DNA of 37,086 nt from an uncultured Spirochaetota bacterium (GTDB taxonomy: Bacteria; Spirochaetota; Spirochaetia; Treponematales; Rectinemataceae), in NCBI GenBank assembly GCA_903821875.1, contig CAIJMU010000054.1:1-37086 (forward strand), in the 5' to 3' direction. The notes below the pieces were generated by a model. That model was not told the origin of the DNA. It searched no databases and saw nothing but the letters and a program-made list of their open reading frames with translations. Made by a program: the position numbers and the translations under genes. Positions 1 through 37,086 of this stretch are shown here, one piece after another (position 1 is the first letter of the stretch; every line of letters starts with the position of its first letter).

Positions 1-75
1 CCGGGCTCTCGGGGAAATCCGGGAACCCGACTCAATTGTCAACAGAATCTGCGAGACAGGAAAGCGTGAGAAAGA

Positions 76-351
76 TTGTCAGATCAATGTGCGCGGCGAC
101 ACCTGGCAATCAAGAACCATCCGAACCTCTCCAAGGCCTTCAAAGACGCCCTGATTCCCGACTCCTGCATTGTCTGCCACAAGGCTAGTTCCAAGCTCGG
201 CTCGCTGACGGCCATCATCCACAAGGTCCACTATGAAGGCAGGGAGAAGAGCGCCTTCATCACCCTCTACCAGGGTGCCTGCCTCAACTGCCATAAGGTG
301 GATCTGGCTACGGGGGGGATGTCCATCAAACATGGCCCCTCCAACTGGTAA
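76..351 (+). CDS. C-terminal remnant of a multihaem c-type cytochrome
   Basis: The 91-residue frame carries two complete haem c motifs, CIVCH (residues 31-35) and CLNCH (69-73), with extra histidines between them (H49, H52) that could be distal iron ligands. A third, damaged motif is seen at residues 5-9, where CARRH lacks the second cysteine. It ends in a natural stop after GPSNW. The start is a TTG with only a weak purine stretch upstream, an in-frame stop lies at 67-69, and no signal peptide is present although haem attachment requires export. The most likely reading is the 3' end of a periplasmic or outer-surface electron-transfer cytochrome whose 5' part is lost or frameshifted. An intact short protein with a TTG start is less likely. 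Confidence 0.45.
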   Translation: MSDQCARRHLAIKNHPNLSKAFKDALIPDSCIVCHKASSKLGSLTAIIHKVHYEGREKSAFITLYQGACLNCHKVDLATGGMSIKHGPSNW

Positions 352-372
352 CCCCCCCCTCGCCATAATCGT

Positions 373-607
373 GCTAATCGCGGTGTCGCTTCCTTGTCTC
401 GGTGCTCAGGTGCAGGAAGCACGCTCCGCGCCTCGACGTCGTCGCTCCTTGCGCTGAGCCCGATTCTGGCGAGGGGCATTTTCACTTAGGGCTAATCGCG
501 GTGTCGCTTCCTTGTCTCGGTGCTCAGGTGCAGGAAGCCCGCTGCGCGCCGAGACTACGTCGCTCCTTGCGCTGAGCCCGATTCTGGCGAGGGGCATTTC
601 ACTTAGG
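373..607. repeat. Tandem direct repeat of about 118 bp, two copies
   Basis: Copy 1 is 373-490 and copy 2 is 491-607. They abut and differ by a handful of substitutions in the middle plus one T in the T-run near the end. Each copy holds short inverted repeats (GCTTCC/GGAAGC and GCTCAG/CTGAGC), so a transcript would fold. Short frames on the minus strand inside the repeat (for example 406-597) just translate the repeat and are arginine-rich, as expected for noncoding GC-rich DNA. Together with the operator this fills the 367-bp gap between the cytochrome remnant and glgP. Confidence 0.9.
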
Positions 608-616
608 GCTTTTTAC

Positions 617-628
617 TAAACCGGTTTA
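617..628. promoter_or_regulatory. LacI/GalR-type operator upstream of glgP (TAAACCGGTTTA)
   Basis: This is a perfect 12-bp palindrome with the central CG typical of LacI-family operators, 91 bp before the glgP start. The identical 12-mer lies in the malQ promoter at 28914-28925. Here a possible -10 (TATTAT, 627-632) overlaps its right end and a TTGACG lies at 632-637; neither gives a convincing complete promoter. Repression by a sugar-responsive LacI-type protein is inferred; no such regulator gene is in the window. Confidence 0.6.
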
Positions 629-718
629 TTATTGACGAGGAGGGGGGTACGCACTAAGCTTGGTGGTGCTGCCTCGCGCGCCGAGGCCAGTATCCCGAAT
701 AGAAAAGGTGGATTCCAC

Positions 719-3265
719 ATGAGGATTCTTTCCCATACGGTCAAGCCGAAGATTCCCAAGGCCCTTGCCCCCCTTGAGGACATTGCCCACAATCTCTGGC
801 TTTCATGGAACTTCGAAGCCATCCAGCTCTTTATCCGTCTCGACTACGATGTCTGGCTCATGAGCCAGCAGAATCCCGCGAAGATGCTGGGCATGGTTGC
901 CCAGGATCGCTATGACGAGCTGGCCAAGGATGATTCCTATCTCGCGGCCCTCAAGGAAGTCGTCGCAAAGTTCGAGCGCTACAAGAAGGGCGAACCCTGG
1001 TACAAGGGCAGCAAGAAGGACGTAGTCGCCTACTTCTCCATGGAGTACGGCATCGATGTGTCGCTGCCGACCTATTCGGGCGGCCTGGGCATCCTCTCGG
1101 GCGATCACATGAAGACGGCGAGCGACATGGGCCTGCCCCTCGTCGGCATCGGCCTCCTGTACCGGCAGGGCTATTTCAAGCAGTACCTCAGCCCGGACGG
1201 CTTCCAGCAGGAGTCCTACCCGGAAAACGACTGGTACAACATGCCTGTCTACCGCTGCCTGGACCAGGACGGCGAGGCGATCAAGATTTCAGTCGACCTT
1301 GCCGGCAAGCAGGTGGTCGCCCAGATCTGGCGCGTGGCTGTCGGCAGGGCCGACCTCTACCTCCTTGATACCAACATCCCCGAAAACGGACCCGAGGAGA
1401 GGATCATCACTGCAGCGCTCTACGGTGGTGACAAGGAAACCCGCATACGGCAGGAGTTCCTCCTGGGCGTGGGCGGCATCCGTGCGCTCAGGGCCCTCGG
1501 CATCAACCCCGCGGTAACGCACATGAACGAGGGGCACTCGGCCTTCCTCGGGCTCGAGCGGGTGCGCGAGCACATGGCCGCGCGTGGCTTCTCCTTCGCG
1601 GAGGCCGCCGAGGCGATCCGCCCGACGAACATCTTCACGACCCATACTCCCGTGCCGGCCGGCAACGAGCGCTTCGGAATCGAGCTGATGGAGAAGTACT
1701 TCGGTAGCATTTCCAATCAACTAGGCCTTTCCTGGAGCAGCTTCCTGGCGCTTGGGCGCGAGCGGCCCGAGGATGGTGCCGAACCCTTCTGCATGACCAT
1801 CCTCGCCCTCAAGCTCTCGGCCTTCATGAACGGGGTCTCGGCCCTTCACGGGGAGGTCTCGCGCGAGATGTGGAAGAGCCTCTGGCCGGGCGTGCCCGTG
1901 CCCGAGGTGCCCATCGGGTCGATCACGAACGGTGTCCACCCGCGTACCTGGATCTCCAACAACATGCTCGAGCTCCTTGACCGCTATTTCGGGCCGAAGT
2001 TCTACGACGAACCGGCCAGCCTCGAGATCTGGAGCCGCATGGGCAGGATCAGCGACGAGGAGCTCTGGCGCACCCACGAACGCCGCCGCGAGCGTCTCGT
2101 GGTGTTTGCGCGGGACCGCATCAAGAAGGCCGCACGGCGGGCCGGCGGCGGCGAGGGCGCGATGCTCCACGCGGAGGACGCGCTGTCCCCCTCGGCCCTA
2201 ACGCTGTCCTTCGCCCGGCGCTTCGCCACCTACAAGCGTGGCAACCTCCTCCTCCGCGACCCCGACCGGCTCTTCCGCCTCCTGTCCGACAAGGACCGGC
2301 CGCTGCAGATCATCTTCGCGGGCAAGGCCCATCCCCACGACATCCCCGGCAAGGCAATAATAAAGGAATTGGTACATTTCTCGCGCAGGGAAGAGGTGAT
2401 GAGCAAGATCGTCTTCGTCGAGGACTACGACATGACGATGTCCCGCTACCTGACCTCCGGTTCGGACGTCTGGCTCAATACGCCCAGGCGTCCCATGGAG
2501 GCCTCCGGCACGAGCGGCATGAAGGCCGGAATGAACGGTGTGCTTAATTGCTCCGTTCTCGACGGCTGGTGGGCAGAGGCCTTCCGCGACCACGGCCCCT
2601 CCATCGGCTGGGCCATCGGCTCGGGTGAGATGTACGCCGACGAGGAGCTCCAGGACAACATAGAGAGCCAGGCCCTCTACGACCTCCTCGAGCACGAGAT
2701 AATCCCCCTCTTCTACCAGCGTGGCCGTGACGGCCTGCCCCGCGAGTGGATCAAGCGCATGAAGGCTTCGATGCAGTTCATCGGTGCCGAGTACTCCTCG
2801 CACCGGATGCTCAAGGAGTATTCGGAGAAGTTCTATTTCCCGGCCCTCGAGAACTACCGCAGGCTCCAGAAGGACGACTTCGCCTCAGCGCGCGAACTGT
2901 CCACCTACCTCGATCGCGTGCGCGCCGCCTGGGGCAGGATGTCCATCGTCGAGATCAGGACCGACGCGAAGCCGGTGATGCTGAGCGGGGACAAGGTAGT
3001 CATAACTGCCATGATCGACACCTCCCTCCTGACCCCAGATGACCTTTTGGTCGAGCTGTTCTACGGCAACCTCTCGAACCAGGGCGATATCACTGCCTCC
3101 GAGCGTGTGCCGATGAAGGCCCTCGCCCAGCACGGGAGCGTCAGGGAATTTTCGGTTTCGGTAGCCTGCGTGCGTACCGGCCAGCAGGGCTACGCAGTCC
3201 GGGTGCTGCCGCAGCATCCGGCCCTGGCTGTGGACTTCGTTCCTGGCCTGATCCGCTGGGCTTGA
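719..3265 (+). CDS. glgP: Alpha-glucan (glycogen/maltodextrin) phosphorylase, GT35
   Basis: The 848-residue cytosolic enzyme releases glucose-1-phosphate from alpha-1,4-glucans using inorganic phosphate and pyridoxal phosphate. The length and the N-terminal region (residues 1-100, with NLWLSWN) fit the shorter, allosterically simple bacterial/archaeal branch rather than the E. coli GlgP/MalP branch. The PLP-binding signature EASGTSGMKAG is present with the Schiff-base lysine at K602, and FTTHTPVPAGNERF marks the substrate region. The ATG at 719 is chosen because AAGGTGG at 705-711 precedes it by 7 bases; the frame is open back to 632 but those codons look noncoding. It works with MalQ (27323-28879), which shares its operator, and its product can feed GalU. 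A hairpin follows the stop. Confidence 0.95.
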   Translation: MRILSHTVKPKIPKALAPLEDIAHNLWLSWNFEAIQLFIRLDYDVWLMSQQNPAKMLGMVAQDRYDELAKDDSYLAALKEVVAKFERYKKGEPWYKGSKKDVVAYFSMEYGIDVSLPTYSGGLGILSGDHMKTASDMGLPLVGIGLLYRQGYFKQYLSPDGFQQESYPENDWYNMPVYRCLDQDGEAIKISVDLAGKQVVAQIWRVAVGRADLYLLDTNIPENGPEERIITAALYGGDKETRIRQEFLLGVGGIRALRALGINPAVTHMNEGHSAFLGLERVREHMAARGFSFAEAAEAIRPTNIFTTHTPVPAGNERFGIELMEKYFGSISNQLGLSWSSFLALGRERPEDGAEPFCMTILALKLSAFMNGVSALHGEVSREMWKSLWPGVPVPEVPIGSITNGVHPRTWISNNMLELLDRYFGPKFYDEPASLEIWSRMGRISDEELWRTHERRRERLVVFARDRIKKAARRAGGGEGAMLHAEDALSPSALTLSFARRFATYKRGNLLLRDPDRLFRLLSDKDRPLQIIFAGKAHPHDIPGKAIIKELVHFSRREEVMSKIVFVEDYDMTMSRYLTSGSDVWLNTPRRPMEASGTSGMKAGMNGVLNCSVLDGWWAEAFRDHGPSIGWAIGSGEMYADEELQDNIESQALYDLLEHEIIPLFYQRGRDGLPREWIKRMKASMQFIGAEYSSHRMLKEYSEKFYFPALENYRRLQKDDFASARELSTYLDRVRAAWGRMSIVEIRTDAKPVMLSGDKVVITAMIDTSLLTPDDLLVELFYGNLSNQGDITASERVPMKALAQHGSVREFSVSVACVRTGQQGYAVRVLPQHPALAVDFVPGLIRWA

Positions 3266-3274
3266 TCCCGGTCG

Positions 3275-3300
3275 CCAGGGTCGCCGTTAGGCGACCCTGG
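3275..3300 (+). terminator. Hairpin after glgP, possible terminator
   Basis: Perfect 11-bp stem (CCAGGGTCGCC / GGCGACCCTGG) with a GTTA loop, 9 bp after the glgP stop. No T-run follows directly, so it may act with Rho or only protect the mRNA end. Confidence 0.5.
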
Positions 3301-3340
3301 GCAGACGACGCAGTTGACATTAGGCGATCTCTGCCTTGGC

Positions 3341-3370
3341 GCAACTTTTTTGTAAGGGAGCTGTCTATAA
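3341..3370 (+). promoter_or_regulatory. Candidate ECF-sigma promoter of the 3431-4851 operon
   Basis: GCAACTT (3341-3347) is followed after 15 bases by GTCTATAA (3363-3370). This matches the layout of sigma-E type promoters (GGAACTT, 15-16 bases, GTCTAA). It lies 60 bp before the first gene of an operon that encodes an ECF sigma factor, so autoregulation is the natural reading. A TTGACA at 3314-3319 has no matching -10. Confidence 0.5.
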
Positions 3371-3430
3371 GGGTGGGATGGGGTGGTTTCCACTCCATCC
3401 GGAGAAATTTCAAGTCAGTGAGGCCGGTAC

Positions 3431-3766
3431 ATGGCAGCTTCTTCCTTCGCGGCTCAGGTTCTCGTCGCCCTTATCCCCATCGTCGGAATATTCCTTGGGA
3501 GTGTGGTCGCCTTCTTCTATCTCCTGTGGACGCACCGGGAGCGTAAGCTCCTCATCCAGCAGGGTACGTGGAGTCCGAACCGCATCGCCTTCGAAGCCCT
3601 CTGCCTTCTGGTTGGGCTCGTCCTGACGAGCGTGGGGCTGGTTATTTCTATCCTCATTGGCATCGTCAACGGTGTGGGATATCCGCTTCTCGGGGGCCTC
3701 ATACCCTTCATGTGCGGGGTTAGCCTCCTATTGTATGTCTGGCTACGCGGAAAGCCGCGCGCCTGA
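3431..3766 (+). CDS. Small three-helix membrane protein of the ECF operon
   Basis: The 111-residue protein has three predicted membrane segments at about residues 8-32, 52-77 and 81-105. Between the first two is a charged cytoplasmic stretch, THRERKLLIQQGTW. It resembles the DUF6249-type inner-membrane proteins often found in sigma/anti-sigma cassettes, but I cannot name a function. The ATG at 3431 follows GTGAGG with a 7-base spacer. The ECF sigma gene begins 12 bases after its stop, and the three genes 3431-4851 form one transcription unit. It may sense membrane stress or assist the anti-sigma factor; this is inferred from context only. Confidence 0.8.
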   Translation: MAASSFAAQVLVALIPIVGIFLGSVVAFFYLLWTHRERKLLIQQGTWSPNRIAFEALCLLVGLVLTSVGLVISILIGIVNGVGYPLLGGLIPFMCGVSLLLYVWLRGKPRA

Positions 3767-3778
3767 GCAGGAAGGGAG

Positions 3779-4354
3779 ATGGAGCAGGAGGGGGCTGAAG
3801 GAGTTCCCGGAAGCGAGGCTGACGACGCGGTCATCCAGCGCGTCCTCGACGGGGATACGGAAGCCTTTGCCCTCCTCGTCCGGAGGCATTCGCAGCGTGT
3901 GCACCGTGTCGGTTTTGCCTGGTTCCGTGACCATGACGATGCCGAAGACCTCGTGCAGGAAGTGTTTACAAAAGCCTACTCCAAGCTGGCCAGCTTTCGA
4001 GGGGGCTCGCTTTTTTCGACCTGGTTGATCCGTATTGCATATAACACCGCCACCACTGGAAAGGCGAGAAAGCGTGTCCACGAGGAATTCCACGAGGATG
4101 CCTACACCATAGGGGATAACCCGGTTGAGGCCGAGGCAGTTGCGCGCGAAGCTGCCCGGGAAGTGCGGGAAGCCCTTGCTACCCTTTCCCCTGAGCAGGC
4201 TATCTGCGTTGAACTGGCTTTTTTCCAGGATCTTTCGTACATCGAGATTTCCAAGGCGAGCGGATTTCCCGTCAACACGGTGAAATCCCATGTTTTCAGG
4301 GCAAAGCGGCTCCTTCGGGAGCGCCTGGACCCCGGACTGGGAGGCATGACATGA
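3779..4354 (+). CDS. ECF-family RNA polymerase sigma factor (RpoE-like)
   Basis: The 191-residue protein has a sigma-2 domain at about residues 30-100 (LVRRHSQRVHRVGF then DAEDLVQEVFTKAYSKL, which binds core polymerase and melts the -10) and a sigma-4 domain at about 135-185 (LSPEQAICVELAFFQDLSY plus the helix-turn-helix NTVKSHVFRAKRLLRERL). Regions 1.1 and 3 are absent, which defines the ECF class. The only usable start is ATG 3779, with purine-rich AGGAAGGGAG running right up to it. The last four bases (ATGA) overlap the start of the anti-sigma gene, so the two are translationally coupled. It probably directs its own operon from 3341-3370. The stress signal is unknown. Confidence 0.93.
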   Translation: MEQEGAEGVPGSEADDAVIQRVLDGDTEAFALLVRRHSQRVHRVGFAWFRDHDDAEDLVQEVFTKAYSKLASFRGGSLFSTWLIRIAYNTATTGKARKRVHEEFHEDAYTIGDNPVEAEAVAREAAREVREALATLSPEQAICVELAFFQDLSYIEISKASGFPVNTVKSHVFRAKRLLRERLDPGLGGMT

Positions 4355-4851
4355 CCTGCAAACGATTCATGGAACGCTATGATTCCCTCGAGCCAGGTGC
4401 TGCCCCGAGCTTCTTCATTGCCCGCCATCTCCATCAGTGTGATTCCTGTCGGGCTTCCATCGCTCGCGTGGACGCTGCCTTGGCAGCCTGGCGCGGAGCT
4501 GAGCTCGCGGCGATTGGTTCACAGGCCTCTGCCGAGCGCAGCGAGGAAAGGATCATGGCAGCGGTCCGGCTGACAGTACGCCCCAGACGGGAACTGAGTA
4601 TGGCCCAGTGGTTGCTGCCAGTCGTCATCGTGGCAGGCTCGAGCGTCCTCCTTCCCTTGGCCTTGACCGGCGGCCCCCTCGCTTCGGTTTCAGATGGAGC
4701 GCTGACCTTCTCGCTGGCGATGATCCTCGGGGTCGGGCTCGCCATCTTTGGCTCTCTCTTCATCATCAGCCAGGCGGAGGGGATCCTCCCTTGGGTGGAC
4801 GAGCATTCAGAGGAGTGGGGCATCGGCAATTTCCTGCATGGGAGCCATTGA
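4351..4851 (+). CDS. Membrane anti-sigma factor with zinc-finger (ZAS-like) domain
   Basis: The 166-residue protein begins with a short cytoplasmic domain carrying an H-x3-C-x2-C motif (HLHQCDSC, residues 27-34), the hallmark of zinc-binding anti-sigma factors that hold an ECF sigma inactive at the membrane. Two membrane helices follow at about residues 86-106 and 116-140, with only a short tail, so there is no large periplasmic sensor domain. The start overlaps the sigma stop by 4 bp. Its partner is the sigma factor at 3779-4354, and release may involve the small membrane protein at 3431-3766. Identification rests on the motif plus operon position rather than strong overall similarity. Confidence 0.8.
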   Translation: MTCKRFMERYDSLEPGAAPSFFIARHLHQCDSCRASIARVDAALAAWRGAELAAIGSQASAERSEERIMAAVRLTVRPRRELSMAQWLLPVVIVAGSSVLLPLALTGGPLASVSDGALTFSLAMILGVGLAIFGSLFIISQAEGILPWVDEHSEEWGIGNFLHGSH

Positions 4852-4866
4852 GGTCCGACTATGAAA

Positions 4867-4890
4867 AAGGCCGCCATGGTAGGCGGCCTT
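4867..4890. terminator. Bidirectional intrinsic terminator
   Basis: 9-bp stem AAGGCCGCC / GGCGGCCTT with loop ATGGTA. It is followed by TTTT-rich DNA on the plus strand and by five T on the minus strand. It can end both the ECF operon (plus) and hsp20 (minus). Confidence 0.85.
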
Positions 4891-4941
4891 TTAATCACGC
4901 GGCCCTTTTTAGGCGCGCGGCCCCTATGGGGGCGCTACGGA

Positions 4942-5493
4942 TCAGTTCCCTTCCCTGATGATCTCGATCTTGATGCCCTCGGGAGCATCGGCATCTTCCT
5001 TCGGGGGAATGCTCACCTTGAGTATTCCGTTCCGGAAGCTGGCCTTGACCTTCTCCTGGGAGAACTTGTCCGCCGGCACGTAGTACTTCTGCTTTTCAAC
5101 GTCCTTGAGCTTGAGGCGGCGCTTCACATAGCGGAGGCCGTCCTCGGCGACGTTTTCGAGGCCGATGCGTGCTGAAAACACCATGTAGTCACCTTGGAAG
5201 GTGAGCTGGATGTCCTTTTCGTCAAAGCCCGCAAGGGCGAACTCAAAGACCATCGAGCGATCCGGGGTAAGGTAGATGTTCATGGGTGGAAAGGAATATC
5301 CGGGGTAATAGTCTGCGTTGTTGTCATGCCCCATGTCAAACCAGGGGGAGCCATGGGCGCCGTGGGCTGGGTCGGGACCAGGGCCGTCGTGCGGCATCTG
5401 GAACTCCTTGCCCATCTTTTCGCTGAAGTCACGCGCAGCGCTGAAAACCTCGTCCAGGATCGTACCGATGTCTACATACATGCGGTCTTTCAT
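4942..5493 (-). CDS. Small heat-shock protein, Hsp20/alpha-crystallin family
   Basis: The 183-residue ATP-independent holdase keeps unfolding proteins soluble. An alpha-crystallin domain covers about residues 75-175: it starts at PPMNIYLTPDRSMVFEFALAG and ends with the conserved ASFRNGILKVSIP. The C-terminal tail has IKIEI in place of the usual I-x-I anchor. The N-terminal arm is long and rich in H, G, P and D. ATG 5493 is chosen because AAGGAGGA sits 4 bases upstream; the frame extends further up but without a ribosome site. The leader is highly structured and pairs the ribosome site (see 5497-5628). Transcription probably starts from 5636-5664. Confidence 0.93.
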   Translation of the reverse strand: MKDRMYVDIGTILDEVFSAARDFSEKMGKEFQMPHDGPGPDPAHGAHGSPWFDMGHDNNADYYPGYSFPPMNIYLTPDRSMVFEFALAGFDEKDIQLTFQGDYMVFSARIGLENVAEDGLRYVKRRLKLKDVEKQKYYVPADKFSQEKVKASFRNGILKVSIPPKEDADAPEGIKIEIIREGN

Positions 5494-5496
5494 GAT

Positions 5497-5628
5497 CTCC
5501 TCCTTGGGAGCGAGCGATGTGCCCGGCTCTCGACCGGGAAACACCATTGATCATCTATTGCCCCCCATACGGGGCGGCTCCTGCCATCCTTGATGGCGTC
5601 CGCGGATCCCTTCGGGCATCCACTTCGT
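5497..5628 (-). promoter_or_regulatory. Structured hsp20 leader, candidate ROSE-like RNA thermometer
   Basis: Reading the minus strand toward the ATG, four hairpins occur: GGATGCCC/GGGATCC, GCCATC/GATGGC, GCCCC/GGGGGC and CCCGG/CCGGG. A last one at 5514-5497 (CTCGCTCCCAAGGAGGAG) pairs CUC and CUCC with the full GGAGGAG ribosome site, leaving one bulged G. The bulge lies in UCGCU, which fits the UYGCU motif that faces the Shine-Dalgarno in ROSE thermometers of proteobacterial small heat-shock genes. The element lies in the leader of exactly that gene class. No CIRCE repeat is present. Folding was judged by eye. Confidence 0.55.
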
Positions 5629-5635
5629 ATAGTAA

Positions 5636-5664
5636 AAGATAGTGATGATTTCCGAGCGGGGCAA
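5636..5664 (-). promoter_or_regulatory. Predicted sigma-70-type promoter of hsp20
   Basis: On the minus strand, TTGCCC (5664-5659), a 17-base spacer and TATCTT (5641-5636). Transcription would begin near 5629 and give a leader of about 135 bases that contains the hairpin series. Confidence 0.45.
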
Positions 5665-5690
5665 GCCCTGACCCGCTCTGCGAAAAAAAA

Positions 5691-5716
5691 GCCGCCCGGC
5701 TGTGATGCCGGGCGGC
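5691..5716 (-). terminator. Intrinsic terminator after the 5'-nucleotidase
   Basis: Perfect 10-bp stem GCCGCCCGGC / GCCGGGCGGC, loop of 6. On the minus strand it is followed by eight T (5690-5683), 18 bp past the stop of the upstream gene. Confidence 0.95.
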
Positions 5717-5733
5717 CTTTTGTCTAGAATCCC

Positions 5734-7590
5734 TTACTTGTAGAGGAGGGGGAAATCGACTTTCTTCCCTGCCTCGGCGACATCCGCGGGGATGACGCTC
5801 CAGTTGCCGATGGGTGCGACTGTAACTGCACCCTTCTGCTTCTGGAACCATCCGAGGAGGTAGAAGCGGAGGTCCTTGGTGGTGGCTCCGTTCACGAACT
5901 GGAGTTTGCCGACGGCGACCTTGTCCATGCCGGCGCCAGTGGTGAGGTGGCCTCCGCCGCCAGATCCACGGTAGGAGTTGATGGCGACAACATAGTTCTT
6001 GGCTAGGTCGAAGTTGCTGCCGTCGGCCATGGAGGCGATGGCAACGCGATCTCCCGCTTGCCTGGTGACATCGACAGTGTAATTGATGCCAGCCGCGGAA
6101 TCGTAGTTGTAGGAGGCGGAGGCAGTCTTGTAGGCAGGCAGGGTCTTGCCCTGGGGATCCCTGACAAAATTGATGAGGTGGTTCCCGTCGTTCGGCAGGG
6201 TATCGAACCAGCCCTTGTAGGAGAACTCGAGGAAGTCCTTAACCTGCTGGCCGCTCATGTCCATTGTGTAGAGGAAGTTCTCGTACTGGTAGAGGTTGAA
6301 CATGTCACGGACATACATGGTGCCATCGGCCGAGCTCGGGATGGTAGCGTCGAAGGTGAGGGGAGCCGCAAAGGAGATGTCCGCCTTCTTGAGCCCCATG
6401 GCGGGATCGGTGGAAAGGTCGAGCTGGATGCGGTGGATGAGGTCGACAAAGGCCGAGTCGCCGAACATGGAGTCGCGGGTCGTGATCTTGCCGGCGAGCT
6501 TGCCGACAGGCTGGTCGACCCATGTCTTTACCGCATCGTAGCGGGACTTGAAGCTGCTGGTGAATCCGGGGTCGGCTGTCAGCCAGTCGGTGGGGACAAG
6601 GGCTGCGTTAAACGACTTTTTCCAGGCCTTGGCCTTGGCATCATACTGGAGGGAGATGTCCAGGCGGCTGACGTTCTTGGCAGCGTTGACGGCTCCGACA
6701 ATCCAGACCTTCTTGCCGTCGGGCCCGATCACGTCCACCTTCTTCTTGGCGGCGGGATCCCAGCCCTGGCCGTCCCAGCCTGAGTGGTCGTGGCCGACAA
6801 ATATGGCATCGAAGCCCGCGACCTTCTGGGCGACGAGCTGTGCGGCGTTCTCGTTTTCCTTGGTATCGGCGGTGCTGCCGCCGTAGCTGTAATCGACCCC
6901 TGCGTGGAAGAGGCCGATGAGGAGGTCGGGATGCTCATTCTTCTGGATGATCGGTACCCATTTCTGGGCAGTCTCGACCATGTCGACGAATTTCATGCCG
7001 GTCCAGAACTGGGGAGGAAGCCAGTCGGGGATCTTGGGCGTGATCATGCCGAGGATGACGATCTTGACCCCTTGGCGCCAGATGACCGAATAGGGCGTGA
7101 AGTAGGGATTGCCATCGGCCTTGACGGCATTGGCGCAGAGGACGGGCGCCCTGATCTCGTCGAAGAGCTTGTCGTAGACGGGGTGGCCTGCCTCTATGTC
7201 GTGGTTGCCCACGCCGACCGCATCGTACTTGAGGTAATTGATTGCTTCAGACCAGATGTGGGGCTCTGCGGTCTTCACGAAATTGTAGTAGTACACAGGA
7301 GGCTGGCCCTGGAGGGAGTCCCCGTTGTCCAATAAGATGGTTTCGCGCGTGGTGTCCTTGCGGAGCAGGCCTACATAGGTGGCTACCTGGGCCAGGGAGG
7401 CAGCCGCGGGTTTCGCGGTGATGAAGTTGTAGGGGAAGATCGAGCCATGGAGGTCGGTGGTCTCCACGATGCTGATATTGAGCGGTTTGTCGGCGAAGGC
7501 CGTGGTCGGATCGACCGCTGCCTGTGCATAGGTGTAGGCGATGGTCGCGAAGGCGAGAACGGCCGCCGTTACGATTCTGGAAATCCGCAT
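5734..7590 (-). CDS. Exported 5'-nucleotidase / 2',3'-cyclic phosphodiesterase (UshA/CpdB family)
   Basis: The 618-residue metallophosphatase is exported and dephosphorylates nucleotides outside the cytoplasm for scavenging. A signal peptide (about residues 1-24, ending TYAQA) is followed by the metallophosphoesterase domain with the metal motifs ETTDLHGS, DNGDSLQG, GNHDIEAG, LFHAG and GHDHSG. The C-terminal substrate-binding domain includes the LYQYENFLYTMDMSGQQ region. At this length it is closer to CpdB-like enzymes than to classical UshA. ATG 7590 is used because AAGGAGGG lies just upstream; the open frame begins earlier without a signal-peptide context. A paralogue lies at 29101-30630. 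It ends in a strong terminator. Confidence 0.9.
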   Translation of the reverse strand: MRISRIVTAAVLAFATIAYTYAQAAVDPTTAFADKPLNISIVETTDLHGSIFPYNFITAKPAAASLAQVATYVGLLRKDTTRETILLDNGDSLQGQPPVYYYNFVKTAEPHIWSEAINYLKYDAVGVGNHDIEAGHPVYDKLFDEIRAPVLCANAVKADGNPYFTPYSVIWRQGVKIVILGMITPKIPDWLPPQFWTGMKFVDMVETAQKWVPIIQKNEHPDLLIGLFHAGVDYSYGGSTADTKENENAAQLVAQKVAGFDAIFVGHDHSGWDGQGWDPAAKKKVDVIGPDGKKVWIVGAVNAAKNVSRLDISLQYDAKAKAWKKSFNAALVPTDWLTADPGFTSSFKSRYDAVKTWVDQPVGKLAGKITTRDSMFGDSAFVDLIHRIQLDLSTDPAMGLKKADISFAAPLTFDATIPSSADGTMYVRDMFNLYQYENFLYTMDMSGQQVKDFLEFSYKGWFDTLPNDGNHLINFVRDPQGKTLPAYKTASASYNYDSAAGINYTVDVTRQAGDRVAIASMADGSNFDLAKNYVVAINSYRGSGGGGHLTTGAGMDKVAVGKLQFVNGATTKDLRFYLLGWFQKQKGAVTVAPIGNWSVIPADVAEAGKKVDFPLLYK

Positions 7591-7680
7591 GGAATCCCTC
7601 CTTGTGGGCACTGTGCCGGAATGGTTCCGAGTGAACTCACTGCCGGCTACTTTCAATGGATGCACAGTCGACTCTAGCAC

Positions 7681-8253
7681 TCAATCCCCTTCGCCGGAAG
7701 GCCGAATCCCCAGGGACTTGAGCGTGGCTGCAGCCCGGTCCCGCTCGCGGGAGAGCCCGAGCTCGTCGTAGGTGTCATGGAGGTTGAACCAGGCCTCCCC
7801 GTGTTTCGCTTCGATGGAGATCGCCTTTTCGAAGGCCTTTCGGGCCTCCCCGTAAGCACCGCGCCGGAAGTGGACGACGCCCAGGTCGTTCCATGCCTCC
7901 GCCGAAAGCGGCTCGAGGGCGAGGGCCGCGTCATACCTCGCGACGGCCAGGTCCCAGTCGTCCGATTCGTAGGCGACAAGGCCCAGTGCCAAGAGGAGGT
8001 CCGCGGATTCTCCCTCGATCCGGAGCACCGACTCAAGGTCAAAGCGGGCCTCGTCGAGCCGACCTGCCCTGCGCAGGGCCTCCCCCCGGTTGTAGAGGAG
8101 GTCAGGCTCGTCGGGAGCAAGCGTGAGGGCCTCCGTGAAGGCGGCTATCGCCTCCTCGTAACGGCCCTTGTCCGTAAGATGTCGGCCCCTTTCGTCGAGC
8201 TGGCGGACTGTGGGGCTGCCATGGTCTGGTTTCAGTGGCTCATCGGGGCTCAA
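7681..8253 (-). CDS. TPR-repeat protein coupled to the adenylate cyclase gene
   Basis: The 190-residue protein is almost wholly tetratricopeptide repeats: about four 34-residue units from residue 16 to 165 (for example GRYEEAIAAFTEALTLAPDEP and GAYGEARKAFEKAISIEAKHG). No signal peptide or membrane helix is seen, so it should be a cytosolic protein-protein adaptor. The start is TTG 8253; it overlaps the cyclase stop as TTGA and has GGAG 6 bases before it, so translation is coupled to the cyclase. No internal ATG exists in this frame, which supports the TTG. It may scaffold or tune the cyclase, whose own C-terminus also looks TPR-like. The specific partner is unknown. Confidence 0.85.
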   Translation of the reverse strand: MSPDEPLKPDHGSPTVRQLDERGRHLTDKGRYEEAIAAFTEALTLAPDEPDLLYNRGEALRRAGRLDEARFDLESVLRIEGESADLLLALGLVAYESDDWDLAVARYDAALALEPLSAEAWNDLGVVHFRRGAYGEARKAFEKAISIEAKHGEAWFNLHDTYDELGLSRERDRAAATLKSLGIRPSGEGD

Positions 8254-10313
8254 GGAATGCTCCGGTTCATGCAGGTCTCCATGTAGAAGGATGCGGCCCC
8301 GTCCTCGGGGACGATGTCGCGTACACGTTTGAAATAGTACATGGCTCCTGCGAAATCCCGCTGATAGTAGGCCAGCATGCCCTGCTCGAAGAAGGTATTG
8401 GCTTTTATCTTCCGCTCGAAGAGCGAGGCTTCGATGCCATCGAAGATCTCGAAGACCGAGACAGGATCGGCCTTTCCCTTCACCTTGACCTTCCCGATGA
8501 AGCGGAAGGTATAGGCGCCGGGATCCTGGAGGGACATGAAGACCTGCTCGGAAATCGCAAGGGGCACATTGAAGGCCTTGGTGATGGCCTGGAGGCGGGA
8601 CGCGAGGTTCACCGCGTCGGAGATGACCGTGTTCTCCATGCGGCCCTCGACACCGACGACACCGAGCATGAGGGAGCCTTGGTGGATACCGACGCCCATC
8701 GAGATGGGTCGATATCCCATTTTCGCACGGTGGCCATTGTACTCGATGATCTTGCCCTGGATATCTATGGCTGCACGGATGGCCTTGTCCGCTCCATCCT
8801 CGGCCGGATAGAGGGCCATGATGGCGTCGCCGATGTACTTGTCGATGAAGCCCCCCGATTCGGTGATAAGGGGCACGACCCGGGACAGGTAGGAGTTGAT
8901 GAAGGCGAAGTTCTCTTCGACCGTGAGCTTTTCGGACAGCTCGGTGAAGGCCCGGATGTCGGAGAAGAAGATGGTCATGTCCTTCTTCACGTGGTCCCCG
9001 AGGCGGAGATCGATGACATCCTTTTTTTCGAGGGCGGTCAGGAACTCCTTGGGTATGAAGCGTTCGACGGTCTTGTGAACGTTCAGCACATAGTCGGAGA
9101 GGGCCTCGGTGGACTGGAAGCTGTACCTGATCTTGCGGAGGAGTCCGACCGTCGTTGTGAGTGCGAACAGGACGGTACAGAGTGGCTCGAGGTAGAAAGC
9201 GTTCACTGGCTGGTTGGGGAAAAGGAACCTGAGCGGGATGGCCACCAGAAGGAAGAGGGGCGGAAGGGCCAGCCAGCGCGCACGTCGCGCACCTCTGATG
9301 GCCTGGATCGACAGCCCGACAAAGCTGGCAAAAGCGAGGAGCATGTAGTACGCAAGAACCAGCCAGTGGATCGAGTAGAGGCGATCGGGAATCGCAAACT
9401 CGGCAATGGCAAAGAGAACGAGCGGAATGGCGGGATACCTAGTCTTGAACTTCCGTTTTTCCGAAAGGACTATGCTGAAGAACCAGGCCAGGGGCAGGGT
9501 CTGGAGGATGATGGACAGGGAGTGGAGGAGATCCTCGTCGACGAAGGATAGGTCAAAGGGGAGGAGGGCCCGGGAGTTGACGAGGTAGCGGAGGGCCTCA
9601 GAGACAAGGAGGATGGCAAAGGCGAGGAACTCATGGTTTTTCCGCCAGAGGTTGTAGAGGAAGAGGAGAAAGATGCCCGACAGGGCAAAGGCTGCGACAA
9701 TGGAGAGGGCTATCAGGCTGGACATAACGAGGAAGCGGCTCATGGAACCCGATTCTCCGAGGGCCACGAAGTCGGGGGATAGCCTGTTTGCGTCAATGCC
9801 CTCGGCACCGGCTGGCGCCCAGACAAGGATTTCCTGGGAGGGGTCGGCACTGGTAAAGGTGGTCTGACCGGAAATAACCTCGTGCTGCCTGCCATTCACG
9901 AAGACACTGATGCCTGGTGAACAGGTCGGCAGTACGAGGGTCAGGGCGCGTTCCGCGGCGGGCCCCACTATAGTGACCCTTAGCCGGTAGCTTCTGTCCA
10001 TGCTCCGGTCGTCCTTGGACATCAGGATGTCTGCACGCGAACGCATGCTTACGAGGGTCGCTGGGCTCCCTGAGAGCTCATCAAGACTGAGGAGGCCCTC
10101 GTAGCGCTCCCACGAGCCTAGGGGGATCAGCACGCCGTCGCGGGGATCCCAGGTGATCCCTTCCAGAGTCGTATCGGTGACGAAGGTTCGGGTAAGGTCA
10201 CAGGAAACAAGCCCGGGGATCAGCAGCAGCACCAGCAGGAACCCGACCGTGAACCGCAGGCCTGGCAGGCGGGGGGGCGGGGTCTGAATAGATGAGATGC
10301 CAGCTTTCTGCAT
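8250..10313 (-). CDS. Membrane class III adenylate cyclase with 7TM sensor region
   Basis: In this 687-residue protein a first hydrophobic helix (about 20-37) ends in a lipobox-like GLVSC. An extracytoplasmic beta-rich domain follows (about 40-190), then about seven membrane helices (195-400), as in 7TMR-DISM receptors. The catalytic domain (about 430-610) has both metal aspartates (FFSDIRAF and KYIGDAIMA), the purine-selecting lysine of DKYIGD and the aspartate of ISDAVNLASRL, which fit ATP as substrate. A short TPR-like tail ends the protein. It should make cAMP in response to an external ligand. No Shine-Dalgarno precedes ATG 10313; the promoter at 10320-10348 points to a leaderless mRNA. 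The TPR gene is co-transcribed. Confidence 0.9.
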   Translation of the reverse strand: MQKAGISSIQTPPPRLPGLRFTVGFLLVLLLIPGLVSCDLTRTFVTDTTLEGITWDPRDGVLIPLGSWERYEGLLSLDELSGSPATLVSMRSRADILMSKDDRSMDRSYRLRVTIVGPAAERALTLVLPTCSPGISVFVNGRQHEVISGQTTFTSADPSQEILVWAPAGAEGIDANRLSPDFVALGESGSMSRFLVMSSLIALSIVAAFALSGIFLLFLYNLWRKNHEFLAFAILLVSEALRYLVNSRALLPFDLSFVDEDLLHSLSIILQTLPLAWFFSIVLSEKRKFKTRYPAIPLVLFAIAEFAIPDRLYSIHWLVLAYYMLLAFASFVGLSIQAIRGARRARWLALPPLFLLVAIPLRFLFPNQPVNAFYLEPLCTVLFALTTTVGLLRKIRYSFQSTEALSDYVLNVHKTVERFIPKEFLTALEKKDVIDLRLGDHVKKDMTIFFSDIRAFTELSEKLTVEENFAFINSYLSRVVPLITESGGFIDKYIGDAIMALYPAEDGADKAIRAAIDIQGKIIEYNGHRAKMGYRPISMGVGIHQGSLMLGVVGVEGRMENTVISDAVNLASRLQAITKAFNVPLAISEQVFMSLQDPGAYTFRFIGKVKVKGKADPVSVFEIFDGIEASLFERKIKANTFFEQGMLAYYQRDFAGAMYYFKRVRDIVPEDGAASFYMETCMNRSIP

Positions 10314-10319
10314 GAGGCG

Positions 10320-10348
10320 AGTATAACCTGCCCCAGCGTCCTTAACAA
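10320..10348 (-). promoter_or_regulatory. Promoter of the cyclase gene, predicted leaderless start
   Basis: On the minus strand, TTGTTA (10348-10343), exactly 17 bases, TATACT (10325-10320), then CGCCTC and the ATG at 10313. The expected transcription start is the A of the ATG, which explains the lack of a ribosome-binding site. Confidence 0.7.
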
Positions 10349-10380
10349 ATCCTTCCCCTCAGCCCGGAGGAAGACAGCTT

Positions 10381-10394
10381 TCATATCGATATGA
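10381..10394. promoter_or_regulatory. 14-bp perfect palindrome between divergent genes
   Basis: TCATATCGATATGA is a perfect AT-rich palindrome in the 205-bp space between the divergent cyclase and PHP genes, 33 bp upstream of the cyclase -35. It may be an operator. Nothing else in the gap is recognisable. Confidence 0.35.
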
Positions 10395-10518
10395 TATTCT
10401 GCGCTGCGGATTCCAAGGTGACGAACATGAGCGAGGTTGTGGTGGCCCCTTTCCTTATTGCGAAAATACCCCTTGCCACGCCTTGCGGTTCGGCCTTGGT
10501 CAGCGAGGCTTCCTCGTG

Positions 10519-11304
10519 ATGGCCGAAGTGCCGGGCCGAGTAAAGGTCCTCGCGGACTTTCACAACCACTCCTGTCTTTCTCCCTGTGGTTCTCCTGAAC
10601 AGTCCCCCGCGATCCTGGCTCGGTTTGCCCGGAAGAAGGGCATCAACCTTCTTGCCCTCACTGACCATAACAGCGCCCTCAATGCCCCAGCCTTCGAGGA
10701 ATGCTGCCGCCGGGAGGGCCTCGTCCCCCTCTTCGGCATGGAGGCCAGCTCCCGGGAAGAAGTCCATGTCCTCTGCCTCTTCGCCACTGCCCAGGCAGCC
10801 CTCGATTTTGGAGCCGAGCTTCTCGGCTATCTTCCGGGTCTGCCCTACGATTCCACCAGTCCAGACGACCAACTGGTTGTAGATGCCGAGGGTCTGCTCA
10901 TCGAAAGGGCGCAGCACTGGTTTGGAGCCTGCCTCGACCTTGGCTTCGAGGATCTGTGCTCCCTCGCCCATAGTCGTGGTGCGCTGGTGATTCCCGCCCA
11001 TGTCGATCGGCTTTATATGTCTGTAGGAAGCCAGCTTGGGTTTCTCCCCAGCGGGCCCTATTCTGCAGTCGAAGCGCTTCGGCGGCCTTCTGCCTCGCTC
11101 AAGGCCGGATATACGGTCATAACAGGATCGGATGCCCATGAGCCCGGGGCCGTCGGCCGTCGTCCCTTTGCTCTTAGCCTCCCGGAGGGGTGGCGGGAAC
11201 TGGAAGCCTCTGTCTTGCTTGAAGAGGTCGGGCTCGCACTGCGCGGGGGGATGGCCGTACCAGGCTGGAAGATCAAGGAACTCAGCTACGGGGCCATGGA
11301 ATGA
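10519..11304 (+). CDS. PHP-domain metal-dependent phosphoesterase
   Basis: The 261-residue protein shows the PHP metal-site motifs in order: DFHNHSCLSPCG, LTDHN, the glutamate of FGMEAS, IPAHVDR and GSDAHEPG. These bind a tri-metal centre that hydrolyses phosphoesters, as in the polymerase PHP domain, YciV/RNase AM and histidinol phosphatase. It is cytosolic and its substrate is unknown. ATG 10519 is preferred, with GCGAGG 10 bases upstream; a start at 10483 in the same frame has no better site. It lies directly upstream of and co-oriented with the hydrogenase operon, separated by that operon's own promoter. PHP genes beside [FeFe] hydrogenase genes are known from clostridial-type clusters (recalled, not checked), so a link to redox metabolism is possible. 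Confidence 0.87.
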   Translation: MAEVPGRVKVLADFHNHSCLSPCGSPEQSPAILARFARKKGINLLALTDHNSALNAPAFEECCRREGLVPLFGMEASSREEVHVLCLFATAQAALDFGAELLGYLPGLPYDSTSPDDQLVVDAEGLLIERAQHWFGACLDLGFEDLCSLAHSRGALVIPAHVDRLYMSVGSQLGFLPSGPYSAVEALRRPSASLKAGYTVITGSDAHEPGAVGRRPFALSLPEGWRELEASVLLEEVGLALRGGMAVPGWKIKELSYGAME

Positions 11305-11358
11305 CGACCAAGGCTTGGGAATGCAAGGGTCGTAAGCGCGAAATAGATTGTGGTGTCC

Positions 11359-11387
11359 TTGCATAGAGTATCCGCTATCGCTATAGT
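11359..11387 (+). promoter_or_regulatory. Promoter of the hydrogenase operon
   Basis: TTGCAT (11359-11364), a 17-base spacer and TATAGT (11382-11387), about 50 bp before hydC. The leader then contains GTATC and GATAC in inverted order. No TTGTGA-type Rex box was found nearby. Confidence 0.65.
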
Positions 11388-11438
11388 ATCGGGGCTTTCT
11401 TATAGATACCAGATTGACTTTACTTGCTGGAGGGTTAC

Positions 11439-11912
11439 ATGGAGAACAAGGAGGCCGGGTTTTCCCCGGAACTCACCGCCTTCATTCTTGAGTGGAAGGA
11501 CAAACCGGGGAACCTGATCATGCTCCTTCACCGCATCCAGGAGGAGTACGGGTTCATTCCCCGCTCTGCGGCAGAAACTCTTGCCCGGATGATCGACCTC
11601 CCCCTAGCCAAGATATATGGCGTCGTCACCTTTTACCATTTCTTCAAGACCTCGAAGCCTGGCAAGAACCGGATCGCGATCTGCCTCGGGACCGCCTGCT
11701 ATCTCAAGGGTTCCCAGGACCTCATCGACGAGGCCAGGGATCTGCTTAACATCGAAGGCGACGAGGTTACGGACGACGGACTGTTCAGCATCGATGCTGT
11801 GCGCTGCATCGGTTGCTGTGGACTTGCGCCGGTCCTCCAGGTCGGCAACGAGGTCTTCGGTAAGGTCCAGAAGGATCAGATTGCCGAAATCATCGCCAAG
11901 TTCAGGACCTGA
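11439..11912 (+). CDS. hydC: [FeFe]-hydrogenase gamma subunit, NuoE-like [2Fe-2S] protein
   Basis: The 157-residue subunit is homologous to the 24-kDa (NuoE) subunit of complex I. A helical N-terminal part is followed by a thioredoxin-like fold whose four cysteines, in CLGTAC and CIGCC, bind one [2Fe-2S] cluster. In bifurcating hydrogenases this subunit docks onto HydB. ATG 11439 has GGAGGG 4 bases upstream; a TTG at 11424 in the same frame lies before that site and is not used. It is the first gene of a compact operon of four genes (11439-16087): gamma, TRX-like Fe-S protein, beta, alpha. The protein is cytosolic and works only in complex. Confidence 0.94.
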   Translation: MENKEAGFSPELTAFILEWKDKPGNLIMLLHRIQEEYGFIPRSAAETLARMIDLPLAKIYGVVTFYHFFKTSKPGKNRIAICLGTACYLKGSQDLIDEARDLLNIEGDEVTDDGLFSIDAVRCIGCCGLAPVLQVGNEVFGKVQKDQIAEIIAKFRT

Positions 11913-11995
11913 ACCGGATTGGTCAAGGTCGCAGGAACGCGATGATGAACGACAGCCCGGCTGCCAGGCGGCCGAGGCGTGGAAGGAGATCGAAT

Positions 11996-12490
11996 ATGGG
12001 TAAAATGACCCTTACGCAACTCAGGAAGCACCGCGAGCAGAAACAGGACGACGTGGCTCGGGGCAAGGTTGAAGGCAAGGCCATCCAGGTCATCATCGGC
12101 ATGGGGACCTGTGGGATAGCGGCCGGCGCCAGGAAGACCTACGACGAGATCCTGCGCCACGTAGAGGAACACGGGCTGGCTTCCCAGGTCCTGATCCGCC
12201 AGACAGGCTGCATGGGGCTGTGCACGGTCGAGCCTACGGTGGAGGTGGTCATGCCCGGCCTGCCTTCCGTGATCTACGGCAAGATGACCGCCGACTCGGC
12301 CAAGGACCTCGTACTCAAGCACCTCGTCGGCAAGCGCCTGCTCAACAACCACATTTTCGACCGGCCCGCGGTCGACATCATCGGCGCCGCCAGCCACGGT
12401 GGCGCCGCCAGTGTCGGCGCCACCAGCAACAGTGGCGCCGCCAGTGTCGGCGCCACCAGCAACAGTGCCGCCGCGAAGGGGAACGACTGA
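11996..12490 (+). CDS. Thioredoxin-like (2Fe-2S) ferredoxin subunit of the hydrogenase
   Basis: The 164-residue protein matches the small iron-sulfur protein found in NAD(P)-dependent [FeFe]-hydrogenase operons. It has an MTLTQLRKHREQK-like start, then GMGTCGIAAGARKTYDE and TGCMGLCTVEPTVEV. Only three cysteines are in the canonical places (one in GTCG, two in CMGLC), so cluster binding may be incomplete or need a partner residue. ATG 11996 follows AAGGAG with a 7-base spacer. The C-terminal 40 or so residues are a low-complexity tail with a doubled GAASVGATSNS unit, encoded by a perfect DNA repeat and probably disordered. Its stop overlaps the hydB start (TGATG). Confidence 0.88.
   Translation: MGKMTLTQLRKHREQKQDDVARGKVEGKAIQVIIGMGTCGIAAGARKTYDEILRHVEEHGLASQVLIRQTGCMGLCTVEPTVEVVMPGLPSVIYGKMTADSAKDLVLKHLVGKRLLNNHIFDRPAVDIIGAASHGGAASVGATSNSGAASVGATSNSAAAKGND
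12401..12466 (+). repeat. 33-bp in-frame tandem repeat, two identical copies
   Basis: Units 12401-12433 and 12434-12466 are identical and follow a partial unit at 12383-12400. They encode the GAASVGATSNS tail of the Fe-S protein and are likely to vary in copy number by slippage. Confidence 0.9.
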
Positions 12491-14298
12491 TGGCCTACAA
12501 GAATTTCATCCTGGTCTGCGGAGGCACGGGCTGCGAGTCCTGCCGCTCCGAGGAGATCTACAAGAACCTCATGATGGAAGCGGAGATCCAGGGCCTCAAG
12601 GAAGAGGTCCAGGTTGTCCGCACTGGCTGCTTCGGCTTCTGCGAGAAGGGACCAATTGTCAAGGTACTTCCCCAGGAATCCTTTTATGTCGAGGTCAAGC
12701 CCGAGGACGCCCGGGAGATCATCGCCGAGCAGGTGGTCAAGGGCCGCGAGGTCAAGCGCCTCCTCTATGACAAGGGCGATGGCGCTGCCGCCGCCGCTGC
12801 CGCTGCCGCCGCCGAAGGGAAGGCCGACCTCCGGTCCTACCAGAAGCAGTACCGCATAGTACTCCGGAACTGCGGCGTCATCGACCCGGAGAACATCGAC
12901 GAATACATAGCCCGTGAGGGCTACGAGGCCCTCGAGAAGGCCCTCTTCGAGATGAAGAGCGCGGACGTGATCGCGGAACTCAAGGCCTCCGGCCTCCGCG
13001 GGCGCGGTGGCGCGGGCTTCCCCACCGGCATGAAGTGGGAATTCACCCGCGCGGCGCCCGGCACCGTTAAGTATGTCATCTGCAATGCCGACGAGGGCGA
13101 CCCCGGCGCCTACATGGACCGGGCCACCATCGAGGGCGACCCCCACTCGGTTATCGAGGCCATGGCCATCTGCGGCTACACCGTCGGTGCGACCAAGGGC
13201 TATGTCTACATCCGCGCCGAGTATCCCCTGGCCATCGAGCGCCTCAGGATCGCCATCAGGCAGGCTGAGGAATATGGCCTCCTGGGCAAGGACATCCTCG
13301 GCTCCGGCGTCGACTTCGACCTCGAGATACGCCTCGGCGCGGGCGCCTTCGTCTGCGGAGAGGAAACGGCCCTGATGCGCTCCCTCGAGGGCAACCGGGG
13401 CATGCCCGTTCCCAAGCCACCCTTCCCCGCGACATCCGGGCTCTGGAAGAAGCCGACCGTCATCAACAACGTCGAGACCTTCGCGAATGTCCCGATGGTC
13501 ATCCTCCGGGGCTCGAAGTGGTTCACCTCGATTGGCACTGAAAAATCCCCCGGCACCAAGGTCTTCGCCCTGACCGGCAAGATCAACAACTCCGGCCTCG
13601 TCGAGGTGCCGATGGGTACGACGCTGCGCGAGATCATCTTCGACATCGGCGGCGGCATCAGGAACAACAGGAAGTTCAAGGGTGTCCAGACCGGCGGGCC
13701 CTCGGGAGGCATCATCGTCGAGAAGGACCTCGATGCTCCCATCAGCTACGAGAGCCTCACTGCCCTCGGTTCCATGATGGGCTCTGGCGGCATGATCGTC
13801 ATGGACGAGGATGACTGCGTCGTCGACGTCTCCAAGTTCTACATGGAGTTCTGCGTCGACGAGTCCTGTGGCAAGTGCGCGCCCTGCCGCATCGGCACCA
13901 ACCAGATGCACTCCATCCTCGACCGCATGACCAAGGGCAGCGGCGAGCCATCCGACCTGGCCAAGCTCGAGAAGATCGGGCAGGCCATGACCAAGGCTTC
14001 GCTGTGCATGCTCGGTGGCTCGGCTGCCAATCCGACCCTGTCCACCATCAGGCACTTCCGCGAGGAGTACGAGGAGCACATACGCGACCACAAGTGCCGC
14101 GCGGGTTCCTGCAAGACCCTCCTCCGTTTCAGCATCATCCCCGAGAAGTGCATCGGCTGCGGACTCTGCGCCAAGCGCTGCCCGGTCCAGTGCATAGCCG
14201 GCGAGAAGAAGGTCGCCCACGTCATCGACCAGGCGAAGTGCATCAAGTGTGGCGAGTGCCAGAAGTCCTGCAAGTTCGGCGCCGTCGTCAAGTCCTAG
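12490..14298 (+). CDS. hydB: [FeFe]-hydrogenase beta subunit, NADH-binding NuoF-like flavoprotein
   Basis: The 602-residue subunit oxidises NADH through FMN and feeds electrons to HydA; in bifurcating enzymes it also handles ferredoxin. Domain order: a TRX-like [2Fe-2S] domain (1-90; C10, C15, C47, C51); a linker with ten alanines (99-108); the NuoF core with the NADH/FMN motifs GRGGAGFPTG (171-180) and CNADEGDPGAYMDR (198-211); the [4Fe-4S] site C460/C463/C466/C506; and a C-terminal pair of [4Fe-4S] clusters (C554-C564 and C584-C594). This full set is the HydB of trimeric bifurcating hydrogenases rather than complex I NuoF. ATG 12490 overlaps the preceding stop and has AAGGGG 8 bases upstream. 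Confidence 0.96.
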   Translation: MAYKNFILVCGGTGCESCRSEEIYKNLMMEAEIQGLKEEVQVVRTGCFGFCEKGPIVKVLPQESFYVEVKPEDAREIIAEQVVKGREVKRLLYDKGDGAAAAAAAAAAEGKADLRSYQKQYRIVLRNCGVIDPENIDEYIAREGYEALEKALFEMKSADVIAELKASGLRGRGGAGFPTGMKWEFTRAAPGTVKYVICNADEGDPGAYMDRATIEGDPHSVIEAMAICGYTVGATKGYVYIRAEYPLAIERLRIAIRQAEEYGLLGKDILGSGVDFDLEIRLGAGAFVCGEETALMRSLEGNRGMPVPKPPFPATSGLWKKPTVINNVETFANVPMVILRGSKWFTSIGTEKSPGTKVFALTGKINNSGLVEVPMGTTLREIIFDIGGGIRNNRKFKGVQTGGPSGGIIVEKDLDAPISYESLTALGSMMGSGGMIVMDEDDCVVDVSKFYMEFCVDESCGKCAPCRIGTNQMHSILDRMTKGSGEPSDLAKLEKIGQAMTKASLCMLGGSAANPTLSTIRHFREEYEEHIRDHKCRAGSCKTLLRFSIIPEKCIGCGLCAKRCPVQCIAGEKKVAHVIDQAKCIKCGECQKSCKFGAVVKS

Positions 14299-14326
14299 AA
14301 GTCTGTACCCAGGAGCCAGTGACATC

Positions 14327-16087
14327 ATGGTCAAAGCGAAGATAAACAGCCAGGAAGTGGAGGTAGCCGAGGGCACCACCATCCTCGAGGCCGCCGAGAA
14401 ATTCCACGTCAAGATCCCGAAGCTATGCCACAACGACGACCTCGAGCCCTGGGCGGCCTGCGGCATCTGCGTGGTCAAGAACGGAAAGAGTCCCAAGCTC
14501 CTCCGCGCCTGCTGCACGCCCCTCGAGGAGGGGATGAACATAATTACGACGGATGCCGAGCTTGTGCAGACGAGGAAGACCGTCATCGAGCTCATCCTGT
14601 CGACCCATCCCGACGACTGCCTCGCCTGCCCGCGGAACCAGGAGTGCGAGCTGCAGCGCCTCGCTGCGGAGTTCGGCATCCGCGACCAGCCCTTCCCCAA
14701 GCGCCTGCGGAACCTCCCGGTCGACGATTCGACCGGAGCCATCGTGCTCAATCCCGAGAAGTGCATACGCTGCGGCCGTTGCGTGAAGGTCTGCCAGGAG
14801 ATGCAGGACGTCTGGGCCATCGAGTTCCTCGGGCGTGGCGAGAAGACGCGCATCGCTCCGGCGGGCGACGTGAAGCTGGGAGAGGGTCCCTGCATCCGCT
14901 GTGGACAGTGCGCTGCCCACTGCCCCGTCGGTGCCATCTACGAGAACGATCAAACCACCGAGGTCTGGGAAGCGCTCATGAAGACCGGCGAGGGGGAGAG
15001 GACCTGCGTGGTGCAGATCGCGCCCGCCGTGCGCGTCGCCCTCGGCGAAGCCTTCGGGCTCAAGCCGGGAACCAACGTGACGAAGAAAATCTACGCAGCA
15101 TTGCGACGGCTTGGTTTCGACATGGTATTCGACACCAACTTCGCGGCTGACCTCACCATCATGGAGGAGGGCACCGAGTTCGTGCGGCGCTTCACGGCGG
15201 CCGGGGTCGGTGCGCCCCTGCCCCTCATCACGACCTGTTGCCCGGCCTGGGTTGACTATCTCGAGAAGTACTGGCCGGACATGATACCGAATTTCTCCAC
15301 GGCAAAGTCGCCGCAGCAGATGATGGGGGCCATGATAAAGACCTACTGGGCAGCCCAGGCAAAGGTCGATCCGGCGAAGATCTTCAGCGTCGCCATAATG
15401 CCCTGCACCGCCAAGAAATTCGAGAACTCCCGCAACGAGACGATGTACTCCTCCGGGCACAAGGATGTGGACATAACACTGACGACCCGCGAGCTCGCGC
15501 GCATGATCAAGCAGGCCGGCATCGACCTGGTTAACCTCCCCGACGAGAACGCGGACTCGCCTATGGGCCCCTACACGGGCGCAGGCGTCATCTTCGGTGC
15601 CACTGGCGGCGTCATGGAAGCCGCACTCCGGACAGCGTATACCCTGGTCACCGGGGAGGAACTCAAGGAAGTCGCCTTCACGAGCGTGCGATCGATGACC
15701 GGCATCAAGGAAGCCCAGATCAACATGAAGGGCACAATTATCAGGGTCGCGGTCGCGCACCAGATGGGCAACATCGAGACCGTGCTCCGCCAGGTGGTCG
15801 AGGCCAGGGCAGCCGGGAAGGAGACTCCCTGGCACTTCATCGAGGTCATGGCCTGCAGGGGAGGTTGCATCGGTGGCGGAGGGCAGCCCTACGGCTGCAC
15901 CGACGAGGTCAGGAAGCTCCGCATCCGGGGCATCTACGACGAGGACGATGTTTCGACCTACCGCTGCTCCCACCACAATCCCTACATCAAGAAGATCTAC
16001 ACCGAGTTCCTCGAGAAGCCCGGCAGCCACAAGGCCCACGGACTCCTGCATACCCACTACGTGGCGAGGCCGATCTACATGAAATGA
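14327..16087 (+). CDS. hydA: [FeFe]-hydrogenase catalytic alpha subunit
   Basis: The 586-residue subunit makes H2 at the H-cluster. The N-terminal plant-type [2Fe-2S] domain has C34, C45, C48 and C62/C63. A His-Cys3 [4Fe-4S] site (H94, C98, C101, C107) and two ferredoxin-type [4Fe-4S] sites (C146-C156, C189-C199) follow. All three H-cluster signatures are intact: TTCCPAWV (302-309), MPCTAKKFE (358-366) and MACRGGCIGGGGQP (508-521). The M3-like architecture with HydB/HydC partners indicates group A3, NADH- and ferredoxin-linked electron bifurcation; cofactor use is inferred. ATG 14327 has AGGAG 11 bases upstream. The HydEFG maturases, needed for activity, are not in the window. Confidence 0.96.
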   Translation: MVKAKINSQEVEVAEGTTILEAAEKFHVKIPKLCHNDDLEPWAACGICVVKNGKSPKLLRACCTPLEEGMNIITTDAELVQTRKTVIELILSTHPDDCLACPRNQECELQRLAAEFGIRDQPFPKRLRNLPVDDSTGAIVLNPEKCIRCGRCVKVCQEMQDVWAIEFLGRGEKTRIAPAGDVKLGEGPCIRCGQCAAHCPVGAIYENDQTTEVWEALMKTGEGERTCVVQIAPAVRVALGEAFGLKPGTNVTKKIYAALRRLGFDMVFDTNFAADLTIMEEGTEFVRRFTAAGVGAPLPLITTCCPAWVDYLEKYWPDMIPNFSTAKSPQQMMGAMIKTYWAAQAKVDPAKIFSVAIMPCTAKKFENSRNETMYSSGHKDVDITLTTRELARMIKQAGIDLVNLPDENADSPMGPYTGAGVIFGATGGVMEAALRTAYTLVTGEELKEVAFTSVRSMTGIKEAQINMKGTIIRVAVAHQMGNIETVLRQVVEARAAGKETPWHFIEVMACRGGCIGGGGQPYGCTDEVRKLRIRGIYDEDDVSTYRCSHHNPYIKKIYTEFLEKPGSHKAHGLLHTHYVARPIYMK

Positions 16088-16142
16088 GTTTCCAGCCCCC
16101 AGCGGAGAAGTTCACCTTTGCCTGCCGAAAGCACACGCTGTC

Positions 16143-16182
16143 TCATATGAACACATGATCAAATGATCATGTGTTCATATGA
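16143..16182. repeat. Perfect inverted repeat, 19-bp arms with 2-bp spacer
   Basis: Arms 16143-16161 (TCATATGAACACATGATCA) and 16164-16182 are exact reverse complements around AA. It lies 55 bp after hydA and 106 bp before the VapBC promoter. It would fold into a very stable hairpin or cruciform but has no T-run and is AT-rich, unlike the other terminators here. It could be an mRNA end, a protein-binding palindrome or a mobile-element scar. The rest of the 235-bp gap shows only the vapB promoter. Confidence 0.95.
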
Positions 16183-16281
16183 TCGGTAGTGAATGGCGGG
16201 CACCTGGCCTGGCCAACTGCGTCGGACGACCGCCGTGCGACAAGGTTGCCCGCAATGAAGTTTTGGCATCATTCTGAGCGG

Positions 16282-16316
16282 CCTTTCTTGAAAGGAAGAT
16301 GCGCTGATGCTATGAT
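16282..16316 (+). promoter_or_regulatory. vapBC promoter with inverted repeat over the -35; leaderless start
   Basis: TTGAAA (16288-16293), 17 bases, TATGAT (16311-16316), then 6 bases to the vapB ATG. The -35 is embedded in the inverted repeat CCTTTC-TT-GAAAGG (16282-16295), a good candidate site for autorepression by the antitoxin. Confidence 0.65.
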
Positions 16317-16322
16317 GTCGGT

Positions 16323-16547
16323 ATGCGCACTACGCTTGCCTTGGCTGATGATGTGTACCGAGCGGCCCAGGGGCTGGCAAAAGCCCGCCACGAGGGCCTT
16401 GGCAAGGTAGTGTCTGAGCTGGCCAGGAAGGGACTACGAGCCGCTGAATCGGCACAGTCCGCATCAGGACTACCTGTATTTTCAGTTGGGGAGTCTGCTC
16501 CGGCCTTTGGGCTCGATGAGGTAGCTGCATCCGAGGATGAGGCGTGA
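16323..16547 (+). CDS. VapB-like antitoxin (ribbon-helix-helix)
   Basis: The 74-residue protein starts MRTTLALADDVYRAAQGLA and continues with KVVSELARKGL, the pattern of RHH/CopG-type antitoxins: an N-terminal DNA-binding strand and two helices. The acidic, Ala/Ser-rich C-terminus would wrap the toxin. There is no ribosome-binding site; the ATG lies 6 bases after a -10 hexamer, so the message is probably leaderless. The stop overlaps the toxin start (GTGA). It should neutralise the PIN toxin and repress its own promoter through the inverted repeat at 16282-16295. Confidence 0.85.
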   Translation: MRTTLALADDVYRAAQGLAKARHEGLGKVVSELARKGLRAAESAQSASGLPVFSVGESAPAFGLDEVAASEDEA

Positions 16548-16984
16548 GCATCGCACTTCTCGATGTAAACTTCCTCGTCAGCCTCGCATGGCCAAACCAC
16601 CTCTGCCACAACGCGGCGACAGCATGGTTTCTTGCCCACCAGGAAGAAGGCTTCGCGACCTGTCCTATCACTGAAGCAGGCTTTGTGCGGATTTCGCTCA
16701 ATCCCAAGGTAGTAGGCGAGGCGAAATCGACTCCCACGGTGCTATCTGTCCTGGCTCGCTTCAAGGAGTTGCCTGGCCATGTATTCTGGCCCGCCGACCT
16801 GGACCTTGAGTCGGCATTGATTCCCTTGCCGCTCCTCGCGGGGCATCGCCAGGTGACCGATTTTTACCTCTTGTCCCTGGCCACTGCCAAGGGTGGTAGC
16901 CTGACTACCTTTGATCGAGGCATCAAGGCGGCGATGCCGGAGGAATTGGCCCGACGGGTGCTGGTGATAGAAGTCCAGACCTGA
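16544..16984 (+). CDS. VapC-like PIN-domain ribonuclease toxin
   Basis: The 146-residue PIN-domain endoribonuclease has acidic metal-binding positions in the expected order: D7 in LLDVNFLVS, the glutamate in CPITEAGFVRI, the aspartate in VTDFYLLSLA and the one in LTTFDRGI. VapC toxins cleave tRNA or rRNA when the antitoxin is degraded; the target here is unknown. GTG 16544 overlaps the vapB stop by 4 bases (GTGA), so expression is coupled to the antitoxin. The 3' end overlaps by 62 bp the read-through tail of the frameshifted MBOAT gene on the other strand; that overlap is an artefact of the frameshift. Confidence 0.9.
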   Translation: MSIALLDVNFLVSLAWPNHLCHNAATAWFLAHQEEGFATCPITEAGFVRISLNPKVVGEAKSTPTVLSVLARFKELPGHVFWPADLDLESALIPLPLLAGHRQVTDFYLLSLATAKGGSLTTFDRGIKAAMPEELARRVLVIEVQT

Positions 16985-18452
16985 CTGCAGCCTCAGGATC
17001 CAATAAATAGCATTGATCTGGTATCCGGATAACTCCACTTAGAATTGATAATAGAGGAAGGGAGCCGGCTGGTTCATGCCCAACATGGAGAGCAGCAGGA
17101 GCATTCCGATACCAAGGCCCCAAAGGGGAGTTGTGGTAAAGCGTTCCCGGAGTTGCCTGCTGGTCGGGGCGAAGACACAGATGGCAAAGGCAACGAGACC
17201 AAAGAAACCATGGATGTAATTGCCACGGAGAAAAGCGTAGCCTTGCTTCAGGAAGTCGTCTGAGCCTGGGCTTGCCATGATGGAATACACTGTTGCCGCG
17301 TCGCTCAGGTCGGTGGAAACGAAGAGGACCCGCAGCAATAACACTCCCAGGAAGGTACCGGCCCAGGCTAGCACAATGGGGAGCTTCCACTTCCGGCGCT
17401 CGCCGAAATGCGAGGCCATGACGAACAGGCCGTTGAGGATTCCCCACAACACGAAATTCCATCCCGCCCCGTGCCAGAGACCAGAGATCAGGAAGGTCAC
17501 GAAAACCGCACTGTAAAAGCGCCGACAAGCCGGCGCCCGACCGGTAGACATTCCTGAATATATAGTCGCTCAGGAAACGTGAAAGAGTGATGTGCCAACG
17601 GCGCCAGTAGTCGGCGAAGTTCAGGGCCTTGTAGGGGCTGTTGAAATTCTCCGGTATCCGGATATTGAAAAGCCATCCCAGGCCGATCGCCATGTCGGCG
17701 TATCCCGAAAGGTCAAAGTAGTACGAAACGGTATAGAGGAAGGAGTTCAGCCATGCCGTGAAGAACGTCATGGTGGCGACATTGTCAAAGCCAGCCTGGG
17801 CCCAGCGGGTCATCGGATCGGCGAGGATGACCTTCTTCGCTAGCCCCAGGGAGAGGTAGAAAAGGCCTATGGCGATGTTGTTCCAGTCGATCCGCTGCGT
17901 GGCCGGAGCCTCGAACTGTGGCACCATTTCGGCGTGATGGACGATCGGTCCCACGATCAGCTGGGGAAAAAAGGCGATGAACAGAAGGTAATCCAGGAAG
18001 CGGTAGTTCCTGGTCTGTCCGCGGAAGGAATCGACCAGATAGGCAATGAGCTGAAAGGTGAAAAAGGAGATGCCGATTGGCAGGATTATGTGCTGGAGGG
18101 GAATCCCTGCATTCGCCACGAAATTGATGTTCTGGATCAGGAAATCGGTGTACTTGAAATAGCCGAGAAAGGCGACATTTCCCCCGATTCCGATGGCGAG
18201 GAGCAGGCGGCCTCGGCCAGCCATCCCGGCTTCGTGAATATGTCCCAGCTTGACCCCGATGGCATAGTTCCATAGCACGCTAGCGGCAAAGCCGATGACA
18301 AAAACTCCAGCCCCGTACCAGTAGAAAAAGAACGAGCCGAAAACGAGGATCCATTTGGCTAGGTTCTTGCGGTTCAAGCTGTTCGCGATGAAGTAAGCAC
18401 ATATGACCAGCGGCAGGAAGATGAATAGAAAGCCGTAGGATGAGAAGATCAT
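16923..18452 (-). CDS. MBOAT O-acyltransferase (AlgI/DltB-like), N-terminal frame of a frameshifted gene
   Basis: The 509-residue frame is a membrane-bound O-acyltransferase only up to residue 303 (position 17544). That part holds about seven membrane helices, the AlgI core FDLSGYADMAIGLGWLFNIRIPENFNSPY and the conserved histidine motif DYWRRWHITLSRFLSDYIFRNVY split across residues 281-303. Beyond this the frame is out of phase and reads as noncoding sequence, so it runs on to 16923 into vapC. The true continuation is the frame at 17039-17551. Such proteins pass acyl groups (usually acetyl) across the membrane to exported polysaccharide, with an SGNH partner, here the gene just upstream. No clear ribosome site precedes ATG 18452. 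Confidence 0.7.
   Translation of the reverse strand: MIFSSYGFLFIFLPLVICAYFIANSLNRKNLAKWILVFGSFFFYWYGAGVFVIGFAASVLWNYAIGVKLGHIHEAGMAGRGRLLLAIGIGGNVAFLGYFKYTDFLIQNINFVANAGIPLQHIILPIGISFFTFQLIAYLVDSFRGQTRNYRFLDYLLFIAFFPQLIVGPIVHHAEMVPQFEAPATQRIDWNNIAIGLFYLSLGLAKKVILADPMTRWAQAGFDNVATMTFFTAWLNSFLYTVSYYFDLSGYADMAIGLGWLFNIRIPENFNSPYKALNFADYWRRWHITLSRFLSDYIFRNVYRSGAGLSALLQCGFRDLPDLWSLARGGMEFRVVGNPQRPVRHGLAFRRAPEVEAPHCASLGRYLPGSVIAAGPLRFHRPERRGNSVFHHGKPRLRRLPEARLRFSPWQLHPWFLWSRCLCHLCLRPDQQATPGTLYHNSPLGPWYRNAPAALHVGHEPAGSLPLLSILSGVIRIPDQCYLLDPEAAVRSGLLSPAPVGPIPPASPP
17039..17551 (-). pseudogene. C-terminal part of the same MBOAT gene, out of frame
   Basis: From about residue 10 this frame resumes the acyltransferase: FVTFLISGLWHGAGWNFVLWG contains the second catalytic histidine, followed by three or four membrane helices to the stop at 17039. 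Only about 14 residues separate NVY from FVTFL, where AlgI-type proteins usually have about 18 with a PLGG signature, so roughly 10 bases appear to be missing near 17500-17543. A GC-rich 6-bp hairpin (17519-17536) sits at that spot, which makes a sequencing or assembly deletion as likely as real decay. If the gene is intact in the organism, it spans 17039-18452 (about 470 residues). Confidence 0.75.
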
Positions 18453-18480
18453 TGCGGTACCCGAAGGTGTCGCGAGCGCA

Positions 18481-19437
18481 TTATTTATGTCCCGCCTTGA
18501 GGACCGACAGGAGGCGCTCGCTGAACTTCTGGGCCGAGGCTGCGTTCAGGTGCGCTCCGTCGTTGGTTTCGTAATCGGGGTATTCCTCCGCGAAGGAATA
18601 GTATTCCGCGCCAGCCGACGTAATCGCTGTTTCGAGGATGGAATCGAATTCCGGAGCCAGGGCGTTCTCGAGGTCAAGGTATTCCCTGCTTGCCGGCAGC
18701 CGGAGGATCACGACCCTTCCGCGCGGCTTCAGCTTCTGGACGAACTCGATAAGGTAGTGGAGGCGGAGGCTGGAAAAACGGGAATTCGCGAACTCCGGTT
18801 TGTAGCTGGCCATCTTCCTGGCGATGCGTGCCCGCAGTTCGGCCTCAGAGACAGGCTTCCAGAGCACTTCGAGCCAGCCGTCCTTGTGGAGGACCGTCGT
18901 CCGCTTGATGAAGGGAAGCAGGGCAAGGCGGTAGAGGTTGTCGCCGTAGTGGAGGAGGAGGTACTCGTAATTGGGTGCGGTGTTGACGAAGTGCATGCGG
19001 GTGACAAAGGTGGATCGTTCCTGGAAATCCGCGACCCTTTCCGGTCGGCCGTCTTCCCGGCTGACATCACTCATGGAACGGGGGCTCACCTCCATGATGA
19101 AAAGGCCATCACCGCCCGGTGGCGCGAGCTTCTTTTCCACAACGCCGAAGAACCAGGGCCCGGGCCGGGAAGAGCCGATCGTGAAGGAAAAATTGAAGAT
19201 GGGTCCGTCAAAGGGAAGGGAACCCCCGTTGAGGACCTCTGGCTTGATGCCCTGGGCCGCCCGGCTTGTTCCGAAAATCAGGGAGTGTGCCCGGGGAGTC
19301 GTGAAACGATAGTAGAACTCGTCCGGACTGAACATTGTTGCCAGTATCGCGATCAGGCCGAAGAAAGCGGCAAGGGCGACAAGTATGACTGCCAGCGACC
19401 ATGGTCGGGCTTGCCTTGCTAGTGACTTCGCAATCAC
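18481..19437 (-). CDS. SGNH/DltD-like membrane-anchored protein, partner of the MBOAT
   Basis: The 318-residue protein has one N-terminal membrane helix (about 14-36) and an extracytoplasmic domain. FGTSRAAQGIKPEVL resembles the block I nucleophile region (GxSR/GTSR) of DltD/AlgJ-type SGNH proteins, and DGAHLNAASAQKFSERLL near the C-terminus gives the Asp-x-x-His dyad. It lies 28 bp upstream of the MBOAT gene in one unit with galU, the usual pairing in which the MBOAT passes an acyl group to an SGNH protein that places it on the polysaccharide. The start is GTG 19437 with GAGG about 8 bases upstream. The substrate is unknown; lack of family-level similarity keeps this moderate. Confidence 0.72.
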   Translation of the reverse strand: MIAKSLARQARPWSLAVILVALAAFFGLIAILATMFSPDEFYYRFTTPRAHSLIFGTSRAAQGIKPEVLNGGSLPFDGPIFNFSFTIGSSRPGPWFFGVVEKKLAPPGGDGLFIMEVSPRSMSDVSREDGRPERVADFQERSTFVTRMHFVNTAPNYEYLLLHYGDNLYRLALLPFIKRTTVLHKDGWLEVLWKPVSEAELRARIARKMASYKPEFANSRFSSLRLHYLIEFVQKLKPRGRVVILRLPASREYLDLENALAPEFDSILETAITSAGAEYYSFAEEYPDYETNDGAHLNAASAQKFSERLLSVLKAGHK

Positions 19438-19451
19438 AACGACTGCCTCTA

Positions 19452-20300
19452 TTACCTATGAAGACCGAGCTGCTCCCGCGCGAAGCGCTCGAGGACCGGC
19501 CTCAGGGCCGGATCGGCCGCAGCGTTTCTGAGTATCGCTTCCAGGTAGCCTCCCGGCTCCCCTGTGTCCAGGCGCTCTCCCTCGGTCCGGCAGTAGGCGA
19601 CCTTGCCGGCCGCGATGAGATGGTCGAGGGCGTAGGTGTGGAAGTACTCGCCCTGCACGTGTTTCGCCCAGCCTTCCGCCAGGAGGGCGAAGAATTCCGG
19701 CGTGTACAGATATCTGCCAATTGATACTTCATGCGAGGGCTCGGAGCCGGGGGCGGGCTTTTCGACGAAGCCCTTGACGGAGACTCCGTCGGCTGCGGGA
19801 TCGACGACACCGTAGCGGGAGACGTCGCCGCTTTCGTGGATGGTGGCCATCACGGTCTTGCCCGTCCGCGCGTGGACGGCGGCGAGCTGGGCGGCCAGGG
19901 GCGTCGTGCCCACGTGGAGGTCGTCGGGATAGGCGACGACGCAGGGTTCATCCCCGGCGAAGCCCTTCACCTGGAGGAGGGCGTGGCCAGTGCCGCGCAT
20001 CTCGGTCTGGCGGATGAAAGTGATGACAGCCTTCGGAGGTGCGATGAGGGCGAGCTTGTCAGGCCTTCCTTCTCGCCTGAAGATCTCCTCGAGTTCGATC
20101 TCCCTGTCGAAGTAGTCGTCGAGCATCTTTTTCCTGCGCGAGGTGATGATCGCGATTTCGGTGATGCCCGAGGCGACGAACTCGTCCACGATGAACGCGA
20201 TCGAAGGTCTGGTCCCGACGGGGAGCATTTCCTTCGGGATGGTCTTGGTGACGGGGAGGAAGCGGGTGCCGTAGCCGGCGGCGACGATGATGCCTTTCAT
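19452..20300 (-). CDS. galU: UTP--glucose-1-phosphate uridylyltransferase
   Basis: The 282-residue cytosolic enzyme makes UDP-glucose from UTP and glucose-1-P. The nucleotide-binding signature AAGYGTRFLPVTKTIPKEMLPV appears at residues 7-28 (split here as AAGYGTRFLPVTK and TIPKEMLPV). TEMRGTGHAL, AYPDDLHVG and the sugar-binding VEKP complete the GalU pattern, and the length is typical. It sits upstream of the SGNH and MBOAT genes and probably feeds surface polysaccharide synthesis, drawing on glucose-1-P from GlgP. ATG 20300 has no Shine-Dalgarno; a -10-like TATCAT lies 7 bases upstream. Confidence 0.95.
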   Translation of the reverse strand: MKGIIVAAGYGTRFLPVTKTIPKEMLPVGTRPSIAFIVDEFVASGITEIAIITSRRKKMLDDYFDREIELEEIFRREGRPDKLALIAPPKAVITFIRQTEMRGTGHALLQVKGFAGDEPCVVAYPDDLHVGTTPLAAQLAAVHARTGKTVMATIHESGDVSRYGVVDPAADGVSVKGFVEKPAPGSEPSHEVSIGRYLYTPEFFALLAEGWAKHVQGEYFHTYALDHLIAAGKVAYCRTEGERLDTGEPGGYLEAILRNAAADPALRPVLERFAREQLGLHR

Positions 20301-20307
20301 GGGGGCG

Positions 20308-20313
20308 ATGATA
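20308..20313 (-). promoter_or_regulatory. Possible -10 of galU, leaderless geometry
   Basis: On the minus strand TATCAT ends 7 bases before the galU ATG. No good -35 is visible at 16-18 bases, so this rests on the -10 alone and on its likeness to prsW, vapB, brnT and the cyclase. Confidence 0.35.
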
Positions 20314-20352
20314 GCGGAGAAGTTGGCGGCCGAGGAGGGGGGTGACCGCAGA

Positions 20353-20370
20353 ATTCCCCTTTCGGGGAAT
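20353..20370. other. Hairpin in the galU/lipoprotein divergent region
   Basis: Perfect 7-bp stem ATTCCCC / GGGGAAT with a TTTC loop between divergent genes. It may be an operator or leader structure; no clear promoter for the lipoprotein gene was found. Confidence 0.4.
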
Positions 20371-20430
20371 ATCGTAATTGCCGAATGTCGCCTAGAATGC
20401 CCGCCTTGAATGCCGCCCTAGGAGGAATCC

Positions 20431-23031
20431 ATGATCCGTTCAGTCCCGAGTGCGCTCCGCAGGTTATGCGCTGTCGCCACCCTGGCGTTCTTGCTTGTTG
20501 CAAGTTCCTGTACCAGCCCAGCGGCAGGCAACTCTCAGTCTCCCGCAGAAAAGGCCCTCGCAGAGCTTACCCTCTCTGATTTTACCTTTCCGGGTCTCAG
20601 CGCCGGGAGTACGTTCAGCGCCCTTTCATCATCCTTCACCGTGCCGCTGACAAAGGGAGACTATGCCCTTGCCTGGTCCAGTACCTCCGAGTTTGTAACC
20701 AAGATCGACCCGCTCTCCGGCCAGGTCTTCGTGAACATCCCCGAGGCCCTCCCGACGGGCCTGGCCGTGAAGGTGACCGTCACCGCATCGCCGGCGGCAC
20801 AGGCTCTGGCCGGCCGGGCCACAGATACGGCAACAAAGGAGTTCAGCCTTGACCTGAAGCCCATGACCAGTACGACCGCTGCGGTAGACGCAGTCATCGC
20901 TGGCCTTACCGCGGGCACCCTCGACCTTTCAGGAAAAGACACATCGAGCTCCATCAGCGGTTCCTTCACCCTCCCTGTGGATGGCAGCTATGGAACGGTG
21001 GTGACCTGGGAAAGCAGCAATACCAGCGCTGTTTCCATCGACTCAACGACGGGCAAGGCCTCGGTGACGACGACCCCGACAGGGACAGACAAGACTGTCA
21101 CACTGACGCCCAAGGTAAAGAAAAAAGGAGCTCCTGCCGGTTCTGGAACCTCGGGGACTCCCATAACCATCACGATTCCACCCCTCGATCCCGCAGCAGC
21201 CCTTGTAAAGGATACCGAGGCTGTCCCGGAAATCGTAGGATCCACTGCCGCAGCCGCGCTTTCCGGCGGTGGACAGAGCTTCTCCCTTCCGGCAGCCAGT
21301 GACCGGGGTTGCAGCCTTGGCTGGAGCAGCAATTCGCCTTCCATCGCCATAGCGCCGACTTCCAGCAATGGGCTGTACCTCTGCACGGTCACGCCTGGCG
21401 TCACAGACCAGAGCGTGGTCCTGACCGCCAGGCTGACCACTGCCACGGACAGCACGAAGAGCTCCGAGACGAGCGTGACAGTCAAGGTGAAGGCGGCCGA
21501 TCCGAATGCAGACGTCGGGGCCACCGAAGACGCCCTCTATCTCTACTTCGAGGGCACTGAAGATAAGGACACAATTACGAGCGGTTTCAGGGTTGGGCAC
21601 TACGGGCCCCAGAAGAACGGGAGCTCTGTGGGCTGGAGTTCGACGCCCTCGGGCGTCCTTACGGTCGCCGCCGACAAGACGGTCACCGCGACCCAGACGA
21701 GCGCAGCCCAGGCGCTTACCCTGACCGCCACGGTATCCAAGACCGGGGCGACGAACCTGACGCGGTCCTGGACGCTCACAATACTGAAGAGCGAGCGCGG
21801 ACTGGTGGCCGACTTCGGGACGGGGGGCAAGGTTACCGTAACCGGGGACGGGGCATCCCTGATACGGAATGCCGCGGATGGCTCGCTTTACGGCGCCGCC
21901 TCCAAGATGATCGATCCCAGGATGCCCTCGAAAATGGGGGTGATAGTTCTCAAATACAAGCTGGATGGAAGCCTCGATTCGAGCTATGGAAGTTCTGGCA
22001 TTGTGACGCTGGCTCCTGCAACGGTCTCCAGCACCCTGGTCTCGCTCAGCCCGAAGACCATGGCCATTGGCCTGGATGGTGCCGTCTACCTGGGCGGCCA
22101 GGCGAGGGATTCTGGCACAGGAAGCCCCAGTTTCATAATCAAAGTGGACTCAACGGGCAGCCTTGACGCCAGCTTTGGAAGCTCAGGCGTCATCCGCGGA
22201 GACGGGATGAATGACATCAGTGTGACCGCCATCGAAGTGATAAATGGGGCCTTGTACGTGCTCGGCGGGGCCAGCAACGGCAACTACGGCCTTCGGAAAT
22301 ACGACCTTGCGGGAAAGCTCGACTCGACATTCAGTAGAGGCAAGGGCTTTTTCGCCATCGATAGCACCAACATTCCTCGCATCAAATCAAGTCCCATCCC
22401 CCTGCGCCTGGTTTCCGATTCTCAATACAACATCTATTTTGCCGCCGGTCTCGGGTCGAGTGTCGATCCCTACCCGGCCCAGGCTGCTGCCTTCCGTGTC
22501 AGTTCCAGCGGGGTCCTGGATACGGGTTGGGGAAGCAGCGGCTTCGTCAAGGCAGAGGTTCCCGCGGAAGCTCCCAGCAACATGATATATCAATTGTCGG
22601 CGCTTGGGCCCGACGGTTCCTTCATCGCTGCCTTGATGGAGCGGGACAGCAACGGCAAGAACATCGGCTTCAGGGTCTACCGCTTCCCGAGCTCCGGCAC
22701 CGGGGTTGCGATGGGCGAACTCCAGAGTCTGCCCTTCTATGCTACAGCCGCAGTCTGCATCGGAACCACCTTCTATGCCGCAGGTTTTGAGCAGGCCGAA
22801 ACAAGCGGCTCCTCACCCCCGACCAAGGCCCTCGTGTACGCATTCAGCACCCTCACCGGCCTTCCTGACACAGCCTTTGGGACCAAGGGTGTCTTCACGC
22901 CCTTCCCCACTGCGTACAGCTCCCAGTTTACGGATCTGTGCGTCTCGGGCAACGAGGTCCTCGCGCTCGGGTACAGCAGGGCAAGTTCAACGAGCAGCGT
23001 TTCGGAGAGCTGCATGCTGAAATTCAAATAA
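20431..23031 (+). CDS. Surface lipoprotein with Ig-like repeats and delta-60 repeats
   Basis: The 866-residue protein has a type II signal peptide (residues 1-26, lipobox ASSC with C27 as the lipid site). About four Ig-like/BIG-type repeats follow, marked by a W-SS-(N)-S core: near 78, 191, 298 and 403 (for example VTWESSNTSAVSIDSTTGKA). The C-terminal half (about 455-866) carries delta-60 repeats, with units such as LDSSYGSSGIVTL, LDASFGSSGVI, LDTGWGSSGFV and PDTAFGTKGVF, which fold as a beta-propeller-like array. ATG 20431 has AGGAGG 5 bases upstream. It is probably displayed on the cell surface for adhesion or polymer binding. No enzymatic motif is visible and no partner gene is adjacent. 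Confidence 0.85.
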   Translation: MIRSVPSALRRLCAVATLAFLLVASSCTSPAAGNSQSPAEKALAELTLSDFTFPGLSAGSTFSALSSSFTVPLTKGDYALAWSSTSEFVTKIDPLSGQVFVNIPEALPTGLAVKVTVTASPAAQALAGRATDTATKEFSLDLKPMTSTTAAVDAVIAGLTAGTLDLSGKDTSSSISGSFTLPVDGSYGTVVTWESSNTSAVSIDSTTGKASVTTTPTGTDKTVTLTPKVKKKGAPAGSGTSGTPITITIPPLDPAAALVKDTEAVPEIVGSTAAAALSGGGQSFSLPAASDRGCSLGWSSNSPSIAIAPTSSNGLYLCTVTPGVTDQSVVLTARLTTATDSTKSSETSVTVKVKAADPNADVGATEDALYLYFEGTEDKDTITSGFRVGHYGPQKNGSSVGWSSTPSGVLTVAADKTVTATQTSAAQALTLTATVSKTGATNLTRSWTLTILKSERGLVADFGTGGKVTVTGDGASLIRNAADGSLYGAASKMIDPRMPSKMGVIVLKYKLDGSLDSSYGSSGIVTLAPATVSSTLVSLSPKTMAIGLDGAVYLGGQARDSGTGSPSFIIKVDSTGSLDASFGSSGVIRGDGMNDISVTAIEVINGALYVLGGASNGNYGLRKYDLAGKLDSTFSRGKGFFAIDSTNIPRIKSSPIPLRLVSDSQYNIYFAAGLGSSVDPYPAQAAAFRVSSSGVLDTGWGSSGFVKAEVPAEAPSNMIYQLSALGPDGSFIAALMERDSNGKNIGFRVYRFPSSGTGVAMGELQSLPFYATAAVCIGTTFYAAGFEQAETSGSSPPTKALVYAFSTLTGLPDTAFGTKGVFTPFPTAYSSQFTDLCVSGNEVLALGYSRASSTSSVSESCMLKFK

Positions 23032-23054
23032 GCATTGCTTGTACGAAGGAGTGG

Positions 23055-23077
23055 CCGCCCGGGTTCGACCCAGGCGG
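23055..23077. terminator. Hairpin between convergent genes, possible terminator
   Basis: Stem CCGCC-(C.A mismatch)-GGG / CCC-GGCGG with loop TTCGA, between the convergent lipoprotein and LuxR genes. No long T-run; further GC-rich inverted repeats follow. Confidence 0.45.
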
Positions 23078-23110
23078 TTCCTCCGCCTGCGGCGGCTCGC
23101 CCGCGGCGGC

Positions 23111-24010
23111 TCAGCCTCCCAGGGCCAGGCGCATGAGCTCGACTCGGGAGTTCACGCCGAGTTTCATATAAATATGTGTTATGTGCTTTTTTACCGTCTC
23201 CTCGGAGATGTTCAGCTCCGAGCCGATGGAAAAGCGTGACTTCCCCTCGACGAGCAGTGCCGCGATCTCACGCTCGCGGGGCGAGAGGGGCATGAGTTCG
23301 ATCCGGTTCGTGATGGCGTGCAGCGCGGGGCTGACGGAACTGGCCTCTGGAGCCTTGGGTGCTGCCGGCTTGTCCGGCCCGTTCCCCGGTTCATGGCCCT
23401 TCTGCAGTTCCTCGGCGAGGCGCTCCCGATAGCCGCTTTCCACGGCCCTGAGCCGCCTTACCAGGATTATGTTAACAATACCTATTAAATTGATTCCCAG
23501 GTAGGTGATTGCCACCACAAGGATGGCCTCGAAGGGGAGGCGCTTGATCAGGACGCACTCCGCAAGGTGCCAGAGACTCAGCGATGCGCTGGCTGCTATC
23601 TTCATGGGTGCCGTGGTGGGAACGGCGAAATAGAGCGTCGTAATTATCATGAAGGAAGGCAAAAAGGAGAAAATGGCCGCCGGCGGACGGAGGAGGCCGA
23701 TCGAGACATCCATTGCGACGGTGACAAGCGAGGCAAGTCCAAACCAGAAATCGAGGTCGGCTTCCGGCCTCTTGCTGCAGCGAAGGAGGATGGCGCCAAG
23801 TGCCAGGGTCCCCAGGACGCGGATCGCGAGCACTGCCGCCGTCACGGAGGAAGCCGTCGGGAACCTGAGGTCATTGGCCACGAGAACGGCCGAATAGACC
23901 ATCGCAACTGCGAAGATGAAGGATCCGAAGCGCTTTTCCTGCTGGCTGTAGATCTTCGCGCTGGATTGTGCTCTCAGGGATGGCTCCTTACCCGGTCGCA
24001 TCACGGGCAT
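23111..24010 (-). CDS. Membrane-bound LuxR-type transcription regulator
   Basis: The 299-residue protein has about six membrane helices between residues 28 and 187, then a charged linker and a C-terminal LuxR/GerE helix-turn-helix (about 238-298: LSPREREIAALLVEGKSRF and SEETVKKHITHIYMKLGVNSR). It has no receiver, PAS or autoinducer domain, so the membrane region itself is the likely sensor and the regulator would act on DNA from the membrane. ATG 24010 has GGAGGA 3 bases upstream. The gene follows the DUF4015 hydrolase on the same strand after a 121-bp gap without a clear promoter or terminator. Signal and targets are unknown. Confidence 0.87.
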   Translation of the reverse strand: MPVMRPGKEPSLRAQSSAKIYSQQEKRFGSFIFAVAMVYSAVLVANDLRFPTASSVTAAVLAIRVLGTLALGAILLRCSKRPEADLDFWFGLASLVTVAMDVSIGLLRPPAAIFSFLPSFMIITTLYFAVPTTAPMKIAASASLSLWHLAECVLIKRLPFEAILVVAITYLGINLIGIVNIILVRRLRAVESGYRERLAEELQKGHEPGNGPDKPAAPKAPEASSVSPALHAITNRIELMPLSPREREIAALLVEGKSRFSIGSELNISEETVKKHITHIYMKLGVNSRVELMRLALGG

Positions 24011-24131
24011 GATTCCTCCATATGGTGATTGATCCTAGGGCCTGAGGATACCCTCCCCACTGGCCGTCTTCCACTACCCCATGGAATATCATGCCTGGAG
24101 ACGCCAGTTCCGCCACTTCGAAGTTCTGGAC

Positions 24132-26513
24132 CTACTCCAGTATCGTCGGGTCGGGAGCTACGGTCTCCTCGGCAGCAGCCTGGGCTGCCGGCGCCGCTGC
24201 CGGCGCCGCTGCCGGCGAAATGGCCGCTACCTTGCCTGCCGCCGGTATCGGCGTCCCTGCACCGGAGGAGCGGATGACTGTGCTGCCATCCTCCGACTTG
24301 ATGAACCAGGGCACGTCGTCGTATCGGGCGACGTTGTTCCAGAAGGTCATGCCGAGGTTCTGGCCGGAGATCACCCCCGCGACCTCGCGTGCGACGTAGT
24401 CGGGATTGTAGTATTTCCGGTCGTAGCTCACGCCCATGTAGAAGGCCTGCACGTAGGGCCGGACTATGGTGCGGCCTCGGGCGATGTGGGCGTTCCGGAG
24501 CGAGCCGAGCTTGTAGATGCGTCCGGGACGCTCGATGGCGGGAGCCTGGGCCAGGAAGCCCTGCTCGAAGTGCGAGGGGTAGAACATCGGGCAGATGACA
24601 TCCACGTACTTCGTGAGGGTCTCCACGTCCTGGCCGGTGCGGGCACCAGAGCGGTACCAGCCATTGGCGCCGTAGATGTCGATGCTGATGGGCGCGGCGA
24701 TCCGGCTCCGTGCGAAGGCCAGGAAGGAGGTGATGGCGCTCTCCCGGTCCATGCCCGCGTCCTTCCAGCGGTAGGATGCGTCGCCGAGGTTCGCGCCGTC
24801 GGTGGGAAAGCGTATGTAGTCGAACTGGACCTCGTCGAAGCCGCGCGCGACAATCTCGTTGGCGATGGCGACATTGTAGGCCCAGACATCCTCGCTGTAG
24901 GGGTCCACCCAATATTCTTCATAGTACTGACGAACCGGAGCAGCCGGGGCCTGGCCAGCCACCGGATCGGGTTTGACCATGCGCCAGCCCTGCCAGGGCC
25001 TCTTCCCCGCGGCATCCCATACGGCGAAGCGCGAGCCTGCTGCGGCCGCGAGGACCTGGTCCTTGAACACCGGGATGCGCGCCACGAGCCAGATGCCACG
25101 GGCGTGCGCCTCCGACACCACGGCTTCCACGTCCATGGGGTTCACGTGTCGGGAGTAAGACTTGACAATTGGGTCCTTCGGGGCGTAGCGGAGCTTGCCA
25201 TAGTCGTCCTTGAGGTCGACCACGAGGGAGTTGAGGCCCTTGTCCCTGATGAGGTTCAGGTATTTCGTGCGGCTGACCGGATTCACTATGTAGCCTGCCT
25301 GGAAATAGAGGGAATCCTTGCCCGCCGCCTCCTTCCGCACTCCGGCGTTCCTGTCGGAGGCGAGGAGCCAGAGCTCGGAGAGGCCCGTGGTGGCGCCGCC
25401 CTCGTTCCAGGCAGCAGAGAGGAGCCCGCGCGTGGCGAAGGCCGACCCGAGGGCGCCGGCCAGGGCGTTGGCAGCGCTGTCGGCAGCGGCATCGCCGGCC
25501 GAAGAGATGCGCATGACAGACCCTGAGGTTACGAAGCGGACCGAGCCGTCAGTCAGTGGGGCGAGGGACTCGGCCGTCCCGAAGTCCCGGCCGTCGTCAT
25601 AGGCCTGCGCAAAGGGGATCTGGCCCCCCTCCGAGCGGAATACCTTGCATTGGTACGAGTTGCCTGCCCAGAGCCTTCCGCCCGGCACCCACGCGAGGTC
25701 GGCTACCTCGTCGGTGGTCTTCATCGTTGGCATCGTGAACAGGCCCTTGTCCGCCTGGACCCAGCCCGTCCTGGCTGCGAGCCGCTTTGCGAAGAGGCCC
25801 TTGATGGGGTGGGCAGCCCAGACTGCGGCCTCACCGCTTCCTGGCATCGGGGCGAGGGCGACGCACTTCAAGCCAGTCGTCGGCGAGGGGCTGCCCAGAT
25901 TCGACCAGGTTGTCCCCGAATCACGCGAGAGCCAGACCTCGTCCTTCGTGCAGGTCACGAGGGTCAAGCCTGTCGGATCGCACTCGAGGTCCTTGAGATC
26001 CATGACCTCCCGGGTGAAGACCTTCTGGCCTCCCACGATGTCCTTGTAGGTCTTGAAGGGCAGGCCGGGGCTTCGGTCCGAAAAGCTGCCGAGATCGGAG
26101 CTGTAGAAGATTCCCTTCGAGGTGAGGATGTACCAACCCTGCCCTTGTGCCGGATGGATGATCTTGCGCGCTTCTCCACCCGTCCAGAGTTCCCGGGTCG
26201 TTGCAGCGGCGACCGAGTGAAGGAAGAGCCCCTCGCGGGTTCCGACGAGGAGTTCACCCGCGGCCAGTCCCGCCCCGGATTCTAGGTCTGGCAGGGCAGG
26301 TCGCGGCTCCGGTGGCCTCTGGGTAGCTGCGGCCGTAGGCGCTCCCCCCATGGCAACTCCCGCAGCCCCGCCAGAAGACCCAGCCGCGGTCTTGGCACGT
26401 TGGTCGACCGCGAAGGCTAAGGCTATGGCAAGGCCCGAGGCAAGGAGGGCCAGGAAAACAAGGCGAAGAAGGCGCGGTCTCATTCGTACTCCGGGGCGGT
26501 CGTAGTCGTTCAT
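24132..26513 (-). CDS. Exported putative glycoside hydrolase (DUF4015) with a BNR-like propeller region
   Basis: In this 793-residue protein an N-terminal signal anchor (about 14-36) is followed by a low-complexity Ala/Gly/Pro stretch. Next comes a region of about 300 residues that looks like a sensor or binding propeller, with an Asp-box LSRDSGTTW at 195-203. From about residue 400 a TIM-barrel domain of the putative glycoside hydrolase type begins: NPMDVEAVVSEAHARGIWLV, then GFDEVQFDYIRFPTDG with acidic strand ends (about 552-569), ISIDIYGANGWY and VDVICPMFYPSHFEQGF. A repetitive Ala/Pro tail ends it. The start overlaps the PrsW-like stop (ATGA); ATG 26483, with GGAG upstream and right at the signal peptide, is an alternative. 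Substrate unknown. Confidence 0.85.
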   Translation of the reverse strand: MNDYDRPGVRMRPRLLRLVFLALLASGLAIALAFAVDQRAKTAAGSSGGAAGVAMGGAPTAAATQRPPEPRPALPDLESGAGLAAGELLVGTREGLFLHSVAAATTRELWTGGEARKIIHPAQGQGWYILTSKGIFYSSDLGSFSDRSPGLPFKTYKDIVGGQKVFTREVMDLKDLECDPTGLTLVTCTKDEVWLSRDSGTTWSNLGSPSPTTGLKCVALAPMPGSGEAAVWAAHPIKGLFAKRLAARTGWVQADKGLFTMPTMKTTDEVADLAWVPGGRLWAGNSYQCKVFRSEGGQIPFAQAYDDGRDFGTAESLAPLTDGSVRFVTSGSVMRISSAGDAAADSAANALAGALGSAFATRGLLSAAWNEGGATTGLSELWLLASDRNAGVRKEAAGKDSLYFQAGYIVNPVSRTKYLNLIRDKGLNSLVVDLKDDYGKLRYAPKDPIVKSYSRHVNPMDVEAVVSEAHARGIWLVARIPVFKDQVLAAAAGSRFAVWDAAGKRPWQGWRMVKPDPVAGQAPAAPVRQYYEEYWVDPYSEDVWAYNVAIANEIVARGFDEVQFDYIRFPTDGANLGDASYRWKDAGMDRESAITSFLAFARSRIAAPISIDIYGANGWYRSGARTGQDVETLTKYVDVICPMFYPSHFEQGFLAQAPAIERPGRIYKLGSLRNAHIARGRTIVRPYVQAFYMGVSYDRKYYNPDYVAREVAGVISGQNLGMTFWNNVARYDDVPWFIKSEDGSTVIRSSGAGTPIPAAGKVAAISPAAAPAAAPAAQAAAEETVAPDPTILE

Positions 26514-27268
26514 CGCAGATGGTCGTTATCAGTATCGGCGTCTGTGGCACAGTGTCCATCGAAGCTTTTCGCCAATGCGAAGCGTCGTCGGAGGGCAAGG
26601 GCCCCGAGGGCGAGGAGGGGGAGCACCAGGAGGGCTCCGAAGCCGCCCTGGAGAAGCAGGAAGTCGTATAAGCCATGAGTGCCGACCGCGATGGCGAGCC
26701 CGGCCTTCCATCCGCCTTGCGGCAGGCTGCCGGGCAGTGCGCCGGGTAGGCCTGCTGCCTCCACACCGAGCTGCGCCTGGCGGCTTCGGAGGCGCCCGAC
26801 ACCGAGCTGGTAGCCCATGAGCCCCGTTGCGATCGCGTGCAGCGGTACTGCCGTCAAGGATCGCGCCAGGAGCAGTTCGGGCCTGTTCCAGGTGTAGAGG
26901 AAATTCTCGACAATCGCGAAACCGAGGCTGAGCGCGATTGCATAGACCATGCCGTCGGCCACCTCGTCGAACTCGGGCCGTGAGTCCAGGAAACGCTTCA
27001 GGAATGCGAGCTTGACGCCTTCCTCGACGAGGGCTGCGACGATAAAAGCCTGCACGAGAGTTGAGCCAAGGCTCGTCCCTTCGGGCAAGACGAGGCTGAA
27101 AGCTCCTTCGATGAGCCCCGCCGGCAGGACCGTGAGCAAGCCGAGGGCGAGGGCTCTCCCGACCAAGCCGATGGGCTCGGGCCGTTTTCGGTCGAGAACC
27201 AGTATCCAGGCCAGGATAGGCAGTGCGGGAATGGCGGCTAGGGCTAGGCCGCCTGCGAGTTCGAACAT
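26510..27268 (-). CDS. PrsW-family intramembrane metalloprotease
   Basis: The 252-residue polytopic protein (about seven helices) has the PrsW/CPBP-like motifs ALVEEGVKLAFLKRF (EE-x-x-K), GFAIVENFLY, VPLHAIATGLMGY and THGLYDFLLL, whose glutamates and histidines form the membrane metal site. PrsW of Bacillus cleaves an anti-sigma factor, so a role in signalling is possible; a link to the membrane anti-sigma at 4351-4851 is only speculation. No ribosome site precedes ATG 27268; a TATCAT lies 7 bases upstream. The stop overlaps the start of the DUF4015 gene, so these two are an operon. malQ lies 54 bp upstream on the same strand. Confidence 0.88.
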   Translation of the reverse strand: MFELAGGLALAAIPALPILAWILVLDRKRPEPIGLVGRALALGLLTVLPAGLIEGAFSLVLPEGTSLGSTLVQAFIVAALVEEGVKLAFLKRFLDSRPEFDEVADGMVYAIALSLGFAIVENFLYTWNRPELLLARSLTAVPLHAIATGLMGYQLGVGRLRSRQAQLGVEAAGLPGALPGSLPQGGWKAGLAIAVGTHGLYDFLLLQGGFGALLVLPLLALGALALRRRFALAKSFDGHCATDADTDNDHLR

Positions 27269-27275
27269 CGCGCCA

Positions 27276-27306
27276 ATGATACCCTGCTCGCCGGCCCGGA
27301 GTTCAA
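27276..27306 (-). promoter_or_regulatory. Possible promoter of the PrsW gene, leaderless geometry
   Basis: On the minus strand TTGAAC (27306-27301), a long 19-base spacer and TATCAT (27281-27276), then 7 bases to the ATG. The spacer is unfavourable, so this is weaker than the cyclase, vapB and brnT cases. Confidence 0.35.
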
Positions 27307-27322
27307 GCCCGCGGGCAGGAGC

Positions 27323-28879
27323 CTAGCGGAGTCCCTTTCCCCTGCGGTAGAGGCGCGAGAGTTCCGCAAGCCCCGCAGTGACTTCTTTCGAGAAGGCGCC
27401 GGATTTCATTCGCCAGCTCCAGTTGCCGCCGAGGGTCGAGGGTGTGTTCATCCGCGCCTGAGCGCCGAGGCCCAGGATGTCCTGCATCGGCGCAATGGCC
27501 CAGGCGGCAACCGACTTCCAGGCTTCCCTGACGAGGGCACGGATCCTGTCTTCCGGACGGTAGCCCAGATAGCAGTCGATATAGTTCCGCTCACCCGGGC
27601 TCGACTTGTCCAGCCAGCCGCCGAGGGTGTCATTGTCGTGGGTGCCCGTATAGACGACTGTCTGTTCGACATAATTGTGAGGAAGAAAGGAGTTTTCCGG
27701 GTTGAAGGAGGTTCCGCTCTCGTTGGCGTCGAAGGCGAACTCGAGGACCCTCATTCCCGGTAGCCTCGAACTGTCGCGAAGCGCACGCACCTCATCGGTG
27801 ATGAGGCCCAGGTCCTCGGCGACGATCGGTGCCGAGGGTCCGAAGGCTTCCCTGAGCTGCGCGAAGAGGGCCTCCCCCGGTGCCTTGCGCCATTCCCCCT
27901 TTCTCGCGGTCTTCTCGCCGTAGGGTACCGCCCAGAAGGCCTCGAAGCCGCGGAAGTGGTCGATGCGCACTGCGTCCGAGACCTCCAGGGCCGCGCGGAT
28001 GCGCTTGACCCACCAGGCAAAGCCCTCATCCCGGTGTGCATCCCAGTCGTAGAGGGGGTTACCCCAGAGCTGTCCATCGGCCGAAAAGTAGTCGGGAGGC
28101 ACGCCGGCGACCACGGTCGGCATCGCCTCGGCGTCGAGGAGGAAGAGCCCACGGTTGGCCCACACGTCGGCTGAGTCGAGGGCCACAAAGATCGGGATAT
28201 CCCCGATGACGAGGATTCCTGCATCATTGGCGGCCTTCTTGACCCGGCACCACTGCTCGAAAAAGAGAAACTGGAGTACCTGCACCCTCTCGATGGCCGC
28301 CGCGCGATTCGCGCGCTCGCGCGACAGCGCGAGGGGATCTCGCAGGGCGAGATCCCGTGGCCACCAGTTGCACCAGAGATCGCCGAAGCGGCCCGCTGCC
28401 ACCGAGCTGGCGTCGTATTCTGCCTTGATTGCCATGAAGAGCGCATATTCGGGAAGCCACCAGCCGTTTCCTGCGACAAAGAGCTCGTATTCCGAGCGTC
28501 TCGCCCGGGACGCGCCTGAGAGGAAGGCTCCCGCCGCCCTTTCGAGGAGGGGTTTTTTCCAGGCGATGAGGGGTCCGAAATCGACCTTTTCAGGGTCGAC
28601 AGGAAAGGGCGGAACGATATCCCTGCGTTCCAGGAGTCCCTCTTCGGCGATGAGTTCAAGCGAAATCAGGAGGTCATTTCCTGCAAAGGTCGAAAAAGCT
28701 GCATAGGGGGAGTCCCCGTAGCCTGTGGGGCCGAGGGGAAGAGTCTGCCACAGCCCCTGACCGGATGCGGCCAGGCCTGCGACAAATTCAAAGGCGGCAG
28801 GCCCAAGCTCGCCTATACCGCCAGGTCCGGGAAGCGAGCTGGGATGCAGCAGTATTCCCGAACTTCGATTCATGTGCAT
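27323..28879 (-). CDS. malQ: 4-alpha-glucanotransferase (amylomaltase), GH77
   Basis: The 518-residue cytosolic enzyme disproportionates maltodextrins, releasing glucose and making longer chains for GlgP. Visible GH77 features: the N-terminal SGILLHPSSLPGPGGIGELG, LPLGPTGYGDSPY, the nucleophile in RIDHFRGF (D307), the acid/base in AEDLGLITDEV (E355) and the third acid in TGTHDND (D415). ATG 28879 has GGAGG 5 bases upstream; a second ATG two codons later is possible. A strong promoter with the TAAACCGGTTTA operator between -35 and -10 lies upstream (28901-28929), shared in sequence with glgP. Together with GlgP and the ROK kinase it completes maltodextrin use. Confidence 0.96.
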   Translation of the reverse strand: MHMNRSSGILLHPSSLPGPGGIGELGPAAFEFVAGLAASGQGLWQTLPLGPTGYGDSPYAAFSTFAGNDLLISLELIAEEGLLERRDIVPPFPVDPEKVDFGPLIAWKKPLLERAAGAFLSGASRARRSEYELFVAGNGWWLPEYALFMAIKAEYDASSVAAGRFGDLWCNWWPRDLALRDPLALSRERANRAAAIERVQVLQFLFFEQWCRVKKAANDAGILVIGDIPIFVALDSADVWANRGLFLLDAEAMPTVVAGVPPDYFSADGQLWGNPLYDWDAHRDEGFAWWVKRIRAALEVSDAVRIDHFRGFEAFWAVPYGEKTARKGEWRKAPGEALFAQLREAFGPSAPIVAEDLGLITDEVRALRDSSRLPGMRVLEFAFDANESGTSFNPENSFLPHNYVEQTVVYTGTHDNDTLGGWLDKSSPGERNYIDCYLGYRPEDRIRALVREAWKSVAAWAIAPMQDILGLGAQARMNTPSTLGGNWSWRMKSGAFSKEVTAGLAELSRLYRRGKGLR

Positions 28880-28900
28880 GGATACCTCCGTGCTGTAGAA

Positions 28901-28929
28901 AGTATATGTATTGTAAACCGGTTTAGCAA
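28901..28929 (-). promoter_or_regulatory. malQ promoter
   Basis: On the minus strand TTGCTA (28929-28924), 17 bases, TATACT (28906-28901). The operator 28914-28925 fills the spacer, an arrangement in which a bound repressor blocks polymerase. Confidence 0.75.
28914..28925. promoter_or_regulatory. LacI/GalR-type operator in the malQ promoter (TAAACCGGTTTA)
   Basis: Same perfect 12-bp palindrome as at 617-628 upstream of glgP; the match extends to 13 bases (CTAAACCGGTTTA) in gene orientation. The rest of the 221-bp gap to the next gene shows no other clear signal. Confidence 0.7.
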
Positions 28930-29100
28930 TAACAATTGTCGCCCAAAAGGGGCTAAGCCTCTTTTGGAAAAGCGCTTCTGCCCAGGCTTGGGAATAGTTT
29001 CGGGCTTTTGATTCGCCCCAGACCTGGCGCTGCTTATTCCGTAGACGGATTCTTCGCCACGGACTAGTGTATGGCATCGTTCTATTCAGGAGGTTTTCCA

Positions 29101-30630
29101 ATGAAGCGATTGCTTGGGATCACCATGATTCTCGCCCTCATGGTCGCGGGTTTCGGGTTTGCGCAAACCGTGCCGCCACTCAAGGGCGATGTCGCCATCA
29201 CAATTCTCCATACCAACGACATGCATTCCCATGGGCTTCCCTCGGCCTCCGAGATCGGTTACCCCCGGATCGCCGGATATGCCGCCGATCTCAAGGCCCA
29301 GGGAAAGAACGTGCTTCTCCTCGACGCCGGAGACACGCTCCACGGCATGCCCTGGGCCAATCTCGAGAAGGGCAGTCCAGTCGTCAATCTCATGAACCTG
29401 AGCGGCTATGCTGCCATGACAACCGGCAACCACGATTACAACTACGGAGTGGACCGGCTCATCGAGCTCTGGAAGACGATGAACTTCCCCATCCTGGCCG
29501 CCAATGTCTACCGGAATGGCGAGCCCCTCTTTGACGCCTACAAGATCAGGGGTGTCGGAGGGGTCCGCGTTGCCATCATCGGTGTCGCCAGCCCGGAAAC
29601 CCTCTACAAGGCCGACCCGTCCGGGCTCAAGGGGGTGGTCTTCGAGAATCCGGTCAGCACGGTCTACAGGCTGATCAACGGCGAGCTCTGGGGAAGGTAT
29701 GACGTCCTCATCGTCCTGTCCCACCTGGGCATCGATACCTCCTCGAATCCGACAAGCCTCACCCTGGCCAAGGCCTGCCCCGAGATCAACCTGATCATCG
29801 ACGGACACAGCCATTCCAGCCTCCAGCAGGAAATCACGAACAACACGACCGGAGTCATGATCGTCAGCGCCGATTCCCTGGGCGTGACCCTCGGCCGCGT
29901 CGACATCCTGGTGAACGCGAAGCGCTCCGTCGTTTCCGTGATCCCGCAGAGCGTCAATCTCGTGAACACCCCCGCCATGCCTTCAGAGCCTGCCGTCAAG
30001 GCTGCCGCTGACGGCATCGCCAAGGCCCAGGAAGGGGCCCTCAGCGCGGTCGTCGGTACTACCGCCATCGAACTCGTCGGCAAGCGCGAGATCGTGCGCA
30101 AGGAAGAGTCCAACCTCGGCCGCCTCATCGCCAACGGGATGCTCCTTACCACCGGTGCCGACATCGCCCTCATGAACGGCGGCGGCATCCGTGAAAGCAT
30201 CCCCGCCGGCAACATCACGAAAAAGCAGGTCTACACGGTACTTCCCTTCGGCAACTACCTCTGGACCACCGTGATCAGCGGCGCCGACCTCAAGGCCGTT
30301 CTCGAGAATGGCGTCTCGAAGCTCCCTGCCATCGATGGCCGCTATCCCCACCTCGCAGGGGCCAGCTTTACCTTCGATGCCTCCAAGCCCGTGGGCAGCC
30401 GCGTCCTGACCATGACCGTCAAGGGCAAGCAGGTCTTCGCCGACGGCAAGTTCGCCGACGAGAAGGCCAAGTACAATTTCTGTACGCTCAACTTCGAGAT
30501 GGGCGGAGGCGACGAGTACAACATGCTCAAGGGTCGCCAGTACAAGGAATTCCCCCTCGATGCCGACTCCTTCATGGCCTATGTCGCCAAGCTCGGCACC
30601 ATCACCGAGGATAACATCGTTCTTAAATAA
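29101..30630 (+). CDS. Exported 5'-nucleotidase (UshA family), second paralogue
   Basis: The 509-residue protein has a signal peptide at residues 1-21 (ending FGFA). The metallophosphoesterase domain shows TILHTNDMHSHG, LLDAGDTLHGM, TTGNHDYNYG, VLSHLG and IDGHSHS. The C-terminal nucleotide-binding domain shows MNGGGIRESIPAG, VYTVLPFGNYLWT and a TFDASKP motif close to the consensus for purine-ring binding. It is nearer to classical UshA in size than the paralogue at 5734-7590. It would hydrolyse nucleotides and perhaps UDP-sugars outside the cytoplasm. ATG 29101 has AGGAGG upstream; the frame runs back to 29071. It is monocistronic, ending at a strong hairpin. Confidence 0.93.
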   Translation: MKRLLGITMILALMVAGFGFAQTVPPLKGDVAITILHTNDMHSHGLPSASEIGYPRIAGYAADLKAQGKNVLLLDAGDTLHGMPWANLEKGSPVVNLMNLSGYAAMTTGNHDYNYGVDRLIELWKTMNFPILAANVYRNGEPLFDAYKIRGVGGVRVAIIGVASPETLYKADPSGLKGVVFENPVSTVYRLINGELWGRYDVLIVLSHLGIDTSSNPTSLTLAKACPEINLIIDGHSHSSLQQEITNNTTGVMIVSADSLGVTLGRVDILVNAKRSVVSVIPQSVNLVNTPAMPSEPAVKAAADGIAKAQEGALSAVVGTTAIELVGKREIVRKEESNLGRLIANGMLLTTGADIALMNGGGIRESIPAGNITKKQVYTVLPFGNYLWTTVISGADLKAVLENGVSKLPAIDGRYPHLAGASFTFDASKPVGSRVLTMTVKGKQVFADGKFADEKAKYNFCTLNFEMGGGDEYNMLKGRQYKEFPLDADSFMAYVAKLGTITEDNIVLK

Positions 30631-30649
30631 ACGTATATTTTGCAATAAG

Positions 30650-30684
30650 GCAGAGGCCGCTCGGGATGACCGGGCGGCCTCTGC
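30650..30684. terminator. Strong hairpin between convergent genes
   Basis: 15-bp stem (30650-30664 / 30670-30684) with one T.G wobble and loop GATGA, between the 5'-nucleotidase and ppx/gppA stops. Followed by AATTT on the plus strand and TTATT on the minus strand, so it probably serves both. Confidence 0.8.
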
Positions 30685-30724
30685 AATTTCCTGGCAAGGT
30701 CGCGTATCGGATACTGCAGCCGCT

Positions 30725-32392
30725 TCAGGCCAGCACAGGCTCCATGCCGAACACGTCCTCGAACATGTCGCCCTTCTCGCCCAGCGACAGGCGCTCGAGG
30801 GAGAGGTCGGGCGAGGGGCCGCCGTCCTTGCCGCTGACACGGATGACGAGCCTGTCCTCGCGGCGTTCCACGGCGACAGCCGAAACACGCTGGTCATGGC
30901 CGCGGTCGAGGGCGTCGGCGATCCTGAGCATCGCGGCGAGCTTGCGCACCACCGTGCGGTCTTCGCGGGAGAGTGCGATGTAGTTGACGTGGGTGTTGGT
31001 AGGCTGGCCCTTCCTGTGGTAGCGCGCAACGTTGGCGACAACGGCCGACTCGTTGAGCGACAGTCCGAATATCTCCGAATTCTGGATGATGTATTCGGAA
31101 TGCTTGTGGTGTCCCGAGGTGCGGATGAAGGTGCCGATATCGTGGAGGATGCCCGCCACCTCGAGGAGGAGGCGCTCCCTGGCTCCGAGGCCGTGCTCCC
31201 GCCTGAGCGCTTCGAAAAGGCCGAGGGCGAGGGTGGCGACCTGGAGGGCGTGGTCCTCGTCGAAGTGGAACTTCCGGCCCAGTGATATGGCGCTTGCAGT
31301 GATCTGGCGGTGCATCTCTTCCTCGTGCTCGGGATCGGGGCCCGTGGCCAGGGTGTGGAGGAGGCCCTCGCGGATGGAGACCGAGGGAACGATTACCTGC
31401 TCTGCGCCGGTGCGCTCGAGGAAGAGTCGCTGGATCGTCAATCCGGAACCCAGGCTCTCGGCGTCGGACCAGGAGACACCGAGGCGCGCGACCGCCTCCT
31501 CGGTGCTGAGCGCGCCTATCTCCTCGACAAAGCGCACGTAGTCGTCACGGGGCACGATGGAATACTGCTCGGCGCGCTCGGTGGCCCTTCGGGCGGCCGC
31601 GAGCCGGGCATCGGAACCAATTACGATGAATGTCTTGATGCCCTCGAGGGAGAGCTCCTCGTCGAGGAGGTCGCAGGCTGTCCGGACGTTGTCCTCGAGG
31701 AACTGGCGCAGCGAGGCGGCCACCTGCCCCGTGCCCCGCACGAACTCGTCGATCCTGACGGTGCCGATCCTGAGCGAGTGGGAGGCTACCATCCTTCCAC
31801 GCCGCAGCAGCATGATCTCGGTGGAGCCGCCGCCGACCTCGAGGATCAGGGCGTTGGCCCGCGTGAGGATCCTCCGCTCGTCTGACAGCGCGTGGACCAC
31901 GGCGAGGTACATCAGGTGGTTTTCCTCGAGGTCCTCGATGATGTCCACGTGGAATCCGGTCTGGAGTGCGACCCGGTCGATGAAGGTGTCGCGGTTGCCC
32001 GCCTCGCGGAGGGCACTGGTGGCCACGACGCGGGCTTCGGCGGGGCCTATTCCGTAGCCGCGAAGGAGTTCCTTGAAGCCTGCGAGGATGGCGATGCACT
32101 CCCGCGTGACCTCGCGGCTTACGACACCGTTGGTAAAGACGTCCCTGCCAACGCGGCTCGGTTTGCCTGCGTGGTCAAGGACGCGGTAGTCGCCACCCTC
32201 GTCGACGGAGGCGATGAGGAGCCTGATGCCCGTGGAACCGAGCTCGATGACTGCGACGACCCGCTCGCCGCCCTTTCCTGCCCGAGTGGCCGTCTCGGCT
32301 TTGGCCGCCGCAGTTGTCGCCGCGGTTGTCGCCGCGGTTGTCGCCGCGGGATGGTCTGAATCGTGATTGGGTACGGCTGCGTCCGCGCTCAT
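30725..32392 (-). CDS. Ppx/GppA phosphatase with C-terminal HD domain
   Basis: The 555-residue protein has an actin-like Ppx/GppA domain at about residues 45-345, with the phosphate motifs VIELGSTGIRLLIASV and ILEVGGGSTEIMLL. A C-terminal HD-type domain (about 365-520) includes GILHDIGTFI and HHKHSEYII. It hydrolyses inorganic polyphosphate and/or pppGpp; sequence alone does not decide between them. The first 40 residues are a disordered Ala/Thr tract, partly encoded by a 12-bp tandem repeat, so the true start could lie further in. ATG 32392 overlaps the ROK kinase stop (ATGA), which supports it and indicates coupling of the two genes. Confidence 0.9.
   Translation of the reverse strand: MSADAAVPNHDSDHPAATTAATTAATTAAAKAETATRAGKGGERVVAVIELGSTGIRLLIASVDEGGDYRVLDHAGKPSRVGRDVFTNGVVSREVTRECIAILAGFKELLRGYGIGPAEARVVATSALREAGNRDTFIDRVALQTGFHVDIIEDLEENHLMYLAVVHALSDERRILTRANALILEVGGGSTEIMLLRRGRMVASHSLRIGTVRIDEFVRGTGQVAASLRQFLEDNVRTACDLLDEELSLEGIKTFIVIGSDARLAAARRATERAEQYSIVPRDDYVRFVEEIGALSTEEAVARLGVSWSDAESLGSGLTIQRLFLERTGAEQVIVPSVSIREGLLHTLATGPDPEHEEEMHRQITASAISLGRKFHFDEDHALQVATLALGLFEALRREHGLGARERLLLEVAGILHDIGTFIRTSGHHKHSEYIIQNSEIFGLSLNESAVVANVARYHRKGQPTNTHVNYIALSREDRTVVRKLAAMLRIADALDRGHDQRVSAVAVERREDRLVIRVSGKDGGPSPDLSLERLSLGEKGDMFEDVFGMEPVLA
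32313..32348. repeat. 12-bp tandem repeat, three copies
   Basis: GTTGTCGCCGCG three times in exact tandem (32313-32348). In the Ppx/GppA frame each unit encodes a four-residue Ala/Thr block, so copy-number change would not shift the frame. Confidence 0.9.
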
Positions 32393-33426
32393 TTTTCGCC
32401 GTTGCCGCTTCCGCTGCCGTGGTTTCCGTCGCCGCCTGCCTGGGCGGCTCCGTGGTCGAGGGCCATCAGGGCCGCGCCAGCAGGAACTGCGAGATCCCCA
32501 AGCTCCGAGACGAGGATCTCCACCGAGTCCGCGAGCCCCGGCATGAGTCGCTCGCGCATTGCCTGCCGTGCCACCGTGACATAGCGCTTTCCGAAGCGCG
32601 CGACAATGCCGCCCCCGAGCACGATGGCTTCAGGGTTCAGGATGTTGACGAGGTTGGCCATGCCGACGCCGAGCCAGAAGGCCGCACGGTCCACGGCCTT
32701 TTCTATCGGTGCCTCCTTCGCGTTGAGCGAAGCGGCGAAGGCCGAGCTCCTGTACTTGCGGAAACTGAGCCCCGCCTCGTCGAGGAGCTTCGGCGCCCGG
32801 CCGCTGGCCGCGAGGGCGATGGAGTCCTTGGCGAGGGCCGTTCGCGAGGCGTGGGCCTCGAGGCAGCCATAGTTGCCGCAGCCGCAGAGGGGGCCGCCCT
32901 CGTGCACGATCATGTGGCCGATCTCGCCGGCCGAACCCGTGGAGCCCCGGAAGAGCTTGCCGTCGATTACGATACCGCCGCCGATGCCTGTCCCGATGAA
33001 GATGCCGACCGCGGTCTTCTTGCCGCGCAGGGCCCCTGCCTTGAGCTCTCCGTAGACTCCGGCCTGCACGTCGTTTTCGAGGCGGACCTCGAGGCCAAGC
33101 CGCTTGCCGAGGGTAGCCGCCAGCGGATAGTTCTCGAGGCCGAGGTTGGGAGTGTAGCGGACGATGCCCTTCTCCCGGTCAAGGGGGCCCGGTACGGCGA
33201 TCCCGAGTCCGAGGCACTCGAAACCTGCCTTCGCCGTCCGGAGGGACTCGACTGCCTCGACCAGGCTGTCGATGAGGCGCTCGCTGCCCTCGTCCGAGGG
33301 TGTGCGGAGCTTGACCTCGTGGCTAGCGGCCTTGATGGAGCCGCCCTTGTCCACATCGAAGGATGCCGCGAGGATTTTCGTCGCTCCGAGATCGACCCCA
33401 ATGACATACCTTCCGCCTTCGGCCAT
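32389..33426 (-). CDS. ROK-family sugar kinase, probable glucokinase
   Basis: The 345-residue protein has the N-terminal ATP-phosphate motif VIGVDLGATKILAASFD and a ROK signature GTGIGGGIVIDGKLFRGSTG followed by AGEIGHM. The zinc-binding cysteine cluster CGCGNYGCLEAHAS is that of ROK glucokinases and repressors. It has no N-terminal helix-turn-helix, so it is a kinase rather than a NagC-type repressor. It is predicted to phosphorylate glucose released by MalQ. ATG 33426 has GAGGA 4 bases upstream. The C-terminus is a glycine/asparagine-rich tail and overlaps the ppx/gppA start. The promoter is probably 33455-33482. The exact sugar is not decided by sequence alone. Confidence 0.9.
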   Translation of the reverse strand: MAEGGRYVIGVDLGATKILAASFDVDKGGSIKAASHEVKLRTPSDEGSERLIDSLVEAVESLRTAKAGFECLGLGIAVPGPLDREKGIVRYTPNLGLENYPLAATLGKRLGLEVRLENDVQAGVYGELKAGALRGKKTAVGIFIGTGIGGGIVIDGKLFRGSTGSAGEIGHMIVHEGGPLCGCGNYGCLEAHASRTALAKDSIALAASGRAPKLLDEAGLSFRKYRSSAFAASLNAKEAPIEKAVDRAAFWLGVGMANLVNILNPEAIVLGGGIVARFGKRYVTVARQAMRERLMPGLADSVEILVSELGDLAVPAGAALMALDHGAAQAGGDGNHGSGSGNGEK

Positions 33427-33454
33427 GCGTTCCTCCTCGAACTGTCGTATTCCA

Positions 33455-33482
33455 AGCATAGCATGAAGCCCATGGCAGGCAA
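33455..33482 (-). promoter_or_regulatory. Predicted promoter of the ROK kinase - ppx/gppA operon
   Basis: On the minus strand TTGCCT (33482-33477), 16 bases, TATGCT (33460-33455), about 30 bp before the ATG. No glgP/malQ-type operator is present. Confidence 0.45.
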
Positions 33483-33576
33483 GGGTGTCGCTTGGAGTCT
33501 TTCCGGGAGTTCCGGTGACGCGATCGGCAAACTGGTGCTACCATACCTGCTACCTGATGTTTGGGCTGGAGGGTTG

Positions 33577-36168
33577 ATGCTCCGGAAGTCGCTGCTTGGA
33601 TTGCTGCTGTTCCTCCTTGCCGCAGTCGTCGCGATGGCCAAGCCCATCCAGGTCTGGATGGTCGGCCCCCCGGAAAGCCCGATCAGAACGGTACTAGCGC
33701 GGCATGGCGGCAGCGAGACCCCTGCCTTTGCCTTTGTCGCCTCCCCTGCCGATGCCCGCGTAATCCTCGTCGAAGGACTGCCCGATGCCGCATGCCGTTC
33801 TGCCATCGCAGAGCGGCATGCGGCGGGGGTGGGCCTCGTGCTCTCCCTGGCCCCGATCCTCGCAGCGGGCGGCCAGGATGCCGAAGTGCATGCCTGGCTG
33901 GGCGGCTTGATAGGGGGGCCTTATCTCGCCGAGCGGCGCGAGGGACCGGTGAGCCTCGTGGCGGTCGCGCCTTCTGGAGCGAGCCAGAGGAGCCTGGCTA
34001 CCGACATCGTGTGGGGGGGGAGCCCTCAGGTGCGGGACCGGGTCGTGCTGCAGCTTGGCAAGGGTCCGGATGCGACTACCCTTGTCCGTTCCTGGGAGGG
34101 GGAAGAGTCCCTCATCCTGGAACTCAAGGGTGGCGGAACCTGGCTGGTCGGCCCCGACCTCGCAGCCCCGGGCAATGCAGCCTTCCGCGAGTGGGGCTAT
34201 TTCTCCTATCTCGCGGTAAGCCTCGTCACGCGGGCCTCGGGGGCCGAGCCCCCGCCCTTCGCCCAGTGGAAACCCTCGCCCCTGCCCCACGGTCCTGACG
34301 TGTTCGGCATCGCCATCCTCCTCGGTCTCGTCGCCTGCTCGACAATCCTGCTCTTCGTGGTGACCCGGAGGCGCTCGCTCCTCAACCCAGAGGCCCTCGA
34401 CCGCCTCGTGCTCGACCGCAGGCGCTACGAAAGGGCCGAGGATTCCACGGCCTGGGAGAGGGCGGGCTTCCACCGTCCGCTGGGAGGCTTCCTGGTCACC
34501 CTGGTGCTCGGCCTCGTGATGTTCATACCACTGATAATCTACCAGAACCTCATCCTTCCCAATTACATCCTTCCCTCGGCCCAGGCCCTCGGGCTCTGGG
34601 GCCGCGTGACCCAGTTCTTCCAGCTGGCCTGGCAGATCTTCGACATGGGTACCGGGATCGCCTTCGTGAAGTTCTTCTCGGAGTACCGGGTCAAGGATCC
34701 GCGCCGGGCCATCCAGTTCGGCCAGCTCTATGTCTGGTGGCAGGCAGTAACCGGGGTGCTGCAGATCGGGATCTTCGTGATCTTCGCCGCCTCCTACGCA
34801 CCGCAGGGCGCCTTCGCCCTCTATTCCTGGCTTATCGTCGTTCACGCCCTCATCCAGGTGCCGGGCTTCTTCCTGGTGTTCCGCCACGCCTTTATCGCCC
34901 ACCAGAGGGGCGACCGCGCCCGCATCCTGGACGTCGCGCAGCAGCTCCTCCTGCCCATGGTGCTGCAACCGATCTTCGTAATCATGTTCTTTGCCTGGGG
35001 GAGGGCCCACCCCGATTTCGGCGGCCCCATGGCCGGCGCACTCGGCATGGGTGTGGCTGCCTGGACAGGCGACTTTGTGGTCTTCGCCCTTGGATACATC
35101 CTCTACCGCCGCATTGGCCTCGATCCCCGGCCGATCTTCATGGCCCACTTTGATTTCGGCATCGTGAAGGAAGCCCTGCGCTTCGGCGTCTTCGAGATGC
35201 TCGGCTCCGCGGCCTGGGCGGCGGGGCAGGCCATGGAGATCGCCATCACCCAGGGGCGCCTGGTGAACTACGCCGAAACCTGGGGCAACTGGATGATGGC
35301 CCAGAACTTCGTCTTCGCCTTCGCCGTGACTACGACCCTCTTCGACGGGGTGATGCCCGCCATATCGGAGGCCATGGGCCGGGGCAAGAAGGAGCTGGCT
35401 CGCTATTACTCGGCGATGATGTACAAGTACGGCGGGATGATGCACGCCTTCATCGGAGCCGTTCTCCTCGCCGTGGCAGACCGCTTCATCCTCGGCTCGA
35501 CGGGGCCCGACTTCGTGCGCGCCGCCGACTGGGTCCGTCCCCTCATCGTGTGGGGCGCCATACAGTACGGCTCCTGGGTCGGTGATTATGTGCAATTAGG
35601 ATCGAACAAGCCCTGGATGAAGGCCAGCCTGGTCGGCGCGGAACAGCTCCTCCGAGTCGGCCTTGCCCTTGTGCTTTCGGGCCCCCTCCAGGTGCCCGGC
35701 CTCATCATCGCCTACTTTGTCGGACTCGCCTCCAAGGGCATAGCCAGCTACTTCCTCAACGACCGCCTCTGCTATCGCCAGGTTTTCTACGCCTGGCAGT
35801 CGGCTGTCGCTCCCCTCGTGGCCGGCAGCATCCACTATTTCCTCCTGCGCGGTCTTTCCGACCTCGTGTGGAAGCAGGAACCAATTACGAGCGTCCTTTT
35901 ATTTTTAATTGGCATTCTGCCCTCCTTCCCGCTCTACGCCTTCATGTACGCGCTGGCGGGCGGCTGGGACAGGCCCGGTCTGGAGGAGCTCAAGCTTGCG
36001 GCGAGCCTGGCTTCCCCGGTGAAAGGCTTCGCGAAGCTTTTCGTCTACTGGCCCTCCGAACTCGGAGCGAGGCTCTCCCCGCTTACCGGGCGCTTCCCGA
36101 TCAGGGTCCGCGAGCTGGCAATGGCCGAGGCACTGGAGATCGACAGGGAGAGGGTGAGGCTGGTGTAG
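33577..36168 (+). CDS. MOP-type polysaccharide flippase with N-terminal extracytoplasmic domain
   Basis: The 863-residue protein starts with a signal peptide (residues 1-20). About 200 residues follow outside the membrane with an alternating strand/helix pattern (ARVILVEGLPDAA, GVGLVLSLAPIL), which recalls class I glutamine-amidotransferase-like folds without catalytic residues. A membrane helix (about 246-266) and a long multi-helix region (about 310-810) follow, resembling Wzx/MOP flippases of the oligosaccharide-flippase type. ATG 33577 has GGAGGG 3 bases upstream; the same frame is open back to 32314, antisense to the ROK gene, and is not coding there. It would flip lipid-linked sugars for a surface polysaccharide. 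Remnants of a second copy lie at 36830-36926. Confidence 0.83.
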   Translation: MLRKSLLGLLLFLLAAVVAMAKPIQVWMVGPPESPIRTVLARHGGSETPAFAFVASPADARVILVEGLPDAACRSAIAERHAAGVGLVLSLAPILAAGGQDAEVHAWLGGLIGGPYLAERREGPVSLVAVAPSGASQRSLATDIVWGGSPQVRDRVVLQLGKGPDATTLVRSWEGEESLILELKGGGTWLVGPDLAAPGNAAFREWGYFSYLAVSLVTRASGAEPPPFAQWKPSPLPHGPDVFGIAILLGLVACSTILLFVVTRRRSLLNPEALDRLVLDRRRYERAEDSTAWERAGFHRPLGGFLVTLVLGLVMFIPLIIYQNLILPNYILPSAQALGLWGRVTQFFQLAWQIFDMGTGIAFVKFFSEYRVKDPRRAIQFGQLYVWWQAVTGVLQIGIFVIFAASYAPQGAFALYSWLIVVHALIQVPGFFLVFRHAFIAHQRGDRARILDVAQQLLLPMVLQPIFVIMFFAWGRAHPDFGGPMAGALGMGVAAWTGDFVVFALGYILYRRIGLDPRPIFMAHFDFGIVKEALRFGVFEMLGSAAWAAGQAMEIAITQGRLVNYAETWGNWMMAQNFVFAFAVTTTLFDGVMPAISEAMGRGKKELARYYSAMMYKYGGMMHAFIGAVLLAVADRFILGSTGPDFVRAADWVRPLIVWGAIQYGSWVGDYVQLGSNKPWMKASLVGAEQLLRVGLALVLSGPLQVPGLIIAYFVGLASKGIASYFLNDRLCYRQVFYAWQSAVAPLVAGSIHYFLLRGLSDLVWKQEPITSVLLFLIGILPSFPLYAFMYALAGGWDRPGLEELKLAASLASPVKGFAKLFVYWPSELGARLSPLTGRFPIRVRELAMAEALEIDRERVRLV

Positions 36169-36175
36169 GGGGGTA

Positions 36176-36472
36176 TCAATTCTGGCGCTTCAACTCTTCC
36201 ATCATTTCCTTACGAAGGAGACTATTCATCAAGGTCTGGTATCCGCGGCCGTGGGCTTTTAGCCACGCCAGAACGTCGGCATCGATCCGAGCCGTTATCT
36301 GCTCTTTCCGGGGTTTGTAAAAGTCCGAGAAAGGCAGCGCCTTGGCAAAGTCTTCCATCGTCCATTCGGGAATATCCGAGGTGTCGATCTGGTCATCAGG
36401 GAGGAGCGCCAAGGCGGCAAGGCGTTTCCGCTGCTCGTCTGTCATTTCAGGAAAGCCATGTACCGTTTTCAT
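36176..36472 (-). CDS. brnA: BrnA-type antitoxin
   Basis: The 98-residue protein has a C-terminal ribbon-helix-helix region with ITARIDADVLAWLKAHGRGY and QTLMNSLLRKEM, typical of the BrnA/COG3514 antitoxins that follow BrnT. The N-terminal half (about 1-55) binds the toxin. ATG 36472 lies 26 bp inside the brnT gene with AAAGGCGG just upstream; ATG 36445 is a possible alternative. Gene order toxin then antitoxin is the usual BrnTA order. It should dimerise, bind BrnT and repress the promoter at 36744-36772. The stop lies 7 bp from the convergent flippase stop. Confidence 0.9.
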   Translation of the reverse strand: MKTVHGFPEMTDEQRKRLAALALLPDDQIDTSDIPEWTMEDFAKALPFSDFYKPRKEQITARIDADVLAWLKAHGRGYQTLMNSLLRKEMMEELKRQN

Positions 36473-36737
36473 AGTGCCGCCTTTCTTGTGGTGTTGCCTT
36501 TCGTGCCGAGATGATTCTTATCACCGATGCTCCTTCTTCGTTCCGCATCGAGTAGATAGCCAAGACCACATGATTTCCCTCGATGTGCCCGATAATCTGC
36601 TGCCTTATTTCGCCCTGAAAGTAGTCGCTTCTTGTTACCGATAGAGGGTCGGCAAACACATGGACTGCGTCCTCAAAGGCTATTCCGTGTTTTTCCAAGT
36701 TCTTTGAGTTCTTGGATTCATCCCACTGAAAGTCCAT
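36447..36737 (-). CDS. brnT: BrnT-type ribonuclease toxin
   Basis: The 96-residue RelE-fold toxin starts MDFQWDESKNSKNLEKHGI, followed by FEDAVHVFADP, RQQIIGHI and a C-terminal VIRIISARKATPQERRHYE. The basic residues of ISARKA and ERRHYE match the active-site region of BrnT, which cleaves RNA and slows growth until BrnA neutralises it. ATG 36737 has no ribosome site; it lies 6 bases after a consensus -10, so the message should be leaderless. The locus is clearly more AT-rich than its surroundings and separates the flippase from remnants of a second copy, which suggests acquisition by transfer. Confidence 0.92.
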   Translation of the reverse strand: MDFQWDESKNSKNLEKHGIAFEDAVHVFADPLSVTRSDYFQGEIRQQIIGHIEGNHVVLAIYSMRNEEGASVIRIISARKATPQERRHYENGTWLS

Positions 36738-36743
36738 TATGTA

Positions 36744-36772
36744 ATTATAAATCTGTAGTTTATCGCTGTCAA
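36744..36772 (-). promoter_or_regulatory. brnTA promoter with full consensus, leaderless start
   Basis: On the minus strand TTGACA (36772-36767), exactly 17 bases, TATAAT (36749-36744), then TACATA and the ATG. This is a perfect sigma-70 consensus with the start codon at the expected +1. Confidence 0.9.
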
Positions 36773-36829
36773 GCTGGCTAATATTCAGCAGGTAGGGGAA
36801 ATACGAGAATAGAATTGAAAAGTGCTCAC

Positions 36830-36926
36830 TCCCCCCTGACCGGACGCTTCCTGATCAGGATGCGCGACGCGGCTTTGGATGAGGCGCCATAGATCTACAG
36901 CGAGCGGGTGAGGCTGGTGTAGGGGG
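36830..36926 (+). pseudogene. Degenerate copy of the flippase 3' end
   Basis: In frame this reads LTGRFLIRMRDAALDEAP, a stop (TAG), then IYSERVRLV and a final stop. It mirrors the flippase C-terminus (LTGRFPIRVRELAMAEALEI and the final ERVRLV) with many substitutions. The upstream part of such a copy is missing and brnTA occupies its place. The last 18 bp (GTGAGGCTGGTGTAGGGG) are identical to the end of the intact gene. Confidence 0.75.
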
Positions 36927-36976
36927 CTGTTGTGTAAGCACAAGCCTGGGACTATGGCTGGCTGCCTGGCAGTAAA

Positions 36977-37007
36977 TGAACCCCGAGGGTCAGACCCTCG
37001 GGGTTCA
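36977..37007. terminator. Perfect 14-bp hairpin after the flippase remnant
   Basis: TGAACCCCGAGGGT and its exact complement around CAG. No T-run follows directly. It may be the terminator of the lost flippase copy. Confidence 0.65.
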
Positions 37008-37009
37008 CA

Positions 37010-37086
37010 CGGTCTGGAGGAGCTCAAGCTTGCGGCGAGCCTGGCTTCCCCGGTGAAAGGCTTCGCGAAGCTTTTCGTCTACTGGC
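37010..37086 (+). repeat. 77-bp exact repeat of 35976-36052 at the window end
   Basis: Every base from 37010 to the last base equals 35976-36052 inside the flippase gene. The match begins abruptly just after the hairpin and runs to the edge. A 77-base identity at a contig end is what a de Bruijn assembly with k=77 leaves at an unresolved repeat. Confidence 0.95.

Follow-up and report, generated by a model that had tools for sequence, protein, structure and literature searches.

A candidate ROSE-type RNA thermometer and conserved bulged-G hairpins in the leader of a spirochaete hsp20 gene

The analysed stretch of DNA (37,086 nucleotides from an uncultured Spirochaetota bacterium, here called the window) carries an hsp20 gene with a leader that is probably a divergent cis-regulatory RNA of the ROSE type, which would place the gene under translational heat control. 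ROSE elements have been described mainly in alpha- and gammaproteobacteria. By its architecture the spirochaete leader is ROSE-like, by covariance model it is not a member of the family, and its response to heat is what we infer. Two points are new: the phylum, and a bulged-G hairpin that is separated from the masking of the Shine-Dalgarno sequence (SD). Neither an Rfam family nor, in a literature search outside subscription papers, a publication describing the spirochaete leader was found.

The hsp20 coding sequence (4942-5493, minus strand) starts with the ATG at 5493 and encodes an Hsp20 protein of 183 amino acids (Pfam PF00011, 4.9e-9). The closest relatives are spirochaete MAGs, in agreement with the origin proposed in the preliminary description. 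An in-frame ATG 54 bases upstream (5547), which would add 18 residues, has no support as start codon, since homology begins at 5493; the 18 extra residues are not conserved among the relatives. The best-scoring promoter of the leader according to our scoring script is a predicted sigma-70-like sequence, TTGCCC (5664-5659)-17 nt-TATCTT (5641-5636), on the minus strand (5636-5664). It is absent from the listing of a stricter consensus scan, for which 9 of 12 matches were required. Most hsp20 leaders have a TTGCYY-17-TATaTT-type sequence as their best site at a similar position, with scores above those of control genes (p 7e-10). From the promoter position a transcription start near 5629 is predicted, 5′ of all hairpins, which would give the hsp20 mRNA a leader of approximately 135 nt. 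A mapped start inside or downstream of the hairpins had been named beforehand as an argument against a thermometer; the predicted one lies upstream of them.

In a sister genome (L004) a different gene is located upstream of hsp20, and therefore the leader belongs to hsp20. An adenylate/guanylate cyclase gene directly adjoins the leader there, while in the window a 5′-nucleotidase gene and a TPR-like gene (5734-10313) separate the cyclase gene from it; thus, this interval has been rearranged and the leader stayed with hsp20. Between the 5′-nucleotidase gene and the hsp20 promoter lies a strong inverted repeat (5691-5716) that is flanked by T runs on either side and resembles a bidirectional terminator. 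Low-scoring Rfam matches near 5690-5720 were set aside, since they reflect this adjoining terminator. The opposite strand immediately downstream of hsp20 carries genes for an ECF-type sigma factor and an overlapping probable zinc-finger anti-sigma protein (3779-4851, named from their translations), and the same pair flanks hsp20 in L004.

The leader (about 5494-5629, minus strand) folds in silico as five hairpins, all on the minus strand. The first, GUGGAU-G-CCC-gaa-GGG-AUCCGC (5602-5623), has a bulged G in its 5′ arm; the second, GCCAUC-aag-GAUGGC (5583-5597), is without bulge. The third, GCC-G-CCCC-guau-GGGG-GGC (5560-5578), again with a bulged G in the 5′ arm, is termed hairpin A and is backed by covariation (see below). 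The fourth, GGUGU..CCCGGU-cgaga-GCCGGG.ACAUC (5516-5545), lacks a conserved bulge. The last hairpin, CUC-G-CUCC-caa-GGAG-GAG (5497-5514), contains the SD, GGAGGAG (5497-5503), and its UCGCU (5513-5509) faces the AGGA of the SD. The chain of hairpins in a leader of about 135 bases and the closure of GGAGGAG by CUC-G-CUCC with one bulged G, both proposed in the preliminary description, are confirmed by sequence and fold. Bulged-G hairpins thus occur three times in this leader (5602-5623, 5560-5578 and the SD hairpin at 5497-5514). Among 1000 dinucleotide shuffles of the leader, three such hairpins were found in none and two in three. A model built from spirochaete hairpin A sequences only (R1) has these same three hairpins as its top matches in the leader: hairpin A is the best, the first hairpin the second (5603-5622) and the SD hairpin the third. 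Hairpin A of the window is the counterpart of a conserved spirochaete hairpin and, in plan, of ROSE hairpin I.

For the comparison with relatives one genome per species was scanned, which yielded 80 orthologous loci, nearly all from spirochaete MAGs. Hairpins with one bulged base were then counted in 81 spirochaete hsp20 leaders and in shuffled versions. Hairpins with a bulged G in the 5′ arm were observed 108 times against 8.2 in the shuffles; for the other bulge types the numbers stayed near chance (7-9 each in the shuffles): A, C and U bulges of the 5′ arm were counted 18, 12 and 12 times and G bulges of the 3′ arm 21 times. At least one bulged-G hairpin is present in 72 of 81 leaders (a slightly revised set), compared to nine of 133 upstream regions of other genes on the same contigs. 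The most constant of them is hairpin A, YYC-G-CYC-loop-GRG-GRR, in which the bulged G and the next C are fixed. MAFFT misplaces the 3′ arm when hairpins of mixed loop length are aligned; hence classes of fixed length were used for the covariation analysis. The 21-nt class contains 49 double-change cells against 18 after shuffling (reached in 0 of 500 shuffles; slid controls at most 9), and the 23-nt class, to which the window belongs, contains 25 against 7.5 (0 of 500; slid controls at most 5). These alignments were chosen by structure and are biased towards it; the whole-leader shuffles and the control genes are free of that bias. Covariation had been proposed as a check of the SD-masking stem. 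It is strong in the upstream hairpin A, while the SD stem cannot show it because the SD itself is fixed.

At tandem hsp20 loci (L008, L011, L012) the structure stands ahead of the first gene and is absent from the intergenic regions. One clade of hsp20 leaders is without hairpin A (L010, L015, L018, L019, L025, L035, L057). Several of these leaders have SD hairpins of the GGUUUUCC-uuaa-GGAGGAAACC type together with a GGGAAUGCGC..GCAUUCC hairpin, perhaps as a replacement of the bulged-G plan.

The hairpins might instead serve mRNA stability or transcript folding, as a stable 5′ structure that guards a heat-shock mRNA without controlling its translation. They do lie just 3′ of the predicted start, and a role in ibpA mRNA stability has been suggested for hairpin I in Pseudomonas (PMC3669281). 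However, stability alone would require neither an invariant, oriented bulged G nor a UCGCU kept opposite the SD, and we consider this explanation improbable.

To search whole genomes, a second model (R2) comprising hairpins A and B was built from 24 Treponema-type leaders; R1 was dropped for this purpose, being too short, with matches that were mostly chance. Over 38 whole genomes R2 gave 29 matches at E<=0.1. The 26 with E<=0.01 are all leaders of hsp20 orthologues, one per genome; one match (E 0.016) precedes a divergent hsp20 paralogue, 33% identical, and the two weaker ones resemble chance. In 393 further genomes of the phylum eight matches with E<=0.001 were found, all in hsp20 leaders and seven from new genomes. 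Thus, hairpins A and B are found solely before hsp20 genes in the genomes searched. R2 detects the window's own clade poorly, and the evidence there is therefore provided by the bulged-G counts, the covariation of the 23-nt class, the shuffles and controls, and the R1 matches.

The masking of the SD is distributed differently. UYGCU is present within the 37 bases before the SD spacer in nine of the 18 leaders near the window and in two of 133 control genes. On the Hsp20 tree, a quick tree with some long branches, it marks the window's clade (six of eight members with their own leader) and the deep paralogues L008a, L011a, L012a and L134a, and it is missing from leaders elsewhere on that tree. 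The proposal that UCGCU stands opposite the SD as in ROSE is supported for the window, where it faces AGGA and is conserved in the clade. In the Treponema-type branch hairpins A and B are kept and the SD is predicted to be more open than in control genes (median opening 0.59 versus 0.24, p 1e-7). The function for which hairpin A is conserved there cannot be SD masking, and such masking is not a trait of the spirochaete family as a whole. The upstream bulged-G hairpin, missed in the preliminary description, is the more widely conserved part. At L063 (Breznakiella homolactica, a cultured relative), L042 and other Treponema-type loci a GGAGCCU close to the SD could base-pair with AGGC of codons 2-4 (AUGAAAGGC), as seen by eye and in folds, and the start codon would then lie within a small loop. 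A switch in which the 5′ arm of hairpin A pairs with the SD was considered and dropped, since such pairing is possible in some relatives and poor in the window.

Predicted SD masking was rejected as the main test because it fails to distinguish hsp20 from the control genes; on these mostly GC-rich contigs about 30% of the control genes have a predicted SD opening below 0.1. Masking that is so common among control genes of these contigs would fit a chance encounter of the purine-rich SD with a pyrimidine stretch in a GC-rich leader. For the leader as a whole chance is already refuted by the shuffle, control-gene, covariation and genome-wide tests, and we regard it as extremely improbable. The E. 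coli ibpA leader is a proven thermometer. In folding over a range of temperatures, the check proposed for the leader, the SD hairpin is predicted to form but not to open below 55°C: nearest-neighbour folding keeps the SD of the window closed up to 55°C. The nearest-neighbour melting curves from 20 to 65°C are flat for the E. coli ibpA thermometer as well and are thus uninformative.

Translational heat control of hsp20 is, by analogy with ROSE, the most likely role of the leader. The bulged-G hairpins would fold first; the last hairpin would then close the SD by placing UCGCU, the core of ROSE, across from AGGA, in a helix made labile by its bulged G. As long as the temperature is low, this would keep ribosomes from the SD. 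Upon warming the last hairpin would open and Hsp20 would be made, while the more stable upstream hairpins would remain folded. What the analysis establishes is the anatomy of the leader, its conservation, its confinement to hsp20 and its resemblance to ROSE; temperature control, the order of melting and the role of the upstream hairpins are predicted.

The main rival to the thermometer is the possibility that the bulged-G hairpins bind a protein, most likely the small heat-shock protein itself, which would keep its own mRNA repressed as long as no clients draw it off; the SD hairpin would then be one more binding site and not a thermometer. Several copies of the module per leader would suit an oligomer, and hairpin A, with a fixed pyrimidine 5′ arm and purine 3′ arm around the invariant bulged G, is kept in branches with an open SD. 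E. coli IbpA binds its own 5′ UTR and represses its own mRNA, for which a cationic stretch is needed (PMC10474464); the cationic stretch KRRLKLKDVEKQK is conserved in spirochaete Hsp20s. Yet the critical Arg93 of IbpA has no Arg aligned to it in the spirochaete Hsp20s, in an alignment that is gapped there, and protein binding does not require UCGCU to face the SD. We rate protein binding as rather unlikely; a thermometer and a binding protein could also act together.

The role of the ROSE upstream hairpins is stated to be incompletely understood (PMC3669281). The spirochaete leaders form a large, covarying set, absent from Rfam, in which the upstream hairpin is naturally separated from SD masking. 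They make testable what the job of this hairpin is where there is no thermometer to fold, and their alignment could serve directly for defining a new RNA family. Tentatively, ROSE may be an older and wider RNA class than assumed, in which the bulged-G upstream hairpin is functional in itself and is retained across the spirochaetes, those with an unmasked SD included, probably as a recognition site (e.g., for the small heat-shock protein), the SD thermometer hairpin being a further copy of the module.

The Rfam ROSE and ROSE_2 models did not match in the window or its genome, and no hit reached the gathering score when the window and 20 relatives were searched against Rfam; membership in either family, raised earlier as a check, is accordingly not supported at that score. 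In the same search the ROSE or ROSE_2 model matched 17 of 20 proteobacterial controls (E. coli ibpA and 19 plasmid-borne proteobacterial hsp20 loci) with E<=0.01, and in 16 of these the gathering score was exceeded. The Rfam consensus itself contains an upstream hairpin with a bulged G in the 5′ arm, cCgGcc-G-CC..GG-ggCcGg in ROSE and GgCCU-G-UCC.. in ROSE_2, and UYGCU at the SD; a C follows the bulged G of ROSE hairpin I in all 16 sequences examined. The spirochaete model R1 gave seven matches in the 20 proteobacterial hsp20 loci (28.9 kb), five of them inside ROSE elements: three in hairpin I (L167, L164, L171) and two in the SD hairpin (L175, L176). Individually these matches are weak (best E 0.005). 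Since ROSE elements account for about 3% of the strands searched, five of seven is unlikely by chance (about 3e-7 in a binomial calculated by hand, with relatedness ignored). In both phyla the upstream and SD hairpins thus look like copies of one module.

The plan of ROSE might also have been reached independently by the spirochaete leader. Such convergence concerns origin and is compatible with a thermometer mechanism. The lack of an Rfam match and the constraint that the SD puts on one strand would fit it, and sequence conservation among RNA thermometers is low (PMC4166951). Against it, the bulged-G hairpin and the UYGCU SD hairpin are two separate features, found jointly and repeatedly with one gene family; in addition, R1 matches hairpin I of ROSE, on which the SD imposes no constraint. 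We consider convergence possible but the less probable origin.

Among the closest known systems is ROSE (RF00435) of alphaproteobacterial heat-shock leaders. Like the window it has an hsp20 leader of about 95-135 nt and a last hairpin with U(U/C)GCU opposite the SD, and like the spirochaete leaders an upstream hairpin whose 5′ arm bears a single bulged G and, directly after it, a C (GAGCC-G-CCUGUAAGG-GGCUC in S. meliloti, GAACC-G-CCUGUACGG-GGGUCC in the spirochaete locus L082). The ROSE SD hairpin opens upon heating (PMC3669281). The window leader gives no covariance-model match; its middle part differs, it has three bulged-G hairpins, and its SD hairpin is short and lacks the long lower stem that encloses this hairpin in the Rfam consensus. 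ROSE_2 (RF01832, E. coli ibpA) likewise has UCGCU at the SD and, just upstream, a hairpin with a bulged G, GACCU-G-UCCA-uug-UGGA-AGGUC, but beyond these two elements its sequence is unrelated and its model does not match. The short ROSE-like thermometers of Pseudomonas ibpA (PMC3669281) resemble the window in a short U(U/C)GCU SD hairpin and a GC-rich upstream hairpin, and deletion of the G of the motif locks the SD hairpin there (PMC3669281). They have two hairpins only, and their heat response is proven, that of the window predicted. A ROSE-like leader of an Anabaena hsp gene, cited in PMC4166951, is a precedent for such control outside the proteobacteria. The ROSE-like plan proposed for the window is supported by UCGCU opposite AGGA and its conservation in the window's clade, by the upstream bulged G of the Rfam consensus and by a predicted start 5′ of the hairpins. 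Common to ROSE and the window are the location in the leader of a small heat-shock gene, a series of consecutive hairpins (two to four, or more), a final hairpin that sets U(U/C)GCU against the SD and, upstream, a hairpin whose 5′ arm contains one bulged G.
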